Positions 1 through 64,000 of a DNA stretch of 64,000 nucleotides are shown here, piece by piece (position 1 is the stretch's first letter; the number at the start of each line of letters is the position of its first letter). The stretch covers positions 218,501 to 282,500 of the forward strand of contig NZ_CP010978.1 of the NCBI RefSeq assembly GCF_000271665.2, written 5' to 3'. The translations under genes were made by a program, and so were the position numbers. This DNA is from Pelosinus fermentans JBW45 (GTDB taxonomy: Bacteria; Bacillota; Negativicutes; DSM-13327). The notes below the pieces were generated by a model. The model searched no databases, was not told the origin of the DNA, and was given only the letters and a program-made list of their open reading frames with translations.

Positions 1-385
1 CACGGACAGTAACATTGCCGGCTTTTAGTACTCCTACCGCAATCGTGGGTTGAAAATTAGGAGACGGGAAGAACTTTCCGCTAAATGTGCCCTTGTCGTT
101 TTTCACAATTGGGCCATCTGCATTAGGACCACGATCAGAAATCATATAGAATTCTATAGAGCCGTCTTTTCTAACTGATTTGAGGGCAATACCGGAACCA
201 AAGCCTGTTTTAAACCCATTGGGGAAATTTTGTTGATGATTACCTTGGTACTTCACATAGAACTGCTGAGGAATCGATACCACATATTTACTGACCTTTC
301 CATCAGCTGCGGCTGCGATGCCACCAAATAAAATAGAACAACCCATAATTGAAGCAGCAAGAATTAAAGACATTTTTTTATTCAA
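1..385 (-). CDS. Secreted phytase-like esterase (5' part only)
   Basis: The gene runs off the left edge; about 128 N-terminal residues are visible. I chose the TTG at 385 because a TAGGAGG site lies 7 nt upstream; the next ATG (373) is too far away. A hydrophobic signal peptide (residues about 5-27, ending in an AAAA stretch) precedes a sequence containing GFGSGIA, FYMISDRGPNADGP and FFPSPNFQPTI. These resemble the family called esterase-like activity of phytase (PF13449), which are exported beta-propeller-like proteins. That assignment is from memory of the family, not a search. A possible Pho box lies upstream, which would fit a phosphate-scavenging role. Confidence 0.7.
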   Translation of the reverse strand, partial: MNKKMSLILAASIMGCSILFGGIAAAADGKVSKYVVSIPQQFYVKYQGNHQQNFPNGFKTGFGSGIALKSVRKDGSIEFYMISDRGPNADGPIVKNDKGTFSGKFFPSPNFQPTIAVGVLKAGNVTVR

Positions 386-446
386 GTTGCTTTCCTCCTA
401 CACTGTTATTTCCGTAAGCTCGTATTACTTATTCTACCAGATTTCA

Positions 447-474
447 CACTAACTTATGGTTAAAAATTTGTTAA
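447..474 (-). promoter_or_regulatory. Possible PhoP (Pho) box
   Basis: Read on the minus strand, TTAACA (469-474) and TTAACC (458-463) are direct repeats with exactly 11-bp period, followed by a degenerate third unit TTAGTG (447-452). A TAGAAT -10 candidate is at 431-436. This matches the TTAACA-N5-TTAACA layout of Firmicute PhoP boxes. It sits upstream of the phytase-like gene. Confidence 0.45.
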
Positions 475-551
475 AATTAGGTAAATGAGTAAGGTCATCT
501 CGGTGAAACAGGGATAAGTGCAATCAAATCTTCTTTATTGTTGTTTAGAAC

Positions 552-3500
552 TTAGCTTTCCCTTACCTTTTTATTGTTGTGATGTATTTTCCAACCGTGG
601 ATGAGAGAATACACCACGGGTACGACTACAAGGGTCAGGAGGGTAGAGGTAATAAGGCCGCCAATGATGGCATGGGCCATCGGGGCCCGGGCTTCAGCAC
701 CTGGTCCGATGGATAGGGCAATTGGGAGCATGCCGAAGATCATGGCAATGCTGGTCATAAGAATAGGGCGCAGACGGATGCGGGCCGCGTCCACTAGAGC
801 GTCATTGCAGGAAGTGCCTTCCTGCATGCGTTGCTTGGCGAAATCAATCAGGAGAATCGCATTCTTGGTAACCAGTCCCATTAACATCATAATTCCGATG
901 AGTGAGATTAGGCTCAATTCACTACCTGCTAGAAATAATCCGGCCAGAGCCCCTATGACAGCCAAGGGCAGGGCGAGCATGATGGCGAAGGGTTCGCTGT
1001 AACTTTCAAATTGGGCCGCCAGAACCATGAAGATAAAGGCTGCCGCTAACACCAGCGCAATGGTCATGCTGGAAAACGAATCATCCATATCCTCGGTTTG
1101 ACCGGCGCCGCCTACTTGATAGCCTGCAGGCAGTGGGATTTCGTTCATATCCTCGTAGAATTTGTTGTTAAAATCACCAAGGGTGGTTTTCTCCAGGTTA
1201 GCTGTTAACCTGATTTCTTTTTGCCGATCATAGCGGTTAATCTCTGACGGACTGGTGGCGTACTTCATGTTAACTACTTGGGACAACGGAATCAGGAGTC
1301 GCTGTCCGTCTGTTTTCATTTTTTCACTGGTTAGAAACACATTCTGCAGACTTTCTGGGCTGCTGCGATCCTTAGCATTAAGCCGTAGGTTGATATCCAC
1401 CCGTTCATCGCCGTCGCTGAACTTGCCAATCACTGTTCCCTGCAATAGCGTTTGCAGGGCGTTGCCGATGGTGGAGGTGGATATACCTAGATCATTAGCT
1501 CGTTCTGTTTTGATTGTAATGTCCAGATTGGGACTGCCGGGACGATAATTCGACACGATGTCTCGAACACCGGGAATGGTCTCCATTTTCCGGTGCAGCT
1601 GTTCTGCAATCTCACCAAGTGTTTCTACGGATTCGCCAGTTAGGGATACACTGACTGGTTTTCCGCCGCCCTGTTCGAAGTCAGCACGGATACCGGGAAT
1701 GCTGTTGAGTTTGTTTCTGGCATCACCAATAATTTCGATTTGGGAGCGTTCACGGTTTTGTTTAGGAATCAATGTCACAAACAGATTTTGTTCACCGGCA
1801 GCGGTGGTACTGAATACATGCTGTACCTCGGGAAGTTGCTGCAGGGTCTCCACCAGATAGAGTGTTGATTGATCCAGACCTTCAATTGTAGGACCGATCT
1901 GAGTTTGTACCTTGACTGTGAATTGAGCCTGGTCGGTATCCGGGATAAAAGATGAGCCCAGATAGGGGAGCAGCAGCATGCTGAGCAGAAACAGTGCTGC
2001 GGAGATACCTAATGTTTTTTTGCGATGAAATTGCAATAAGTTGTGCAACATAGAAGCGTAGGAAGTTGCCATTTTTTCAAATAGAGTATTCCAAGTCATC
2101 CACCAGCGACCTAGCCTGCCTGTTGCGTGCTGTCCCACGGGTAAATATAAAGCGGCCATCATTGGCGTCAGCGTAAAAGCGATGAATAGAGAAATCAGGA
2201 CAGCAAAAGCAATGGTCAGCCCGAATTCTTTGAAGAATTGCCCCACAACGCCGGACATAAAACCGACTGGAATAAATACGGCGACAACGGTAAAGGTAGT
2301 GGCCATGACCGCCAGAGCAATTTCTTTCGTCCCATCGGCAGCGGCCGTCATCGCCGATTTGCCCAGCTGGCGGTGCCTAATAATATTTTCGATCACCACA
2401 ATGGCATCGTCAATTAACAGGCCGACAGATAAGGAAAGACCGAGGAGAGACATGCTGTTGATGGTGAAATTGGCCAATTTCATAAAGAAAAAGGTGGCAA
2501 TAATGGAGGCGGGGATCGTAAGGGCGCTAATCACGGTACTGCGCCAGTCCCCCAGGAACCAAAGGACGGTGATCACTGCAAAAACGCCGCCGACAATGAG
2601 ATCAAACCATACTTCGTGAATGGATTCTTCGATGCGTTTGGCATCATCCCGCACCATATGCAGCGCTATGCCTGACGGCAGATCTTGCTGAATTCTTTCT
2701 AGTGCCGCCTTGACTTGTTTAGCGACTTTTACAGCATTGGCGCCGGACTGTTTGCCAATTTCCAGTCCAACAACCTCCTGACCGTCATAGCGGGCAATGC
2801 TTTCGATATCCTTAACAGTATCTTTGACAGTGCCAATTTGTTTATAATATACCGGCGCACCATTACGGATACCCATGACAAGGGAAAGAAAATCCTTAGG
2901 ATCTTTGAAATTTCCGGCGGTTCGTACCGCTAATTCATTTGTGTTTTCGGTAAGCTTACCTGCTGGAATATCGAGATTTTCCTGCTGCAGGCGCTGGATG
3001 ATTTCCGGTACGGAAAATCCGAAAGACGCCACCTTGTCCCGATCCAGCAATAATTCGATGCGCCGTTCCTGTAGACCCGTTACTTTCAATTGTCCTACCC
3101 CACTGATTTTTTGCAGACGGGGTTTGATCACGTCTTCCACCAGAATGCTTAATTCACGAAGGCTGGCAGCGTCGCCAGTAAAGGCAATCGTGGCAACCGG
3201 GGACGCCTTCATGTCATATCGGGCAATGATAGGTTCCTTGATTCCTTCCGGCAGTTCGCCGCGGATGGCACTGAGCTTATCTCGGACGTCCTGGGCTGCC
3301 ATAGCCGGATCAATGTCCAGATTGAACTCAATGCCTGTTCGGGAATACCCTTCCGATGAAGTGGATTGAATGTGCTTGACACCCTTAGCCTCGCCGACAG
3401 CTTCTTCTACCTTCTTGGTTACCTGGGTGTCCATTTGCTCCGGTAAAGCCCCCTCATAGGTAATCATGACGGATACGTAAGGAAGAGAGACATCTGGATT

Positions 3501-3608
3501 CTCATCGACATTCATGCCTAGATAACTTACGATACCTAGTAAAATCAAAGCCAGAAGGCTTACAGTGGCGAAAACGGGACGTTTAATACTAAGTTCAGGC
3601 AAACTCAC
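552..3608 (-). CDS. RND multidrug efflux permease (AcrB/HAE1 family)
   Basis: Inner-membrane proton/drug antiporter of 1018 aa, the usual length of the family. TM1 is at residues about 12-31. A TM cluster around 335-475 includes the LIDDAIVVIEN segment, whose Asp pair matches the proton-relay Asp407/408 of AcrB. A C-terminal cluster around 850-1010 includes VTKNAILLIDFA, whose Lys matches AcrB Lys940. Two large periplasmic porter regions lie between. The GTG start overlaps the adaptor stop by 4 nt, so translation is probably coupled. No TolC-type outer-membrane factor is in the window, so the third component must come from elsewhere. Substrates cannot be read from sequence. Confidence 0.95.
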   Translation of the reverse strand: MSLPELSIKRPVFATVSLLALILLGIVSYLGMNVDENPDVSLPYVSVMITYEGALPEQMDTQVTKKVEEAVGEAKGVKHIQSTSSEGYSRTGIEFNLDIDPAMAAQDVRDKLSAIRGELPEGIKEPIIARYDMKASPVATIAFTGDAASLRELSILVEDVIKPRLQKISGVGQLKVTGLQERRIELLLDRDKVASFGFSVPEIIQRLQQENLDIPAGKLTENTNELAVRTAGNFKDPKDFLSLVMGIRNGAPVYYKQIGTVKDTVKDIESIARYDGQEVVGLEIGKQSGANAVKVAKQVKAALERIQQDLPSGIALHMVRDDAKRIEESIHEVWFDLIVGGVFAVITVLWFLGDWRSTVISALTIPASIIATFFFMKLANFTINSMSLLGLSLSVGLLIDDAIVVIENIIRHRQLGKSAMTAAADGTKEIALAVMATTFTVVAVFIPVGFMSGVVGQFFKEFGLTIAFAVLISLFIAFTLTPMMAALYLPVGQHATGRLGRWWMTWNTLFEKMATSYASMLHNLLQFHRKKTLGISAALFLLSMLLLPYLGSSFIPDTDQAQFTVKVQTQIGPTIEGLDQSTLYLVETLQQLPEVQHVFSTTAAGEQNLFVTLIPKQNRERSQIEIIGDARNKLNSIPGIRADFEQGGGKPVSVSLTGESVETLGEIAEQLHRKMETIPGVRDIVSNYRPGSPNLDITIKTERANDLGISTSTIGNALQTLLQGTVIGKFSDGDERVDINLRLNAKDRSSPESLQNVFLTSEKMKTDGQRLLIPLSQVVNMKYATSPSEINRYDRQKEIRLTANLEKTTLGDFNNKFYEDMNEIPLPAGYQVGGAGQTEDMDDSFSSMTIALVLAAAFIFMVLAAQFESYSEPFAIMLALPLAVIGALAGLFLAGSELSLISLIGIMMLMGLVTKNAILLIDFAKQRMQEGTSCNDALVDAARIRLRPILMTSIAMIFGMLPIALSIGPGAEARAPMAHAIIGGLITSTLLTLVVVPVVYSLIHGWKIHHNNKKVRES

Positions 3609-4711
3609 AGCGTATTGCCTCCTTCCGTCAGCAGGGCATCACCATCTTTAATTTTATCCAGGTTGTCGATTATGACCGGCGTATTTTCCTGCAATCCAGC
3701 TGTGATTTCAATTGAATCGCCGATTAGTTCTCCCGTCTCCACAAGGATTTTCTTGGCTTTTTTATTGTCATCTATGTAGACATAATTCAATCCCTTGTGT
3801 TTCACGATTGCCTTGTGAGGTACTGCAAGAACCGTTTTGACATCGCCAGTGGACAGCGTGGTCTGGGCAAACATTCCTGGTTTTAGTAGTTGATCTGGAT
3901 TATTGATTTTGACTTTTACCCGAAACATACGACTTTCATTGCCAGCGGCAGGATTAATTACCGCAATCGTTCCCCTGAATATTTCTCCGGGATAAGCGTC
4001 AACGGTAATTGATACATCCCTTCCTAGCTGAGCTGCAGCAACGTCTTTTTGTTCGATATGCACTACGACGTAAACCTGATCCAGCTGTTCCACGGTTAAG
4101 AGCGTATTGCCGGGGGAGACGACCTGTCCGACAGTGACTGCCTTATTAGCGATTACACCGGTTACAGGAGTAGTAATTAGCGTATCCTTTGCTTGTTTTT
4201 GTGCACTGTTTAAATTGGCGTAGGCATTATCTACTTCAGTGCGGCTGGTAATCAAACGGGCTTCTGTGCTTTCCAGCTGCTGTTTGGTAATGGCATTTTG
4301 AGAGTAAAGGGTTTGGTAACGCTGAAAATCCATTTGTGCTGTATGCAAATTAGCCTCTGTGTGGCGGACATTGTTCTCGGCAACTCGTACAGCGTTATTC
4401 AGCTCCAGCGGGTCTAGTGTGATCAGCGTTGCACCAGTCTGTACAGCCTGACCATCTTCCACCAGGATTTGCTCCACTTTACCTTGAAAGCGGCTGCTGA
4501 TCAGGACTGAAGTTAAGCCTTCTACGGTACCGGTTAGTGACAGCACCTGCGGTTTATTAACCAGTCTGGTTGCCGCAGTAGTAACTGCCAGGGGCTGTAC
4601 GGCGATAACTGCTGTCTGTTGGGAGTTATAGATACGCCAGGCAGTTATACTGCCGATGATAAGTAATATTAGCACGATCATGAGTGTACGAATGTTTTTC
4701 GTTTTGAGCAT
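3605..4711 (-). CDS. RND periplasmic adaptor subunit (membrane fusion protein)
   Basis: Bridges the RND permease with an outer-membrane channel. I chose the ATG at 4711 (368 aa) because AAAGGAG lies 9 nt upstream; a GTG at 4783 gives a longer frame but no ribosome site. A single N-terminal TM (residues about 7-26) anchors the protein. It is followed by a lipoyl-like half (GKVEQILVEDGQAVQTGATL), a coiled-coil hairpin rich in Gln/Ala/Asn (about 110-175), the second lipoyl half (PVTGVIANKAVTVGQVV), and the beta-barrel and membrane-proximal domains. The order tetR-adaptor-permease on one strand indicates an operon. Confidence 0.93.
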   Translation of the reverse strand: MLKTKNIRTLMIVLILLIIGSITAWRIYNSQQTAVIAVQPLAVTTAATRLVNKPQVLSLTGTVEGLTSVLISSRFQGKVEQILVEDGQAVQTGATLITLDPLELNNAVRVAENNVRHTEANLHTAQMDFQRYQTLYSQNAITKQQLESTEARLITSRTEVDNAYANLNSAQKQAKDTLITTPVTGVIANKAVTVGQVVSPGNTLLTVEQLDQVYVVVHIEQKDVAAAQLGRDVSITVDAYPGEIFRGTIAVINPAAGNESRMFRVKVKINNPDQLLKPGMFAQTTLSTGDVKTVLAVPHKAIVKHKGLNYVYIDDNKKAKKILVETGELIGDSIEITAGLQENTPVIIDNLDKIKDGDALLTEGGNTL

Positions 4712-4772
4712 CCAGATTTTCTCCTTTAATGGGTTCATTGTCACAAAAGTACAATGCCGCTGCTGTGGCATA

Positions 4773-4830
4773 CAAAGGAGCACAAAAAGTTGAAATAGAA
4801 CCCTTTGTGTCCTTTGCGTCTTTGTGGTTC
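4773..4830 (-). repeat. Hairpin repeat of the ACCACAAAGACGCAAAGGACACAAAG type (copy 1)
   Basis: On the minus strand 4801-4830 reads as a purine-rich unit (GAACCACAAAGACGCAAAGG followed by ACACAAAG). CAAAGGAgCACAAA at 4773-4787 can fold against TTTGTGTCCTTTG (4804-4816). It lies between tetR and the adaptor and may attenuate the operon. A related copy is at 5731-5823. Confidence 0.6.
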
Positions 4831-4853
4831 GATTCGTTTTATAAGTTTTTTTA

Positions 4854-5474
4854 CTATATCAATATTTTTAACGCAAGAGAGCCTTCGGATATTCCTAATA
4901 TCCGCTCTAAAATCACTTCAGCAATTTTGCTTTTGCTGGTAAATAGATTGGGTGCCTCTTTATTATATTGGGATTCCCATAAACAACTAAGGGTGCTCCA
5001 AAAAAAGCAAATGGTTTCATCAATAGACTGTACATGCATAGTACCTTCCTCAGTACCTTGCTGAATAACATCTGTTAGCACAGGATTTAAAATCGTATCA
5101 CTTTGTTTCCAAGTTTTAAAAAGCAAAGAAAATTCCTGCTCTTCCCATAATAAATAAAACACGATATCCGTTTGATCAAAGCGAAAGAGATAGCCGATCA
5201 ATAGCCTGAGTTTATGTAAGGCTGTAACCGAGGGACCCAAATTTTTTATCTCAGCAGCGAGTTTTGTAGAGTAACGAGCGATAATTGCTTCCAGAATCGC
5301 TTCTTTGGAAGGGAAATAATAATAGAAAGTTCCTTTGGCAACACCTGCTTTTTTGACGATATCAATAATCATCGTTTTATTGTAGCCGAAAGCAATGAAT
5401 AATTCTTGGGCTGCATCAATCAATTCCGATCGCCGGACCTCGGGGTCTTTTATCGTTCTAACGATGATTGTCAC
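4854..5474 (-). CDS. TetR family repressor of the RND operon
   Basis: Predicted DNA-binding repressor, about 206 aa. The N-terminal TetR helix-turn-helix occupies residues about 14-60 (ELIDAAQELFIAFGY, then GVAKGTFYYYFPSKEAIL). The C-terminal ligand-binding domain is divergent. It is the first gene of the efflux operon, with an inverted repeat just upstream that is probably its operator, implying autoregulation. The start is unclear: the GTG at 5474 lies inside a perfect AAGGAGGTGA Shine-Dalgarno sequence. The real start may be a non-canonical codon about three codons further in; from about residue 9 the TetR match is unambiguous. Confidence 0.9.
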   Translation of the reverse strand: MTIIVRTIKDPEVRRSELIDAAQELFIAFGYNKTMIIDIVKKAGVAKGTFYYYFPSKEAILEAIIARYSTKLAAEIKNLGPSVTALHKLRLLIGYLFRFDQTDIVFYLLWEEQEFSLLFKTWKQSDTILNPVLTDVIQQGTEEGTMHVQSIDETICFFWSTLSCLWESQYNKEAPNLFTSKSKIAEVILERILGISEGSLALKILI

Positions 5475-5483
5475 CTCCTTAAA

Positions 5484-5505
5484 ATAACTGACCTGGGTCA
5501 GTTAT
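5484..5505. promoter_or_regulatory. TetR operator (inverted repeat)
   Basis: Perfect 9-bp arms ATAACTGAC and GTCAGTTAT separated by CTGG, 10 bp upstream of the tetR start. The TGAC(N4)GTCA core is typical of TetR-family sites in this group of regulators. Location and symmetry suggest autoregulation. Confidence 0.7.
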
Positions 5506-5730
5506 TATATTATAAAGAAATATTACCATTGTCAAGAAAAACTATTCTGCAGGAATGCCTATTTCCAGAAATAGATATCCGCCATGGAGCATCGTCTTAT
5601 GACATCATATTGATTACGATTTTGATGCGTATTTGGTTCATTCAGTGCATATGGAAGTATCCAAATACATTACAAGTGTATTGGAAACCGGAGCAGCCGT
5701 ATGTTATGAAAAGAAATAAATAAAAAAAGA

Positions 5731-5823
5731 TGAACCGCGAAGGAAGCGAAGAAATGTAAAGAACACGAAGAGGTAGTATACCTATTCTTTATTCTTTACA
5801 GTCTTCGCTTTTTTTGTGGTTCA
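5731..5823. repeat. Long inverted repeat, copy 2 of the ACCACAAAG-type repeat family
   Basis: Arms of about 30 nt (5731-5761 and 5794-5823) pair with few mismatches, from TGAACCGCGAAGGAAGCGAA on the left to its complement ending GTGGTTCA on the right. Bases 5731-5770 resemble the purine-rich unit at 4801-4830. It sits in the 5506-6033 gene-free region, in which I see no other coding signal. Confidence 0.65.
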
Positions 5824-6045
5824 AATGATTTATTTTTTAGGCGTGCAAAGTGTTATTATTTAAATATGTTGGGATGCCTATCCTTATAAAGTCTTATGAA
5901 AAAGTAGCAGTCCGCCGTTCAGATTATCTAGGAACTGTTTTTTTCGGTATCAGAGGTATGACAGCATTATATGGGTAATGTAAGAACATTCCCAAATATC
6001 TCTCTTATGATATAATAGAAATAAAATAAATAAATGAGAGATAAT

Positions 6046-6900
6046 ATGAATAAAAATAATGTATTTCTAGACTTAAAAGAAAATTATAATAAATTAACAG
6101 GAAGCCAAAAGAATATCGGACAGTATGTTCTAGACAATTATAAAGAGATTGCGTTTATGTCGGCAATTGAATTAGGTGAAAAAGTAGGAGTCAGTGATGC
6201 TACGATTATAAGATTTGCTCGTTCCATTGGTTATAGTGGTTTTGCAGAGTTGAGAAAACAAATCAGAGAGGGGATTAAGAACTTTGATCCTCCTCATAAA
6301 AGGCTTTCACAAAGCGTTGATGATCTTCATGATGATAACGATTTGATTTCACAAGTTGGCAAAAAAGACTTAAAAAATCTCGAAGAATTTTTAGTAAATT
6401 TGGATATGGATAAAATAAATCAAGCTGTTGATGAAATCTATAAAGCAAATATCATTTATTTAATTGGAGCAGGATCTTCCGGTGTTCTAATTGATTTTCT
6501 AGCTTTGCATTTAAGAAGAATGGGGTTTCGTGTACTTGCATTAAGTGAAGGCGGAGTGGCAAGTATAGAAAAAATAATACCGATCACTGAGAATGACTTA
6601 CTCATTGCTTGCAGTTTTCCGAGATACTCTAAAATTACCTTTGGAGCCATTGATTTTGCCAAACAAAAAGCGGCAAAGATACTCTCCATTACGGATAGTT
6701 ACTTTTCTACGATGAGTATGAACAGCGACATTGTATTTTCATTGAAAATAGATAATTCCACTTTCTTTAATTCCTATGTAGTGCCTATGGAATTATGTAA
6801 TATTTTAACTATGAGTATTTTAGAGAGAAACAAAGAGAAAATATATATAACATTAAAAGAAAATATACAAAACATGGAGATGTTTAGAGAAAAACTGTAA
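6046..6900 (+). CDS. RpiR/MurR family transcriptional regulator
   Basis: Sugar/metabolite-responsive regulator with an N-terminal RpiR helix-turn-helix (residues about 1-75; KVGVSDATIIRFARSIGYSGF) and a C-terminal SIS domain (about 125-260; YLIGAGSSGVLIDF). About 284 aa, normal for the family. Start at 6046 is preferred because GAGAG lies 5-9 nt before it; an in-frame ATG at 6034 has no ribosome site. TATAAT at 6011-6016 may be its -10. It precedes a DcuC-type carrier and an M20 peptidase on the same strand, separated by a terminator, so it probably regulates them from its own transcript. Confidence 0.9.
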   Translation: MNKNNVFLDLKENYNKLTGSQKNIGQYVLDNYKEIAFMSAIELGEKVGVSDATIIRFARSIGYSGFAELRKQIREGIKNFDPPHKRLSQSVDDLHDDNDLISQVGKKDLKNLEEFLVNLDMDKINQAVDEIYKANIIYLIGAGSSGVLIDFLALHLRRMGFRVLALSEGGVASIEKIIPITENDLLIACSFPRYSKITFGAIDFAKQKAAKILSITDSYFSTMSMNSDIVFSLKIDNSTFFNSYVVPMELCNILTMSILERNKEKIYITLKENIQNMEMFREKL

Positions 6901-6943
6901 GCATTCTTATGAGAGTAAATAGAGCAGCATAGAATGAATTGAA

Positions 6944-6985
6944 CAAAAAAACACCAGCGGTCTACAAGACGGCTGGTGTTTTTTT
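6944..6985. terminator. Rho-independent terminator after the RpiR gene
   Basis: AACACCAGC and GCTGGTGTT form the stem, flanked by A-rich sequence on the left and a run of seven or more T on the right, so it could act in both directions. Confidence 0.85.
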
Positions 6986-7001
6986 ATTGAGTCTATTGTA
7001 T

Positions 7002-7045
7002 TACATTTTAATGTAGTGTATTATAACATTTATATTATAAAATGT
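7002..7045. promoter_or_regulatory. Paired palindromes upstream of the dcuC-peptidase operon
   Basis: TACATT-TT-AATGTA at 7002-7015 and ACATTT-N8-AAATGT at 7026-7045 share the ACATT/AATGT half-site. They lie between the RpiR terminator and the carrier gene. RpiR binding is an inference from position. Confidence 0.4.
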
Positions 7046-7148
7046 AGCATATACGACATTTACGGCTGCAAATAGTGAAGTAAAGGAGGCGATTTTTACT
7101 AGAAAAAGCCAAATTGTAAAAATAAATTATTAATAGGAGGATGTACCA

Positions 7149-8531
7149 GTGTTAGGATTAATGATCGCACTATTCTTTTTATGTATTTGCGGCTATGCTA
7201 TTTTTAAAAAATACAAGGCCCAAACCGTATTATTAACAGGTGGTTTTGCCATGATGTCAGTTGCTATCCTTTTAGGGATGGGAGATATTCTGCCTGCTAA
7301 GAATTCTACAGGAAGTCCTTGGTTTGACATGTTTCAGTTTGTTGCAGTTCTTGCATCGAAGCGAGCTGCAGAGATCGGTATGTTAATTATGGTCGTTACT
7401 GGTTTTGCCCGCTACATGGACAAAATTGGTGCCAGCAGAGTGCTTGTTCATATTTGCATCAAGCCTCTACAGACGCTGCGGTCACCTTATATCGTAATGG
7501 CCCTTGGTTTTATTATTGGTCAATGTTTACACCTTTTTATTGCCAGCGCTTCAGGTTTGGGTGTATTGCTAATGGTAACGATGTATCCGATTCTAATTAG
7601 CCTTGGGATCAGTCGAAATGGTGCTACTGCTGTAATTGGAACCACTTCTGCCATTGACCTGGGCCCTAGCTCAGGCAATACGGTACTGGCAGCAAAAACG
7701 GCTGGACTGCAAACCGTAGATTATTTCGTCACGTATCAGCTTCCAGTGGCTGTAGTTGTTATATTGGCCATTGCAGTAACTCATTATTTTGTACAGCGTT
7801 GGTTTGATAAAAAACATGAAGGTGGATTGGCTGCAGGGGTACCTCGGGAAGAGGAAAATACAGATCCTAAAAGTGATGCAGAGCCTCTTCGTCCTATGTG
7901 GTATGTATTTTTGCCAATTTTCCCAATGATATTAATTTTAGCATTTGGTTTCTTTAAGTTTCGAGGAATACACTTAGATATTATCCCTTGTATGTTTGTC
8001 AGTTTGTTTATTTCTATGGTTTGTGAAGCTCTCACGACACGGAATGTGAAGAAAGTTTTTGCAAGTATTCAAACGTTTTTTGATGGAATGGGAAGTCAGT
8101 TTGCTACGGTTATTACATTAATTGTTGCTGGTGAGACACTAGCCCAAGGACTCACCGCTTTGGGTGCTATTGATACGCTAATCAATGTCACACAGTCAAC
8201 AGGTTCTGGCAAAACAGTCATGGTCTTGGTTATGAGTGGGATTATTGCTGTTAGCTGCATTGTTATGGGATCGGGTAATGCCCCTTTCTTTGCTTTTTCC
8301 GCTTTTGCGCCCCAAGTTGCGAAGAAATTAGGCTTTGATGCTGTGAATTTGCTTTTGCCCATGCAGCTTACTTCCAGCCTGGCTCGCGGCATATCACCCA
8401 TTACAGCGGTAATTGTAGCGGTATGCGGTATTTCGGGAGCATCACCTTTTGAAGTAGTCAAGCGAACTGCTATTCCAATGGCAGTGGGATTGCTTACCAC
8501 CCAGATTATGACTTATATCCTATTTGGGTAA
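7149..8531 (+). CDS. DcuC-family carboxylate transporter (paralog 1)
   Basis: Inner-membrane secondary carrier, 460 aa, with about 12 hydrophobic segments. The family (C4-dicarboxylate uptake C) moves succinate, fumarate or related anions. Family-like segments are ILPAKNSTGSPWFDMFQ (about 48-65), GFARYMDKIGAS, the SGLGVLLMVTMYPILISLG loop and MGSGNAPFFAFSAFAP near residue 375. A GTG start is set by AGGAGG 8 nt upstream. It is followed after 51 nt by an M20 peptidase, suggesting uptake of a compound that the peptidase hydrolyses. Three relatives lie at 29498, 49240 and 57533. Substrate unknown. Confidence 0.88.
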   Translation: MLGLMIALFFLCICGYAIFKKYKAQTVLLTGGFAMMSVAILLGMGDILPAKNSTGSPWFDMFQFVAVLASKRAAEIGMLIMVVTGFARYMDKIGASRVLVHICIKPLQTLRSPYIVMALGFIIGQCLHLFIASASGLGVLLMVTMYPILISLGISRNGATAVIGTTSAIDLGPSSGNTVLAAKTAGLQTVDYFVTYQLPVAVVVILAIAVTHYFVQRWFDKKHEGGLAAGVPREEENTDPKSDAEPLRPMWYVFLPIFPMILILAFGFFKFRGIHLDIIPCMFVSLFISMVCEALTTRNVKKVFASIQTFFDGMGSQFATVITLIVAGETLAQGLTALGAIDTLINVTQSTGSGKTVMVLVMSGIIAVSCIVMGSGNAPFFAFSAFAPQVAKKLGFDAVNLLLPMQLTSSLARGISPITAVIVAVCGISGASPFEVVKRTAIPMAVGLLTTQIMTYILFG

Positions 8532-8582
8532 CGAATCAAGCAGAAGGTAGAACGTATACTGAATCGAAGGTAGGGACGAAAA

Positions 8583-9704
8583 ATGGAACAGTTTGATTTG
8601 GAACGGTATTTAAAAGAGCTAGAGTATCTTGTGAATATAGACAGCGGCTCAAAGAGTCTAGAAGGTGTTACGCAAATCGGGGAGTATTTTTCAGAGAAAT
8701 TTAAAGCTTCAGGCTGGAATATAAAAAAATATGACATCGCGCCTGAGATTGCTCCTTGTATTGAAATTACCAATTGTGATACAGACCGCTTTGATATTTT
8801 ACTTTTAGGACATATGGATACGGTATTTCCAGCGGGGACGGTTAAGGAAAGACCTTTTACAATAAAAGATGGAAGAGCATATGGTCCCGGTGTCATCGAT
8901 ATGAAATCCGGCTTGTTATCTGCCTATTATGCTTTAGATGGGCTGAAAGACCAAGAACTTTCGATATGTTTACTACTCAATAGCGAAGAGGAAATGGGGT
9001 CAAGGCGGGTTCGTCCTTGGTTAGAGAAGGCAGCTGGTAAAAGTCGCTACGTATTTGTTTTGGAAGCTGCGAGAGAAAATGGTGATTTAGTCTTAACGCG
9101 AAAAGGGCTTGGGCGATATACTTTCGAGTTTCATGGTGTAGCGGCTCATGCTGGCGTTGCCCCACAAAATGGTATAAGTGCCATTTTGGAACTAGGGTAC
9201 TGGATTGTTGCTCTTCACGGCCTGAATGATTTTTCTTCGGGCCTTACACTCAATGTAGGCACAGTTGTAGGCGGCACAACCGCGAATGTGGTAGCCGACT
9301 ACGCTAAAGCAGAATTGGATTTTAGGGTTGCTGATATGAGTCAGGTACATATCATAGAGCAAAAAATTGATTCATTACTGGCACATGCAAAAACATCTGG
9401 TGTTAAGATCGGTGTCTCTGGCGGTATGACTCGGCCACCGTTGAACCCTACGGAGGAAACCCAAAAGATTTGCAGATTGGCAGAAACCATTGGCAAAGAG
9501 TTAGATATTAGGGTTCATTGGGCTAAGACTGGCGGCGGTTCGGATGGAAATTTTTCGGCAGCCTTAGGTGTGCCGACTATTGATGGATTAGGACCAGTCG
9601 GCGGCAATGCTCATGGCATTCACGAGTATATGCTTATCGAGTCTGTAGAGCCGCGGATTCATTTGCTAAGGAGAATGATTAAAGAGGCAGTACAAGTAAA
9701 ATAA
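8583..9704 (+). CDS. M20 family metallopeptidase (glutamate carboxypeptidase-like)
   Basis: Predicted cytoplasmic di-zinc hydrolase of 373 aa, resembling CPG2/ArgE-type enzymes that cleave N-acyl or peptide bonds next to a carboxylate. Visible active-site parts: GHMDTV (His77, Asp79), VIDMK (Asp106, bridging), the Glu pair at 135-136 (general base), and a late NAHGIHEYM His. The central dimerisation lid contains GVAAHAGVAP (about 195). There is no signal peptide. It is the second gene of the DcuC operon, so an imported N-acyl amino acid or small peptide is a plausible substrate. Confidence 0.88.
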   Translation: MEQFDLERYLKELEYLVNIDSGSKSLEGVTQIGEYFSEKFKASGWNIKKYDIAPEIAPCIEITNCDTDRFDILLLGHMDTVFPAGTVKERPFTIKDGRAYGPGVIDMKSGLLSAYYALDGLKDQELSICLLLNSEEEMGSRRVRPWLEKAAGKSRYVFVLEAARENGDLVLTRKGLGRYTFEFHGVAAHAGVAPQNGISAILELGYWIVALHGLNDFSSGLTLNVGTVVGGTTANVVADYAKAELDFRVADMSQVHIIEQKIDSLLAHAKTSGVKIGVSGGMTRPPLNPTEETQKICRLAETIGKELDIRVHWAKTGGGSDGNFSAALGVPTIDGLGPVGGNAHGIHEYMLIESVEPRIHLLRRMIKEAVQVK

Positions 9705-9732
9705 TGTATTTTCCTGCTAGCGATAGTAAAGC

Positions 9733-9768
9733 CCCCGCAATATCCTCGATAGGGTATATATTGCGGGG
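9733..9768. terminator. Stem-loop after the M20 peptidase gene
   Basis: CCCCGCAATAT and ATATTGCGGGG form a perfect 11-bp stem with a 14-nt loop. There is no immediate T-run; TTTTTTTT follows about 16 nt later. Probably the operon terminator. Confidence 0.6.
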
Positions 9769-9873
9769 ACTTACTATATAGATGTTTTTTTTGAATAAAG
9801 AATATATAATATAAGTCATATGATAAGATTGCATTCAAAGATGTAATGGATAAAGATTCAGGAGATTGATGGA

Positions 9874-10614
9874 ATGAAGAACCTTTTGGTATTGCCACAA
9901 TTACGATGTTCCTTTGAAAAAGAACTGCCGGATACACAAGTGCTGCTTGTCGCGGGGGGAAGGAAACCAGCATCTGACTGGCTGATTCAGGCCGCTGACC
10001 AGTTACCTGTTTGGTGTGTAGATAGCGGTATTGATAGTTGTCAGGCGAATCACATTATTCCCAAGCGGCTCATTGGTGATGGTGATAGTGCCACATCCCA
10101 GGGATGGGCTTGGGGGGAGAGCTTGGGAATCCCTGTAGAGGTCTATCCGGCAGAAAAGAACTTGACGGATTTACAACTGGCATTACAAATGGTGGGAGTG
10201 GTTCATGGACATGCAGCAGTCACTGTAACTGGCGTATGGGGAGGCCGCTTCGATCATACCTTTAGTAATATCCATTCATTAAAGGGCTGTGAAGATTTTG
10301 GGATACGGGGTTGTTGCGCTGCAGATGAAAAAGAGGTACTGATCTTATTAAAAGGTAAGGATTCTGTATGTATAGAAACGGCTGTGCCTCCAGAAGTAGT
10401 TTCTTTACTCCCGTTATCTACGGAATGTACGGATGTATCAATTGAGGGTGTTCACTGGCCCTTAGCCCATGTTACGTTGTGTGAAGCCCTGCCTTATGCT
10501 GTCAGTAATCGCCCTAATGAAACGAACAGGGAAATTCGCGTTTCGATAGGAACAGGTTGGTTAGGGATATATTTATGCTGGAATGGAGATGAATATTATG
10601 GAAGCAGCTTTTAG
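9874..10614 (+). CDS. thiN: Thiamine pyrophosphokinase
   Basis: Transfers pyrophosphate from ATP to thiamine to give thiamine diphosphate, 246 aa. Family motifs: GDGDS at residues 68-72 (metal/ATP site), KNLTDLQLAL near 94-103, and GGRFDHTFSN near 124-133 (thiamine site). The C-terminal beta-sandwich ends with VSIGTGWLGIYL. An AGGAGA site precedes the ATG. It overlaps the ThiT gene, so uptake and pyrophosphorylation of thiamine are coupled. I see no TPP aptamer in the 170 bp upstream. Confidence 0.88.
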   Translation: MKNLLVLPQLRCSFEKELPDTQVLLVAGGRKPASDWLIQAADQLPVWCVDSGIDSCQANHIIPKRLIGDGDSATSQGWAWGESLGIPVEVYPAEKNLTDLQLALQMVGVVHGHAAVTVTGVWGGRFDHTFSNIHSLKGCEDFGIRGCCAADEKEVLILLKGKDSVCIETAVPPEVVSLLPLSTECTDVSIEGVHWPLAHVTLCEALPYAVSNRPNETNREIRVSIGTGWLGIYLCWNGDEYYGSSF

Positions 10615-11251
10615 TAAGAATATAGCAATGATATTTGAACAGCCGACCAGTATTTTTGCCCTAGTAGCTATGGTGGCATTGATTCTAGCTTTTGCATACA
10701 TAAAAAAAGTAAAATTGAATACGTCGATGATGGTTCATATTGGTTTAATGCTTGCATTGACCGTCATTTTGCATACTTTTCGCTTGTACCACATGCCCCA
10801 GGGGGGCAGTGTAACCTTAGGAGCAATGATTCCTCTTTTGCTGATTGCCTTTCGCTATGGACCGGCTGTCGGGTATCTGTCAGGATTTACCTATGGTCTG
10901 CTTAATTTACTCCAAGATCCTTATATCCTGCATCCTGTTCAAGTCCTTTTTGATTATCCCCTGCCATATATGGCACTTGGTCTGGCAGGCTATTTTAAAG
11001 AGCGAATGCTGTTGGGAGCCATTGTTGGCATTTGTGGTCGATTTATTTGTCATTTTATATCTGGGGTAGTTTTCTTTGCCAGCTATGCGCCGGCTGGAAC
11101 ATCTCCCTATTGGTATTCCTTGGTGTTTAATGCCATCTATCTTTTACCGGAGTTGATGATCTGCCTGCTCATGTTACGTGTACTGCCAGTAAAGCGTTTG
11201 CTGCTTCAAATGAGAAATAGTGAAAATTATGTGTCGGGCTATGGACGGTGA
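10598..11251 (+). CDS. thiT: Thiamine ECF transporter substrate-binding subunit ThiT
   Basis: Membrane S-component that binds thiamine and works with a shared ECF energising module not present here. 217 aa with about six TM segments. GGSVTLGAMIPLLLIAFRYG (about 66-85), YGLLNL, and the DYPLPYMALGLAGY segment are typical of ThiT. I chose ATG 10598 because GGAGA lies 8 nt upstream; it overlaps the thiN 3' end by 17 nt, suggesting translational coupling. Confidence 0.9.
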   Translation: MEAAFSKNIAMIFEQPTSIFALVAMVALILAFAYIKKVKLNTSMMVHIGLMLALTVILHTFRLYHMPQGGSVTLGAMIPLLLIAFRYGPAVGYLSGFTYGLLNLLQDPYILHPVQVLFDYPLPYMALGLAGYFKERMLLGAIVGICGRFICHFISGVVFFASYAPAGTSPYWYSLVFNAIYLLPELMICLLMLRVLPVKRLLLQMRNSENYVSGYGR

Positions 11252-11299
11252 ATTTAAGAGAGGCTTTTGGCAAAGTGTTGGCGATTGATAGAAAATAAT

Positions 11300-11338
11300 A
11301 AATTCCTGCAAGAACTCTAAGAGAATTTGCAGGAATTT
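11300..11338. terminator. Terminator hairpin of the TCCTGCAA family, copy 1
   Basis: AAATTCCTGCAA and TTGCAGGAATTT, perfect 12-bp arms, followed by TTG. Ends the thiN-thiT unit. Nearly the same stem recurs at 37945, 40258, 44855 and 54239. Confidence 0.8.
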
Positions 11339-11499
11339 TGTATATTAATGGGAAATTAAGAAAGAAAAGTAATTATTAGTTCTATTTACATCTACGTTAC
11401 CAAATGGGTTACACCCAATCAAAGTGGGACCATTATGTCTAGTAAGTTAGAAAGTACTTGCATGTCAGCATATATGGGTATTGAGGAGTTGGTTGTTCT

Positions 11500-12855
11500 G
11501 TGAACATAGCAAAGAGCGAAACCAGTGAATTATTGGCAGCTCTAAAAATTACCTTGCCAATTATTCAAGAACTTCTTCCATTGGATATTATGTTTGGTAT
11601 TACTGACCAGGAAAAATTTATTTACTATTTGCCTGGCAAAGAGATTGATATAAAACTTCCGCTAGGAGCGCCTATCCCGCAAAGTGCAGGGTTTAGGAAA
11701 GTGCTAGAAACAGGGCAAGCTACCAGCATCAATGTGGAGAAGGAAGCATATGGGGTAGCTTTTAAGTCAAATTCTCTCCCGATAAAGGATGAAGATGGAA
11801 AGATTACTGGTGTGATTACAATGGGGATCAGTCTGTTAAATCAAGAGATTATTAGCCATGCAGCTCAAGCCTTGGATGGATTTTTTTCATTAGATAATGA
11901 ATGGCATTTTTCATATGTAAATCGAGTAGCTTTGGAATATGCTTCCAGATACTCATCTCTAGATTTAGGGCAGCAGCTGATCGGTAAATACATATGGGAT
12001 ATTGTCCCCAAAACCCCGATGTTCTTTGAGAATATAACGAAAGTTAAAAAGACAAGAACTCCTATGCACTTTGAAATTTTTTCGCAATTCGGACAACAGT
12101 GGATGAGTGTGAATATCTATCCTTTATCGGATGGAGGATTAACCGTTTATTTTCGTAATATCGATGAACAAAAAAGAATTCAGCGGGAAATGGCTCGACT
12201 CGAGCAACTACACTTAGTAGGGGAAATGGCAGCCGGTATATCACACGAAATCAGAAATCCTATGACCACGGTTCGCGGGTATTTGCAAATGCTTAAGGTC
12301 AAGGAACGGCTCCTTGACTTTAGTGAGCAGTTTGATTTGATGATTGAAGAATTAGATCGGGCCAATCAAATTATTTCAGAGTTTTTATCTTTGGCCAACA
12401 ATAAAATCGTTGTGCGCACACCCATCAATTTGGTAGAACTTATTAAAGCAATATTACCTTTGATTGAATCGGATGCCCGCCTTTTAGGGCAAAATGTAAA
12501 AACGCAGCTGCAAAAAATTCCAATGGCTTTGTTAGATCCAAGAGAAATACGTCAGTTAATATTGAATCTGGTACGTAATGCCTTTGAATCAATGGAATCA
12601 GGAGGGACTCTAACAATTCGAATTTATAAAAATAATGATAAGATCGTATTTGCCGTACAAGATGAGGGATCCGGAATTCCAGAGGAGATACGATCCAAAC
12701 TAGGAACTCCATTTCTTACTACAAAGGAAAAGGGAACTGGCCTTGGTCTTGCAACGTGTTATAGTATTGCAAAAAGGCATGATGCTACGATTGACTTCAC
12801 GACGGGTGATTCAGGAACTACTTTTTATTTGTATATAAAAGAGTGTGAGGGATAA
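11500..12855 (+). CDS. Orphan sensor histidine kinase
   Basis: 451 aa, apparently cytoplasmic as no TM segment is seen. Residues about 1-115 form a PAS/GAF-like input module ([34 protein letters not shown]). A second PAS lies at about 120-225. HisKA has phospho-acceptor His249 in GISHEIRNP. HATPase_c has an N-box ([11 protein letters not shown]), DEGSGIPEE and GTGLGLATC. The architecture resembles the soluble KinA/KinE-like kinases that feed the sporulation phosphorelay, but that role is inferred only. No response regulator is adjacent. GTG start with GAGGAG upstream. Confidence 0.9.
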
Positions 12856-12907
12856 AGACAGAAGCAAGCTGCTAGGACTTAGCATTAGTTAGTGTTGTAA
12901 TAAAAAT

Positions 12908-12950
12908 GCCCCCAATCGTAGTTTTTTTATTCTGCGACTGGGGGTACTTT
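12908..12950. terminator. Terminator after the histidine kinase
   Basis: CCCCCAATCGTAG pairs with CTGCGACTGGGGG with one mismatch and one wobble; a T-rich tail follows. Confidence 0.75.
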
Positions 12951-13012
12951 TTATTCATTTCCAATTTATTGGTTCAGCTTACGATTAGGTAGACGTTTTT
13001 TTATTTTCAGCC

Positions 13013-13075
13013 CATTTAAAAAAGAATCTTAAAAGAATTTATATAAGTAGAAGTCGATATACAGGAAAAAAATAA
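13013..13075 (+). pseudogene. Remnant of a sigma factor 3' end (copy E1)
   Basis: One frame reads HLKKNLKRIYISRSRYTGKK then stop, matching the C-terminus of the sigma factor at 14784 (RLKKTLERMYISESQYTGQNN). Upstream the frame decays into stops. Conservation at the protein level, with changed codons, says it was once a real sigma gene end rather than a fresh DNA copy. It stands directly in the leader of the first PL9 gene. Confidence 0.75.
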
Positions 13076-13108
13076 TTGATAAAAAAAGTTCCTTGGCTAT
13101 ATCGATTT
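13051..13108 (+). repeat. Leader inverted repeat of copy E1
   Basis: AAGTCGATATA (13051-13061) pairs with TATATCGATTT (13098-13108), 11 bp with one wobble. The equivalent repeats of E2 and E3 pair with different bases at two positions, keeping complementarity. It ends 26 nt before the PL9 start codon. Confidence 0.6.
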
Positions 13109-13134
13109 CAAAATAATAGAAAGGTTGTGTAAAA

Positions 13135-14133
13135 ATGTCTACTTATAATGTAACGACTTATACCCAATTAAAAAGTGCGGTGGCTTCTGCCACATCTGGT
13201 GACACAATTTATATTGGAGCGTCCATTACTTGTTCTGCGCAAATCGTAATGAGTACCAGCGGTGTAACCCTAAAGGCAGCAACGGGAGTAACACCTGTTT
13301 TAGATTTTTCCGCTATCGGAAGCATTAACTCAGGTTCAAAGGGGATTGGGATCTATGTAACTGGTAGCAATAATACCATTTATGGTCTTATTATTCAAAA
13401 TGCCGGGGATAATGGAATAAAGATTGAAGGAGCTAGTAATACGGTGCAAAACTGCATCTTTCGCTATAACGGAGATACTGGTCTACAGATATCCAAGTCT
13501 ACAGCTAAAAATAATACAATAAAGTATTGTGATTCCTATAGAAATTGTGATACAGCAACAAGCGGCGGAAATGCGGATGGTTTTGCATGCAAATTGAGTG
13601 CGGGCACAGGCAATCAATTCATCGGATGCCGAGGTTTTCAAAATTCTGACGATGGTTGGGATAGCTACGATATGAATAATGATGTTACATATACAGATTG
13701 CATTACTTGGCATAACGGAGACGCCAGTATAACTACTTATGCAGGCAACGGTAATGGGTTCAAACTTGGGTCTAAAGGCGGTACTGGAAAACGAACTATG
13801 ACTCGCTGCATCGCTTGGGATACTCAATATAATGGGAAAAAAGGGTTTGACCAAAACAATGGTATTGGTGTTACAACATTAACAAATTGTCTATCCTTTG
13901 ACAATGTTATAGGCTACCAGTTAGACGACGCATCTAGCCTTGTCATGAAGAATTGTCGAGAGTTCAATTGCGACAGTGATGAGCTACCATCCGGTGTTTC
14001 TGTTACGAAGATTACTGATACAACAAAACAAGCTTCCATTCGGAGTGTGGTCAAGACTGCATGCAACAAAATTTTATCCAATTGCGAAAATAATATTATT
14101 ACAGGAGCGATCACTTTAGATATATGGGACTAA
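13135..14133 (+). CDS. PL9-type pectate lyase-like right-handed beta-helix protein (1)
   Basis: 332 aa composed mainly of parallel beta-helix coils with N-ladders (NTIYGLIIQNAGDNGIKIEG and similar). Catalytic residues known from family PL9 (Pel9A) appear conserved: the calcium-site aspartates as Asp148 (NADGF), Asp172, Asp173 and Asp176 (DDGWD), and the Lys base as Lys210 (GNGFKLG). The 24-residue gap between the first two Asp sites equals that of Pel9A. It would cleave pectate by beta-elimination. There is no signal peptide: the protein starts MSTYNVTTYTQLKSAV, the first beta-helix cap. The ribosome site (AAAGG) is weak compared with the other locus genes. Confidence 0.8.
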   Translation: MSTYNVTTYTQLKSAVASATSGDTIYIGASITCSAQIVMSTSGVTLKAATGVTPVLDFSAIGSINSGSKGIGIYVTGSNNTIYGLIIQNAGDNGIKIEGASNTVQNCIFRYNGDTGLQISKSTAKNNTIKYCDSYRNCDTATSGGNADGFACKLSAGTGNQFIGCRGFQNSDDGWDSYDMNNDVTYTDCITWHNGDASITTYAGNGNGFKLGSKGGTGKRTMTRCIAWDTQYNGKKGFDQNNGIGVTTLTNCLSFDNVIGYQLDDASSLVMKNCREFNCDSDELPSGVSVTKITDTTKQASIRSVVKTACNKILSNCENNIITGAITLDIWD

Positions 14134-14168
14134 TATCCAGAAAATGTTTATTACTGGTGTTTGCAACT

Positions 14169-14200
14169 TGCCTCTGGCTCCGGCTGGGGGCTTTTATTTG
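14169..14200 (+). terminator. Probable terminator after the first PL9 gene
   Basis: GCCTCTGGCT and GGCTGGGGGC can pair with several G-U wobbles, followed by a T-rich stretch. The arms ATGAATC/GATTCAT further on (about 14252-14291) are a second weak hairpin. Confidence 0.4.
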
Positions 14201-14414
14201 TTTATAAGACCAAGCTTACAAGAATATGTTTAAATCATGTCTAAGAGGCTAATGAATCGATAGCAACAGTCAATGTAGCTTTTTGATTCATGAAATCACC
14301 TTTTGGTGCGAAGTGAATTGAAATAAAAGGGAAAAATGGGATTTTATTTTATATAATGATAATGTTGTAAAATTGTTTAAACCTTAAAAAGGAGGAATGG
14401 ATAATAAAAATTTG

Positions 14415-14540
14415 AACTGATACCGAATTTGGGTTGCCATAAATACTGGAAAAAAATATTTTCGTAATCATGGATTGATCCGTTTAAAAAAGCGTCTTTA
14501 AACAATGTATATAAGTAAAAGCCGATATACGCGAAACATA
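14415..14540 (+). pseudogene. Remnant of a sigma factor 3' end (copy E2)
   Basis: From 14463 one frame reads FRNHGLIRLKKRL, stop, TMYISKSRYTRN, against LRNRGLARLKKTLERMYISESQYTGQN in the intact sigma gene. Weaker similarity extends back to AACTGATACCG near 14415. An in-frame TAA at 14499 and upstream shifts show it is dead. It leads into the 66-aa ORF. Confidence 0.75.
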
Positions 14541-14564
14541 AGATTCTTTGATTATATTGGCTTT
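14518..14564 (+). repeat. Leader inverted repeat of copy E2
   Basis: AAAGCCGATATA (14518-14529) and TATATTGGCTTT (14553-14564) make a 12-bp stem with one G-U pair. It ends 34 nt before the start of the 66-aa ORF. Confidence 0.6.
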
Positions 14565-14598
14565 GCAAAAAGCATTAAAAATTTAGGAGGCGATTTAG

Positions 14599-14799
14599 AT
14601 GGTATACAATCAAGATTTACCTAGATACAATGCGGCAGATATCACGGAAAGCTTTAGGGGATGGAAAGAAAAACAAAAGATTGCCACTAATAGTGCAAAT
14701 ATTGCTAAAAATATTAAAATTGCATGCACTATGAATAAAGCGTCTTTTAACGGTATTACGAATAGTAGAATTACAGAAAAAGCATGGGGACAACGTTAG
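14599..14799 (+). CDS. 66-aa protein coupled to the sigma factor gene
   Basis: Unrecognised small basic protein (MVYNQDLPRYNAADITESFR start) with no TM segment. It has a strong AGGAGG ribosome site 8 nt upstream. Its last 16 nt overlap the sigma start, which has no ribosome site of its own, so the sigma factor is probably translated by coupling. Position suggests a partner or modulator of the sigma factor, as small co-encoded proteins of alternative sigma factors can be, but no domain supports this. A truncated counterpart (MRILRN..., 10 codons) follows the same ribosome site after copy E3. Confidence 0.6.
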   Translation: MVYNQDLPRYNAADITESFRGWKEKQKIATNSANIAKNIKIACTMNKASFNGITNSRITEKAWGQR

Positions 14800-15317
14800 A
14801 TTTTGCACCACTAGTGCGTAAATATACTTGGAATAAATCGGAGGATGTAAGAGCAGAAGCATGGTTAGCAGTAGTGGAGGCAACAAAATTATATGATTCA
14901 ACTAAGGGAGTGCCATTTGCTGGTTTTGTAAAAAGCAGAGTCAAATATTCAGTTTGGAATATGCTTAGAAAGCAACATAGACAATGGGAGCATGAAGTGG
15001 ATTTGGAAAGTAACGAAAATAATGAAGAAAACAGTTTAATTGATATATTATCGAGTGGCACAAATGTTTCGGATGAGGTCGAACAGATATTTCTGATGGA
15101 AGAATTACGAGAAGCTATAAATATGTTACCCGAACGTCAGCGTGTTGCTGTAATTAAAACGGTGGTTTGTAACTTTAGCCAAACTGAAACCGCAGCTACA
15201 TTGGGAGTAACGCCACAAGCAATATATAATTTGCGAAATCGTGGGCTAGCCCGTTTAAAAAAGACACTTGAAAGAATGTATATAAGTGAAAGCCAATATA
15301 CAGGACAAAACAATTGA
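14784..15317 (+). CDS. Sigma-70 family RNA polymerase sigma factor
   Basis: 177 aa with region 2 (residues about 18-65; EDVRAEAWLAVVEATKLYD then FVKSRVKYSVWNMLRKQHRQ) and region 4 (about 112-165; LPERQRVAVIKTV, then a helix-turn-helix TETAATLGVTPQAIYNLRNRGL). No region 1 or 3, so it is a small alternative sigma factor. Its size resembles the TcdR/BotR/UviA group that drive clostridial toxin and bacteriocin genes; that is an analogy only. The 3' end (from about 15250) is the source-like member of a three-copy repeat that continues into the leader of the second PL9 gene. Confidence 0.85.
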   Translation: MGTTLDFAPLVRKYTWNKSEDVRAEAWLAVVEATKLYDSTKGVPFAGFVKSRVKYSVWNMLRKQHRQWEHEVDLESNENNEENSLIDILSSGTNVSDEVEQIFLMEELREAINMLPERQRVAVIKTVVCNFSQTETAATLGVTPQAIYNLRNRGLARLKKTLERMYISESQYTGQNN

Positions 15318-15376
15318 TGAAAGTTACTAGATTATATTGGATTATTGAAAGTTATAAGGAGGTGGCGCTTAGATGC
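15250..15376 (+). repeat. Sigma 3' end plus leader repeat, copy E3
   Basis: Here the repeat is half coding: it covers the last 22 codons of the sigma gene and 59 nt of leader. CCAATATA (15293-15300) pairs with TATATTGG (15333-15340). The right arm context GATTATATTGG is shared with E2, and the AAGGAGGTGGCGCTTAGATG ending parallels AGGAGGCGATTTAGATG of E2. The ATG here opens only a 10-codon ORF. Confidence 0.7.
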
Positions 15377-15454
15377 GTATATTAAGAAATGTTAAGAAAT
15401 GTTAAGAAACAGTTTCTTTTTTAACTTAAATAAAAAACTTGAGGAGTGTTAATT

Positions 15455-16639
15455 ATGAGTGATTTATATGTATCTACTTCAGGAAGTGCCAGTAATTCAG
15501 GCACTGTGAGCAGCCCAACTACCCTTACCGCGGCAATTACAAAGGTAACTGCAGGTGGAACGATTTACATGATGTCAGGAACCTATACTTATGATTCTCA
15601 ACTAACGATTGAACGCGGCAATGATGGAGCATCAGGCAGCTACAAAAGTATTATGCCATACAACTCTGGAGCAGTAATTTTAGACTTTTCGTCCCAAACT
15701 TATGGAGATCCTTCCAGCGTAACCAATCCTAGAGGACTGCAAATAAACGGAAATTATTGGCATATTAAAGGTCTTGCTGTGAAAGGGGCTGCTGACAATG
15801 GTATTTATATCGGCGGAAGCTATAACAAAATAGAACTTTGTGAAACGTATGAGAATAGAGATTCAGGATTGCAGTTAGGGCGGTATATCTCCACCGCTGC
15901 AGAAAGTGATTGGCCAGCCAATAATGAAATCTTAAATTGTACTTCTCATGACAATTCTGACCCTGATAATGGGGAAGATGCAGATGGTTTTGCCTGCAAG
16001 CTCACTACCGGTGAAGGCAATGTATTTAGAGGGTGCATTTCCTATAACAATGTTGATGATGGCTGGGATTTATATACAAAATCCGCCACGGGTGCTATTG
16101 GTGCTGTAACAATAGAAGGTTGTGTAGCCTTTAATAACGGCGTAACTTCTGATGGTACATCTACAGCAAATAGCGATGGTAATGGATTTAAATTAGGCGG
16201 AGATAAAATATCTGTTAACCATATTGTACAAAATTGTATTGCCTTCAACAATAAAAAACATGGATTTACGTATAACAGTAATCCTGGCTCTATCGCGTTA
16301 ACAAATTGTACAAGTTATAATAATGGAACTACGTCAGGAAGTAACTTTGCGTTTGATAAAGGCACACACGTATTTACTAATTTATTGTCCTACATAGCCA
16401 GTTCGAGTGACAAGACAAGCGGCCCTGATGTAAATAATTCAAATGTCTGGTGGAAAAACAAAAAAAGTACAAATGCAAATGGATTAGTTTGCAGTGATGC
16501 AGATTTTGTTAGCCTCACTCCAACTGTAACCAGAAACTCAGATGGTTCTATCAACTTTGGAACCTTCTTACAACTTGCTACTGATAGTGATCTCATCGGC
16601 GCAGGTACCCCAAGTGGCACTAATATTGGAGCCAGATAA
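15455..16639 (+). CDS. PL9-type pectate lyase-like right-handed beta-helix protein (2)
   Basis: 394 aa, related to the protein at 13135. The N-terminus (MSDLYVSTSGSASNSGTVSSP) is the usual DUF1565-like first coil of the beta-helix. Calcium-site aspartates are Asp177 (DADGF), Asp201, Asp202 and Asp205 (DDGWD), again 24 residues apart, and the Lys base is Lys246 (GNGFKLG). No signal peptide is present. ATG 15455 is preceded by GAGGAG at 9 nt; a GTG at 15446 lacks a ribosome site. It follows the sigma gene, with repeat E3 between them, and is closed by a strong terminator. Confidence 0.82.
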   Translation: MSDLYVSTSGSASNSGTVSSPTTLTAAITKVTAGGTIYMMSGTYTYDSQLTIERGNDGASGSYKSIMPYNSGAVILDFSSQTYGDPSSVTNPRGLQINGNYWHIKGLAVKGAADNGIYIGGSYNKIELCETYENRDSGLQLGRYISTAAESDWPANNEILNCTSHDNSDPDNGEDADGFACKLTTGEGNVFRGCISYNNVDDGWDLYTKSATGAIGAVTIEGCVAFNNGVTSDGTSTANSDGNGFKLGGDKISVNHIVQNCIAFNNKKHGFTYNSNPGSIALTNCTSYNNGTTSGSNFAFDKGTHVFTNLLSYIASSSDKTSGPDVNNSNVWWKNKKSTNANGLVCSDADFVSLTPTVTRNSDGSINFGTFLQLATDSDLIGAGTPSGTNIGAR

Positions 16640-16647
16640 CTTAAAGA

Positions 16648-16694
16648 CAACTCTCACCTGCCGGCATCTTTGGATGCCGGGCAGGTGAGAGTTG
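16648..16694. terminator. Bidirectional terminator between PL9 gene 2 and the HlyD adaptor
   Basis: CAACTCTCACCTGCCGGCATC pairs with GATGCCGGGCAGGTGAGAGTTG over about 21 bp, with one bulged base and a 4-nt loop. The T-run is poor but the stem is very strong. Confidence 0.75.
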
Positions 16695-16717
16695 GTTTGG
16701 CTGATGAATAGGAAGAC

Positions 16718-17851
16718 TTAATTAGTTTGGTCCTGCGTCACTGCAATAGCATCACCATTTTTTATATCGTCTATGTTGCTTGTTATGATCATGCTTTGCT
16801 GTGGAGGGTCAGAGGTGATTTCTGTGAAATCGCCAATGGTTTCTCCAATGCTGATTTCTTGCAGGAGTGCTTTCTCACTGACCGCGAGGTAGATGAGATT
16901 TCGGCCCTGATCATCTTGAAATATTGATGATTTAGGAACTGCGGGTGCGGGAGTTGTTTTGCCGGTATCGATATGAATGGTAACGGACATACCAAATGTA
17001 AGTAAACCATTTGGATTAGCAGCAAGTTTCATATGAGCAAGATAGGCAGAAACTTCTTCTGCTTCAATTCGAGGATAGATGCTGGAAATTTGGCCTCCGA
17101 TCGTTTGCCCAGATACTTCTATTGTAGCTGGTGTGCCTAAATGAACCAAATACAGATCGTTTTGATTCAGAGGAATAACAACTTCTACTTCTTGACCGCT
17201 TCCTAAGGAAAGCAGCTGCTGACCAGCCTGTACCGTTTTTCCTGAAGATGTGGATAAACCAGTCACGATGCCGTCGATTGGTGCGCTGATAGTAGTAGAG
17301 CCGCTTATAGTGCTGCTAGAAGATTGCGTTGTATTTTGGACATTGGACAAGTTTTCTTTTGCTTCTTGCAAACGGGCGGCAGCAGTATCCACCTGCCGTC
17401 GTGGGATCGCTCCTAGTTCAAATAATTTTTGTAAGCGGTTAAATTCTTTTAAGGCATTGTCATAATTGGTTTGTGCCTGGGGAGAAGATTCTGCAGCCTG
17501 AGCGGCTATTGGCTCTGAAGATGCCTGAGCCTGGAGCTTAAGCAGAGGCTGGCCTGCTTTGACTACTTGTCCCTCTGCGACGTATAGTTCACTAAGAAGG
17601 CCAGAAAAGTCTGCCGTAATCGGAGTGGATGTGGCATGTTCGACAGAACCCGTTCGAATGATTTGTACTGGCTTATTTATGGTGCCTAAGGGTACAGCAG
17701 TGAGGTTAATTGGCTCTCGGGGAACCCTGTGCTCATTCCAAAGTGAAAATGGGAACAGATTATTATGACTGGCGGCTAACAGTAGTGCCACGGCAAATGA
17801 AAGTACGGTTAGTAGAGCGACAATGGGATATTGCTGGATTAATTTTTTCAC
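16718..17851 (-). CDS. HlyD-family periplasmic adaptor, orphan
   Basis: 377 aa. I chose GTG 17851 because TTGGAGG lies 8 nt upstream; a frame-extending GTG at 17905 has none. One N-terminal TM (residues about 9-28) is followed by a lipoyl half (LSELYVAEGQVVKAGQPL), a coiled-coil (about 115-180), the second half (APIDGIVTGLSTSSGKTV) and a barrel domain. No permease, ABC ATPase or outer-membrane gene is adjacent, so its partner is unknown. It is divergent from the M23 peptidase gene. Confidence 0.85.
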   Translation of the reverse strand: MKKLIQQYPIVALLTVLSFAVALLLAASHNNLFPFSLWNEHRVPREPINLTAVPLGTINKPVQIIRTGSVEHATSTPITADFSGLLSELYVAEGQVVKAGQPLLKLQAQASSEPIAAQAAESSPQAQTNYDNALKEFNRLQKLFELGAIPRRQVDTAAARLQEAKENLSNVQNTTQSSSSTISGSTTISAPIDGIVTGLSTSSGKTVQAGQQLLSLGSGQEVEVVIPLNQNDLYLVHLGTPATIEVSGQTIGGQISSIYPRIEAEEVSAYLAHMKLAANPNGLLTFGMSVTIHIDTGKTTPAPAVPKSSIFQDDQGRNLIYLAVSEKALLQEISIGETIGDFTEITSDPPQQSMIITSNIDDIKNGDAIAVTQDQTN

Positions 17852-18075
17852 CTGTGTTTCCTCCAATAATGATACTGTAGTAGTTACTATGTTCTCACTT
17901 TTCACTTTTTACGTCAAGTTTTGATAAAAAAAGTGAATTAAATTGCAGGATAGGACAGTAAAAAAGATGGATTTCCGGTATAATGTAGGGTAGAGTGGTT
18001 GAATATTGTTTGTGACCATACTACAGCCAGAATGTTTTGGCGGCTATATTTATTTAAAGGAGGAGATACATCGTA

Positions 18076-18714
18076 ATGCATATTTCGAATGAACCTCATG
18101 AGACGCAAAAAGTAGGCAACCAGTGGACGAAGTTTATCTCTGTCCGATGGATTGTTTCCTCCATGTGCGTACTTAGCATATTTTTGATAATCCTTTTTGC
18201 AAACTATCATCAAAGCATTAGTGCTGGCAGTCGTGTAATCCCTGAGCCGGAGCCGATTCGGCATAGAGACAATGGACAGGTTCAAGAGATTGAAAAAATG
18301 GCGAGAAATACGGATCAGTTAGCGACAAAGCCTTCTATTTGGCCAACTAGCGGAGAAGTTACCTCTGGTTTTGGCTGGCGTAATTCTCCTATGGGTGGCG
18401 GGAGTGAATTGCATCCGGGGATGGATATTGCCAATAGTATGGGGGCACCCGTTGTTGTCGCGGCTGATGGTGTGGTTGTACAGAGTGGAGCGGCTGGAGG
18501 CTATGGCAATATGGTGCAGATCGATCATGGCAATGGCATTTCGACTATTTATGGGCATAATTCCCGCATTATAGTAAGCGTCGGTCAAAGTGTGAGAAAA
18601 GGTCAAGTCATTTCTTATGTGGGCAGCACAGGGAAAAGTACCGGTCCCCATCTTCATTATGAAGTCAGAGTAAATGGGAACGCGGTGGATCCGATTGGCT
18701 TTATGGTTCAATAG
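18076..18714 (+). CDS. M23 family cell-wall metallopeptidase
   Basis: 212 aa, type II membrane protein: TM at residues about 24-43, then a periplasmic M23 (LytM-like) domain from about 90. Zinc ligands are His113 and Asp117 (LHPGMD) and His194 (HLHYE); His161 and His192 complete the site. The full motif set suggests an active peptidoglycan endopeptidase rather than a degenerate EnvC-type protein. AGGAGG precedes the ATG. Confidence 0.92.
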   Translation: MHISNEPHETQKVGNQWTKFISVRWIVSSMCVLSIFLIILFANYHQSISAGSRVIPEPEPIRHRDNGQVQEIEKMARNTDQLATKPSIWPTSGEVTSGFGWRNSPMGGGSELHPGMDIANSMGAPVVVAADGVVVQSGAAGGYGNMVQIDHGNGISTIYGHNSRIIVSVGQSVRKGQVISYVGSTGKSTGPHLHYEVRVNGNAVDPIGFMVQ

Positions 18715-18734
18715 TCATCGGATTAACTAATAAG

Positions 18735-18768
18735 ATCCTAGAGGAAGGCTTGAGCATTCCTCTAGGAT
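18735..18768. terminator. Bidirectional terminator between convergent genes
   Basis: ATCCTAGAGGAA and TTCCTCTAGGAT form a perfect 12-bp stem, followed by TTTTATTAATT. It serves the M23 gene and the exporter gene. Confidence 0.85.
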
Positions 18769-18776
18769 TTTATTAA

Positions 18777-19541
18777 TTAATGTAAGATATCCCACATTTG
18801 TTTTCCAATTAACAATGTTGTCATTGAAATGAATAGTGGTTTTATATAAGTGGTACCTTTGGCAATTGCAAACCGAGAACCTACGATTGCACCAAAAATC
18901 ATTGCGATCCCCATGCTGATACCATAGACATAATTGACGGAACCGAATAGCAAAAATGTTGAGACTGCACCAAGATTGCTCGCTAGGTTCAAGGCCTTGG
19001 CATTTCCCGCAGCCACCACAAAATCAAAACCAAGCATTAAAAATGCAAAGATTAGAAATGATCCTGCTCCCGGTCCGAAAAATCCGTCATAAAAACCCAG
19101 TAGGAAAGCAGCGCAACCTCCTAAGATGCCGACCCTTTTACTAATGCCTTTATAAGTAGACTGATCACCCCAATCCTTTTTGAAAATCGTATAGATGGCT
19201 ACTAAAATCAACATAACGATAACTAATGGTTTTAAAAATTCCGGTGGAATCAGCCGTACCGTATAGGCTCCTAATACAGAGCCAAGTAGGGATAAGGGGA
19301 AAAGATATTTCACTAAACCAAGGTCCATCTTACCTGAACGCAAAAAGGAGATACTGCTGGTACTGGAACAGCAGATGGAGGCAAGTTTGTTAGTCCCTAA
19401 TACAACACTGGGAGGCAGTCCTGTCATCAGCAGTGCTGGCATGGATATTAAACCGCCGCCGCCAACAACAGAGTCGATAAAAGCAGCAACAAAACCTGCT
19501 CCGAATAAAAAACTAAGCATTTCCAAGCTAATATGATCCAT
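18777..19541 (-). CDS. TauE/SafE family exporter
   Basis: Membrane protein of 254 aa with about eight TM segments, of the family that includes sulfite and sulfoacetate exporters and uncharacterised YfcA-type proteins. Typical features: FIDSVVGGGGLISMPALL near the N-terminus and the repeat FYDGFFGPGAGSFLIF in the middle. The third Met codon (19541) is favoured because GGAGG lies 9 nt upstream; ATG 19547 leaves only 3 nt. A LysR gene is divergent across 370 bp, the usual control arrangement. Confidence 0.88.
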   Translation of the reverse strand: MDHISLEMLSFLFGAGFVAAFIDSVVGGGGLISMPALLMTGLPPSVVLGTNKLASICCSSTSSISFLRSGKMDLGLVKYLFPLSLLGSVLGAYTVRLIPPEFLKPLVIVMLILVAIYTIFKKDWGDQSTYKGISKRVGILGGCAAFLLGFYDGFFGPGAGSFLIFAFLMLGFDFVVAAGNAKALNLASNLGAVSTFLLFGSVNYVYGISMGIAMIFGAIVGSRFAIAKGTTYIKPLFISMTTLLIGKQMWDILH

Positions 19542-19570
19542 AAACATTACCCTCCGATTTTTACTATACG

Positions 19571-19690
19571 TTATCCATGTCTTCTATGCCTTATCTTATA
19601 GCGCAGCCAACGTTCACAATCTGTCCATATGGCAACAATCATAAAACCGCCAATAAAAAGACGCCACCAATTTAGACCGCTGTAATGCAT
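19571..19690 (-). CDS. Small membrane-associated ORF, 39 aa
   Basis: Translates as MHYSGLNWWRLFIGGFMIVAI followed by a charged tail (WTDCERWLRYKIRHRRHG). One hydrophobic helix and a basic end look like a real small membrane protein. It lies just upstream of the TauE/SafE gene on the same strand and overlaps a preceding 20-codon ORF. No clear ribosome site, so it would rely on coupling. Confidence 0.35.
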   Translation of the reverse strand: MHYSGLNWWRLFIGGFMIVAIWTDCERWLRYKIRHRRHG

Positions 19691-19734
19691 AAAAATACAA
19701 CGATAATCGTACATACAAAACTACAAGCTCGCAT
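19672..19734 (-). CDS. Possible 20-aa hydrophobic leader peptide
   Basis: ATG with AAGGGGG upstream encodes MRACSFVCTIIVVFLCITAV, almost wholly hydrophobic. It overlaps the start of the 39-aa ORF. It could be a leader peptide or chance; only composition and the ribosome site support it. Confidence 0.25.
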   Translation of the reverse strand: MRACSFVCTIIVVFLCITAV

Positions 19735-19918
19735 GGCTTCGCCCCCTTATCCTGCCAGCCTCAAAAATAAGTCCATAACCGTTTCATGACTTTATTCTGC
19801 ACAACCTTATTGGGTGCTGTCTCTTGAATTTATTATAGCCAGTGCGTATACTTAAAGTAAAACAAATAAAATTCATTAATAATATGCAAAAAATTAATAT
19901 TTACTTAAAGGGGCAATA

Positions 19919-20821
19919 ATGAATATTGATGACATTCAAGCATTTTTAGCGGTTGTCTCTAATCAGAGTTTAACAAAGGCTGCTGAAATTCTTCACCTAT
20001 CCCAGTCTTCCGTGAGCCATCGCCTCAAAAACCTGGAACAAGAACTGGACCTGGTTCTGATTGAACGCGGGAAGGGATTAAAAACCATCTCTCTTACTCC
20101 TGCGGGTGAGGATTTCATTCCAGTTGCCGAAAAGTGGATTCAATTGTTATTAGAAACTCAATCATTAAAAGCGCGTACTCGGTTGTCTTTAGCAATTGGT
20201 GCAGTTGACAGCGTAAATACTCATGTGCTGCCCAATATTTATCAGCAGATCATCCAACAGCACCCCGCCATGCGCTTACATATCTACACCCAAAATTCAA
20301 CAGATCTTTATACATTAATTGAACAGCGGACGATCGATATTGCTTTTGTTTTGCATGAGAGAATCATAAAGAATATTGAACTATCTCCCTTTTTTGCTGA
20401 ACCTATGGTTGTGGTCCGTTTGGCTTTGCCAGAGCATTTAGGGGCTCCTAATATTGACCCAGATCAGCTGAATCCCCGTGATGAATTGTATCATGAATGG
20501 TTTCCAGCTTATCAGATTTGGCATAACAAATGGTGGGACCCTTTTCAGTCATCTCATATTCAGGTAAGCAACGGACCTATGGTTTTACCTCTTCTTAGAA
20601 CACCAAAGCAATGGGCCATTGTTCCCTTATCCATCGCTCAATCCACGGCAGCAGCTAACACATATACCATTCAAAGATTGAGTGATCCTCCTCCTGACCG
20701 AATCTGCTATAAGCTTACTCATAAATTTGCGAAATCCAGAACAAAAGAAGCAATAACCATTTTTGATGCCTTTGCGGCAGAAATATTCAAAGAAGTTGAT
20801 TACCTGACAAAATATACTTGA
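19919..20821 (+). CDS. LysR family regulator, divergent from TauE/SafE gene
   Basis: 300 aa. N-terminal winged helix-turn-helix at residues about 1-60 (FLAVVSNQSLTKAAEILHLSQSSVSHRLKNLEQEL), then a periplasmic-binding-like effector domain from about 90 (LSLAIGAVDSVNTHVLP). Head-to-head placement suggests control of the exporter. Effector unknown. Confidence 0.92.
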   Translation: MNIDDIQAFLAVVSNQSLTKAAEILHLSQSSVSHRLKNLEQELDLVLIERGKGLKTISLTPAGEDFIPVAEKWIQLLLETQSLKARTRLSLAIGAVDSVNTHVLPNIYQQIIQQHPAMRLHIYTQNSTDLYTLIEQRTIDIAFVLHERIIKNIELSPFFAEPMVVVRLALPEHLGAPNIDPDQLNPRDELYHEWFPAYQIWHNKWWDPFQSSHIQVSNGPMVLPLLRTPKQWAIVPLSIAQSTAAANTYTIQRLSDPPPDRICYKLTHKFAKSRTKEAITIFDAFAAEIFKEVDYLTKYT

Positions 20822-20832
20822 TAATAGGGAAA

Positions 20833-20925
20833 GCCCTAGATATCAGTTCCAACACAGCCCATACTTGTGAATGCTATGTTGTGGTCAAGCCAGGTGCAGA
20901 TCTTGATGCCATTAAAAAAGATTGA
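20833..20925 (+). pseudogene. Orphan gene fragment of about 30 codons
   Basis: A frame directly after the LysR gene reads ALDISSNTAHTCECYVVVKP and then GADLDAIKKD, stop. It is unusually protein-like (balanced composition, long conserved-looking run) but has no start codon or ribosome site. It looks like the remnant of an eroded gene; I do not recognise the family. Confidence 0.35.
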
Positions 20926-21016
20926 AAAATAATATAAGAACAAGTAAAGGCATTGGATTGATACAAAGCGGCAGGGGATTTTGATTGACAATTAAGTTCT
21001 AGGTAAGGTTTAGAGC

Positions 21017-21065
21017 TTGACAGTGAGATAGAGATAACGTATAGTTAGTTTTATGAAACTAACTA
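21017..21065 (+). promoter_or_regulatory. marR promoter and operator
   Basis: TTGACA (21017-21022) and TATAGT (21040-21045) with a 17-bp spacer. The operator TAGTTAGTTTTA/TGAAACTAACTA (21042-21065) overlaps the -10, so the regulator should block its own transcription. Confidence 0.8.
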
Positions 21066-21080
21066 AAGAGGAATAATGCT

Positions 21081-21527
21081 ATGGCAACTAAAGAGGTAAT
21101 CGTCAAAGCAATCAATGTTTTATCAGACTCAATGCGCGAATGTATGCGAAAACACAAGGAACAGACTCCGAATAGTCAGGAATTATTTAATTTATCCATA
21201 ACCCAATTGCATTATCTCCATGCAATAAGGGAGCGGACGAATCCTACTATTAGCGAACTTGCCGAAATATTTGGAGTGCAAAGATCAACAGTAACCGTTG
21301 CAGTTAATAAGTTATTGCAGCGCGGCTTTGTTGAGAAATTTTCATCTCAAAGCGATTTACGAGTCGTGTATGTACGCTTGTCGGAGAAAGGAAAACATTT
21401 AATTCAGATCGAGGACTTGGGATACTATCAATTTGCTGATCTCATTATGGAGACATTGGATGAGACGGAAAGGAAGACCTTTACATTTCTTTTAAATAAA
21501 GTTACCAATAATATTACCCGCAATTAA
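21081..21527 (+). CDS. MarR family repressor
   Basis: 148 aa with a winged helix in the middle (residues about 55-95: TISELAEIFGVQRSTVTVAVNKLLQRGFVEK, then the DLRVVYVRLSEKG wing) and dimerisation helices at both ends. Two almost identical palindromes, one over its own promoter and one before the next gene, point to autorepression plus control of the secreted protein and nitroreductase genes that follow. A small CCCGC/GCGGG hairpin at its stop codon may reduce read-through. Confidence 0.9.
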   Translation: MATKEVIVKAINVLSDSMRECMRKHKEQTPNSQELFNLSITQLHYLHAIRERTNPTISELAEIFGVQRSTVTVAVNKLLQRGFVEKFSSQSDLRVVYVRLSEKGKHLIQIEDLGYYQFADLIMETLDETERKTFTFLLNKVTNNITRN

Positions 21528-21543
21528 GCGGGTTTAAAATAAA

Positions 21544-21575
21544 CATATAGTTAGTTTCATAAAACTAACTATATG
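21544..21575 (+). promoter_or_regulatory. Second MarR operator
   Basis: CATATAGTTAGTTTCA/TAAAACTAACTATATG is a 32-bp palindrome with one mismatch. Its core is nearly identical with the site at 21042-21065. It lies between marR and the secreted-protein gene. Confidence 0.75.
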
Positions 21576-21603
21576 CAAAGACATGAATTTAAGGAGGTTA
21601 ATG

Positions 21604-22188
21604 ATGAATAAAATATCTGGTTTTTTAAGCGTTTTTTTAGTCATTTTAATTTATTTTGGGGCATCATTCTCTTGCCTAGCCAATGATACTCAGAGTGTAT
21701 CTAATCAAGAGGTTCTTTTGCTTATTGTAGATCAAACGAAAGAAACTTATGGCACCCAGCTGCAGAGTGAGGTATTTACACAATTAAAGAAACAGTTAAA
21801 GGCTGCAGTGATGAAAGAAAGTGAGCTGATAAATCAAAGTAGCCATGAAATTGACAAAATAGCGAAGGCTGAACAGCCAGAGTTATTAGAATTGGCTAAG
21901 AAGACAGGTGCAGACCAAGTACTAGTCGTAGAGATATTGCCGGTTAAGTCTGATTTTAGTGATATTGTATTTTATAAGGCGATACGATCAGATGCTACAT
22001 TAAGAATTCGTTTATATGATGTGGCAAGAAAACAATATGTGCTGTCTGAAGACGTGGCAGGTACAGATACTAATAAAACCTTCATTCCGTATACATCTGT
22101 AGGAAAGAAGGTAACGGTACTGGAAGCGATTCATAAAGCGACTGACATGGCAGCACAAAAGGTAAATCAAAATGCAAAAAGTGATTAA
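21604..22188 (+). CDS. Secreted protein of unknown function (MarR regulon)
   Basis: 194 aa with a signal peptide (MNKISGFLSVFLVILIYFGA, cleaved after about FSCLA). The Cys near the end of the signal could also mark a lipoprotein, but the box is not typical. The mature part (VLLLIVDQTKETYGTQL; KKTGADQVLVVEILPV; DATLRIRLYDVARKQYV) resembles the alpha/beta fold of CsgG-like or DUF799-like envelope proteins and is related in layout to the protein at 38150. The start at 21604 gives 6 nt to AAGGAGG. Confidence 0.65.
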   Translation: MNKISGFLSVFLVILIYFGASFSCLANDTQSVSNQEVLLLIVDQTKETYGTQLQSEVFTQLKKQLKAAVMKESELINQSSHEIDKIAKAEQPELLELAKKTGADQVLVVEILPVKSDFSDIVFYKAIRSDATLRIRLYDVARKQYVLSEDVAGTDTNKTFIPYTSVGKKVTVLEAIHKATDMAAQKVNQNAKSD

Positions 22189-22226
22189 TACGTATAGCTA
22201 AAGTCTCTGCCGCATGGAGGTGGCTT

Positions 22227-23336
22227 ATGAATAGGAGGCAATTTATTAAGTGGAGTGGTGCAGGCCTTGCCGCAGCAGGAGGAATTTCTCTGTTTCACTC
22301 CTTGGCGCAGTTAAAAGAAGTAGCTAGAGACAATTTTTATGATCATGTCCAAGAAACAGAAAAAGAGTATATGGAACTGCTATATCTAGCATCCTTAGCG
22401 CCTAGCGGCCATAATACGCAACCATGGACAGTAAAGTTAATTACCTGTCATCATTGGCTTATCGGTATAGATGCTGCCAGGTGGTTGCCTGTTGTGGATC
22501 CAGAGAATCGGGAAGCTTTGATTTCAATCGGTGCTTTCTTAGAAAATCTAGCTGTAGCGGCAAGGACAAAAGGGTATGATATAGAGGTTCAGCTAAAAGC
22601 ACAAAGTTCCAAAGATAAAGAAATAGTGGATGTGCAGCTATATAAAGTAGGTCAGACAGAACCTTTTGACATTAAGAAGATTCAATTACGCAGAACCATA
22701 AGAAATAACTTTCTTACGAATGAATTATCCAGTGAAGATATTCGATTTCTTACAGGGAAAAACCAAGAGTCGTTCTTCTATTTCTCAAGGCAGGGCAAGG
22801 AAGGTAAGTACCTATCCCAAGGGACTGTTTTAGCAAATAAAATACAGACCGATCGAAATTCTACGCAAGAGGAATTAGCAAAATGGATTCGATGGTCTAA
22901 TGAAGAGAGTAAGAAGTATCAAAACGGATTGACAGCTGAAACAATGGAAATTGAAGGAATATCACGATGGTTTGTTAAGAATTTTTACTCCCATCAATCT
23001 GCATTAGCAAAGCATTTTCGTGAAGCAACCATTCAGAAAATACGGGAGCAGGTAGTAACCGGCAGTGGATGGCTGCTCCTTACGAGTAAAGATTCTTCTG
23101 TTGCGGAATTGATTAATGTGGGGCGGAACCTTCAGCGAATATGGCTTGCAGCAAGAGATAAAAAAATAGCAATTCATCCCATGACTCAGATGATTGAGGA
23201 GACCGCAATACGAGATGAGCTCTCGTCGACATTAGGAATTGCAGAGGAGATCCAACTCCTATTACGGGTTGGTTATATAAATGACTATCCCAAACCCGTG
23301 AGTCTAAGGATGCCCTTACAGTGTATCATCATATAG
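22227..23336 (+). CDS. Tat-exported nitroreductase-like flavoprotein (Acg type)
   Basis: 369 aa. The N-terminus MNRRQFIKWSGAGLAAAGGI carries a twin-arginine motif and hydrophobic stretch, so export in folded form with FMN is likely. The body has the nitroreductase layout: LASLAPSGHNTQPW (FMN phosphate/substrate contact) near residue 57 and the HPMTQMIEE region near 315, as in Acg/Rv3131-like proteins. The substrate is unknown. It lies downstream of the MarR-controlled gene and probably shares its transcript. Confidence 0.8.
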   Translation: MNRRQFIKWSGAGLAAAGGISLFHSLAQLKEVARDNFYDHVQETEKEYMELLYLASLAPSGHNTQPWTVKLITCHHWLIGIDAARWLPVVDPENREALISIGAFLENLAVAARTKGYDIEVQLKAQSSKDKEIVDVQLYKVGQTEPFDIKKIQLRRTIRNNFLTNELSSEDIRFLTGKNQESFFYFSRQGKEGKYLSQGTVLANKIQTDRNSTQEELAKWIRWSNEESKKYQNGLTAETMEIEGISRWFVKNFYSHQSALAKHFREATIQKIREQVVTGSGWLLLTSKDSSVAELINVGRNLQRIWLAARDKKIAIHPMTQMIEETAIRDELSSTLGIAEEIQLLLRVGYINDYPKPVSLRMPLQCIII

Positions 23337-23485
23337 GGATACTTGTTGTCACCAACTGGTAGAGTTGCGATAAGTTTATCAATAAAAAATAATGGATATG
23401 ATCAAAGGACAGAGTGAAAAAATTCAATCTGTCCTTTTTGGTGTTGAACCGTATTCCAAATGTATAGTATTAGGGAAAAACTTTT

Positions 23486-23528
23486 TTGACAAATAGAATG
23501 GTCTAGTGTATTATTTAACTAATACACT
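23486..23528 (+). promoter_or_regulatory. Promoter and operator of the YtrA-type operon
   Basis: TTGACA (23486-23491), 17-bp spacer, TATTAT (23509-23514). AGTGTATTA (23505-23513) and TAATACACT (23520-23528) form a perfect 9-bp inverted repeat over the -10. Confidence 0.8.
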
Positions 23529-23563
23529 GGACTGGAGATGTAGCAAGCTAAGGAGATGAAGGT

Positions 23564-23941
23564 ATGGAGTTAGAATTTGATGATAAGATGCCCATATATC
23601 TACAAATTATGGACCGCATAAAGATGGATATTGCTACAGAAAAGTTAAAAGCAAATGATAAATTACCTTCAGTACGGGAAATGGCAACGATTTTAAAGGT
23701 AAATCCCAATACCCTGCAAAGAGCCTATCAAGAACTTGAACGACTTGGAATTGTCTATACCCAAAGGGGGATGGGTACATTTGTGGGGGAGCGAAAGCAT
23801 ATGATAGATGATTTGAAACAGGAAATGGCAAAGGAAGTTATCGATTCTTTTATCCTGCGAATGAAGCGTTTGGGGTTTAGCGAGGAAGAGATCATTGCGA
23901 GTATTTCTAAAAATATAACAGAGGTGAACAAGCATGTATAA
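23564..23941 (+). CDS. GntR family repressor, YtrA subfamily
   Basis: 125 aa: an N-terminal GntR winged helix (residues about 10-75; PIYLQIMDRIKMDIATEKLK, LPSVREMATILKVNPNTLQRAYQELE) and a short C-terminal dimerisation tail, the pattern of YtrA regulators. First gene of an operon with an ABC ATPase and permease, overlapping the ATPase start by 8 nt. The inverted repeat at its promoter fits autorepression. Confidence 0.92.
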   Translation: MELEFDDKMPIYLQIMDRIKMDIATEKLKANDKLPSVREMATILKVNPNTLQRAYQELERLGIVYTQRGMGTFVGERKHMIDDLKQEMAKEVIDSFILRMKRLGFSEEEIIASISKNITEVNKHV

Positions 23942-24629
23942 TGTATTGGAAGCTGAAAACTTATGTAAATCCTATTTAAATAAAAGAGCATTGCGAGGAG
24001 CAAATTTGACGATACAACAAGGAAGAATCCTGGGCCTTCTTGGTCCGAATGGCAGTGGTAAAACTACATTTTTAAAAATAGCAGCAGGCATATTGCATCC
24101 TTCCTCTGGAAAACTACTTATAGATGGCCAAGAACCTGGGGTGTACACAAAGTCTATCGTTTCGTATCTGCCTGACACGGAATATTTATTCAAATGGATG
24201 AAAATAAAAGATGCTGTTCAATATTTTAAGGATTTTTACTCTGACTTTGATGAAAAGAAAGCTTTTGCACTGCTAGAGTTTATGAAACTAGATGCCAATA
24301 GCAGTGTTAAGAGTTTGTCAAAGGGCATGAAAGAAAAATTAAAACTAACCTTAGTGCTTTCCCGGAAGGCTAAGCTGTATATACTGGATGAGCCCCTTGG
24401 CGGAGTAGATCCTACTGCCCGAGAAAAAATATTAGATGCTATCATCAATAATTTTAGTGAAAACAGCTCCATGATTATTACGACCCATCTTGTAAATGAT
24501 ATTGAACGAATTTTTGATGAGGTGGCATTTATCTCTGACGGAGAAATTGTGCTGCAGGGGAATGCAGAAGAATTACGATTGAACAAGAATAAATCCATTG
24601 ATGAATTGTACAGGGAGGTGTTTCAATAA
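23934..24629 (+). CDS. ABC transporter ATP-binding protein
   Basis: 231 aa. Walker A GPNGSGKTT (about 38-46), signature LSKGMKEKLKL (about 128), Walker B LYILDEPLGGVDP (about 148-160), H-loop in TTHLV. Related to the YtrB/drug-export ABC ATPases. It pairs with the permease that starts at its last base. Confidence 0.93.
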   Translation: MYNVLEAENLCKSYLNKRALRGANLTIQQGRILGLLGPNGSGKTTFLKIAAGILHPSSGKLLIDGQEPGVYTKSIVSYLPDTEYLFKWMKIKDAVQYFKDFYSDFDEKKAFALLEFMKLDANSSVKSLSKGMKEKLKLTLVLSRKAKLYILDEPLGGVDPTAREKILDAIINNFSENSSMIITTHLVNDIERIFDEVAFISDGEIVLQGNAEELRLNKNKSIDELYREVFQ

Positions 24630-25333
24630 TGTTTCATCTTATAAAATATGAACTAAGAGGAAAGTTGTTAACCATACTGGGTATTTGCCTAACAGTTATA
24701 ATCGGAAATCTCTTCTTAATGACCAAGGTAGACTCCTGGCAAATTGGAGCACCTGTGCTATCTGGTTTCTTAGGGGGCGGTGCCCTGGTCGTTATATGCA
24801 TAGCTTCGTTAACATTGATGAGTGATTATCTGTATGATGACCAAGGTTATCTATTATTTACACTTCCCCAGTCCGGTGTCTCAATCATGGCATCAAGGCT
24901 GATTACCGCTGTGATTCAAATCAGCATTGTTTTGATTGTGTCTGTGTCCATGTTTTGTTTACTTGATCAAGGAAGATTACTCAATGCTATTTTGCAGCAA
25001 GTTGAAATACGTGAATTACTGTATTTTATCCTAATGCATCTATGGACTATCGTTTCGACATTAACATTTATGTATTTTTGCATGGTTGTTGGAAGAATTG
25101 CCTTGAAAGGGAAAAAGGTAGGGAAAATAGGTTCCTTTATTATTTTCTTTCTGCTAAGCATAGCAAGGACAGGGCTATCGGTGGCAATCGCAAATCTCTT
25201 TCCCCAGATGGTGCAAATTCATTCTGTCACAACCATGACAATGAATGTTGGAAGCATGATATTTGACATTGTTACCTTTGGGATATTATTTATGGCTACA
25301 TCCTATCTATTAGAGCACAAGGTAGATTTATAA
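24629..25333 (+). CDS. ABC transporter permease
   Basis: 234 aa with about six hydrophobic helices and no known motif apart from ABC-2-like layout. It abuts the ATPase gene. YtrA-type operons respond to cell-envelope-active antibiotics in other Firmicutes; for this one the substrate is unknown. Confidence 0.85.
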   Translation: MFHLIKYELRGKLLTILGICLTVIIGNLFLMTKVDSWQIGAPVLSGFLGGGALVVICIASLTLMSDYLYDDQGYLLFTLPQSGVSIMASRLITAVIQISIVLIVSVSMFCLLDQGRLLNAILQQVEIRELLYFILMHLWTIVSTLTFMYFCMVVGRIALKGKKVGKIGSFIIFFLLSIARTGLSVAIANLFPQMVQIHSVTTMTMNVGSMIFDIVTFGILFMATSYLLEHKVDL

Positions 25334-25338
25334 AGTGG

Positions 25339-25422
25339 GGATACCTAGTACCTCATCTGCATTAAAAAATCCTCGCTAAATTATCTATAGTTTTAACGCA
25401 GATGAGGTACTGGAACGTATCC
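25339..25422. repeat. Long near-perfect hairpin after the ABC operon
   Basis: Arms 25347-25367 and 25391-25411 pair over 21 bp with one mismatch (AGTACCTCATCTGC.../...GCAGATGAGGTACT). An outer GGATAC/GTATCC pair closes at 25339 and 25422. There is no T-run, so it may be a mobile miniature element rather than a simple terminator. Confidence 0.65.
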
Positions 25423-25478
25423 TCTTAGCTCTTTCTAGCTGGTAGGTCTGCACCATTGAAGGAACATGGACTCTAATA

Positions 25479-25509
25479 TTGACAATGAGAATAATATATT
25501 ATATATTAT
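25479..25509 (+). promoter_or_regulatory. gntR (FCD) promoter with AT palindrome
   Basis: TTGACA (25479-25484), 17-bp spacer, TATATT (25502-25507). ATAATATAT-T-ATATATTAT (25491-25509), a perfect 9-1-9 palindrome, covers the -10. Confidence 0.65.
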
Positions 25510-25549
25510 CGTGTAAATAATGTTATATGTATGGAGGTGTAAAAGAAGA

Positions 25550-26209
25550 ATGTCAATTACTTCGATTACAAAATCAGAAGCTATTTACAATGAAATCAAA
25601 AAAGAAATACTTAATGGAACCCTTAAACCGGGAACTCGTTTGTTGATACAGCACATAGCCAATCAATATGGTGTAAGTGATATTCCTGTACGAGAGGCAT
25701 TGAGGGAACTAACTTCCGAAGGATTTGTTGAAACAACACCACATGTTGGGTCCAGAGTTGCTAGTATGTCTTTAAAAGGAATAGAAGAAATGTTCTTTAT
25801 GCGCGAATTCTTAGAACCGTTAGCAGCCGAACTAGCTGTGGAAAATATTGATGAGCAGACGATAGCGGTATTGGAAAGATATTATTATGAGATGGAAAGT
25901 GCATTAGAAACTGGTGATGTGACAGAATACCGTGATCTTAATAGAGCATTTCATAAATCATTTATTGAGGCCAGTGGAAATGAGCTGCTGACAAAAACAA
26001 TATTTGAATTAATGGAATCTGAGAAAAGAATGCAGATGATATTTCAACTGTTCCCAGAAATAATTGAAACATCTAATACGGAGCACAGCATAATATTACA
26101 ATTTATAAAAGACCGAAATGGCAAGGCGCTGGCAAAAGTGGTATATGATCATAAAAAGAAAGTATTTGACAAGATGCGTCAATATCTACGTTCTCAATTT
26201 AACACTTAA
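25550..26209 (+). CDS. GntR family regulator, FadR/FCD type
   Basis: 219 aa from the ATG with GGAGGT 11 nt upstream. GntR winged helix at residues about 8-70 (SEAIYNEIKKEILNGTLKPG; YGVSDIPVREALRELTSEGFVE) and an all-helical FCD effector domain (about 85-205) with the metal-type His/Asp positions (FHKSFIEASGN). FCD members usually sense carboxylates. It lies upstream of the MmgE/PrpD-to-LDH2 gene series, whose promoter carries similar AT palindromes. Confidence 0.92.
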   Translation: MSITSITKSEAIYNEIKKEILNGTLKPGTRLLIQHIANQYGVSDIPVREALRELTSEGFVETTPHVGSRVASMSLKGIEEMFFMREFLEPLAAELAVENIDEQTIAVLERYYYEMESALETGDVTEYRDLNRAFHKSFIEASGNELLTKTIFELMESEKRMQMIFQLFPEIIETSNTEHSIILQFIKDRNGKALAKVVYDHKKKVFDKMRQYLRSQFNT

Positions 26210-26302
26210 ATAGTAACGATATTGAATATCTATTTAGTCTGGGGTTATAAAGCACAGTTGGCTTTTTAACCTCCATAACAAGAGCGGATGTAAAAAAAGC
26301 TG

Positions 26303-26343
26303 TTGACAGGATTATAATTTCAGGTATATATTATATATAATAT
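26303..26343 (+). promoter_or_regulatory. Promoter of the catabolic cluster with AT palindrome
   Basis: TTGACA (26303-26308) followed at 16-18 bp by TATATA/TATATT. The perfect palindrome ATATTATATATAATAT (26328-26343) overlaps the -10. About 350 bp then separate it from the first gene, without a convincing ORF. Confidence 0.6.
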
Positions 26344-26537
26344 CAGAATATATAATATATTTGAAATATTGATTTTGTTTTAATATTGCTGCTTTAGTGG
26401 TAATAGTCAAGCTTAGTGTGGTTAATCCTATGGATCTTACTAAAATGATGAATGAATCAAAAGCATTTCAAGTTCTTAAATTGGCTGTAGCCTTTCATAT
26501 TGCTATCGTCTTAATAATTTCAAATTGGATTGCCAAC

Positions 26538-26571
26538 TTTCATTATATATTATATATAATATATAATGAAA
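26538..26571. promoter_or_regulatory. Perfect 34-bp AT-rich palindrome
   Basis: TTTCATTATATATTATA and its exact reverse complement, ending TAATGAAA. The 16-bp core ATATTATATATAATAT is identical with the palindrome at 26328-26343. It lies 80 bp before the MmgE/PrpD start. Probably an operator; a transcript hairpin is also possible. Confidence 0.65.
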
Positions 26572-26651
26572 AAGAAATGAGCGTGCGAAGGTTCCATTCG
26601 TTTTTAGCTCAAATAAAAAATATTGAGTATCTAAGGAAATGAGGGGATGAA

Positions 26652-27998
26652 ATGGAAGAAGGAAGGCAGAGCCTTCAGGCTGAAGTGGCTCAATTTATAT
26701 CAGAACTGCAGTATGATAGCTTGCCTGAGGAAATTATTGAAGATGCAAAGTATCGTCTTCTTGATTGGCTGGGAGGTGCATTAGTGGGGGCGCACTATAC
26801 ACCATCTCTTATTGTAACGGAAATGGTAAAGTCAAATGGAGGTATCGCCCAGGCAACGGTATTGAAAGGCGGTTTAAAAGTTCCGCTTTCTCAGGCTGTG
26901 CTAGCCAATGGAATTATCGGGCATGTTGCGGAGGTTGATGATGGACACAGGCTGGCAATTGCCCATCCTGGAGCAGTTACGGTTCCAACTGCACTTGCCA
27001 TAGCAGAAACATATAACAAGACGGGCAAGGAGCTATTAACAGGTATCATTGCGGGGTATGAGGTGTTAATCAGATTGGGTATTGCTGTCAATCCATCTCA
27101 TTATCACATGTGGCATACGACTGGTACATGTGGGACATTTGCTGCTGCTGCTGCTGCTGCGAGTGTACTAAAACTAGATAGAGACAGGGTTCTTATGTCC
27201 CTTGGAATTGCAGGGACAATGGCGGCAGGATCACGAGAAACATTTGGGACACATGCCAAAGCGCTCAATATTGGGCATGCTTGCCAAAGTGGCATTCAAG
27301 CGGCTTTATTGGCAATGAAAGGTTTTACAGGACCTGAAGATATTCTTGGAGGCAAGAAAGGCTTTATTAAGGCAACATCTTCAAATGAGAATAGTAAAAT
27401 CCTTGAACAAATAAATGACAGCAGCTTTTTATCAAGAACAGCGTACTTTAAAGTGTATGCATCCTGTGGACATACCAACTCGCCATTAGATTTAATTTTT
27501 ATGATCCTGCAAGAACATGATTTATTACCGCAATCCATAAGGCAGGTGCAGATAAAGACATACCTTACTGCTGTTGAACTGACGGGACAATTTAAAAACA
27601 GCAATGAAGAAGAAGCAAAGTTTTCATTACCTTATTGTATAGCTGTTGCGTTCTTGTATAAAAGGGTGACACTAGAAGAATTTTCCCTTGATAAACTAAA
27701 TGATCCACTTGTAGCCGAAATAGCAGCAAAAATAAAAATTACAGAGGACCCAGAAGCTACAAGGAAATTTCCAAGAGAACGAAGGGCGAGCATTCGGATT
27801 GAAATGGATAACAACCAAGTCATTGCAAAGGAAATTATTTCATCAAAAGATGCTCCAGACTATGGCGCTGTCGAGGAAAAATTCATATCACTAGCGAGTA
27901 CCTGCTTAGAGCGTCAGAGCGTAGAAACTATTAAGGAGATGATTTTAGGAATTAATAAACTAGATGATTTAAATATGCTAATGAGGCACCTAATGTAA
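26652..27998 (+). CDS. MmgE/PrpD family protein
   Basis: 448 aa. The family includes 2-methylcitrate dehydratase, cis-aconitate decarboxylase and iminodisuccinate epimerase. All-helical N-terminal domain (residues 1-270) with DWLGGALVGAHYTPS and HVAEVDDGHRLAIAHPGAVTVPTALA, then the small C-terminal domain with the ASCGHTNSPLDLIF segment. The neighbouring lyase and DcuC carrier, with no citrate synthase or PrpB, argue against a methylcitrate cycle. An epimerase or dehydratase acting before the lyase is more likely (inference). Confidence 0.85.
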   Translation: MEEGRQSLQAEVAQFISELQYDSLPEEIIEDAKYRLLDWLGGALVGAHYTPSLIVTEMVKSNGGIAQATVLKGGLKVPLSQAVLANGIIGHVAEVDDGHRLAIAHPGAVTVPTALAIAETYNKTGKELLTGIIAGYEVLIRLGIAVNPSHYHMWHTTGTCGTFAAAAAAASVLKLDRDRVLMSLGIAGTMAAGSRETFGTHAKALNIGHACQSGIQAALLAMKGFTGPEDILGGKKGFIKATSSNENSKILEQINDSSFLSRTAYFKVYASCGHTNSPLDLIFMILQEHDLLPQSIRQVQIKTYLTAVELTGQFKNSNEEEAKFSLPYCIAVAFLYKRVTLEEFSLDKLNDPLVAEIAAKIKITEDPEATRKFPRERRASIRIEMDNNQVIAKEIISSKDAPDYGAVEEKFISLASTCLERQSVETIKEMILGINKLDDLNMLMRHLM

Positions 27999-28029
27999 AA
28001 CAATTTTAAATTTAGGAGATGGTTATATA

Positions 28030-29403
28030 ATGGCTTGTCACATGATTGATTCAATTTTGTTTAGCGATAATTATCTGACTGCAAAAATGAGAGAAATTTG
28101 GGATGATAAAGCGATCATTCAAAATTGGCTGGATGCAGAAGCTGCATTGGCAGAAAGTCAGGCAGAACTAGGTATTATTCCAGCTGAAGTTGCTCAGGAG
28201 ATTGTAAAAAAAGCAAGAGTAGAGAACTTGGATCTTGCAGTAGTCAGGCAGGATATTAACAAGATCGGTCATTCTCTTGTTCCAATACTTAGAGAACTGC
28301 AAAGAAAATGTGAAGGGAAAACCGGTGAGTATATTCATTTGGGGGCAACAACTCAAGATATTATTGATGTGGGATTTATAATAGCGGCCAAGAGAGCTTT
28401 TGATGTAATATATGATGATTTATATGAGATTGAAGAAATACTAATTGACTTAGCAGAAAAACATAAAAAGACAATCATGACTGGACGAAGTCACACACAG
28501 CATGCACTGCCGATTACCTTTGGATATAAGGTGGCTATATGGGCAAGTGAAATTCACAGAAATTTGGAACGTATGAAAGAATGTAAGAAAAGGGATTTCG
28601 TGGGACAACTCGGTGGTGCTGTAGGTACCATGGCTGGTTTTGGCGAACATGCTTTTAAATTACAGCAAAAAGTCATGAGTAAATTAGGTCTTATGGTACC
28701 TGATATTACTTGGCATGTTAGTCGAGATAGAGTGGTTTCGCTAGTAAACATGTTGGCCTTAGTTACAGGATCTTTAGGGAAAATTGGAAACGAGATTCTC
28801 AACTTGCAAAAGACGGAGTTATCAGAATTAGCAGAGCCATGGTCAGATGGACTTGTAGGCAGCAGCACAATGCCTCATAAGAGAAACCCTAACGGTGCAG
28901 AGGGAATGGTCAGCATGTCTAAGTTGGTTAAAGGCAACCTTCTTGTGATGCATGAATCTATGATTCAGGAACACGAAAGGGATGGAGCTAGTTGGAAAGT
29001 GGAGTGGGTAGTCATGCCAGAGGCCTTTATTTTCGCTGGATCTGCTATGGCAAAAGCCAAGAAGGTACTAAGTGGTTTAGTGGTAAACAAAGAAAAAATG
29101 GAACAGAATCTCGATATTCTAAAGGGGCTGCTGCTGTCCGAAGCTGCTATGCTTCAATTGGGAGAGAAACTCGGCAAACAAACAGCTCATGAAGTGGTAT
29201 ATGAAATTTCTATGAAGGCGTTTCAGGACCAAGCTTCTTTCAAGCAATATCTTTTAGACGATCCTAGAGTAAATAAATATTTTATGGCTGAAGAACTGGA
29301 CCAAATTTTGGATCCTCACGCCTATACAGGTTTTAGCTGTAAATTTGTGGAGAATGTAGTGGAAAACATTAAGAAAGATCGTGCCGTGAACCTACAACTT
29401 TAA
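28030..29403 (+). CDS. Aspartase/fumarase-superfamily lyase
   Basis: 457 aa, closest in appearance to the adenylosuccinate lyase/CMLE branch. Superfamily signature GSSTMPHKRNP at residues 277-287, GATTQD at 105-110, and GRSHTQHA with His155/His158. The reaction is a beta-elimination giving fumarate or a related enoate, or a cycloisomerisation. It is not likely to be purB: it sits among catabolic genes with a dicarboxylate carrier. Together with MmgE/PrpD it resembles the epimerase-lyase pair used for iminodisuccinate. The substrate is unproven. Confidence 0.85.
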   Translation: MACHMIDSILFSDNYLTAKMREIWDDKAIIQNWLDAEAALAESQAELGIIPAEVAQEIVKKARVENLDLAVVRQDINKIGHSLVPILRELQRKCEGKTGEYIHLGATTQDIIDVGFIIAAKRAFDVIYDDLYEIEEILIDLAEKHKKTIMTGRSHTQHALPITFGYKVAIWASEIHRNLERMKECKKRDFVGQLGGAVGTMAGFGEHAFKLQQKVMSKLGLMVPDITWHVSRDRVVSLVNMLALVTGSLGKIGNEILNLQKTELSELAEPWSDGLVGSSTMPHKRNPNGAEGMVSMSKLVKGNLLVMHESMIQEHERDGASWKVEWVVMPEAFIFAGSAMAKAKKVLSGLVVNKEKMEQNLDILKGLLLSEAAMLQLGEKLGKQTAHEVVYEISMKAFQDQASFKQYLLDDPRVNKYFMAEELDQILDPHAYTGFSCKFVENVVENIKKDRAVNLQL

Positions 29404-29497
29404 TGCCATATATCTTGGCCTGTGTAATGTGTAAATCATTCGTGGCCTATATCGATTTGAACTCCTGCAAATTGAATTGAAAGGTGGGGGAATAAGA

Positions 29498-30865
29498 ATG
29501 TTAGGACTTTCATTGTCTGTGGTGGTAACGGCTTGGGTTGGTTATATGCTATACAAAAGATATAAGCCCCAAGGAGTATTGCTAGCAGCGGGTATTGCTC
29601 TACTGGTATTTGCGGTTATATTTGAGTTAGGAACGATCCTGCCGGCAAAACAATCTACGGGTTTCGTTTGGTTTGACATCTTTGAAGCCGTGAGAAAAAT
29701 GATGAGTGACAGACTGGCGGGATTAGGCTTGACGATCATGTCCATTGGCGGATTTGTAAGGTATATGGAGCAGTGCGGTGCCAATCAAGCATTGGTAGAA
29801 GTATCTGCATACCCTCTCAAGTTAGTACGTTCACCGATGATTGTCATGATGATGGCATATATAATTGGTCAGGTGGTGGACGTGTTTATTCCTAGTCATG
29901 CTGGTCTTGGTCTCTTATTAATGTTGACTTTGTATCCTATTATGATAAAAGCGGGGCTTAGTAAGTTAACTGCTGTTGCTATCATTGCTACCGCGAAATT
30001 CACCGACATTGGTCCAATTTCATCAAATGCGATTCTGGCGGCCCATACTGCTGGTCTGGATCCGGTGACGTATTTCATTAAATATCAGCTTCCTGTTGTT
30101 ATACCATCGATAATAGTGGTTGGTATTGCTCATTATTTCATCCAACCTTGGTGGGATAGACGAGAAGGATATAGTGCAGATTATTCCAAGCCTGTCATTG
30201 AGGAAGCTGCTGCTAGGGAAAAAGTACCGCGTATCTACGCAATTTTGCCGACTTTGCCACTTATATTAGTGATCGTATTCTGTCCCTTGTTCGTTAGTTC
30301 CATTAAAATGAATGTTATCACTGCGATGCTCATTTGTACAATCGTCGCTATGATTTTTGAATTTATTCGTTTGCGAAATATTCGCCCAGTTATGGATAAC
30401 ATTATGACTTTTTTTGATGGGATGGGAAAACAGTTTGTTGTGGTAGTCTCATTAATCATATGCGCGGAAACTTTTGCCATGGGTTTGGTGAAAATTGGTG
30501 CCGTGGATGCTCTGATACAAGGGGCACAAGCAGCTGGCTTTGGCCTGAGATCAATGGTTTTGATAATTAGCATAATCATGGTCGCATGTTCGTTTATTAT
30601 GGGCTCAGGTAACGCTTCTTTCTTTGCTTTCGCTGGCTTGGCTCCTAAAATCGCTGCATATCTAAAGGTTGATCCTGTGTTAATACTACTGCCAATGGAA
30701 ATTACAGCCGGTTTTGGTCGGTGCATATCCCCGATAACCCCCGCAATTGTCGCTATATCTAGCATAGCCGATGTATCACCTTTCCAAGTGGCAAAGCGTT
30801 GTGCAATTCCGGTCATAATTGGACTTATTGCGAATATGATTACTACTTATATCATCTTTTTATAG
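29498..30865 (+). CDS. DcuC-family carboxylate transporter (paralog 2)
   Basis: 455 aa, about 12 TM segments, family segments ILPAKQSTGFVWFDIFE and MGSGNASFFAFAGLAP. The ATG at 29498 follows AGGTGGGGG; a TTG at 29477 extends the frame without reason. It differs from paralogs 1 and 3 in the substrate-region loop (VDVFIPSHAGLGLL). Placed between the lyase and the UxaA-type genes, it probably imports the pathway substrate or exchanges it for a C4 product. Confidence 0.88.
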   Translation: MLGLSLSVVVTAWVGYMLYKRYKPQGVLLAAGIALLVFAVIFELGTILPAKQSTGFVWFDIFEAVRKMMSDRLAGLGLTIMSIGGFVRYMEQCGANQALVEVSAYPLKLVRSPMIVMMMAYIIGQVVDVFIPSHAGLGLLLMLTLYPIMIKAGLSKLTAVAIIATAKFTDIGPISSNAILAAHTAGLDPVTYFIKYQLPVVIPSIIVVGIAHYFIQPWWDRREGYSADYSKPVIEEAAAREKVPRIYAILPTLPLILVIVFCPLFVSSIKMNVITAMLICTIVAMIFEFIRLRNIRPVMDNIMTFFDGMGKQFVVVVSLIICAETFAMGLVKIGAVDALIQGAQAAGFGLRSMVLIISIIMVACSFIMGSGNASFFAFAGLAPKIAAYLKVDPVLILLPMEITAGFGRCISPITPAIVAISSIADVSPFQVAKRCAIPVIIGLIANMITTYIIFL

Positions 30866-30913
30866 GTGATAAAAATTAAAAGTAAAATTTAAAAAGTAAG
30901 GGAGGAAAAAAAG

Positions 30914-31222
30914 ATGGCTATTGATGCAATCGCTCTACATACGACAGATAATGTGGCTACTGCCGTACAGGATCTTAAGGTAGGCCAAGAAGCGGCAGTT
31001 CGACTCAATCACGATATTTGCCATATCATATTGCAGGAGGATATTCCCTATGGACATAAATTTACATTGAAGCCTATTCAGTTGGGAGAAAAAATCTTTA
31101 AATATGGCCAAATCATCGGGCGGGCGACAACAGATATCGGAGTTGGCTATCATGCTCATATACAGAACATTGAAAGTCTTCGTGGACGCGGTGACCTGAA
31201 GACAAAGGAGGATGAATCATGA
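30914..31222 (+). CDS. UxaA-type lyase small subunit (SAF domain; SuyA-like)
   Basis: 102 aa SAF domain: DIPYGHKFTLKPIQLGEKIFKYGQIIGRA, then a HAHIQN segment. In altronate dehydratase this domain is fused to the large part; in (2R)-sulfolactate sulfo-lyase it is a separate SuyA subunit, as here. GGAGG precedes the ATG, and its end overlaps the large-subunit start by 4 nt. Confidence 0.85.
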   Translation: MAIDAIALHTTDNVATAVQDLKVGQEAAVRLNHDICHIILQEDIPYGHKFTLKPIQLGEKIFKYGQIIGRATTDIGVGYHAHIQNIESLRGRGDLKTKEDES

Positions 31223-32379
31223 ATTTTATGGGATATAGACGGAAAAATGGTACCGTAGGTACACGTAATTATGTGGGCATCTTGTCTGCAGTAGTGTGTG
31301 TAAATGAGGTAGTAGAGAATATTGTTCGTCAGGTACAGGGGACAGCCCGCTTCACTCATCATCAAGGGTGCTGCCAGACGATGCTGGATATAGGGATTGT
31401 AAACCGTACACTTACGGCTCTGGGAAAAAACCCTAACCTTCATTCGGTAATACTCATTAGTCTAGGATGTGAAAGTACCAATCTTACTGAAGTAATTGAA
31501 GGCATTAGAACTAGCGGAAAACGAGTAGAACATCTCGTTGTCCAAGAGACCGGTGGTGCGACACGTACTACTGCAGAAGCGATATTATTGGCCCAGGCAA
31601 TGGTTCGTGAGGCATCTCTACAGGAAAGGGAACCCTTCCCAATCAGCGAATTGGTTCTGGGCATGAAATGCGGCAGTTCAGATACTACTTCGGGGTTAGT
31701 GCCTAATCCGGCTATCGGTGTGGCTTCTGATCTCTTGGTGGCTGCTGGTGGCACATCAATTCTGGGTGAAGTGACAGAATTCATTGGCGCTGAACATATC
31801 CTGGCTAATCATGCTGTCAATGAGACAGTGGCACAGGGCATTTTTGAACTGGTAGACCGCATGGAAAAACGTGCCATGGCGGTAGGTGAAGATATTCGAG
31901 GTGGGCAACCTACAGGTGGTAACATTAAGGGGGGGCTTACCACTATTGAAGAAAAGTCCTTAGGGGCTATTGCAAAAGCGGGAACTGCACCGATACAGGC
32001 GGTATATGAATATGGAGGACGGCCTACCGTGAAAGGATTAGTAGTCATGGATTCACCAGGCCGGGAGCCGGAAATTCTTACTGGTCTGGCTGCAGCGGGC
32101 TGTAATGTTATTGTGTTTGCTACAGGCAGAGGAGCTCCACAAGGTTTCCCATTCGTGCCAGTTCTCAAGATCACTGGCAGTCGTACTGCTGTCGAGAAGA
32201 TGAGCGATCATATTGATATGGATCTGAGTGCAGTAATTGATGGTGGAGACACCATTCCTGATGCAGGAGAGCGCATACTAAAAGAACTGGTGCGCATAGG
32301 TTCGGGAACGATGACTAAGGCTGAAATCTTTGGCTATGTTAATTCAATGGACATCTACATGCAAGGGCCTGTTATTTAG
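31219..32379 (+). CDS. UxaA-type lyase large subunit (SuyB-like)
   Basis: 386 aa. Begins GYRRKNGTVGTRNYVGIL, the usual opening of the large domain of altronate/galactarate dehydratases and of SuyB. Conserved Cys positions include CCQTM and LGCES, and MKCGSSDTTSGLVPNPAIG; these enzymes are iron-dependent. Expected chemistry is dehydration of a sugar acid or release of sulfite from sulfolactate. Separate small and large subunits plus a downstream LDH2 dehydrogenase favour a SuyAB-like enzyme, but no residue I can read decides it. Confidence 0.85.
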   Translation: MNFMGYRRKNGTVGTRNYVGILSAVVCVNEVVENIVRQVQGTARFTHHQGCCQTMLDIGIVNRTLTALGKNPNLHSVILISLGCESTNLTEVIEGIRTSGKRVEHLVVQETGGATRTTAEAILLAQAMVREASLQEREPFPISELVLGMKCGSSDTTSGLVPNPAIGVASDLLVAAGGTSILGEVTEFIGAEHILANHAVNETVAQGIFELVDRMEKRAMAVGEDIRGGQPTGGNIKGGLTTIEEKSLGAIAKAGTAPIQAVYEYGGRPTVKGLVVMDSPGREPEILTGLAAAGCNVIVFATGRGAPQGFPFVPVLKITGSRTAVEKMSDHIDMDLSAVIDGGDTIPDAGERILKELVRIGSGTMTKAEIFGYVNSMDIYMQGPVI

Positions 32380-32412
32380 ATTTTAAATTATGACTTAAGC
32401 TAAACACTAATG

Positions 32413-32435
32413 AGCGTCTGAGCATTTCGGACGCT
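32413..32435 (+). terminator. Weak hairpin between lyase and chemoreceptor genes
   Basis: AGCGTCTGA pairs with TCGGACGCT (one wobble), followed only by CTTTC. More likely an attenuator or processing site than a full stop. Confidence 0.4.
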
Positions 32436-32485
32436 TTCAGGCTATCTTAAATATTTACTTATAGTCAGGAGAGGGGAAAGAGATA

Positions 32486-34477
32486 ATGCTAAATCTACAG
32501 ACAATCATTGGCGGTGGTCTTAATTTAAAGAAAAAGCTGATCATTTTTTTTGTATTAATTGCAGCTGTTCCGCTCATTTTGACTACGATGGTTACATCGT
32601 ATCTAAGTCAATCAGCTTTAATTGAATCGGTATATGATGACAATGAAAAAGTAGCCAGATCGCTTTCCGAGGACTTAAATGTCTCGCTGGCATTTAATAT
32701 TGAGTTGCTGCAGGCTATGGCCGATACTGCTGAAATACAATCAATGGACCCGGTCAAACAACTGCCCATTATGAAAAAAATAGAGGAACGATCTAAGGGA
32801 ATTAGTACGATCATCGTTAATGATACTAAGGGCATCCATAAGGTAAGAACCCAAGGTGCCTTGGCTTCGAATTGGGATAGAGAGTATTTTCAAAAAATAC
32901 TTAAAGGGGCAGATTATGCTATCTCTGACATTCAAATAGGCAATAGTACGGGGAAAGCCGCGCTGGTTATTGCTGTACCAATTAAGGATGCACAGAAAAG
33001 TGTAATAGGGGCACTATTAGGAGTCATTGATTTTGACAATTTAACCAGAAATATTCTTGCGACTAAAAGTGGACAGACCGGATATGCTTTCCTCGTGGAT
33101 CGTCAAGGCAAAGTTATTGTTCATCCAGATCAGGCATTGATGAAGGACATGGCTGATGTCAGTCATCTTTCGCCAGTTCAGGAAGCTCTCAGTGGCAAAA
33201 GCGGCACGATATCTTACGATATGCAAGAGGGAAAGATCTTGGCAGGATACAGCAATGTTGTACTGAGTAACTGGGGGGTAGTCGTTCAGCAGCCGATGGA
33301 TGAGGCCATGGCTGGTGCAAGCAAGGTAAAAGTGACAGGCATTATTTTCACGCTGATTGCTATCTTGCTTGCGGTGCTGGTAGGCGTTTTTGTGGCTGGA
33401 GTTATCACCAGGCCTATCAGGGAGCTGGTGGGTGTTACTAGTAAATTGGCGAAAGGTGATTTAACTGCTATAGCTAATGTATCTACCCAAGATGAAATGG
33501 GGCAGTTGTCTTTGGCCTTTAATATGATGGCGAAAGATCTGCAGCAGCTTATTCGCGGGGTAATCAATAATGCAGATCAGGTAGCAGCATCTTCCCAGGA
33601 GCTTTCCTCTACAGCCAATGAAGCTGAGCGGGCTACCAATCAAGTAGCCGTCACTATGACCGATTTTGCCCAAGGATCGCAAAGACAGATGGAAGAGATC
33701 GAAAATACACTGCGGGTAGTTGGTGATTTGACACAAGGATCTAAAGGAGTAGCAGATAAAGCGATGTCGGCGTTTACTTTGTCAGATGATATGGCTAAGG
33801 ATGCAGAGCGTGGCAGAAAAGCAGCCCATAATGCGGTGGAGAAAATAAAAGAGATCAAGGAGGTAACCTCTCTGACGTCAGGAGTGATCACTGGACTAGG
33901 GGAGAAGAGCAAGCAAATTAGGCAAATCGTCGATGTTATCAGCGGTATTGCTGGGCAAACCAATTTATTGGCGCTTAATGCCGCGATTGAAGCAGCCCGT
34001 GCGGGTGAGCAGGGAAGGGGCTTTGCTGTAGTGGCTGAAGAAGTTCGAAAGTTGGCCGAACAATCCCAACGAGCAACGGAACAGATTGCACAGATTGTCG
34101 GAGAGATCATGCAGCAAACCGATAAAGCGATCCAGGCGATGGATAGCGGCAACAACAAGGTTAACGAAGGTGTTGATGTAGTCCAGACAGCGGGGCAGGC
34201 ATTGCAGGATATTATGGAACAGATTAGCAAGAGTGTAAGCATGGTTCGTGACATTAATACTGACAGCAAGCAGCAACTTCAAGGCATGCAGCACATGATC
34301 AGCAGTACCGAGCAGGTAGCGGTGATTGCCAAAGAAGCCAGTGCCGGTGCGCAGACCACGGCTGCAGCTACCGAGGAAGTGACCGCCTCCATGGAGGAAA
34401 TTGCCAGCGCAGCAGAGGCATTGGCTAAGACAGCCAGTGAATTGCAGATGATGGTTTCCAACTTCAAAATTCAGTGA
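32486..34477 (+). CDS. Methyl-accepting chemotaxis protein with Cache domain
   Basis: 663 aa. TM1 at residues about 13-36, periplasmic double-Cache sensor at about 40-280 ([18 protein letters not shown]), TM2 near 285-306, HAMP to about 360, and the signalling domain with the hairpin tip [20 protein letters not shown] followed by the usual [20 protein letters not shown]. Cache domains often bind carboxylates or amino acids. The gene lies inside the catabolic series, so the ligand may be the pathway substrate. Confidence 0.95.
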
Positions 34478-34499
34478 GATTATAAAAGGGGGAAGTACT

Positions 34500-35735
34500 A
34501 TGCCGATACTACTCGAAGAAGATCTCAAAATGCAATTGCCAAGAATGATCAAAGTTCGGCAAAAGTTTAAAGATGAGCACATATTGAATATCGAGGAGGC
34601 AATTCGACAGGAATTAAAGCAAGACAAAATAAAATCCCTTATTAAACCGGGGCAGTCCATTGCTGTTGCGGTAGGGAGTCGCGGAATCAATCACCTCAGT
34701 AAAATTGTGAAAGAGACAGTAAACTATCTTAAAGAACTTGGGGCATTCCCGTTCATTGTTCCTGCGATGGGAAGTCACGGTGGTGCTACGGCAGATGGAC
34801 AACTAGAGGTTTTAAGCGGCTACGGGGTAACAGAGCAGGCAATGGGTGTTCCGATCAAGTCTTCCATGGAGGTAGTTTTGCTAGGGTTCACTCCCAATGG
34901 TATCCCAGCTTATATGGATAAACATGCGCTTGCTGCTGATATGGTTGTATTGATTAACAGGGTTAAGCCTCATACGGGTTTTAGGGGACCTATTGAAAGC
35001 GGCATTTGCAAGATGATGGCTATCGGTCTAGGTAAGCATGTGGGATGTTCGCGATTGCATCAAGAGGCGCGTTCAGGCTTTAGTAGTGCATTGGTTTCGG
35101 TTGCTGAGGTTTTCATGGAAAAAGCCAACTTTGGTTTTGGATTAGCCATTGTAGAAAATGCTTTTGATCAGACTGCCTTCGTTAAAGCTCTTGTCAAAGA
35201 CGAGCTATTAAAGGAAGAACAGGAATTACTGATCAAAGCTAAAGCATTGCTGCCAGCATTGCTGCTTCCGAAGATTGACGTTTTATTAGTTGAACAAATT
35301 GGTAAAAACATTAGTGGTCCAGGGATGGATCCGAACATAATCGGAAGGCACTCAGCATTTGGGGAAGTAGCTGGCTATGTTGGTCCGACAATTGAGCGCA
35401 TCGTCGTGCTTGATCTTTCAAAGGGGACCCATGGTAACGCAACGGGTATAGGTACCGCTGATTTTATAACGAAAACGGCTTTTGATAAAATCGACTTCAT
35501 GGCTACCTATGCCAATCAGATTGCTGCCCGCAATCCTGCAGGAGGACGCATCCCCATAACCATGGAAACTGAACGGGAAGCACTGATTGCTGCCATAAAG
35601 TGCTGCCGCAATATTGATGAAAATGGACCGTGTATTGTCCGCATCAAAGATACCCTTCACCTCAGTGAAATTTGGCTGTCTGAAAATATGTTACCATTCA
35701 TCGCAGGTAATAGTTTATTGGAAATCATGGAATAG
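34500..35735 (+). CDS. LarA-like (DUF2088) protein, probable hydroxyacid racemase
   Basis: 411 aa. LarA-family racemases use a nickel-pincer nucleotide bound to Lys and His residues. Here the candidates are His in GSHGGA (about 99), His in VKPHTGF (about 160), Lys in GICKMMA and His in GLGKHVG. The family covers lactate, malate and other 2-hydroxyacid racemases. The cofactor genes larB, larC and larE are not in the window. Its position between the chemoreceptor and an LDH2 dehydrogenase suggests it interconverts the stereoisomers of a hydroxyacid in this pathway. Confidence 0.8.
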   Translation: MPILLEEDLKMQLPRMIKVRQKFKDEHILNIEEAIRQELKQDKIKSLIKPGQSIAVAVGSRGINHLSKIVKETVNYLKELGAFPFIVPAMGSHGGATADGQLEVLSGYGVTEQAMGVPIKSSMEVVLLGFTPNGIPAYMDKHALAADMVVLINRVKPHTGFRGPIESGICKMMAIGLGKHVGCSRLHQEARSGFSSALVSVAEVFMEKANFGFGLAIVENAFDQTAFVKALVKDELLKEEQELLIKAKALLPALLLPKIDVLLVEQIGKNISGPGMDPNIIGRHSAFGEVAGYVGPTIERIVVLDLSKGTHGNATGIGTADFITKTAFDKIDFMATYANQIAARNPAGGRIPITMETEREALIAAIKCCRNIDENGPCIVRIKDTLHLSEIWLSENMLPFIAGNSLLEIME

Positions 35736-35888
35736 TTGTATTGAAAGCAGTCCAAGGAGCCATAATCTGTTGAGTATCTGATTTTTATGTACAACTATAG
35801 ATAACAGATGAAGTGTGGATATTGGTTTAGAAATTGATGATTACTATCGAATTCCTATGAACTGACATCATAACAATGGAGGCTTTAT

Positions 35889-36932
35889 ATGAGAATTAAA
35901 GCGAATACCCTAAGAGAGTTTTACGTTACTCTTCTACAGGCCGTGAATACGCCGCCAGAAGAAGCTGGTATTACAGCTGATGCTTTGATTGACGCTGATT
36001 TACATGGACTTGAAACCCATGGTGCTCTTAGAATACCATCCTATATTAAAGCAGCTAAAGCGGGCAGGTTAGAAGCTTCCAATCCACCATTTATCGAGTG
36101 GAATAAAAAAGCTGTGTCTCTTGTTGATGGAAATAATGGTTGGGGACAGCCTGGGGCTGTTATGGCTGTTCGTGAAGTAATAAATAATGCGAAGCTCCAT
36201 GGTGTAGGTGCTGTAGCCATTAAGAATACAAATCATATCGGAGCATGCGGCTACTATGCTAGAATGATTGCTGAAAACGGATTAGCAGGATTTGTCACAA
36301 CCAACTCCTCACCCAATATGCCCCCATGGGGAGGAAGAGAGCCCGTATTAGGTACGAATCCCATTTGCTTTAGTGCTCCATCTCCAGGAGAAAATATTGT
36401 AGTTGTTGATATGGCAACTTCCGTAGTGGCTAAAGGAAAAATTCTTTTAGCAGCGGAAAAAGGCGAATCTATTCCTGAAGGGTGGGCCTTGGATAAAGAT
36501 GGGTATACTACGACTGATCCAAAGGCAGCCCTTGGAGGCTATTTACTTCCTGTAGGTGGACCAAAAGGCTATGGACTAGCTTTGTTCGCTGATATTTTTT
36601 CCGGAGTTCTCTCCGGCGCAAATTTTGGCAATAAAATTTGCGGTATGCTGGGAAAAGGTACAGACCGGGCTGGCGTTGGAGCTTTTATGTGGGCTATTGA
36701 CATAGAACTCTTTGGGGCGGAAGGCTTCTACGAGAGGATGGAGGAATTGATCAGTATGGTAACTGGTGCCAAACTCGCAGATGGTATCCAACGTATATAT
36801 TTGCCAGGTGAAATCGAAAAACAGACCGCTGACGAACGGAGTCTTAACGGTATTTTAATTAGTACTTCTATAGTTAAGAACTTAAATACAGTGGCACAGG
36901 AGCTGGGTGTTAGTCCGCTAATAGAAGGTTAA
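35889..36932 (+). CDS. LDH2-type NAD(P)-dependent dehydrogenase
   Basis: 347 aa. Family includes malate, L-lactate, (R)-sulfolactate (ComC), ureidoglycolate and diketogulonate dehydrogenases. Typical parts: DLHGLETHGALRIPSYIK (about 37-55) with the catalytic His, VDGNNGWGQPGA, KNTNHIGACGYYA (about 117-129), PVGGPKGYGLALFADIFSG (about 225). All conserved, so active. It probably oxidises the hydroxyacid of the cluster or reduces the matching oxoacid. Confidence 0.88.
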   Translation: MRIKANTLREFYVTLLQAVNTPPEEAGITADALIDADLHGLETHGALRIPSYIKAAKAGRLEASNPPFIEWNKKAVSLVDGNNGWGQPGAVMAVREVINNAKLHGVGAVAIKNTNHIGACGYYARMIAENGLAGFVTTNSSPNMPPWGGREPVLGTNPICFSAPSPGENIVVVDMATSVVAKGKILLAAEKGESIPEGWALDKDGYTTTDPKAALGGYLLPVGGPKGYGLALFADIFSGVLSGANFGNKICGMLGKGTDRAGVGAFMWAIDIELFGAEGFYERMEELISMVTGAKLADGIQRIYLPGEIEKQTADERSLNGILISTSIVKNLNTVAQELGVSPLIEG

Positions 36933-36942
36933 AGAATTATTT

Positions 36943-36972
36943 TTGACAAAATACCTTTATTACCTATATAAT
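36943..36972 (+). promoter_or_regulatory. Promoter of the manganese riboswitch transcript
   Basis: TTGACA (36943-36948), 18-bp spacer, TATAAT (36967-36972); the aptamer starts about 25 nt later. Confidence 0.8.
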
Positions 36973-36997
36973 AAATTATAACTCAATAAAGCCTCCT

Positions 36998-37137
36998 GCA
37001 AAGGGGAGTAGCTAAATACAGGTAAGCCGTCAATACGAGTGCAGACTCCGGCTTTCTGGCAATGCAAGTTGTATGCGAGACCTTTGCCTATGAGAAGAGC
37101 AATTAAATTGTCTCTTTCTATAGGCGGGGTCTTTTTT
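36998..37137 (+). ncRNA. yybP-ykoY manganese riboswitch with terminator
   Basis: GCAAAGG (36998) pairs with CCTTTGC (37081) as P1. Conserved blocks GGGGAGTAGC and ATGCGAGACC identify the aptamer. GACCTTTGCCTAT can instead pair with ATAGGCGGGGTC (37120-37131), followed by TTTTTT, a terminator that competes with P1. Manganese binding should therefore turn the terC-like gene on. Confidence 0.92.
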
Positions 37138-37162
37138 GATGTATAAAAGGGAGGGATAAGAA

Positions 37163-37921
37163 TTGGATTTTACAATTGTAGTAGAGTATGTTTGGATGTT
37201 TGTGATTCTCATTTTCTTGGAAGGGATATTGGCCGCTGACAATGCCTGCGTTCTGGGGGTCATGGTTAAACATTTGCCGGTTGAAGAGCGCAAGAGGGCT
37301 CTGATGTACGGGTTGGCAGGAGCATTTGTTTTTCGCGCGGCATCTTTGTTTGCAATATCGATGTTGATCGAATGGTGGCAACTGCAAGCGGTAGGAGCGC
37401 TTTATTTGATCTTCCTAAGTCTCAATCATATATATAAATCTGTTGTGTGCAGCAATGGAGGGAAAGTTAATTCGGCTGCTGCGGAGGGAGCAGGTTTCTG
37501 GAATACCGTGATAAAGGTGGAAATCGCGGATATTGCTTTTGCAGCAGACTCCATTCTGGCAGCAGTTGCATTGGCTGTTAGTTTGCCGAAAACTACACTG
37601 CCAAGCATTGGAGGACTCGACGGTGGACATTTTATGGTTGTTTTCGCTGGCGGATTCGTCGGTCTGGTAATAATGCGCTTTGCCGCCCAGTGGTTTGTGG
37701 ATATCCTGCTTCGTAAGCCGGGTTTGGAAACCACGGCGTATCTGTTGGTCGGTTGGGTAGGTGTTAAGCTGGCTGTTTATACGCTGTCACATCCGGGAGT
37801 TGCATGGCTGGATGCAGGATTTTCTGGTTCAGTAGAATGGAAGCTTATTTTCTGGAGTGGATTTCTCCTGATTTGTCTTGGCGGCTGGTTTTTCTCAAAG
37901 CCGATAGAGGTAAAAGAATAA
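37163..37921 (+). CDS. TerC/YkoY family manganese exporter
   Basis: 252 aa with about seven TM segments. Acidic metal-site motifs in membrane helices: LEGILAADNACVLGVMV near residue 20 and VEIADIAFAADSILAAVAL near 120, the pair found in TerC/MeeF-type exporters. TTG start with GGGAGG 8 nt upstream. The Mn riboswitch directly upstream supports manganese export. Confidence 0.92.
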   Translation: MDFTIVVEYVWMFVILIFLEGILAADNACVLGVMVKHLPVEERKRALMYGLAGAFVFRAASLFAISMLIEWWQLQAVGALYLIFLSLNHIYKSVVCSNGGKVNSAAAEGAGFWNTVIKVEIADIAFAADSILAAVALAVSLPKTTLPSIGGLDGGHFMVVFAGGFVGLVIMRFAAQWFVDILLRKPGLETTAYLLVGWVGVKLAVYTLSHPGVAWLDAGFSGSVEWKLIFWSGFLLICLGGWFFSKPIEVKE

Positions 37922-37944
37922 AGAGAATTGGTAAAAAATCGATG

Positions 37945-37982
37945 AAACTCCTGCAAAATCTGATATGACCTTGCAGGAGTTT
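37945..37982. terminator. Terminator hairpin of the CTCCTGCAA family, copy 2
   Basis: AAACTCCTGCAA and TTGCAGGAGTTT, perfect 12-bp arms. Confidence 0.8.
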
Positions 37983-38149
37983 GTATTTTAATAGGCAAAT
38001 AAGTAAAAATTGATGTTTGTCTCGAAAAAAAGAGAACCCAAAGGCGGATTTTTGAATGATATATTTTAGTTTTCTTCTCCATTCGACAAAATTTGACTAT
38101 TAATAAAGGTATAATTAACACGGATTAAATAAGTAAATGGAGTGGAATT

Positions 38150-38764
38150 ATGAAAAAAATATCGATTATTGCAATTCTATGTCTTTTTGTAATGTCAATG
38201 GTTGCTATTGTGTCTGCTGAAGAGATGACTACTCCGCAAGACACACACAACGATGCTGTTCAATCAACTGCTAAGACATCCTATCGTCTCGCTATCGTTC
38301 CTTATATTAACTCTACAGAAGAAAAGAAAGGCTACATACAAGAAATTGTGGATGGAAAATATACGGAACACTATTCCAACAAAAATTTTCAAATCATTCC
38401 CTTGGAAGAGGTACAAAAGGCTCTAAATAGTACGGGCTATGATGTTTCAAATCAGGAGCTTGCTGAAAAAGATATCTTAGCTTCTGTTGCGAAGGAAACG
38501 AATGCGGATTATGTGATTGCCATGGAGATATCACAATTAATAACTACAAGACATATGAGTTTTTTTCAAGCTAAAGTAGTCACAAAAGCAAAGCTGCGTT
38601 ACAAATTTTATAACGCAGAAAAGGATAAAGTCTCTTCATTCCAAGTGACGGGACTGTCGGAAAATAAAACAGTGTTTGGAGATGTTGGTTACAAAGATCC
38701 AATTACAAAGGCGTTAAACCAGGCAATGGATGATGCCAATGAAAAAATAAAGAGTAACTTATAA
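38150..38764 (+). CDS. Secreted protein of unknown function
   Basis: 204 aa. Signal peptide MKKISIIAILCLFVMSMVAI, cleaved around VSAEE. The mature part (YRLAIVPYINSTEEKKGYIQ; FQIIPLEEVQKAL; TNADYVIAMEISQL; AKLRYKFYNAEKDKV) has the alternating layout of CsgG/DUF4136-like envelope proteins and resembles the protein at 21604, so the two may be distant paralogs. It is a single-gene unit with its own terminator. Confidence 0.65.
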   Translation: MKKISIIAILCLFVMSMVAIVSAEEMTTPQDTHNDAVQSTAKTSYRLAIVPYINSTEEKKGYIQEIVDGKYTEHYSNKNFQIIPLEEVQKALNSTGYDVSNQELAEKDILASVAKETNADYVIAMEISQLITTRHMSFFQAKVVTKAKLRYKFYNAEKDKVSSFQVTGLSENKTVFGDVGYKDPITKALNQAMDDANEKIKSNL

Positions 38765-38775
38765 GATTTTAAATC

Positions 38776-38810
38776 AATCCCGACTGGCAAAATTGCTGAT
38801 CGGGATTTTT
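38776..38810 (+). terminator. Terminator after the secreted protein gene
   Basis: AATCCCGA and TCGGGATT with a 16-nt loop, followed by TTTTTATTT. Confidence 0.85.
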
Positions 38811-38928
38811 TATTTCCTAGGAAATTTCCCGAAAAATTAAGAAATCAAATCGATCATGTTATAATGGAGTAAGATCTGTAAATGTTTTTGTTAGTATTTA
38901 TAGAGAAGATAACGAGGAAGGTGGAACA

Positions 38929-40239
38929 ATGAACGTAGATATTAAAGAAGCCGTGAAGCAGATGGAAGGGCAAATTATTGATTGGAGAAGAGATTTTCAC
39001 CGATATCCGGAGGCGGCCTGGACTGAGTTTCGTACTGCTGACAGAGTGGTGAAAGTATTGAACAGTTTTGGTTATGATGTTCAATATGGTAGTAAGGTTG
39101 TTGAAGAGGCTGCTATGATGGGGGTGCCGACTCAGGATGTTCTTGAAAACAGTTCAAAGAGGGCAATCGAAGAAGGCGCGGACAGTACAGTGGTTGAGAG
39201 TATGGCAGGTGGAAAAACAGGTGTCGTTGGCACACTATATACTGGTCGTCCCGGTCCTATAGTGGCGCTGCGTTTTGATATGGATGCTAATGATGTGCAG
39301 GAAAAAACAGATGAGAAGCACCGGCCTTGGCAAGAGGGGTTTGCCTCTCTTCATGCTGGTGTCATGCATGCTTGTGGTCATGACGGACATACAGCTGTTG
39401 GGCTGGGAGTGGCAAAAATATTAAAAGAACAAAAAGCCAATCTTTGTGGAACCGTCAAACTGATTTTTCAACCAGCCGAAGAAGGGGTGCGAGGAGCCAA
39501 GGCAATGGTTGAAGCTGGAGTCGTTGATGATGTTGAGTATTTATTTGGCATGCATTTAGGTTTCTTGGCTGGGAGCAGTGATCGCTTTATTTGTGGTACT
39601 GACGGTTTTTTAGCTACTACAAAATTTGATGCCTATTTTTCTGGTGTGCCGGCTCATGCCGGAGCAGCACCACAGGAAGGACGCAATGCATTGCTTGCTG
39701 CGGCTCATGCTGCCATCAGTCTGCATGGGATTCCCCGTCATGCTGCCGGTGTATCGCGTATTAATGTTGGAGTATTGGAAGCAGGCAGCGGGCGCAATGT
39801 GATTGCTGATAGAGCGGTTTTAAAACTGGAAACTCGCGGAGAAACTTCAGCGATTAATTGCTTTATGCAGGAAGAAGCTCTGCGAATCATTCACGGAGCT
39901 GCTGCCATACAAGGCGTAACCGTAGCTATTCGTGAAATGGGCGGAGCTTCCGGCGGTCAAAGTGATACTGCTATTGCAAATCGCTTGCGGCAGGCGGCAG
40001 AGTCTTCGGGTTTGTTTGCTGTGATTGAGGACCGTGGCAGTTTGGGAGCCAGCGAGGATTTCACATGCTTTTTAGAGCGGGTTCAAGAACGCGGCGGACA
40101 AGGCGGATATGCTATGGTCGGAATTAATCGAGCTGCCGGGCACCATGATGGGGCATTTGATTTTGATGAAGCTGCCTTATCAAACGCTGTGACAGTTTTG
40201 GCATTAGCGGTATCGGATCTTTTGCAAAAAAAACGTTGA
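38929..40239 (+). CDS. abgA: AbgA-like M20D amidohydrolase
   Basis: 436 aa, the same length as E. coli AbgA (p-aminobenzoyl-glutamate hydrolase subunit A) and similar through its length: WRRDFHRYPEAAWTEFRTA, the insertion with VVEEAAMMGVP, GRPGPIVALRFDMDAN, MHACGHDGHTA, FQPAEEGVRGAKAMV. Metal ligands are the Cys and His of ACGHDGH, the Glu pair in PAEEG, and the late GHHDGAFDFDE His. Subunit B (abgB) and the transporter abgT are absent here, so it may act alone on another N-acyl-glutamate or folate breakdown product. Confidence 0.85.
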   Translation: MNVDIKEAVKQMEGQIIDWRRDFHRYPEAAWTEFRTADRVVKVLNSFGYDVQYGSKVVEEAAMMGVPTQDVLENSSKRAIEEGADSTVVESMAGGKTGVVGTLYTGRPGPIVALRFDMDANDVQEKTDEKHRPWQEGFASLHAGVMHACGHDGHTAVGLGVAKILKEQKANLCGTVKLIFQPAEEGVRGAKAMVEAGVVDDVEYLFGMHLGFLAGSSDRFICGTDGFLATTKFDAYFSGVPAHAGAAPQEGRNALLAAAHAAISLHGIPRHAAGVSRINVGVLEAGSGRNVIADRAVLKLETRGETSAINCFMQEEALRIIHGAAAIQGVTVAIREMGGASGGQSDTAIANRLRQAAESSGLFAVIEDRGSLGASEDFTCFLERVQERGGQGGYAMVGINRAAGHHDGAFDFDEAALSNAVTVLALAVSDLLQKKR

Positions 40240-40257
40240 ACGGATAAATGAGTTAGT

Positions 40258-40299
40258 AAACTCCTGTAGGGACTCTAAAGAGAGAACTTGCAGGAGTTT
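40258..40299. terminator. Terminator hairpin of the CTCCTGCAA family, copy 3
   Basis: AAACTCCTGTA and TGCAGGAGTTT pair with one G-U wobble; directly after the abgA-like gene. Confidence 0.75.
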
Positions 40300-40475
40300 A
40301 TTAATTTCATGGCAAATGAGGTGTTTGAGATGCCTTTAAAAAATCGGAAGGTATTTTTACCACGACATAATGGTTTGATAATTGTACCGCAGGGGAATCT
40401 AGTGTCATGGGGGAATGAAAATCATAAAGGTATATGTTCTGTCAGCATAAAATATTTCTAGAGAGGGAGATAAGG

Positions 40476-41285
40476 ATGAGTATTTTGCTAAATCGGCTAT
40501 TGGTTATTTTAAATGATGAGAAATTAGATTCGATTTATTATCATATTGCATTTACATTACTTGTTAATTTGGACAGAATCAATACAATGTATATTGCAGA
40601 AATTGCAGAATTATGTGCTGTATCTAAGTCTATGATTTCAAAATTTGTTCGTGCAATAGGATTTGAAGATTATAAAGAGTTTGTCGCAGCAGCTCCGTTT
40701 ATTGAAAACAAATATCGCAATGATTTAAATTATAATAAAAACATTATGGGATATTTAGATAACAATGGCATTGATTCTTATTTAAATATTATTAAAGATG
40801 ATATTGTTAATTTTGAGAATTCTTTAGATATGGAAAGTATTGATGAGTTGGCACTGGATTTGATTTCTTATAAGTATGTAGCTGCCTTTGGACTGCTCTA
40901 TTCAGAAACAGCAGCTTTGGATTTACAGACCAAGTTGGCTTATAATAAAAAATTTATTGTTACACACTTAAATGATGTGAAGCAAGATGAATATATTATG
41001 AATGCAGATGAAAAGACCTTAATTATTATCTTTTCCAATTCGGGAGATTATATAGATAAGTATCGAATGTCTGAGGGAAAACCGAAAAAAAGTTGTTTTT
41101 ACAAAACAAAGGCAAAAGTAGTGCTGATCACTTCCAATGAGAAGATGAAGGATGACCCTAGAGTCGATTTATGCATACCGATTTGCTATACGACGAATAT
41201 CCAGACACATAGTATTATGTTTCAGCTGCTCACAGATGTGATTACGCATCGATATCGCTATTTTGTTCGTAATCAGGGAGAATAG
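40476..41285 (+). CDS. RpiR family regulator of the beta-glucoside PTS operon
   Basis: 269 aa from the ATG with GGGAGA upstream. N-terminal RpiR helix-turn-helix (IAEIAELCAVSKSMISKFVRAIGFEDYKEF, about 40-75) and a divergent SIS domain (about 110-240; VAAFGLLYSETAALDLQTKL). It lies upstream of an EIIBCA permease and 6-phospho-beta-glucosidase, replacing the BglG-type antiterminator often found with this PTS type. Confidence 0.88.
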   Translation: MSILLNRLLVILNDEKLDSIYYHIAFTLLVNLDRINTMYIAEIAELCAVSKSMISKFVRAIGFEDYKEFVAAAPFIENKYRNDLNYNKNIMGYLDNNGIDSYLNIIKDDIVNFENSLDMESIDELALDLISYKYVAAFGLLYSETAALDLQTKLAYNKKFIVTHLNDVKQDEYIMNADEKTLIIIFSNSGDYIDKYRMSEGKPKKSCFYKTKAKVVLITSNEKMKDDPRVDLCIPICYTTNIQTHSIMFQLLTDVITHRYRYFVRNQGE

Positions 41286-41306
41286 AAACACCGAATATAG
41301 TTAGAG

Positions 41307-41345
41307 AAACCATGCCTTGTTGAAAGCTACGGCATGGTTTTTATT
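41307..41345 (+). terminator. Terminator after the RpiR gene
   Basis: AAACCATGCC and GGCATGGTTT, 10-bp stem, followed by TTATTTTT. Confidence 0.85.
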
Positions 41346-41492
41346 TTTAAGGTGCAAAGGGATATCAGATAGTTCACAAAATAGAAAATTTTAAGCCTTT
41401 TTGTGTTTTTATGTTATCGTTGTTTATAGAAGAACTCGTTCAGGCGCTTAGATAAATAAAACAAAAAACATGGAAAAGAGGGGATGAGCTTT

Positions 41493-44806
<3,314 letters not shown>

Positions 44807-44854
44807 TAAACAGATAGTACAAAATAGAGTGCATCGAATAATTATAAGAGTGAT

Positions 44855-44891
44855 AAAAACTCCTGCAAAGTAAAGCTTTGCAGGAGTTTTT
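44855..44891. terminator. Terminator hairpin of the CTCCTGCAA family, copy 4
   Basis: AAAAACTCCTGCAAAG and CTTTGCAGGAGTTTTT, perfect 16-bp arms with a 5-nt loop. It lies between convergent genes and can serve both strands. Confidence 0.9.
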
Positions 44892-44923
44892 ATCCTTACT
44901 CGCATTCAAGTACATACAATTTT

Positions 44924-45925
44924 CTACTTGGTAGAAATAGCCTTGCCTAAGGAGATGGCGTTCTTTTGATTGGTGATATATACACCTAGAATGACAAATA
45001 AGCCGCCTAAAACAATAGATAGAGTCAGTTTATCATCAAAAATCATTATGCCAGCTAGTGTAGCCATAATTGGATTAAAATAGCTGAAGATTGCTGTTTT
45101 TACGGCACCAATCTTTGCGATTCCCAGATACCAGATAAAGTATGAATAAACGGAGCAAAAAATAGCTAAATATGCTGAGGCTAAAAGGGTCGCATGGCTA
45201 ACTGTGGGAAGTTGCTGCAGCAATGTTGTTTCGGCTAATACTGTTGGAACAATTGCAAATGGCAGTAATAGAATGGTTCCAAATATGTGAATATAAGCCA
45301 TTGCGATAAATGGACTATACTTTTCTAACACTGTTTTACCTTTAAGAGTAAACCAGGCCCAAACTAGTGCATTTAGAACCAGTAAACCATCTCCTAAGAG
45401 GGTCTTTGGGTGGAATATGCTGCCAAATTGTCCTTGGCTTATGACTAGCAGAACACCAAAAAAAGCAATACATATCCCTAACCTGCTGCGAGTAGTCACT
45501 TTTTCTTTTTTGGTAATGATGCAGAATAAAGCAGCAAAGACCGGGGTAGTTGCCATAATAAGACCAGCATTTGTACTGGTTGTATATTGCAAACCTGTAT
45601 AATGAATATAGAAAAATGAAGTAATAGCAAAAAAGCCAAGCAGGAAGAACTGAGGTATATCCTTTTTATCAATGCAGCTAGTTCCCTTTTTAAGCAAAAG
45701 AATGAGAGTAAATACTAAAGATGCAATTACAAACCGTAAAATAACCAGGTTCAAAGGAAGAAAGTCACGCATTCCAATTTTAGCTGCAACATATGATGTT
45801 CCAAGAAATATAGGTACAGTCATTAAAAGCAGATAGATATTATGAAATTTTTTCCAAGGAGAAGGTTTAGTACATGCAATCCCTTTGATGTTAAAGTTGT
45901 TATAAAGAGTAGTTTGGTCATTCAC
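44924..45925 (-). CDS. EamA/DMT family transporter
   Basis: 333 aa with about ten TM helices in two EamA repeats (first to about 165, second from about 175). Start GTG 45925 is preferred because GGGAG is 8 nt upstream. Drug/metabolite exporter superfamily; substrate unknown. Divergent from a LysR gene that probably controls it. Confidence 0.9.
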   Translation of the reverse strand: MNDQTTLYNNFNIKGIACTKPSPWKKFHNIYLLLMTVPIFLGTSYVAAKIGMRDFLPLNLVILRFVIASLVFTLILLLKKGTSCIDKKDIPQFFLLGFFAITSFFYIHYTGLQYTTSTNAGLIMATTPVFAALFCIITKKEKVTTRSRLGICIAFFGVLLVISQGQFGSIFHPKTLLGDGLLVLNALVWAWFTLKGKTVLEKYSPFIAMAYIHIFGTILLLPFAIVPTVLAETTLLQQLPTVSHATLLASAYLAIFCSVYSYFIWYLGIAKIGAVKTAIFSYFNPIMATLAGIMIFDDKLTLSIVLGGLFVILGVYITNQKNAISLGKAISTK

Positions 45926-46048
45926 TACAATCACTCCCAGTCGTTACTAATCATATTTGTTGCAATTATAGCACGACGCAAACTATAATAAAATTATTAA
46001 TAAAATATACGTCCTATACTGAAAATATATAGTACGAGGTGAGAAAAA

Positions 46049-46930
46049 ATGGATATTCGGGATATGAAAAACTTTTATGCCATCGTTGAGGAAGGAAATA
46101 TCAGTAATGCAGCGAAGCGGCTTAATATAGCGCAGCCACCCCTTAGCAAGCAGATGAAACAGTTAGAAGATAATCTCGGAGTTCAATTGTTTGAGCGCGG
46201 AAGTCGTAGAATAAGGCTGACAGAAGCAGGGGAGTTATTACGAGAGCGGGTAGAGCAAATATTAGGGTTAGTCGATGGTACAATTAAAGAAATTACAGAG
46301 TTGAATTCAGGCTTAGTTGGTGCGCTGTCAATCGGTACGGTGAGTACATCGGGAGCTACATTGCTTCCAAACCTGCTGCATCAATTTCATAACTTATACC
46401 CGAAGGTTACATTCCAGCTATGGGAAGGGGATGGTAATCGTATTTTAGAGCTGCTAAATAATCGAGTCATTGAAATTGGCATTATACGAGCTCCCTTTAG
46501 TCTAGAAATATATGAATCAATCACTTTGCCCGATGAGCCATTAGTAATTGCGATGAAAAGAGATGGATATTCTTGTGGCGAGGATCCTGAAAAGATTCGG
46601 CTGATTGAGCTTGCTACCCAACCATTAATTATTCCACTAAGGTGGAAAGCTATGTTCGTTGAATGGTGCAGAAAAGCCGGATTTAAACCAAATATTGTAT
46701 GTATAAGTGATGGGATTTTACTCAATATAATATGGACGAAACTAGGAATTGGCATGGCCTTAGTGCCAAAGTCTACCCAGGAACTCATTTCTGATTCTGA
46801 ACTGACGTATAAAACCATTGTGGAGCCCACCGTATCGACACAAACGGTAATTGTCTGGGCGAGAAATCACAAATTGTCTGCTAGCAGTAAGCACTTCTTG
46901 GATTTGTTAAAAGCTACGCTTCTCAAGTAA
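46049..46930 (+). CDS. LysR family regulator, divergent from the EamA gene
   Basis: 293 aa: winged helix at residues about 1-60 (FYAIVEEGNISNAAKRLNIAQPPLSKQMKQLEDNLG) and effector-binding domain from about 90 (LSIGTVSTSGATLLP), of the CynR/CbbR-like type. The 110-bp divergent region should hold the operator. Confidence 0.92.
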   Translation: MDIRDMKNFYAIVEEGNISNAAKRLNIAQPPLSKQMKQLEDNLGVQLFERGSRRIRLTEAGELLRERVEQILGLVDGTIKEITELNSGLVGALSIGTVSTSGATLLPNLLHQFHNLYPKVTFQLWEGDGNRILELLNNRVIEIGIIRAPFSLEIYESITLPDEPLVIAMKRDGYSCGEDPEKIRLIELATQPLIIPLRWKAMFVEWCRKAGFKPNIVCISDGILLNIIWTKLGIGMALVPKSTQELISDSELTYKTIVEPTVSTQTVIVWARNHKLSASSKHFLDLLKATLLK

Positions 46931-46961
46931 TACAGCGTAATCTTATTATGATGATGTGGGA

Positions 46962-47034
46962 TTGTTAGTTGAATCTTTCGGGAAGTGAAAATGTCTAAGG
47001 GGAAACTTCCACTCTAGGGTTTAGAAACTAACAA
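46962..47034. terminator. Extended inverted repeat between convergent genes
   Basis: Outer TTGTTAGTT/AACTAACAA and inner GGAAGT/ACTTCC pairs. It includes the stop of the sigma-54 regulator (47014). Likely a bidirectional terminator, although without a clear T-run. Confidence 0.45.
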
Positions 47035-48984
47035 CCCTTTTCTGCCTTTAGTGACCTGAATAAATCCTTCCTGTTGTAGGCAAGTTAGTGACTTTCTTAC
47101 CACACTCTCTGGCAGTGCTAACGCTGCAGCCAATGATCTTCGACCAATGGATGTTTCCTGTTCATTACATTTAGCTATTGTGGTGAGAATTAGGGAGTGG
47201 ATATCGTGACAGCCATTCCCATGGACGTTGATCGTATCTGAATGCAGTTCTTCGGACAGCATATCGGGCGAGGGAGGACGAGAGGGAGAAATAGTAACAA
47301 GATATTCAATTACATTTTGCAGTTCTCTTATATTCCCGGGCCAGTCATATGAAAAAAAGTGGGAAGCAATAAGCCTAAAATACATGTCAGACGGAATTGC
47401 ATTTTCCTGCCGACGGCAATGAACATCGTAGAACTTTTCTGCCAGTAGAAGAATATCTGCTTTTCTGTCTTTTAACGATGGCATCTTTATGGGTAAGACA
47501 TTCAAACGATAATATAAATCTTGGCGAAAAATATTTTTTGCAATTAGCTTTTTTAAATCCCTATTGGTAGCGGTAATGACTCTAACATCAATTGGAATAA
47601 TTCGTGATCCACCGATACGACGGACTTGCTTTTCTTGGAGTACTCTTAACAGTTTGACCTGAAAGGGCAAAGGAGCATCGCCTACTTCATCTAAAAAAAT
47701 GGTTCCTTTATGGGCCTGTTCAAATAGACCAGCAGATCCACCTTTACGAGCACCGGTAAAGGAACCTTCCTCATAACCAAAAAGTTCGCTTTCTAACAAA
47801 TTTTCTGTCATTGCTGCAAAATTTACTGCGACAAACGGACCACTTTTTCGTGGTGAAGCATTGTGAATGCTTTGGGCCAAAAGCTCTTTTCCTGTGCCGC
47901 TTTCGCCTAGAATCAGGATGGGAGCATCAGATACGGCCATTTTGCGTGCTAGCTCTAAGGTGTGTTTTATTTCCTGGCTTTTTCCTTGAATGTGGGCAAA
48001 AGTATAACGTGCAACGTGAAGCTGACTTACTAATTTGCGTCTGAGTTCTTCTTCTAGTCTTTGAATTTCTGAAATATCTTTAAAGGAATATACAGTACCT
48101 AATTCAGGATCTTCTTCGTGAACCTTTGCAACATTCACTATCACATGGTGGTTGTTTACCTTAACAAAGGTTTCATTTTCACTGCTCAGCGTAAGCGTTT
48201 TGCAGCCAGGTAATTGGTCAATCGTTTTTCCGATAACTTCTATAGCCTTCAAACCAAATAATGTTTCTGCTACTGGATTAAATACAGATATACGTTTCTC
48301 ATTATCAACTGCAATGATTCCGTCGTGTACGGTATTAATAATCGTTTGCAGTTGATTTTTTATTTTATTACTGATGCTTGTGCTGGATTTGCTCTTTTTT
48401 ATCAATCCGATAATGTCTCGCAAATAGTTTGCAGAGAGATAGTTGGCTTTATCATCTAGAATGGATAATTTCTGAAGAATTTCAGTTAGAGTGGTTATAT
48501 CGATAACTCTAGTTTTAATGTTAATGATTTGTTCGGCACATGACGGTATTAAATCAACTTCACCCGGTGTAATTGCTATTTTCAGGCGGGGGTAATCCTT
48601 CAAGCCGGGAGCGTAAGGATGATATTTTATATGATCGATACCTAAAGCGGTTAGTAATGCGATGGTCTCCTGAGCAGAAGAGAAAAGATCATTAACAAGC
48701 AGAACATCAGTATTGGCTGGCAAATCAAATAATTGATCTACCTCATGATAATTAATGGCACGTCTTGCTAGAATGATCGGACATTTAGGGTTAATCCGAG
48801 GCAGCGCTTCTTTAAAGGAGTGTTTACCTGAAACAACTACAACGTCGGCACTAATATTATCAGCCATGTTTCCATCGATATAATATCCTAGAATGCTTAC
48901 CCGAGTGCCCAGTAAATTTTTAAGTTGTTTTTGTAGTGCCAAACATGTGTTTTTTCCCTGGGAAACGATAGCTAGACTTTTCAT
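47014..48984 (-). CDS. Sigma-54-dependent activator with PrpR-like sensor and PAS
   Basis: 656 aa. An N-terminal PrpR_N/propionate-type sensor (residues about 1-190), PAS (about 210-320; DGIIAVDNEKRISVFNPVAE), AAA+ domain (about 345-570) with Walker A GESGTGKE, the sigma-54 contact loop GSFTGA in place of GAFTGA, and Walker B GTIFLDEVGD. The C-terminus (RRSLAAALALPESVVRKSLTCLQQEGF) looks like a winged helix rather than a Fis helix. Divergent from the DcuC-iadA operon, which has a -24/-12 promoter, so it is the likely activator. Confidence 0.93.
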   Translation of the reverse strand: MKSLAIVSQGKNTCLALQKQLKNLLGTRVSILGYYIDGNMADNISADVVVVSGKHSFKEALPRINPKCPIILARRAINYHEVDQLFDLPANTDVLLVNDLFSSAQETIALLTALGIDHIKYHPYAPGLKDYPRLKIAITPGEVDLIPSCAEQIINIKTRVIDITTLTEILQKLSILDDKANYLSANYLRDIIGLIKKSKSSTSISNKIKNQLQTIINTVHDGIIAVDNEKRISVFNPVAETLFGLKAIEVIGKTIDQLPGCKTLTLSSENETFVKVNNHHVIVNVAKVHEEDPELGTVYSFKDISEIQRLEEELRRKLVSQLHVARYTFAHIQGKSQEIKHTLELARKMAVSDAPILILGESGTGKELLAQSIHNASPRKSGPFVAVNFAAMTENLLESELFGYEEGSFTGARKGGSAGLFEQAHKGTIFLDEVGDAPLPFQVKLLRVLQEKQVRRIGGSRIIPIDVRVITATNRDLKKLIAKNIFRQDLYYRLNVLPIKMPSLKDRKADILLLAEKFYDVHCRRQENAIPSDMYFRLIASHFFSYDWPGNIRELQNVIEYLVTISPSRPPSPDMLSEELHSDTINVHGNGCHDIHSLILTTIAKCNEQETSIGRRSLAAALALPESVVRKSLTCLQQEGFIQVTKGRKGLLVSKP

Positions 48985-49009
48985 GTATACCTCCTAATCA
49001 AATAATATT

Positions 49010-49055
49010 AAAGGGATTATTAATGGGATTGGAGATGCTTTATCCCATTCCCTTT
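49010..49055. promoter_or_regulatory. Candidate activator-binding palindrome (UAS)
   Basis: AATGGGAT (49022-49029) and ATCCCATT (49042-49049) form an inverted repeat, nested within AAAGGGA (49010-49016) and TCCCTTT (49049-49055). It lies about 70 bp upstream of the -24/-12 element and next to the activator gene start. Confidence 0.55.
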
Positions 49056-49124
49056 CTACGTCCGTATCTTAAATCCTCTACGCAGTACTACTAAGGATGA
49101 AGAGGTTGTGGAATAGTTTATAGT

Positions 49125-49140
49125 TGGTATGAATATTGCA
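49125..49140 (+). promoter_or_regulatory. Sigma-54 (-24/-12) promoter
   Basis: TGGTAT-GAATA-TTGCA fits the TGGCAC-N5-TTGCA consensus, with the invariant GG and GC at correct spacing. It is 100 bp upstream of the carrier gene and opposite a sigma-54 activator gene. Confidence 0.8.
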
Positions 49141-49239
49141 TAAGTTCAGTAGTAGATAAAAGAAAGGAGGCAGATAACATGGTCTAAAAAAAATGATCTG
49201 GTTTATACCTAATTATGTAGTAGGAGGTTGTTTAAATTT

Positions 49240-50604
49240 ATGGCACTTTTGTTTACATTGATAGTTACTATTATTGTTGGTTATCTGGTTTTTAAAAATT
49301 ACAAAGCACAAACGGTCTTGTTGTTAGGTGGAATAGTGCTAATGGCTGGAGCTATTGTATTAGGAACTGGTCAAATCTTGCCAGCAAAGAGCAGCACTGG
49401 GCTCCCATGGTTTGATATATATGAATTTATTAAGAATACTTTCAGCAGTACAACTGCCAGTTTAGGTCTGATGATCATGGCAGTTGCTGGTTTCGCGCGT
49501 TATATGGAGGAGATTGGCGCCAGTAAAGTTCTTGTAAAATTAGCTGTTAAACCGTTAAGTAAAATACATGCTCCTTACTTAGTATTAAGTGCTACCTATA
49601 TTCTAGGTCAAATTCTGGCTTTATTTATTCCAAGTGCCTCGGGACTGGGAGTGTTGCTGATGGTAACCGTTTATCCTATTCTTATCAGTCTGGGAGTAAG
49701 CAAGTTAAGTGCAGTAGCGGCTATTGGCACTACCCAGTCCCTTGATATCGGCCCGGCATCTGGCAATAGTGTGCTGTCAGCAAAAAATGCCGGAATAGAT
49801 ATTGCAACATATTTTACCGATTATCAGATTCCGGTAGGGATATGCATTGTTGTAGTGGTAGCTGTACTGCACTATCTCGTACAACAATGGTTTGATAAGA
49901 AGTCTGGTCATATTGTGGAAAAAAGTGAGTTGCTATTAGCAGATGTAAGTAAGGATGCGTATCCGCCACTTATATATGCCATATTGCCGATCATTCCTCT
50001 AGGATTAATACTGACGTTCAGCAAAATTGGTATCACAACAATTAAGATGGATGTTGTTACAGCGATGCTGATCAGCATATCCATCAGTATGTTATTTGAG
50101 TATATTCGTTATAGAGATGCTAAAAAAATATTTTCCAGTATTCAGGTGTTCTTTGATGGTATGGGAGTACAATTTGCTACAGTCATAACCCTAATTGTTG
50201 CTGGTCAGGCTTTTGCCGAAGGGCTAATAAAAATTGGAGCAATTGATACTCTAATCTTATTTGCACAATCCTCAGGGCTTGGAGGTACTGCCATGGTTGT
50301 CGTAATGACCGCGATTATTGCTGGTTCTGCTATACTTATGGGATCTGGCAATGCGCCATTTTTCGCTTTTGCCGCTCTGGCTCCAACCGTTGCTGCAAAG
50401 ATGTCATTAAATGCAGTGCAAATGCTGCTGCCTATGCAATTTGCGGCAAGTATAGCACGCAGTGTTTCGCCAATAACAGCTGTTATTGTAGCTGTATCAG
50501 GTATTGCCAAAGTATCTCCATTTGACGTGGTTAAACGTACGGCCATTCCTATGGCAGGAGCTATGATTGTAAATCTTATTGCCACCTTTTTGTTAGTAAA
50601 ATAG
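49240..50604 (+). CDS. DcuC-family carboxylate transporter (paralog 3)
   Basis: 454 aa, about 12 TM segments; ILPAKSSTGLPWFDIYE, GFARYMEEIGASK and MGSGNAPFFAFAALAP are closest to paralog 1. ATG 49240 follows TAGGAGG by 12 nt; an in-frame TTG directly behind the ribosome site is too close. First gene of a sigma-54-driven operon with isoaspartyl dipeptidase, so isoaspartyl peptides or aspartate derivatives are likely cargo (inference). Confidence 0.88.
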   Translation: MALLFTLIVTIIVGYLVFKNYKAQTVLLLGGIVLMAGAIVLGTGQILPAKSSTGLPWFDIYEFIKNTFSSTTASLGLMIMAVAGFARYMEEIGASKVLVKLAVKPLSKIHAPYLVLSATYILGQILALFIPSASGLGVLLMVTVYPILISLGVSKLSAVAAIGTTQSLDIGPASGNSVLSAKNAGIDIATYFTDYQIPVGICIVVVVAVLHYLVQQWFDKKSGHIVEKSELLLADVSKDAYPPLIYAILPIIPLGLILTFSKIGITTIKMDVVTAMLISISISMLFEYIRYRDAKKIFSSIQVFFDGMGVQFATVITLIVAGQAFAEGLIKIGAIDTLILFAQSSGLGGTAMVVVMTAIIAGSAILMGSGNAPFFAFAALAPTVAAKMSLNAVQMLLPMQFAASIARSVSPITAVIVAVSGIAKVSPFDVVKRTAIPMAGAMIVNLIATFLLVK

Positions 50605-50640
50605 CAGCGTTATGAAAAGAGAGAATTTAGGAGGACTTAC

Positions 50641-51807
50641 ATGTTTAAAATTTTAAAGAACGGGCATGTCTATGCACCGCAGGATATGGGAATTAAAGAT
50701 GTATTGCTGGCTGGCGATACGATTGCTCTGATTGCTGATACAATTGATGCAGCTCCTGGCTATGGAGACACGGAGGTTTATGATGTGATGGGATGTCTTG
50801 TTGTCCCTGGCTTTGTTGATCAACATGTCCATTTGATAGGCGGCGGAGGAGAAGGCGGATTCTCCACCAGAACGCCGGAGGTGATGCTGAGTGAACTTAC
50901 CACTGCTGGGATTACTACAGTGGTAGGAACTTTGGGAACGGATAGTGTTACAAGACATATGGAATCTTTACTGGCAAAGGCTAAAGGGTTAGAAGAAGAA
51001 GGGATTTCTACCTGGATATATACGGGGGCCTATGATGTCCCTGTTCCCACAATTACAGGCAGCGTACGTTCTGATATTCTTCTTATTGATAAAGTCGTTG
51101 GTGTTGGTGAAGTCGCTATGTCAGATCATCGTTCTTCCCAACCATCAAAAGAAGATTTTGCACAATTAGCAGCCCAGGCGCGAGTTGGTGGGATGCTGTC
51201 GGGTAAAGCGGGAGTCTTGCATATCCATCTGGGAGATGGAAAGGGAAAGCTGGATTGGGTATTCGATATAATAACCCAAACAGATTTGCCGATTACACAA
51301 TTTACCCCTACACATTTCAATAAAAATAAGGAATTGTTTATGGAGGGGATACGATTTGCAAAAGCAGGAGGCATGTTAGATATAACAACCAGTAGTTCAA
51401 CGATATCTCCTGGACGTATACAGCCGCCTGAAGCAGTAAAAATGTGTATTGGAGCAGAGGTGCCTTTAGAGAAGGTCACTATGAGCTCAGATGGCAACGG
51501 AAGCTTGCCCGTTTTCAGTAAAAATGGTGAATTGACAGGCTTGATGGCAGCATCGCCACGCAGTTTATATCAGGCTGTTCGTAATATTGTTGAAGCTGGA
51601 ATATTGCCTTTAGAGGATGCAATCAAATTAGTAACCATCAACCCGGCTAAATCTTTAAAATTACCTAAGAAAGGCATGATATCGAAGGGGTATGATGCCG
51701 ATATTGTAGTACTTGATAAAACGCTGACTATTCGTCATGTATTTGCCAAAGGACGCTGTATGGTCAAAGAGCAGAAGGCGGTTGTAAAAGGTGTTTTTGA
51801 AAAATAA
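50641..51807 (+). CDS. iadA: Isoaspartyl dipeptidase
   Basis: 388 aa amidohydrolase that cleaves beta-aspartyl dipeptides. The HxH zinc motif is in GFVDQHVHLIGGGGEGG (about 57-73), the carboxylated bridging Lys position is replaced in reading by the GVGEVAMSDHRSSQP segment typical of IadA, and the later ligands are in VLHIHLGDG (about 198), TPTHFNKN (about 225) and SSDGNGS (about 285). The hydantoinase-like N-terminus (MFKILKNGHVYAPQDMG) is normal. Cytoplasmic. It shares the operon with DcuC paralog 3. Confidence 0.92.
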   Translation: MFKILKNGHVYAPQDMGIKDVLLAGDTIALIADTIDAAPGYGDTEVYDVMGCLVVPGFVDQHVHLIGGGGEGGFSTRTPEVMLSELTTAGITTVVGTLGTDSVTRHMESLLAKAKGLEEEGISTWIYTGAYDVPVPTITGSVRSDILLIDKVVGVGEVAMSDHRSSQPSKEDFAQLAAQARVGGMLSGKAGVLHIHLGDGKGKLDWVFDIITQTDLPITQFTPTHFNKNKELFMEGIRFAKAGGMLDITTSSSTISPGRIQPPEAVKMCIGAEVPLEKVTMSSDGNGSLPVFSKNGELTGLMAASPRSLYQAVRNIVEAGILPLEDAIKLVTINPAKSLKLPKKGMISKGYDADIVVLDKTLTIRHVFAKGRCMVKEQKAVVKGVFEK

Positions 51808-51872
51808 ATTATCATGATAGTTAAATAAGCTTTGCAGGAAAAGAGCATAATCTAAATAATTAGTAGGAAAAA

Positions 51873-51911
51873 TAGCCCGGAAGTTTTCTTCTGCAGAAGA
51901 CTTCCGGGCTA
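51873..51911. terminator. Bidirectional terminator between iadA and the permease gene
   Basis: TAGCCCGGAAGT and ACTTCCGGGCTA form a perfect 12-bp stem; an internal CTTCTGCAGAAG makes a second small hairpin. Confidence 0.85.
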
Positions 51912-51944
51912 CTAACTTTTTTCGGTAATTTGTTGCATTAATGA

Positions 51945-53234
51945 TTAAATTTTAGGGGCAGGCGGCAGCTTCTTTTGTCCCATATTCAGGATAATGTTTA
52001 AAATTACGGCTGTTAACGCACCTGTTACAATTCCATTTTCAAAGAACATTTTTAGTAGTGGCGGAAATTTAACAAAGAGATTGGGGACGACAGTGACTCC
52101 TAAACCTAAAGCAACAGAGCAGGCAATAACCAGTAAGTTTTCATTGCTGGCGAAATCAACTTTACTGAGCATTTTAATTCCTGAGGCAACGACGATTCCA
52201 AACATGGCAATCATAGCTCCACCCAGTACGGAATTTGGAATAATCATAGCTAATGCTGCGAATTTAGGTATTAGTCCTAAAAGTATGAGCATAAAACCAG
52301 CAACAATGGTTACATTAGTGGTTTTAGAATGGGAAAGCTGTACGAGGCCGACATTTTGGGAGAATGTTGTATAAGGAAAAGAATTGAAAATACCTCCCAG
52401 GATTACAGCAATTCCTTCAGCTCGATAGCCGCGAGTCAGGTCGGTTTCTGTTATTTTCTTGCCGCAAATCTCACCCAGTGCCATGAAAACTCCTGTTGAT
52501 TCAATCATGCTGACAATTGCAACAACAATCATGGTGATAATTGCACTTGGTTCAAAAGTGGGCATTCCGAAATAGAAGGGAGTGATCATATTAAACCATG
52601 AAGCTTGGGCAACACTGCTGAAGGAAACATTGCCCATTAGTGCCGCGACAATGGTTCCGGCAATTAATCCCAGTAAGACGGAAATAGAACGGATGAATCC
52701 TGTGGTAAAGCGATTTAATAATATGATAAATAATAGCACGCCAAACGCTAGAGCAAAGTTGGATAAGGAACCAAAATCTGCACTTCCTACACCGCCAGCC
52801 ACATTGTTAATGGCGACTGGAACCAATGTAATGCCGATAATGGTAACGACAGAGCCTGTCACAACGGGCGGGAAAAACGTAACCAGTCTTGAAAAGTAAT
52901 TTGCGATGAGTACCACGAAAAGACCGGAGCATATGATGGAGCCATACATGGCTGTCATACCATACTGGCTTCCAATACTAATCATGGGGAAGACAGCTGT
53001 AAAGGTACAACCAAGTATAACTGGCAACCCAATTCCACAGAAAGGATTTCGCCATGCTTGCAGCAGAGTGGCAAGACCGGAAGTTAGTAAATCAGCTGCA
53101 ATAATATAACCCATTTGTTCAAAGTTTAATTTAAGAGCGCCGCCAACAATAAGGGGAACGATAATTGCACCAGCGTACATGGCAAGTACATGCTGAGTGC
53201 CAAGCAAATACGTTTTCCCAGCAGAGTTTTTCAT
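51945..53234 (-). CDS. pbuX: Xanthine/uracil permease (NCS2 family)
   Basis: 429 aa with about 14 TM segments. NCS2 features: GTQHVLAMYAGAIIVPLIVG at the N-terminus, the VMFMALGEICGKKIT region with the conserved Glu, and FNSFPYTTFSQNVGLVQLS. Proton-coupled purine uptake; xanthine is the most likely substrate because it follows xpt under a guanine riboswitch. Confidence 0.88.
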   Translation of the reverse strand: MKNSAGKTYLLGTQHVLAMYAGAIIVPLIVGGALKLNFEQMGYIIAADLLTSGLATLLQAWRNPFCGIGLPVILGCTFTAVFPMISIGSQYGMTAMYGSIICSGLFVVLIANYFSRLVTFFPPVVTGSVVTIIGITLVPVAINNVAGGVGSADFGSLSNFALAFGVLLFIILLNRFTTGFIRSISVLLGLIAGTIVAALMGNVSFSSVAQASWFNMITPFYFGMPTFEPSAIITMIVVAIVSMIESTGVFMALGEICGKKITETDLTRGYRAEGIAVILGGIFNSFPYTTFSQNVGLVQLSHSKTTNVTIVAGFMLILLGLIPKFAALAMIIPNSVLGGAMIAMFGIVVASGIKMLSKVDFASNENLLVIACSVALGLGVTVVPNLFVKFPPLLKMFFENGIVTGALTAVILNIILNMGQKKLPPAPKI

Positions 53235-53258
53235 ACATAATCCTCCTAATGATACTGA

Positions 53259-53846
<588 letters not shown>

Positions 53847-53852
53847 TTAAAA

Positions 53853-53914
53853 TAAAAAAAGCCCTGATAGGGAATCTCCGCGTTGTAGAAAATGAGCGAA
53901 AATTCCCCATCAGG
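53853..53914 (-). terminator. Riboswitch-controlled terminator of the xpt leader
   Basis: On the minus strand CCTGATGGGGAAT and ATTCCCTATCAGG form the stem, with a following TTTTTTT. It lies between the aptamer and xpt, so guanine should cause termination. Confidence 0.85.
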
Positions 53915-54008
53915 ACTTTTATCCTTGGGTGTGGTGTATGATCACCTGTATCATTGGATCACGACTACGAATGAAAGTAACGTAGCGTAGACCTTAAATA
54001 CACTTTCA

Positions 54009-54074
54009 CTCGTAGACAGGCAATTTACGGCTGCCGGTAGAAACTTCTGGGCCATATCCCCAAAATTATACGAG
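54009..54074 (-). ncRNA. Purine (guanine-type) riboswitch aptamer
   Basis: P1 strands CTCGTATAAT and GTCTACGAG, with the conserved GGATATGG and AGTTTCTACC-type junction/loop blocks and CCGTAAA. The specificity base in the 3' GTCTACG segment is C, as in guanine aptamers (adenine aptamers have U). Confidence 0.93.
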
Positions 54075-54238
54075 ACTATTTACATGTGGTTTATTGTAGC
54101 AGTCTCAAAACTCATTGTCAATAAAGAGTAACGCTTATTTTGTCGAAAAAACGTATATTTCTAATATTTAACTTTCTTGCTTCATCAATCCTTTACAATC
54201 ATTCTTCTTATCAACTGTATTCATCGCGATAAGACAAT

Positions 54239-54277
54239 AAATTCCTGTAAAAGCCCTATAAAAACTTGCAGGAATTT
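54239..54277. terminator. Hairpin of the TCCTGCAA family, copy 5
   Basis: AAATTCCTGTAA and TTGCAGGAATTT pair with one G-U wobble. It lies upstream of the dmsA-like gene with no gene clearly ending before it on the plus strand. Confidence 0.7.
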
Positions 54278-54387
54278 TGTCTTCTAATTGTAAATAAGGT
54301 AAAATAGTTACTACTTTTATAAAAGAGCCATTAAACTCTATGTGGTTGGATCTATGTACAAAAATGTAATCAAGGGAGCAAAGAGAT

Positions 54388-56655
54388 ATGACGGATACAA
54401 CGTTCCAAGAAGAAACCATAATACGGACATCAGGCTCCCATAATTGCGGCGGTCGCTGCATTGTTAAGGCTCATGTAAAAGGCGGACGCATTATTCGCAT
54501 TACTAGTGATGATGAACGTCCCGATACGGATAAAAGACCCCAATTGCGTGGCTGCCTCCGCTGCCGGGCCTACAGGAGCTACTTGTATCATGATGATCGG
54601 CTGAAGTATCCGATGAAGCGAGTCGGCAAACGAGGAGAAGGTCTATTTGAACGTATTTCCTGGGAGGAAGCCCTAGACACGATTGCAGATCATACAAAAC
54701 GAATTATGGCTGAGTATGGTCCAGAGGCTATTTATCTTTCATATGCTACAGGCAATGCAGGGAAGACGTCGGAACGGGTCTGGATGAGACGGCTGCTGGC
54801 ACTCTATGGAGGCTACTTGGATTACTATGGAACATATAGTTCAGCTTGTATGAACGCAGCAACCCCCTATACATATGGGACTGTCAATACTGGCAGCAGC
54901 CGAGAAGACTGGGTTAATTCGAAGCTTATCATTCTGATGGGATTTAACCCGGCGACAACCATTCATGGAACAAATACAGCTTATTATCTAAAAAAAGCGA
55001 AGGCAGCTGGGGCGAAAATCATCTGTATCGATCCACTGTATTCGGATACTGCTATCGCTCTGGCTGATCAGTGGATACCCATACGCCCCACCACCGATAG
55101 TGCTCTTTTGGATGCAATGGCCTATGTGATCATTACAGAAAATCTACAAGATCAGTTATTTTTGGATACCTATTGTCTCGGTTTTGATGAAGATCATATG
55201 CCGGAAGATGTTCCAGCGGGCAACTCATACAAAAGTTATATTCTTGGCACGGGCACAGATCCGGTCTCTAAAACCCCTGCTTGGGCGGAAAGATCAACAG
55301 GCATTCCAAGGGAGATCATTATTCAGCTGGCTAGGGAATATGCCCTAAATAAACCCGGTGCACTCATTCAGGGATTTGGACCCCAGCGCCATGCCTATGG
55401 TGAACAGCCGCCCCGCAGTGCGGCTGCTCTTGCTGCTATGACAGGAAATATTGGCATAAAAGGCGGTTGGGCCTCTGGCTGCGGTTCACCATGCCGCAAA
55501 CAGTATGTTGGTTCGATTCCCATCAATAACCCCTGCAAAGCAGCGATCTCCATGTACATGTGGCCGCTGGCGATTCAAAAGGGCACTGAACTAGGGAAAA
55601 AGGAGGGCGTCCGGGGTGTTGATAAGCTGTCAGCCAACATTAAACTAATATTTAATCTGGCAGGCAACTGCCTCATCAATCAGCATTCTGATACGAATGG
55701 AACGGCAGAACTGTTAACCGATGAAAAGTTAGCTCAATTTATTGTAGTCAGTGATCATTTTCTTACAAGCAGCGCGAAGTTTGCTGACATTTTGCTGCCG
55801 GGTGATAATTTCATGGAGCGAGAAGATATTGTATTACCCTGGTCTGCTGGTGATTATGTGTTGTTTATGAATAAGGCAGTGGATACGGTTTATGAATGTC
55901 GAAACGGATATGACTGGGTCAGGGATTTAGCTGAAAGACTGGGGCTTGCAGATGAATTTACCCAAGGAAGGACGTTAGAAGATTGGCTGCGTTTTATTGT
56001 TGATGAAACCCGCAAGGAAAATCCCGGTTTTCCCTCCTATGAAGAATTTAAAGAAAAGGGTGTGTATGACTGGGAGTATAAGGAACCTGCAATTGCTTTT
56101 AAGGAGCAGATCGAAGATCCCGAGCACCATCCTTTTCCCACCCCTTCTGGGAAAATCGAATTTTTCTCATTACGTTTATGGGAATTAGATAAGCCTGCTG
56201 AAGTGCCTGCCATTCCAAAATATATCCCTGCCTGGGAAGGACCGGAAGATCCCCTGCGGGACACGTATCCGCTGCAATGCATTGGTCATCATACCAAACG
56301 GCGTGTACATTCCATGTTTGACAATAATAACTGGATGGAGGAGGCAGAAGCACAAGTCTTTTGGATTAGCGTATATGATGCAAAAAAGCGCGGCATAAAA
56401 AATGGTGAAAGGGTTTGTATCTATAATGCCCGCGGCAAAGTCATACTCACCGCTAAAGTCACTCCCCGTATTATGCCGGGGGTGGTTTCAATACCCCAGG
56501 GGGGCTGGTGGTCACCTGATAAGGAAGGCATCGACCAACGCGGCTGCATCAATACATTAACCAAATACCAGCCGACACCACTGGCTTTTGCGAATCCACA
56601 ACATACCAACTTGGTTGAAGTGGTGAAACTGGATCAGATGGAGGCAAAGGGATGA
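54388..56655 (+). CDS. DmsA-like molybdopterin oxidoreductase, no Tat signal
   Basis: 755 aa, similar to E. coli DmsA over its full mature length (KYPMKRVGKRGEGLFERISWEEAL; GGYLDYYGTYSSA, whose Ser is the likely Mo ligand; NLAGNCLINQHSDTNGT; TPRIMPGVVSIPQGGWW). Two oddities. It begins at MTDTTFQEE with an in-frame stop only seven codons upstream, so there is no Tat leader. The first Cys of the FS0 [4Fe-4S] motif is Gly16 (GGC where TGC is expected), leaving Cys20, Cys24 and Cys56 plus an extra Cys59. Partner is the four-cluster protein that follows. Substrate and location are uncertain; cytoplasmic is the simplest reading. Confidence 0.88.
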   Translation: MTDTTFQEETIIRTSGSHNCGGRCIVKAHVKGGRIIRITSDDERPDTDKRPQLRGCLRCRAYRSYLYHDDRLKYPMKRVGKRGEGLFERISWEEALDTIADHTKRIMAEYGPEAIYLSYATGNAGKTSERVWMRRLLALYGGYLDYYGTYSSACMNAATPYTYGTVNTGSSREDWVNSKLIILMGFNPATTIHGTNTAYYLKKAKAAGAKIICIDPLYSDTAIALADQWIPIRPTTDSALLDAMAYVIITENLQDQLFLDTYCLGFDEDHMPEDVPAGNSYKSYILGTGTDPVSKTPAWAERSTGIPREIIIQLAREYALNKPGALIQGFGPQRHAYGEQPPRSAAALAAMTGNIGIKGGWASGCGSPCRKQYVGSIPINNPCKAAISMYMWPLAIQKGTELGKKEGVRGVDKLSANIKLIFNLAGNCLINQHSDTNGTAELLTDEKLAQFIVVSDHFLTSSAKFADILLPGDNFMEREDIVLPWSAGDYVLFMNKAVDTVYECRNGYDWVRDLAERLGLADEFTQGRTLEDWLRFIVDETRKENPGFPSYEEFKEKGVYDWEYKEPAIAFKEQIEDPEHHPFPTPSGKIEFFSLRLWELDKPAEVPAIPKYIPAWEGPEDPLRDTYPLQCIGHHTKRRVHSMFDNNNWMEEAEAQVFWISVYDAKKRGIKNGERVCIYNARGKVILTAKVTPRIMPGVVSIPQGGWWSPDKEGIDQRGCINTLTKYQPTPLAFANPQHTNLVEVVKLDQMEAKG

Positions 56656-57242
56656 GCAAACAAATGGCATTTTATGTTGAGCAAAAACATTGTACGGGCT
56701 GCAGCGCCTGCCAGATTGCCTGCAAAGATAAGCATAATCTACCTGTCGGTCAGAATTTTAGACGAATTCATGCCTATGAAGGCGGCGGTTTTACCATTTC
56801 CGGCAATGTTGTTCATCAAAATACATATGCCTATTGGATACCGGTTAGCTGCAATCATTGTGTAGATGCTCCTTGCATTGCCGTGTGTCCAAGTAAAGCG
56901 ATATACAAAAGACAAGAAGATGGATTGGTGCTAATTAACGAAAAGAGCTGCATTGGCTGCCGCCGTTGTTTCGCAGTTTGTCCTTATCAGGCACCACAGT
57001 TTGATGCTGCCACCAGCAAGATGAAGAAATGTGACTTCTGCCAAGATCTCCTGCTGCAAGGAAAAACACCGGCTTGTGTTTCAGCCTGCCCTATGCGGGT
57101 GCTGGGCTATGGCGAGCTTAGTGAATTGCAGAAGAAATATGGTAATACCAGCTGGGTAAAGGGACTGCCCAATACAGCAAAAATCAAACCGGCCTGGGTC
57201 CTGGTACCCCACCGTGATGCAGTCTTGGTAGAAACAATGTAG
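56652..57242 (+). CDS. DmsB-like iron-sulfur electron-transfer subunit
   Basis: 196 aa with four [4Fe-4S] motifs: HCTGCSACQIACKDKH (about 13-28), SCNHCVDAPCIAVCP (about 67-81), SCIGCRRCFAVCP (about 98-110) and CDFC...CVSACP (about 125-146). Overlaps the DmsA-like gene by 4 nt. There is no DmsC-type membrane anchor or DmsD chaperone next to it; a carrier gene follows. Confidence 0.93.
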   Translation: MSKQMAFYVEQKHCTGCSACQIACKDKHNLPVGQNFRRIHAYEGGGFTISGNVVHQNTYAYWIPVSCNHCVDAPCIAVCPSKAIYKRQEDGLVLINEKSCIGCRRCFAVCPYQAPQFDAATSKMKKCDFCQDLLLQGKTPACVSACPMRVLGYGELSELQKKYGNTSWVKGLPNTAKIKPAWVLVPHRDAVLVETM

Positions 57243-57244
57243 TT

Positions 57245-57260
57245 TTGGCGTTTTCGCCAA
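57245..57260 (+). terminator. Short hairpin after the dmsB-like gene
   Basis: TTGGCG-TTTT-CGCCAA, starting 3 nt after the stop codon. Confidence 0.5.
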
Positions 57261-57322
57261 GGCTATATTGTTTCGATATACATGCGCAAATTTAAAGAAG
57301 GAATTAGTGTTTGACAAAGAGA

Positions 57323-57361
57323 AGATACTCATACCTATGAGATTGTAGGCTATGAGTATCT
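57323..57361. terminator. Hairpin in the leader of the fourth carrier gene
   Basis: AGATACTCATA and TATGAGTATCT, 11-bp stem with flanking AAAG/CTTT, followed by a short T-rich tail. It may end the dmsAB-like transcript or attenuate the carrier gene; TTGACA at 57311 could be a -35. Confidence 0.6.
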
Positions 57362-57532
57362 CTTTATAGTAATGAAGAGTCATTCGCAGTCTTTCATAAC
57401 CCAGATCATCCGCAAGTTTGAGGATCAATGGATGATAATGATTAAAAAACTGAAAATTCGTGATTTATGATGATGTACGACTAGTCAAGTCGTCTGAATA
57501 AGGTTAATTGGAGAAAATAGGAGGTGTAACTC

Positions 57533-58792
57533 ATGATTTGGATTGGTATTTTAATTGTAGCTTTAACATTTCTTGCTATCATCAAACGTTATGAAACTAG
57601 GTTGGTTCTATTTGTAGCTGGCGTGGCAATGGCTTTAGTCGTTGGCAAGCCTTTAGTAGCCATAGATGCTTTCGCTAAAACAATGGTTAGCGGAGGGCTT
57701 GTAACAACGATCTGTACAGTGATGGGCTTTTCTTATGTAATGAAATTAACTGGCTGTGATAGTCATCTGGTAAACGTATTAACTAGTTTGCTAAAACAAG
57801 CTAAATTTGTTCTGATACCAGGAGCGGTTATCGTAACATGGATCATTAATATTGCTTTACCGAGTACAGCTGGATGTGCTGCTGCTGTTGGCGCCGTATT
57901 AATACCTACATTGATCGTATCTGGCGTACACCCTGCGATGGCTGCTGCTTGTGTCATGTCTGGTACGATTGGCAGTGTCATGAGTCCGGGTCTTGCACAT
58001 AATCCATTTGTCGCTAAATTAGCCAATGTTGATGTGATGGCAGTGATCGCTGGTCATACTATTCCTGCCCTTATTTCACTTGCTGTTGCAGCAACAATGC
58101 TAACGATTGTTTCTCATTTGCGAAAAGAAGGTGCTAGCGCTGAGCGATCTACTGAAATTGCCAATGATGGTGAAAAATTTAAGATTAACGTTGTAAAAGC
58201 TGTAGTTCCTATCATTCCTCTGGTCTTGTTGGTACTAGGGAGCAAAATGGTTGCTCTGATTCCTGAGGTCACAGTTCCCCAAGCTATGATTATAGGTGCC
58301 ATGCTTGGATTTGTCGTAACATGGGGCAATGCACAAGAAATATCCAAAAGCTTTTTTAAGGGCATGGGTGACTCTTATGGAGAAATAATGGGTATTATTA
58401 TTGCAGCAGCTGTATTCACCCAGGGAATGGATACCATTGGACTTACTGGTGCACTGATTGAAAATATGAAAGAATCACAGGATGTAGCAAGATATGCCGC
58501 ATCCATCGGTCCATTTTTTCTCGCAGTTTTAAGTGGATCAGGTGATGCGGCTGCTCTTGCTTTCAATGGTGCGGTTACTCCACATGCTGCGCAGTTTGGG
58601 TTTAAAATTACAGATATGGGCTCCCTTGCTACAATATCTGGTGGTTTAGGACGTACAATGTCTCCCGTTGCTGGTGGTGCCATTGTATGTGCAACAATAG
58701 CTGGTGTAAATCCTATGGAGATCGCTAAACGTACCGCCCCAGGAATGTTTTGTGCCCTTGTTGCTGTCTTAATTGTTTTCTCATTCAACTAA
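57533..58792 (+). CDS. DcuC-type carboxylate transporter (divergent paralog 4)
   Basis: 419 aa, about 12 TM segments. Shorter than the three other DcuC-type proteins and without their ILPAKxSTG block, but with the same layout: IALPSTAGCAAAVGAVLIPTLIVSG, a SPGLAHNPFVAKLA re-entrant-like loop and GSGDAAALAFNGAVTPHAAQFG near 345. AGGAGG precedes the ATG. It lies between the DmsAB-like genes and a LysR gene. If the reductase acts on an imported organic acid this carrier could bring it in; that is speculative. Confidence 0.8.
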   Translation: MIWIGILIVALTFLAIIKRYETRLVLFVAGVAMALVVGKPLVAIDAFAKTMVSGGLVTTICTVMGFSYVMKLTGCDSHLVNVLTSLLKQAKFVLIPGAVIVTWIINIALPSTAGCAAAVGAVLIPTLIVSGVHPAMAAACVMSGTIGSVMSPGLAHNPFVAKLANVDVMAVIAGHTIPALISLAVAATMLTIVSHLRKEGASAERSTEIANDGEKFKINVVKAVVPIIPLVLLVLGSKMVALIPEVTVPQAMIIGAMLGFVVTWGNAQEISKSFFKGMGDSYGEIMGIIIAAAVFTQGMDTIGLTGALIENMKESQDVARYAASIGPFFLAVLSGSGDAAALAFNGAVTPHAAQFGFKITDMGSLATISGGLGRTMSPVAGGAIVCATIAGVNPMEIAKRTAPGMFCALVAVLIVFSFN

Positions 58793-58832
58793 TTTGCTGT
58801 TTGATCCAATGTAGAGTACGATATATCATGAA

Positions 58833-58876
58833 TAACAGGGCTTATGTACCACAATAGTTGTACATAAGCCCTGTTA
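58833..58876. terminator. Terminator after the fourth carrier gene
   Basis: TAACAGGGCTTATGTAC and GTACATAAGCCCTGTTA, perfect 17-bp arms followed by TTATTAT. Confidence 0.9.
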
Positions 58877-58992
58877 TTATGCTGCCTGTTACATTTTTTC
58901 GTGAGTTGCCATATGATGGAATAGCAATTATAATTGCTTTGAAAAGAGTTACTTATTGTTTAAGTTAGAACTTTTTTGTAAAGGAGATCAAA

Positions 58993-59940
58993 ATGGAGAT
59001 ACGACATCTGGAATATTTCATAGAGGTAGCGCGGCAAAAGAGTTTTAGTAAGGCGGCTGACCAAATGCATATTTCCCAGCCGTCGATTAGTAAAATAATT
59101 AAAGAAATTGAGAGTCATTTTGGAGTGGTACTATTTTACCGAACTACAAAATATGTGGAATTGACTGATGCAGGTGAAATAATCTTACAACAAGCAGAGA
59201 ATATTGTTTCATCTTTTCAAAATATAAGTGCTAATTTAGTTGGAGGATCTAATTTAAAATCAGGGAAAATACGGATTGGTATTCCGCCAATTACGGGTCT
59301 GACATCATTCTCCCGCTTATTTGGTCCTTTTAAAAGGGCCTATCCGAATATTAATATACAGCTATTTGAGTTCGGATCGAAGAAAATTGAAACTGGCATT
59401 CTAGATGGGACGCTAGACGTAGGTATAATATGTATTCCACCGAGTGATCAGGAACTTTATGAAATGATTTGCAGTATCCAAGATCCCCTTCGGCTCGTCG
59501 TCCATCCAGAGCACCCTTTTGCCAAATGTGAAATCATTGACTATGCGAATCTGATCAATGAATCCTTTGTGCTGTATAGTAATGACTTTAGTTTAAATGA
59601 TCTCATTATCGATCGGTGCATGCAAGCAGGTTTTCGTCCAAATGTTATTTTTGAAACGTTGCAGCTTGAGCTGATGACTCAACTGGTAGCAGATCATTTC
59701 GGTATAGCTCTTTTGCCAAGTACCGTTTGTCAACACTTGGACACTAATGCACTAAAGTCCCTTCCATTAGCTGATCCGCCAATCTATTTACAGTTAGGAG
59801 TGGCTTGGAAAAAAGAACGATATGTTTCTCACGCCACAAAAGCATGGCTGCAGTTTGTAAAAGATAAGATCGACTTCGGTGATAAAAAACTTGATATTAC
59901 GCGGCATCAATGGTTTTGGGATACTGCTGCTCCATCCTAG
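58993..59940 (+). CDS. LysR family regulator with DIT-QWFWD C-terminal tail
   Basis: 315 aa. Winged helix at residues about 1-60 (YFIEVARQKSFSKAADQMHISQPSISKIIKEIESHFG), effector domain from about 90, ending in an extra tail of about 15 residues: KLDITRHQWFWDTAAPS. The tail reappears almost unchanged at the end of the 47-aa protein encoded 200 bp downstream. Its placement after the carrier gene suggests regulation of that gene or of the small gene. Confidence 0.9.
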   Translation: MEIRHLEYFIEVARQKSFSKAADQMHISQPSISKIIKEIESHFGVVLFYRTTKYVELTDAGEIILQQAENIVSSFQNISANLVGGSNLKSGKIRIGIPPITGLTSFSRLFGPFKRAYPNINIQLFEFGSKKIETGILDGTLDVGIICIPPSDQELYEMICSIQDPLRLVVHPEHPFAKCEIIDYANLINESFVLYSNDFSLNDLIIDRCMQAGFRPNVIFETLQLELMTQLVADHFGIALLPSTVCQHLDTNALKSLPLADPPIYLQLGVAWKKERYVSHATKAWLQFVKDKIDFGDKKLDITRHQWFWDTAAPS

Positions 59941-60151
59941 ATAAAGACATCAATTTCATTTTTCACCTATGTATACATAGGCAATTACACCAGTCCTATC
60001 CTGTGTTGACTGCTTTTAGGCTACTTATTCCGAATCTAAATGCAATATATGCCGAATCTGTATTTCACTTCCGATTGTAAGAGGAATACAATAAGATCAA
60101 GGCAAGCGTTATAAGTATGCTAAGCAGTCACATAGGATTAGGAGGGATATC

Positions 60152-60295
60152 GTGAGCAGTTCGATCAATGTTCTAGATCAGAGTATCTTTGATAAACCAG
60201 AAGAAGAATCTTCTGCTGAGGTTAAAAAAGATGAAGCAAAAATCGTGGATATTACCCAGCAGCAATGGTTTTGGGATCAGGCAGTAATGTCATAA
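60152..60295 (+). CDS. 47-aa protein sharing the DIT-QWFWD tail
   Basis: GTG start with AGGAGGG 5 nt upstream; its own terminator follows at 60341. The first half is acidic and charged (FDKPEEESSAEVKKDEAK), probably disordered. The C-terminus is IVDITQQQWFWDQAVMS, against KLDITRHQWFWDTAAPS in the preceding LysR. The good ribosome site, stop and terminator and the shared motif support a real gene. No family recognised. Confidence 0.65.
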   Translation: MSSSINVLDQSIFDKPEEESSAEVKKDEAKIVDITQQQWFWDQAVMS

Positions 60296-60340
60296 AAATC
60301 GTTTTTGTTGTATTGGACTACAAAGTAATAGAAATTTTGC

Positions 60341-60369
60341 AGGTTTGGCACTTTTGCCAAACCTTTTTT
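60341..60369 (+). terminator. Terminator of the 47-aa gene
   Basis: AGGTTTGGCA-CTTT-TGCCAAACCT followed by TTTTTT. Beyond it, 60370-60861 holds no gene I can support, only a small palindrome ATTTGAC/GTCAAAT at 60427-60447. Confidence 0.9.
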
Positions 60370-60861
60370 CTGCTATCCGGGACACAGGGACTGGTACGTT
60401 GCAAAAGTAGGTTGCATCGAGCAGCCATTTGACTTTCTTGGTCAAATCCGGATCTTACTTGGTCTGGGCTGAGGAGTAACTGATGATTTTACTCCTATTT
60501 ATTTCTCTTAGTATTCTTTGCGTTCAATAGTATCTTTAGATGAATATTTTTACAAGTACGCACATTTATATGATATACTACTAAAAACAATACTATTGAA
60601 AAGGATATGTCTTAAACGTTGTATGCGAATGGGGCACAGTTTATTTAAGATAAAATTCTTAAATGGAAAAAATCCTGCAACGTAGTCACCCTTCCTGTCT
60701 TATGAGGATGAAATTATAATTAATGAACAAAATAAAAAGTACATAATCAAGCAGCGAGTAGGAGGTTTGTAACAATTCATAATTAATATGGCAAATGCCG
60801 CTATGTAACAAGAGGCAATTTTCGTTTCTGCGGCTCATTCTATATAAAGAGAGGTCTGTAC

Positions 60862-61728
60862 ATGCCTAAAAAACAACAAAAACAACGGGTCTGGAAAGAA
60901 ATACAGCGATATATTATACTGTTTATTGGTTCTGTTATCTACGCTGCTGGACTGGAAATATTCTTAGTTCCCAACAACGTGATTGATGGTGGTGTGGTTG
61001 GTATTGCGATTATGGCTAGTCATCTGACTGGCTTGCCGCTGGGAGTATTTTTGATTACCGTAAATATACCATTCATTTATTTGGGATATAAGCAAATTGG
61101 TAAAACTTTTACATTATCAACGATATTTTCTATTATAATCTTGTCCTATTTCACCAAAATGTTCTTGCCGATTCCCGGTTTCACAGATGATTTATTTTTA
61201 GCGTCAATCTTCGGAGGTATCATTTTAGGGATCGGCGTAGGACTCATTGTGCGTTACGGCGGTTCATTGGACGGTTCGGAAATTATAGCTATCTTAATGG
61301 ACAAGCGAAGCAGTTTTTCTGTAGGCGAAATTGTCCTGATCATTAACCTGTTTATCTTAAGTGGAGCCGGATTGGTGTTTGGCTGGGATCGAGCCATGTA
61401 TTCCCTGGTTACATACTTTATCGCTTCAAAAGTAATTGATATCGTCATTGATGGCTTGGATGAATCAAAAGCTGTTATCATTGTTTCAGATCACTCGGCA
61501 TCCATTGCCGAAGCCCTCATGGCCCGTCTGGGCAGGGGTGTGACGATTTTGCACGGCGAAGGTGCCTATAAAGGCGACGAAAAACATATTCTCTACACCG
61601 TGATTACCAGACTAGAGATGGCAAAATTTAAATCACTTGTTTCAGAGATTGATGAAGATGCTTTTATAACGATTAACGATGTGCATGATGTAATGGGTGG
61701 CACGTTTAAAAAGAAAGCCATTCATTAA
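60862..61728 (+). CDS. YitT family membrane protein (DUF2179)
   Basis: 288 aa. Five or six TM segments (residues about 12-190; GSVIYAAGLEIFLVPNNVIDGGVVGIAIM) followed by the soluble DUF2179 domain (about 220-280; GRGVTILHGEGAYKGDEKHILYTVITRLE). Function of the family is unknown; some members may be transporters. AGAGAGG precedes the ATG at about 9 nt. Confidence 0.92.
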   Translation: MPKKQQKQRVWKEIQRYIILFIGSVIYAAGLEIFLVPNNVIDGGVVGIAIMASHLTGLPLGVFLITVNIPFIYLGYKQIGKTFTLSTIFSIIILSYFTKMFLPIPGFTDDLFLASIFGGIILGIGVGLIVRYGGSLDGSEIIAILMDKRSSFSVGEIVLIINLFILSGAGLVFGWDRAMYSLVTYFIASKVIDIVIDGLDESKAVIIVSDHSASIAEALMARLGRGVTILHGEGAYKGDEKHILYTVITRLEMAKFKSLVSEIDEDAFITINDVHDVMGGTFKKKAIH

Positions 61729-61744
61729 AAGTAAAATATTTAAT

Positions 61745-61784
61745 AAGAACCAGTACTGCTAGATGCAGTACTGGTTCTTATTTT
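61745..61784. terminator. Terminator after the YitT gene
   Basis: AAGAACCAGTACTGC and GCAGTACTGGTTCTT, perfect 15-bp stem, followed by ATTTTT. Confidence 0.92.
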
Positions 61785-61968
61785 TGAATCTTTGAATTCA
61801 TAGTAGCATTTGTGCACCCATGATTGCCTGAAGGTAACTTATAATAAAATGATTCTTCCCTCAGGTAGCATTTGGTGTTATCATCATAATAATTACTAAA
61901 AACACTTTACTGTTCCTATTCCTAGGCGGGCGGCAACCTCTCGCCAATTTTTGCTGCCATTCAAGAGA

Positions 61969-62388
61969 CTATGCATGCAGTTTTTTTTTATCGTGGGCAG
62001 CGCAATGCTGCTTAAAAGCCTCTTCAAACTGGATGATTGCCCAGCCGCGCAGGTTTTGGTTATCGTTTTCCATGAGGCATTTTAAAATATCTACCATACG
62101 TTTTAAATCGGGATCGAAAATAGTCTCGATTTTTTGTATGTCTTTAGATGGTTCGATTGTACTATAGATCTTGTCTTCACCCGTTAGAAACCATTCCATG
62201 GATTTATTAAAGAATTTTGATAAGGCATATAAAATTGTTGTTTCAGGAATTCGACCACCAAGGTATTTAGTAAGTGTATGTTTTGAAATACCTAAGTGCT
62301 GCGCCACTTCAACTTGCGTATATCCTTTTTCGTCAATGCTTTTTTTTAATCGATTAGAAAATGCAGAAAAATCGTACATATGACACAT
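61969..62388 (-). CDS. XRE/CI-like repressor
   Basis: 139 aa with an N-terminal helix-turn-helix_XRE domain (residues about 8-65; RLKKSIDEKGYTQVEVAQHLGISKHTLTKYLGG) and a C-terminal helical region with no LexA-type peptidase. Divergent from a 65-aa Ner/Cro-like gene across 120 bp with palindromes, an arrangement like a phage immunity switch. Confidence 0.85.
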   Translation of the reverse strand: MCHMYDFSAFSNRLKKSIDEKGYTQVEVAQHLGISKHTLTKYLGGRIPETTILYALSKFFNKSMEWFLTGEDKIYSTIEPSKDIQKIETIFDPDLKRMVDILKCLMENDNQNLRGWAIIQFEEAFKQHCAAHDKKKLHA

Positions 62389-62401
62389 TCCTTCTTGACG
62401 T

Positions 62402-62421
62402 TATAGTATGACAGTACTATA
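62402..62421. promoter_or_regulatory. Operator palindrome in the repressor-pair intergenic region
   Basis: TATAGTA-TGACAG-TACTATA, perfect 7-bp arms, 14 bp upstream of the XRE start and so probably its operator. Confidence 0.6.
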
Positions 62422-62453
62422 ATAAACTTGTATACTTATTGTTCCTAAAAATT

Positions 62454-62474
62454 ACCACGTTTAACGGACGTGGT
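62454..62474. promoter_or_regulatory. Second inverted repeat before the Ner-like gene
   Basis: ACCACGT-TTAACGG-ACGTGGT, preceded by A: perfect 7-bp arms, about 35 nt before the Ner-like start. Different sequence from the site at 62402, so perhaps the operator of the second protein or an mRNA hairpin. Confidence 0.5.
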
Positions 62475-62509
62475 GAAGGGCGATAAAAAATACTCATGGG
62501 GGGAAAACA

Positions 62510-62707
62510 GTGAAACCTAACGAAATTTTGGCAGCGTTACTTTTAAAGAATCACCGGCCTGTTGAAATTGCAAGAAAATTAAAGATCGGGCGCAGTGCTA
62601 TCAGCAATGTTATTTATGGACGTTCCAAGAGCCGTAAGGTCCAAGAAGAAATCGCGGGCATTATCGGCAAAACGGTAGAAGAAATATGGCCTGTGATGGC
62701 AGCTTGA
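62510..62707 (+). CDS. Small Ner/Nlp-like helix-turn-helix protein
   Basis: 65 aa, consisting only of a DNA-binding fold: PNEILAALLLKNHRPVEIARKLKIGRSAISNVIYGRSKSRKVQEEIAGI. The pattern fits Mu Ner / lambda-repressor-like proteins. GTG start with GGGGG upstream. Divergent partner of the XRE repressor. Confidence 0.75.
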   Translation: MKPNEILAALLLKNHRPVEIARKLKIGRSAISNVIYGRSKSRKVQEEIAGIIGKTVEEIWPVMAA

Positions 62708-62872
62708 ACGAAGGGAAAGATTCAATACTAAACTAACCCTTATTACTCTAAAATATTCGACATTAGTAAACATGTTCCTTCACACTGTCGATATTTGTGA
62801 ACATATCTACATTATATAGATGCACAAAGGCAGTAATTCATAGTAGTTAACATATACGAGGAGATGGAGATT

Positions 62873-64000
62873 ATGAAACTGACAGGAAAAATGGTGGCTT
62901 GCTTTGTCGTAGTGATATTAATAGCTTCACTTGGATTTAGCTATATTATCTACGAAATAAACAACATTGAAGATATTGCCCAAATATTTGAGACGACCGA
63001 TCTTCCGAGATTGGCTTTAAGCAATGAAATCGCCCACAATGCAACAGGCCAGGTTGCTGCAATGCGAGGTTATTGGATCAGCGGTAATGAACAGATGCTG
63101 AAGGAATACAAGAATTTAAAGGAATTGAATATAAAAGCTGAGGAAGAGCTTATACAAAACTCGGAAACGGAAGCTGCCAAACAGTTGGCGACAGAGATCA
63201 GGGCGTCAAATGAAAAGTATACAACTCTGATAGAGAATAAAGTACTTCCGCTGCTTCAGTCTGGCAATAAAGAGGAAGCGACTCGTGTCATGCTAGACGA
63301 AGTGACACCGGTTTCTGACGCATTGCAAAGCAAGATCAGCGAAGCAAAGTCCTTTCGTAAAGCAGCGATTGGACAGTCCTTTAACGATATAGAAGGCTCT
63401 GTCAAGGTGGTTCGCGATACCTCGGTTATAATTGCTCTTCTGACTGCAATATTAGGCATTACAATTGGTTTTTTTACTGCCCGCAGTATAGCAAGTCCAG
63501 TAAAACAAATGGCACAGGCAGCCGAGAGACTAGCTACTGGGGATTTAACTATAAATGTACAGCCTCAAACTAAAGATGAAGTTGGGCAATTAGCTCTTGC
63601 TTTGGGCACTGCCATAACCAACCTGCGCGATCTGGTGCTGAAGGTGGCAACGAATGCCGAACAGGTTGCCGCTTCAGCCGAGGAATTGACGGCTAGCGCC
63701 GATCAGTCTGCTCAAGCAGCTAACCAAATTGCAGCTTCCATTACCGAGGTCGCCAAAGGAGCTGAAGCTTCCAGCCAAGCGGCTGACGAAACTGCGGCAA
63801 TTGTTGAACAAACGACGGCCAGTTTGCAGCAAATTGCTGCTAGTACCACGCAAGTAACGGCACAATCCACCGAAGCGGCCAATCAGGCTAAAGCTGGCGG
63901 TCAAGCAGTGGCTAAAGCGGTCAATCAAATGGCAGAGATCGAGAAATCGGTACAGGCTGTTGCTGGAACTGTGGATAAACTCAGTTCCCAGTCTCAGCAG
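62873..64000 (+). CDS. Methyl-accepting chemotaxis protein with 4HB sensor (3' truncated by window)
   Basis: 376 codons visible. TM1 at about 7-27, periplasmic four-helix-bundle MCP domain to about 180 (RLALSNEIAHNATGQVAAMRGYWISGN), TM2 about 185-205 (VIIALLTAILGITIGFFTA), HAMP to about 260, then the start of the coiled-coil signalling domain (VAASAEELTASADQSAQAANQIAASI). The highly conserved tip lies beyond the right edge. Ligand unknown. AGGAG is 9 nt before the ATG. Confidence 0.92.
   Translation, partial: MKLTGKMVACFVVVILIASLGFSYIIYEINNIEDIAQIFETTDLPRLALSNEIAHNATGQVAAMRGYWISGNEQMLKEYKNLKELNIKAEEELIQNSETEAAKQLATEIRASNEKYTTLIENKVLPLLQSGNKEEATRVMLDEVTPVSDALQSKISEAKSFRKAAIGQSFNDIEGSVKVVRDTSVIIALLTAILGITIGFFTARSIASPVKQMAQAAERLATGDLTINVQPQTKDEVGQLALALGTAITNLRDLVLKVATNAEQVAASAEELTASADQSAQAANQIAASITEVAKGAEASSQAADETAAIVEQTTASLQQIAASTTQVTAQSTEAANQAKAGGQAVAKAVNQMAEIEKSVQAVAGTVDKLSSQSQQ

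Follow-up and report, generated by a model that had tools for sequence, protein, structure and literature searches.

A putative ECF-like sigma-factor promoter joined to a 5′ hairpin leader recurs ahead of phage-tail, lectin and glycosidase-like genes in Negativicutes

In the genome of Pelosinus fermentans JBW45, a short sequence belonging to the 3′ end of a sigma-factor gene is present three times in close succession, which raises the question of what these copies are and why each stands ahead of a different gene. The window analyzed here is a stretch of 64,000 nt (NZ_CP010978.1, positions 218,501–282,500), and coordinates are given as window positions unless a contig or locus is named. The answer that we consider fairly probable is that the repeats represent a promoter for an ECF-like sigma factor followed by a 5′ hairpin leader, a unit copied ahead of numerous genes that encode phage-tail, lectin and glycosidase-like proteins. 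At the level of sequence, the boxes, their fixed spacing, the covariation in the hairpin, the gene context and the genome-level coupling to the sigma are established, and the interpretation that fits best takes the upstream half as the promoter and the hairpin as its 5′ leader.

The direct repeat occupies 12990–13062, 14458–14530 and 15229–15301 (63%, 100% as the reference, and 79%, respectively), and a 22-nt core pattern, which was derived from these same three copies, occurred 3 times at ≤3 mismatches compared with none in 100 dinucleotide-preserving shuffles. As the original prediction had it, the sigma 3′ end is present once intact and twice as remnants, on which the repeat and the residue matches agree (Table 1). 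The stretch 14460–14531 corresponds to sigma residues 150–173 (67%, one internal stop; E = 0.016) and 13010–13069 to residues 156–175 (65%; E = 0.62), both matches being weak when taken alone. The origin of the remnants in real sigma genes was borne out by two other genomes: a syntenic island in a member of another family (G010:C190) has the same gene order as the window, with amino acid identities of 89% (beta-helix), 46% (66-aa ORF), 77% (sigma) and 88% (beta-helix), and in G020 six copies lie behind a whole or broken sigma gene. The G010 sigma is a 168-aa ORF, in which the shift is confined to the last codons. Two sigma-plus-target units in the window may, in our reading, have been stripped of the sigma gene while the signal persisted, and the entry of cassettes at the sigma 3′ end may be the origin of the copies. 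The 66-aa ORF in Table 1 resembles the N-terminal part of a tail-fibre-like family (E = 1e-9 to 8e-7 against three fragments). Beyond the three copies that were first seen, at least five others lie elsewhere in the JBW45 genome, at C1:976946, 978132, 1278476, 5302239 and 5309725, the last of which is decayed.

Table 1. Positions of the putative promoter boxes, leader hairpins and associated genes in the window.
Feature	Position	Strand	Remarks
Copy 1, −35-like box ATTTAA (1 mismatch to GTTTAA)	13014..13019	+	In dead sigma remnant 13010–13069
Copy 1, −10-like box AATTTATAT	13036..13044	+	
Copy 1, predicted transcription start	about 13045–13050	+	Expected a few nt past the −10-like box
Copy 1, leader hairpin	13051..13108	+	P1 arms 13051–13061 and 13098–13108; inner helix P2 within
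Copy 1, target gene: right-handed beta-helix protein, 332 aa	13135..14133	+	N-terminal hydrophobic stretch absent
Copy 2, −35-like box GTTTAA	14482..14487	+	In dead sigma remnant 14460–14531
Copy 2, −10-like box AATGTATAT	14504..14512	+	
Copy 2, leader hairpin, short loop	14519..14563	+	P1 arms 14519–14529 and 14553–14563
66-aa ORF 3′ of copy 2	14599..14799	+	16-nt overlap with sigma start
Intact ECF-like sigma factor, regions 2 and 4, 177 aa	14784..15317	+	
Copy 3, −35-like box GTTTAA	15253..15258	+	Within sigma codons R-L-K
Copy 3, −10-like box AATGTATAT	15275..15283	+	Within sigma codons around M-Y-I
Copy 3, leader hairpin	15290..15343	+	P1 arms 15290–15300 (sigma codons) and 15333–15343 (past sigma stop)
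Gene 3′ of copy 3: beta-helix protein, 394 aa	15455..16639	+	110 nt beyond the end of the hairpin model

The window repeats are part of a larger dispersed element. A covariance model of the hairpin only identified it in 21 of 380 class genomes, the JBW45 genome included, with up to 13 copies per genome, and across the 51 stretches searched there were 72 copies, 69 of them in sigma-bearing genomes. Its layout is GTTTAA, 16 nt, AATGTRTATnAGT and then a hairpin of 11 bp whose loop has conserved letters; a Shine-Dalgarno sequence and the start codon come after it. Among the 69 copies, which are related by descent and hence do not give independent counts, the −35 box was present at ≤1 mismatch in 61, compared with 0–5 at 24 shifted offsets, and the −10 box at ≤2 mismatches in 66. 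Both boxes stood at the same offset in 60/69 copies, as against 0/3 where the sigma was not found, a comparison comprising 3 copies from two genomes, in one of which (G161) the absence of the sigma is the result of one search at E 1e-20. In the 53 copies read as non-coding, the information content was 0.95–2.0 bits at box positions and 0.08–0.75 bits in the spacer. At least one box was missing at the set offset in 9/69 copies, 3 of which represent a one-base shift of a box; in G020 L112:15596 and G323 L241:1819, both boxes are absent and the genes are apparently intact. A dyad, GTAGT/ACTAC, was also noticed by eye in the spacer of Pelosinus-type copies.

A scan of the JBW45 genome for the boxes alone at 3 mismatches gave 15 + 8 matches versus 17 + 13 in a reversed control; since there was no excess, promoters without a hairpin cannot be listed in this way, and one match with 1 mismatch reads as coding sequence. 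Two hairpin-less promoter copies, C1:5297197 in the JBW45 genome (2 mismatches) and G013 L109:8011, precede small gene sets with a holin and an amidase, the JBW45 set standing alone at about C1:5,295,300–5,297,200. The segment GCCGATAT in the first hairpin arm, which we take to resemble a sigma-D −10, was considered as a SigD/FliA promoter and rejected, as TAAA is absent at the right distance and its letters covary with the second arm.

The predicted binder of the boxes is an ECF-like sigma factor of the family that comprises the window sigma and a paralog found in a DUF1659 operon. The window sigma exceeded the Pfam cut-offs for both Sigma70_r2 and Sigma70_r4_2, whereas in the paralogous sigma region 4 was above and region 2 below the cut-off. 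Scores of 55.8 and 50.1 bits exceeded the curated cut-off (42.9) of TIGR02937, the ECF-type sigma70 superfamily, and among the NCBIfam matches listed this general superfamily alone was over its cut-off. In the paralogous sigma genes, the boxes lie in the last codons and are followed by DUF1659-DUF2922-YvrJ. Of 29 sigma loci, 23 had the motif at the sigma 3′ end (an exact search gave 20, L042 has a spacer of 17, and L051 and L068 were recognized by eye), whereas 5 lacked it and 1 was cut at the contig end. At L059, L063 and L051 the boxes lie at or past an earlier sigma stop, and the sigma frame of 6 fused hairpin copies terminates between the two boxes. Most sigma genes read would thus carry the promoter in or just past their own last codons, and the sigma gene would therefore end in the promoter of the next gene, forming a sigma-plus-target unit. 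In 17 embedded cases, the codons at the box were always CGT TTA, with TTA making up 0/16 and 1/19 Leu codons in GC-rich members, a result biased by the selection of these cases with a pattern that contains the codons. G013 has several intact elements and a sigma (46% to the paralog) without the 3′-end motif. The motif was not general upstream of DUF1659 outside the class (28 of 30 loci read; 2 with short flanks): a relaxed pattern gave one match in the 30 loci (L269), and a sigma-like gene was upstream in 6/30.

The original prediction had tied the element to a sigma or beta-helix gene, with leaders unlinked to such genes in related genomes as grounds for giving it up. Locally, this tie did not hold: sigma-like sequence lay ≤700 nt upstream in 15/72 copies by search, 3 of them through the tail letters of the motif alone, and likewise in 15/72 by reading, in which L246 and both short remnants of the window were counted in addition, and just 4/66 downstream products matched a beta-helix model. 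At the genome level the link to the sigma stood, the sigma being found with one query in 18/21 element genomes and, with an internal stop, in a nineteenth (G043); the boxes are lost in the other two. The hairpin element was not found at E 0.001 in 43 of 61 sigma-bearing genomes.

An ORF of ≥60 aa began within 40 nt of the element in 61/72 copies and 60–110 nt away in 5; 6 had none. A hydrophobic, signal-peptide-like start was absent from all 66 downstream products, and the Pfam domains recognized in them were mostly LamG, fn3, phage collar, tail fibre, beta-helix and glycosidases, with no toxin family among the matches. In Pelosinus, the products include collar, RCC1 and beta-helix proteins. 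A holin or endolysin was encoded ≤4 kb upstream in 20/72 copies (9/21 genomes; 0 in the antisense control), where the loci themselves supplied the lysis queries and about 15 lysis sets are shared among the 20 copies. None was found near the window island, the lysis set of the JBW45 genome being located elsewhere. Because lysis genes are often upstream and hairpin-less promoters precede holin/amidase sets, the sigma probably activates, as one set, surface or fibre proteins of phage derivation and a means for their release, and the products could leave the cell through lysis or holins.

In one version of this reading, the element is a prophage promoter for conversion cargo placed past the lysis module, the scattered host copies being what remains of former prophage ends. 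The lysis genes upstream and the tail-fibre and collar proteins among the products are in keeping with it, as is an array in G013 that comes after terminase, portal, head, tape-measure and tail genes and adjoins two holin-amidase sets. However, the neighbors of the window island, L039, L040 and L287 read as host-like genes, and the paralogous sigma belongs to the DUF1659-DUF2922-YvrJ operon, which is not phage; we regard this version as unlikely, while giving it some weight.

Rather less probable is a second version, a sporulation regulon in which a mother-cell sigma would place the lectin, fibre and glycosidase-like proteins on the spore surface and the amidases would serve mother-cell lysis. 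Genes of the SigE/K family were present in 16/17 element genomes compared with 17/43 others (first sample, E 0.001), but spore formation and the element may have phylogeny alone in common. DUF1659, contained in the paralog operon, clusters with sporulation domains according to an excerpt of PMC2955703, and one product weakly resembles BclA_C (E = 0.008, 16.5 bits vs a cut-off of 38). G024 and G161, which gave no strong SigF/SigG match, carry a single copy each, one with 1 + 2 box mismatches and the other boxless. Against these points, the G013 array is a prophage end, which points to phage rather than spore. A search for literature joining the tail collar with the exosporium found none.

The hairpin was compared over 51 copies in a MAFFT alignment. 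The compensatory differences between complementary arms that had been pointed out in the window held across copies: 92.4% of the cells paired versus ≤45.7% when the arms were slid, and two-sided changes occurred at 7 pairs, which was matched by 2/500 shuffles; covariation measured as further pair types was not above shuffles (99/500). G-U cells (124) were far above A-C cells (16), and therefore it is the sense-strand RNA that folds. Folding of single copies was modest (in the window, z of −3.24, −1.66 and −0.02 for copies 1, 2 and 3) and weak in several copies, and the inner helix is broken in copy 3, beside the intact sigma. A possible alternative hairpin, GTATAT/ATATAC, overlaps P1, and TGTA and TACA hardly vary.

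The loop and flank letters GGAAACACACA and TTCCTTGGCTATGT are kept beyond the needs of pairing, more than a plain stabilizing hairpin would appear to require, and this would suit a riboswitch or protein-binding leader that senses a ligand or protein, the boxes being merely a common promoter. Yet no terminator-like or Shine-Dalgarno-masking alternative was apparent in 7 folded leaders, window positions 12800–15500 matched no Rfam 15 family at E up to 5 (a lone snoRNA match scored 27.7 bits vs a gathering threshold of 60), and the boxes accompany the special sigma at the genome level, so that we consider such a leader improbable. A recombination site that folds single-stranded and moves gene cassettes, like integron attC, could account for the tandem arrays of element-gene units in G034 and G005 and for the island common to the window and another family; the position of the element, mostly 20–40 nt before a start codon (61/72), and the excess of G-U over A-C cells, which argues for sense-strand RNA, make it very improbable. 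That the copies are functionless coding debris of sigma 3′ ends is scarcely credible and already disfavored by the data. Two window copies do sit in dead sigma genes and three copies read as non-coding still weakly match the sigma tail, but 53 copies have boxes with an unconserved spacer, the pairs are compensatory and the position ahead of genes is fixed.

Taken together, the reading with the best support is now that the retained part is a sigma-controlled promoter or an RNA element, and it would seem to serve as both. In the promoter-and-leader reading, the sigma would recognize a −35 GTTTAA and, after a 16-nt spacer, a −10 region AATGTRTATnAGT, and transcription would be expected to start at or beside the AGTGAAAG segment. 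The hairpin would form the 5′ end of the mRNA, at or a few nt from the predicted start and about 20–40 nt before the start codon, and may protect the mRNA or be bound by something. In part of the Negativicutes, promoter and hairpin would have been copied before numerous genes whose phage-tail, lectin and glycosidase-like products have no signal peptide. More tentatively, and at slightly less than an even chance, we suggest an undescribed regulon of Negativicutes, apparently most of them spore formers, in which the last codons of the sigma also serve as the target promoter, and promoter and hairpin have been multiplied as an expression cassette. This cassette would bring unrelated phage-tail, lectin and glycosidase genes, along with holin/endolysin sets, under common control so that the products are exported without a signal peptide. 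A description of the system was not found in the titles and abstract openings of the literature on DUF1659/DUF2922, YvrJ, Pelosinus sigma factors and Negativicutes sporulation sigma, or on Pelosinus/collar tail fiber and promoters within coding sequence with ECF.

The logic would resemble that of TcdR/holin loci. Excerpts of PMC4885068 and PMC9527704 describe TcdR-family (group V) clostridial sigmas with holin-assisted release (TcdR/TcdE, UviA and BotR), and in the former the sigma gene lies directly upstream of the target promoter in the same direction. As far as these excerpts go, the common features are a small sigma immediately upstream of, and in line with, its target promoters (a presumptive role here), with regions 2 and 4 only (the window sigma, by Pfam), signal-peptide-less extracellular-type products, a holin and endolysin nearby, and a suspected phage origin. 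Further marks of the TcdR/UviA/BotR subgroup are a shared −35 box and functional interchange among its members. Unlike in that group, the promoter here is contained in the sigma's own coding sequence or placed at its end, a conserved RNA hairpin follows it in up to 13 copies per genome, and the products are fibre, lectin and glycosidase-like proteins of Negativicutes, the likeness being one of description. Xpf of the Bacillus subtilis defective prophage PBSX presumably serves the PBSX late operon and is not known from more than one prophage. By its table entry in PMC10141391, it likewise comprises sigma regions 2 and 4 and is linked with phage-like genes, again a likeness of description, whereas the promoters here are dispersed, several of them, by reading of their surroundings, outside a complete prophage, and are joined to a hairpin leader. 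Stabilizing 5′-terminal hairpins of single genes occur in the aprE and ompA leaders, which have in common with the present leader a hairpin at or near the very 5′ end (predicted here) followed by a Shine-Dalgarno sequence; here, in contrast, one hairpin with conserved loop letters recurs across unrelated genes, coupled to one promoter type.

With this candidate promoter and regulon, an apparently uncharacterized sigma family and its small companion operon (DUF1659, DUF2922, YvrJ) gain a concrete starting point. The element would represent a promoter written into the coding end of a sigma gene and later multiplied together with an RNA leader, and the link that it suggests between signal-peptide-less phage-tail-like proteins and lysis genes bears on how such proteins may exit from the cell.

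The three repeats of the window proved real, each joining a -35-like box (consensus GTTTAA), a 16-nt spacer and a -10-like region (consensus AATGTRTATnAGT) to a hairpin leader. The hairpin consists of an outer helix of 11 pairs (P1) and an inner helix of 5 pairs (P2). The compensatory changes between its arms that the original prediction had described were confirmed: in a MAFFT alignment, 92.4% of the cells paired, compared with at most 45.7% in slid controls, and the covariation score was above all 500 shuffles. The covariation measure for further pair types did not exceed the shuffles (99 of 500 reached it). G-U cells numbered 124 and A-C cells 16, indicating folding of the sense-strand RNA. 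When folded singly, seven leaders gave z values from -3.24 to -0.02, and the case for the hairpin hence rests on comparison and not folding energy. Should transcription start 6 to 8 nt past the -10 region, the mRNA 5' end would lie at the foot of P1. No Rfam family was matched by the window leaders.

Related motifs were found in 16 stretches from Pelosinus, Lucifera butyrica, Propionispora, Massilibacillus and some unclassified MAGs. In the own genome (G000), a single 5.38-Mb contig (C1), further sites of the window core lie upstream of an RCC1-repeat gene, a collar-domain gene, a shortened LamG-type gene and a 114-aa gene. A covariance-model search of the kind suggested with the original prediction was run using a model built on seven copies, which gave matches at E ≤1 in 20 of 60 genomes including the own one (three of them weak, E 0.03-0.1), and later using a hairpin-only model on 51 copies, which detected the element in 21 of the 380 Negativicutes genomes at E 0.001. 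The 72 copies analyzed are the matches in the 51 stretches searched, and some genome-wide matches fall outside those stretches.

Only the hairpin was used to set the box offsets. At the position 35 nt upstream of it, GTTTAA with no more than one mismatch was present in 61 of the 69 copies from sigma-bearing genomes, compared with 0 to 5 copies at each of 24 other offsets. AATGTRTAT with up to two mismatches occurred in 66 of these copies and both boxes together in 60. Among 53 copies read as non-coding, information was 0.95-2.0 bits per position in the boxes and 0.08-0.75 bits in the spacer. Conserved boxes at a set offset around a variable spacer are as expected for a promoter whose boxes stand 16 nt apart. 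The window boxes coincide with sigma codons, and the same boxes stand in the last codons of the paralogous sigma gene, a short gap before the DUF1659 start. The motif was present in 23 of the 29 sigma loci read, absent from 5 distant loci, and 1 locus was cut. In two loci (L059 and L063), the sigma gene has different codons and an earlier stop, and the motif follows beyond the gene at unchanged spacing; in another (L051), the -35 box overlaps the sigma stop codon and the -10 region is outside; and in 6 hairpin copies behind sigma-like sequence, the sigma frame ends between both boxes. The codons CGT TTA were found in all 17 embedded cases, even where the gene avoids TTA, a count biased because the selection pattern itself contains them. 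Judged from sequence, the upstream half is no coding relic.

Features located in the window and in fetched stretches (L handles; G handles denote genomes)
Location	Feature	Observation
Window, 12990-13062	Direct repeat of element copy 1	
Window, 14458-14530	Direct repeat of element copy 2	
Window, 15229-15301	Direct repeat of element copy 3	
Window, 14784-15317	Intact ECF-like sigma gene	
Window, 15374-15411	Mini-ORF	Contains short direct repeats (TTAAGAAATG) and separates copy 3 from the beta-helix gene behind it; may be what is left of a first target gene
C1:858073	Paralogous sigma gene	46% identical to window sigma; followed by DUF1659, DUF2922, YvrJ
C1:2226609-2227028	Sporulation gene sigK	Looks split, N-terminal half alone matching; similar in G002, G004, G006, G010, G037, with a C-terminal piece about 3 to 20 kb off but still on that contig; possibly an interruption by skin-like elements
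L039:3230-3547 (C1 about 978,230-978,550)	LamG-type target shortened to 106 aa	Downstream genes read like IS3-type transposase
L040, L039 about 1870-1920 (examples)	Pelosinus-type copies	Conserved box TGTACGGATAAAG and dyad GAATGARAA...TTTGCATTC upstream of the boxes
L154 about 809-848 (Massilibacillus MAG)	Promoter motif without hairpin	Ahead of another gene
G013 L109:3052-4648 and 8065-9630	Two holin-amidase-coiled-coil sets, duplicates	An element follows each set; located at prophage end
G323 L241:4692-7620	Window-like gene row	Arabinofuranosidase, two beta-helix proteins, sigma
L102:8843-9958, L108:8862-10010 (examples)	C-terminal motif (like SSKEYLSFEKIISFEVIPL)	Common to many targets whose N-terminal domains differ; a possible domain for attachment or sorting
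G020 L112:15596; G323 L241:1819	Element copies	Both boxes missing; sigma-bearing genomes

As regards the coupling of the element to sigma, the paralog as query detected sigma in 61 of the 380 genomes at E 1e-20, including 18 of the 21 element genomes. Genome G043 carries a window-type sigma gene with an internal stop, and G026 and G161 have no sigma at E 1e-20, the best G026 match to the window sigma being 23% identical (E 7.8e-11). All 3 copies of G026 and G161 kept the hairpin and lacked both boxes. In G026 (L119 and L168), TGTACGGATAAA directly abuts the hairpin and may mark a different promoter that has taken over. Counter to the coupling model, 43 sigma-bearing genomes lacked the element at E 0.001, the 3' motif was absent from the G013 sigma, and two copies from sigma-bearing genomes lacked both boxes (see the table). 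The coupling comparison as a whole involves small numbers and makes no correction for common descent. Outside the class, a sigma-like gene was seen upstream in 6 of 30 DUF1659 loci (L258, L261, L264, L269, L271 and L283), and the end of some of these genes holds a variant box, for example CTATAAGTGAAGGCGG; possibly, these loci have the same arrangement with different promoter letters.

The target of each copy was taken as the best-scored ORF of at least 60 aa (by start codon, SD-like letters, length and nearness). In 61 of the 72 copies this ORF started at most 40 nt from the end of the hairpin model, in 5 it started 60-110 nt away, and in 6 there was none. By a crude test (12-residue mean above 2.0), none of the 66 products had an N-terminal hydrophobic stretch. 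Pfam (E 0.001) assigned 23 families in all to the 66 products, among them Laminin_G_3 (20 products), fn3 (14), Collar (10), CE2_N (6), Gp53-like_C (5), beta-helix (4), SPRY (3), arabinofuranosidase (2), GH53 (1) and RCC1 (1). A 66-aa window ORF resembled a truncated tail-fibre N-terminus.

Amidase_3, GH25 or holin-like genes were present on the strand of the element, no more than 4 kb upstream, in 20 of the 72 copies (at least 2 kb of upstream DNA was available for 51 of the 72) and in 9 of the 21 genomes, the 14 lysis queries being drawn from these same loci and the 20 copies sharing about 15 lysis sets. None was found on the antisense strand of the same 4-kb windows, or on either strand in ten 4-kb windows of the 64-kb window. 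The lysis families were confirmed for those proteins scanned. In the own genome, a hairpin-less promoter copy is followed by genes for 82 aa, a holin-like 118 aa (weak PHROG match, E 0.0009), Amidase_3 of 193 aa and 222 aa, and the neighbours of this set read as host metabolism genes. In G013, a hairpin-less promoter copy precedes a gene resembling a scanned holin, and one element array there closes a prophage that carries terminase, portal, head and tape-measure genes.

Regarding the origin of the repeats, the original proposal that a sigma-plus-target unit was duplicated and its sigma parts decayed was retained, copies 1 and 2 reading as decayed-sigma units and copy 3 as the intact unit. The window island is also present in a genome of another family, where sigma is a 168-aa ORF with its last codons shifted by one base; transfer is likely. 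In its logic the system would work like the TcdR/holin loci of clostridia (PMC4885068, PMC9527704), having in common with them a sigma factor with a self-adjacent target promoter and holin-linked leaderless products; the promoter embedded in the sigma gene and the hairpin leader are new features here. In the open-licence literature, so far as accessible, no description of this system was found. Taken together, a sigma-plus-target unit with a multiplied promoter-leader is the best single account: the promoter of the unit, with its 5' hairpin leader, would have been duplicated and would now serve a family of fibre and lectin-like proteins that lack signal peptides, joined at some sites by lysis genes, in a programme that may be tied to sporulation, prophages, or both.
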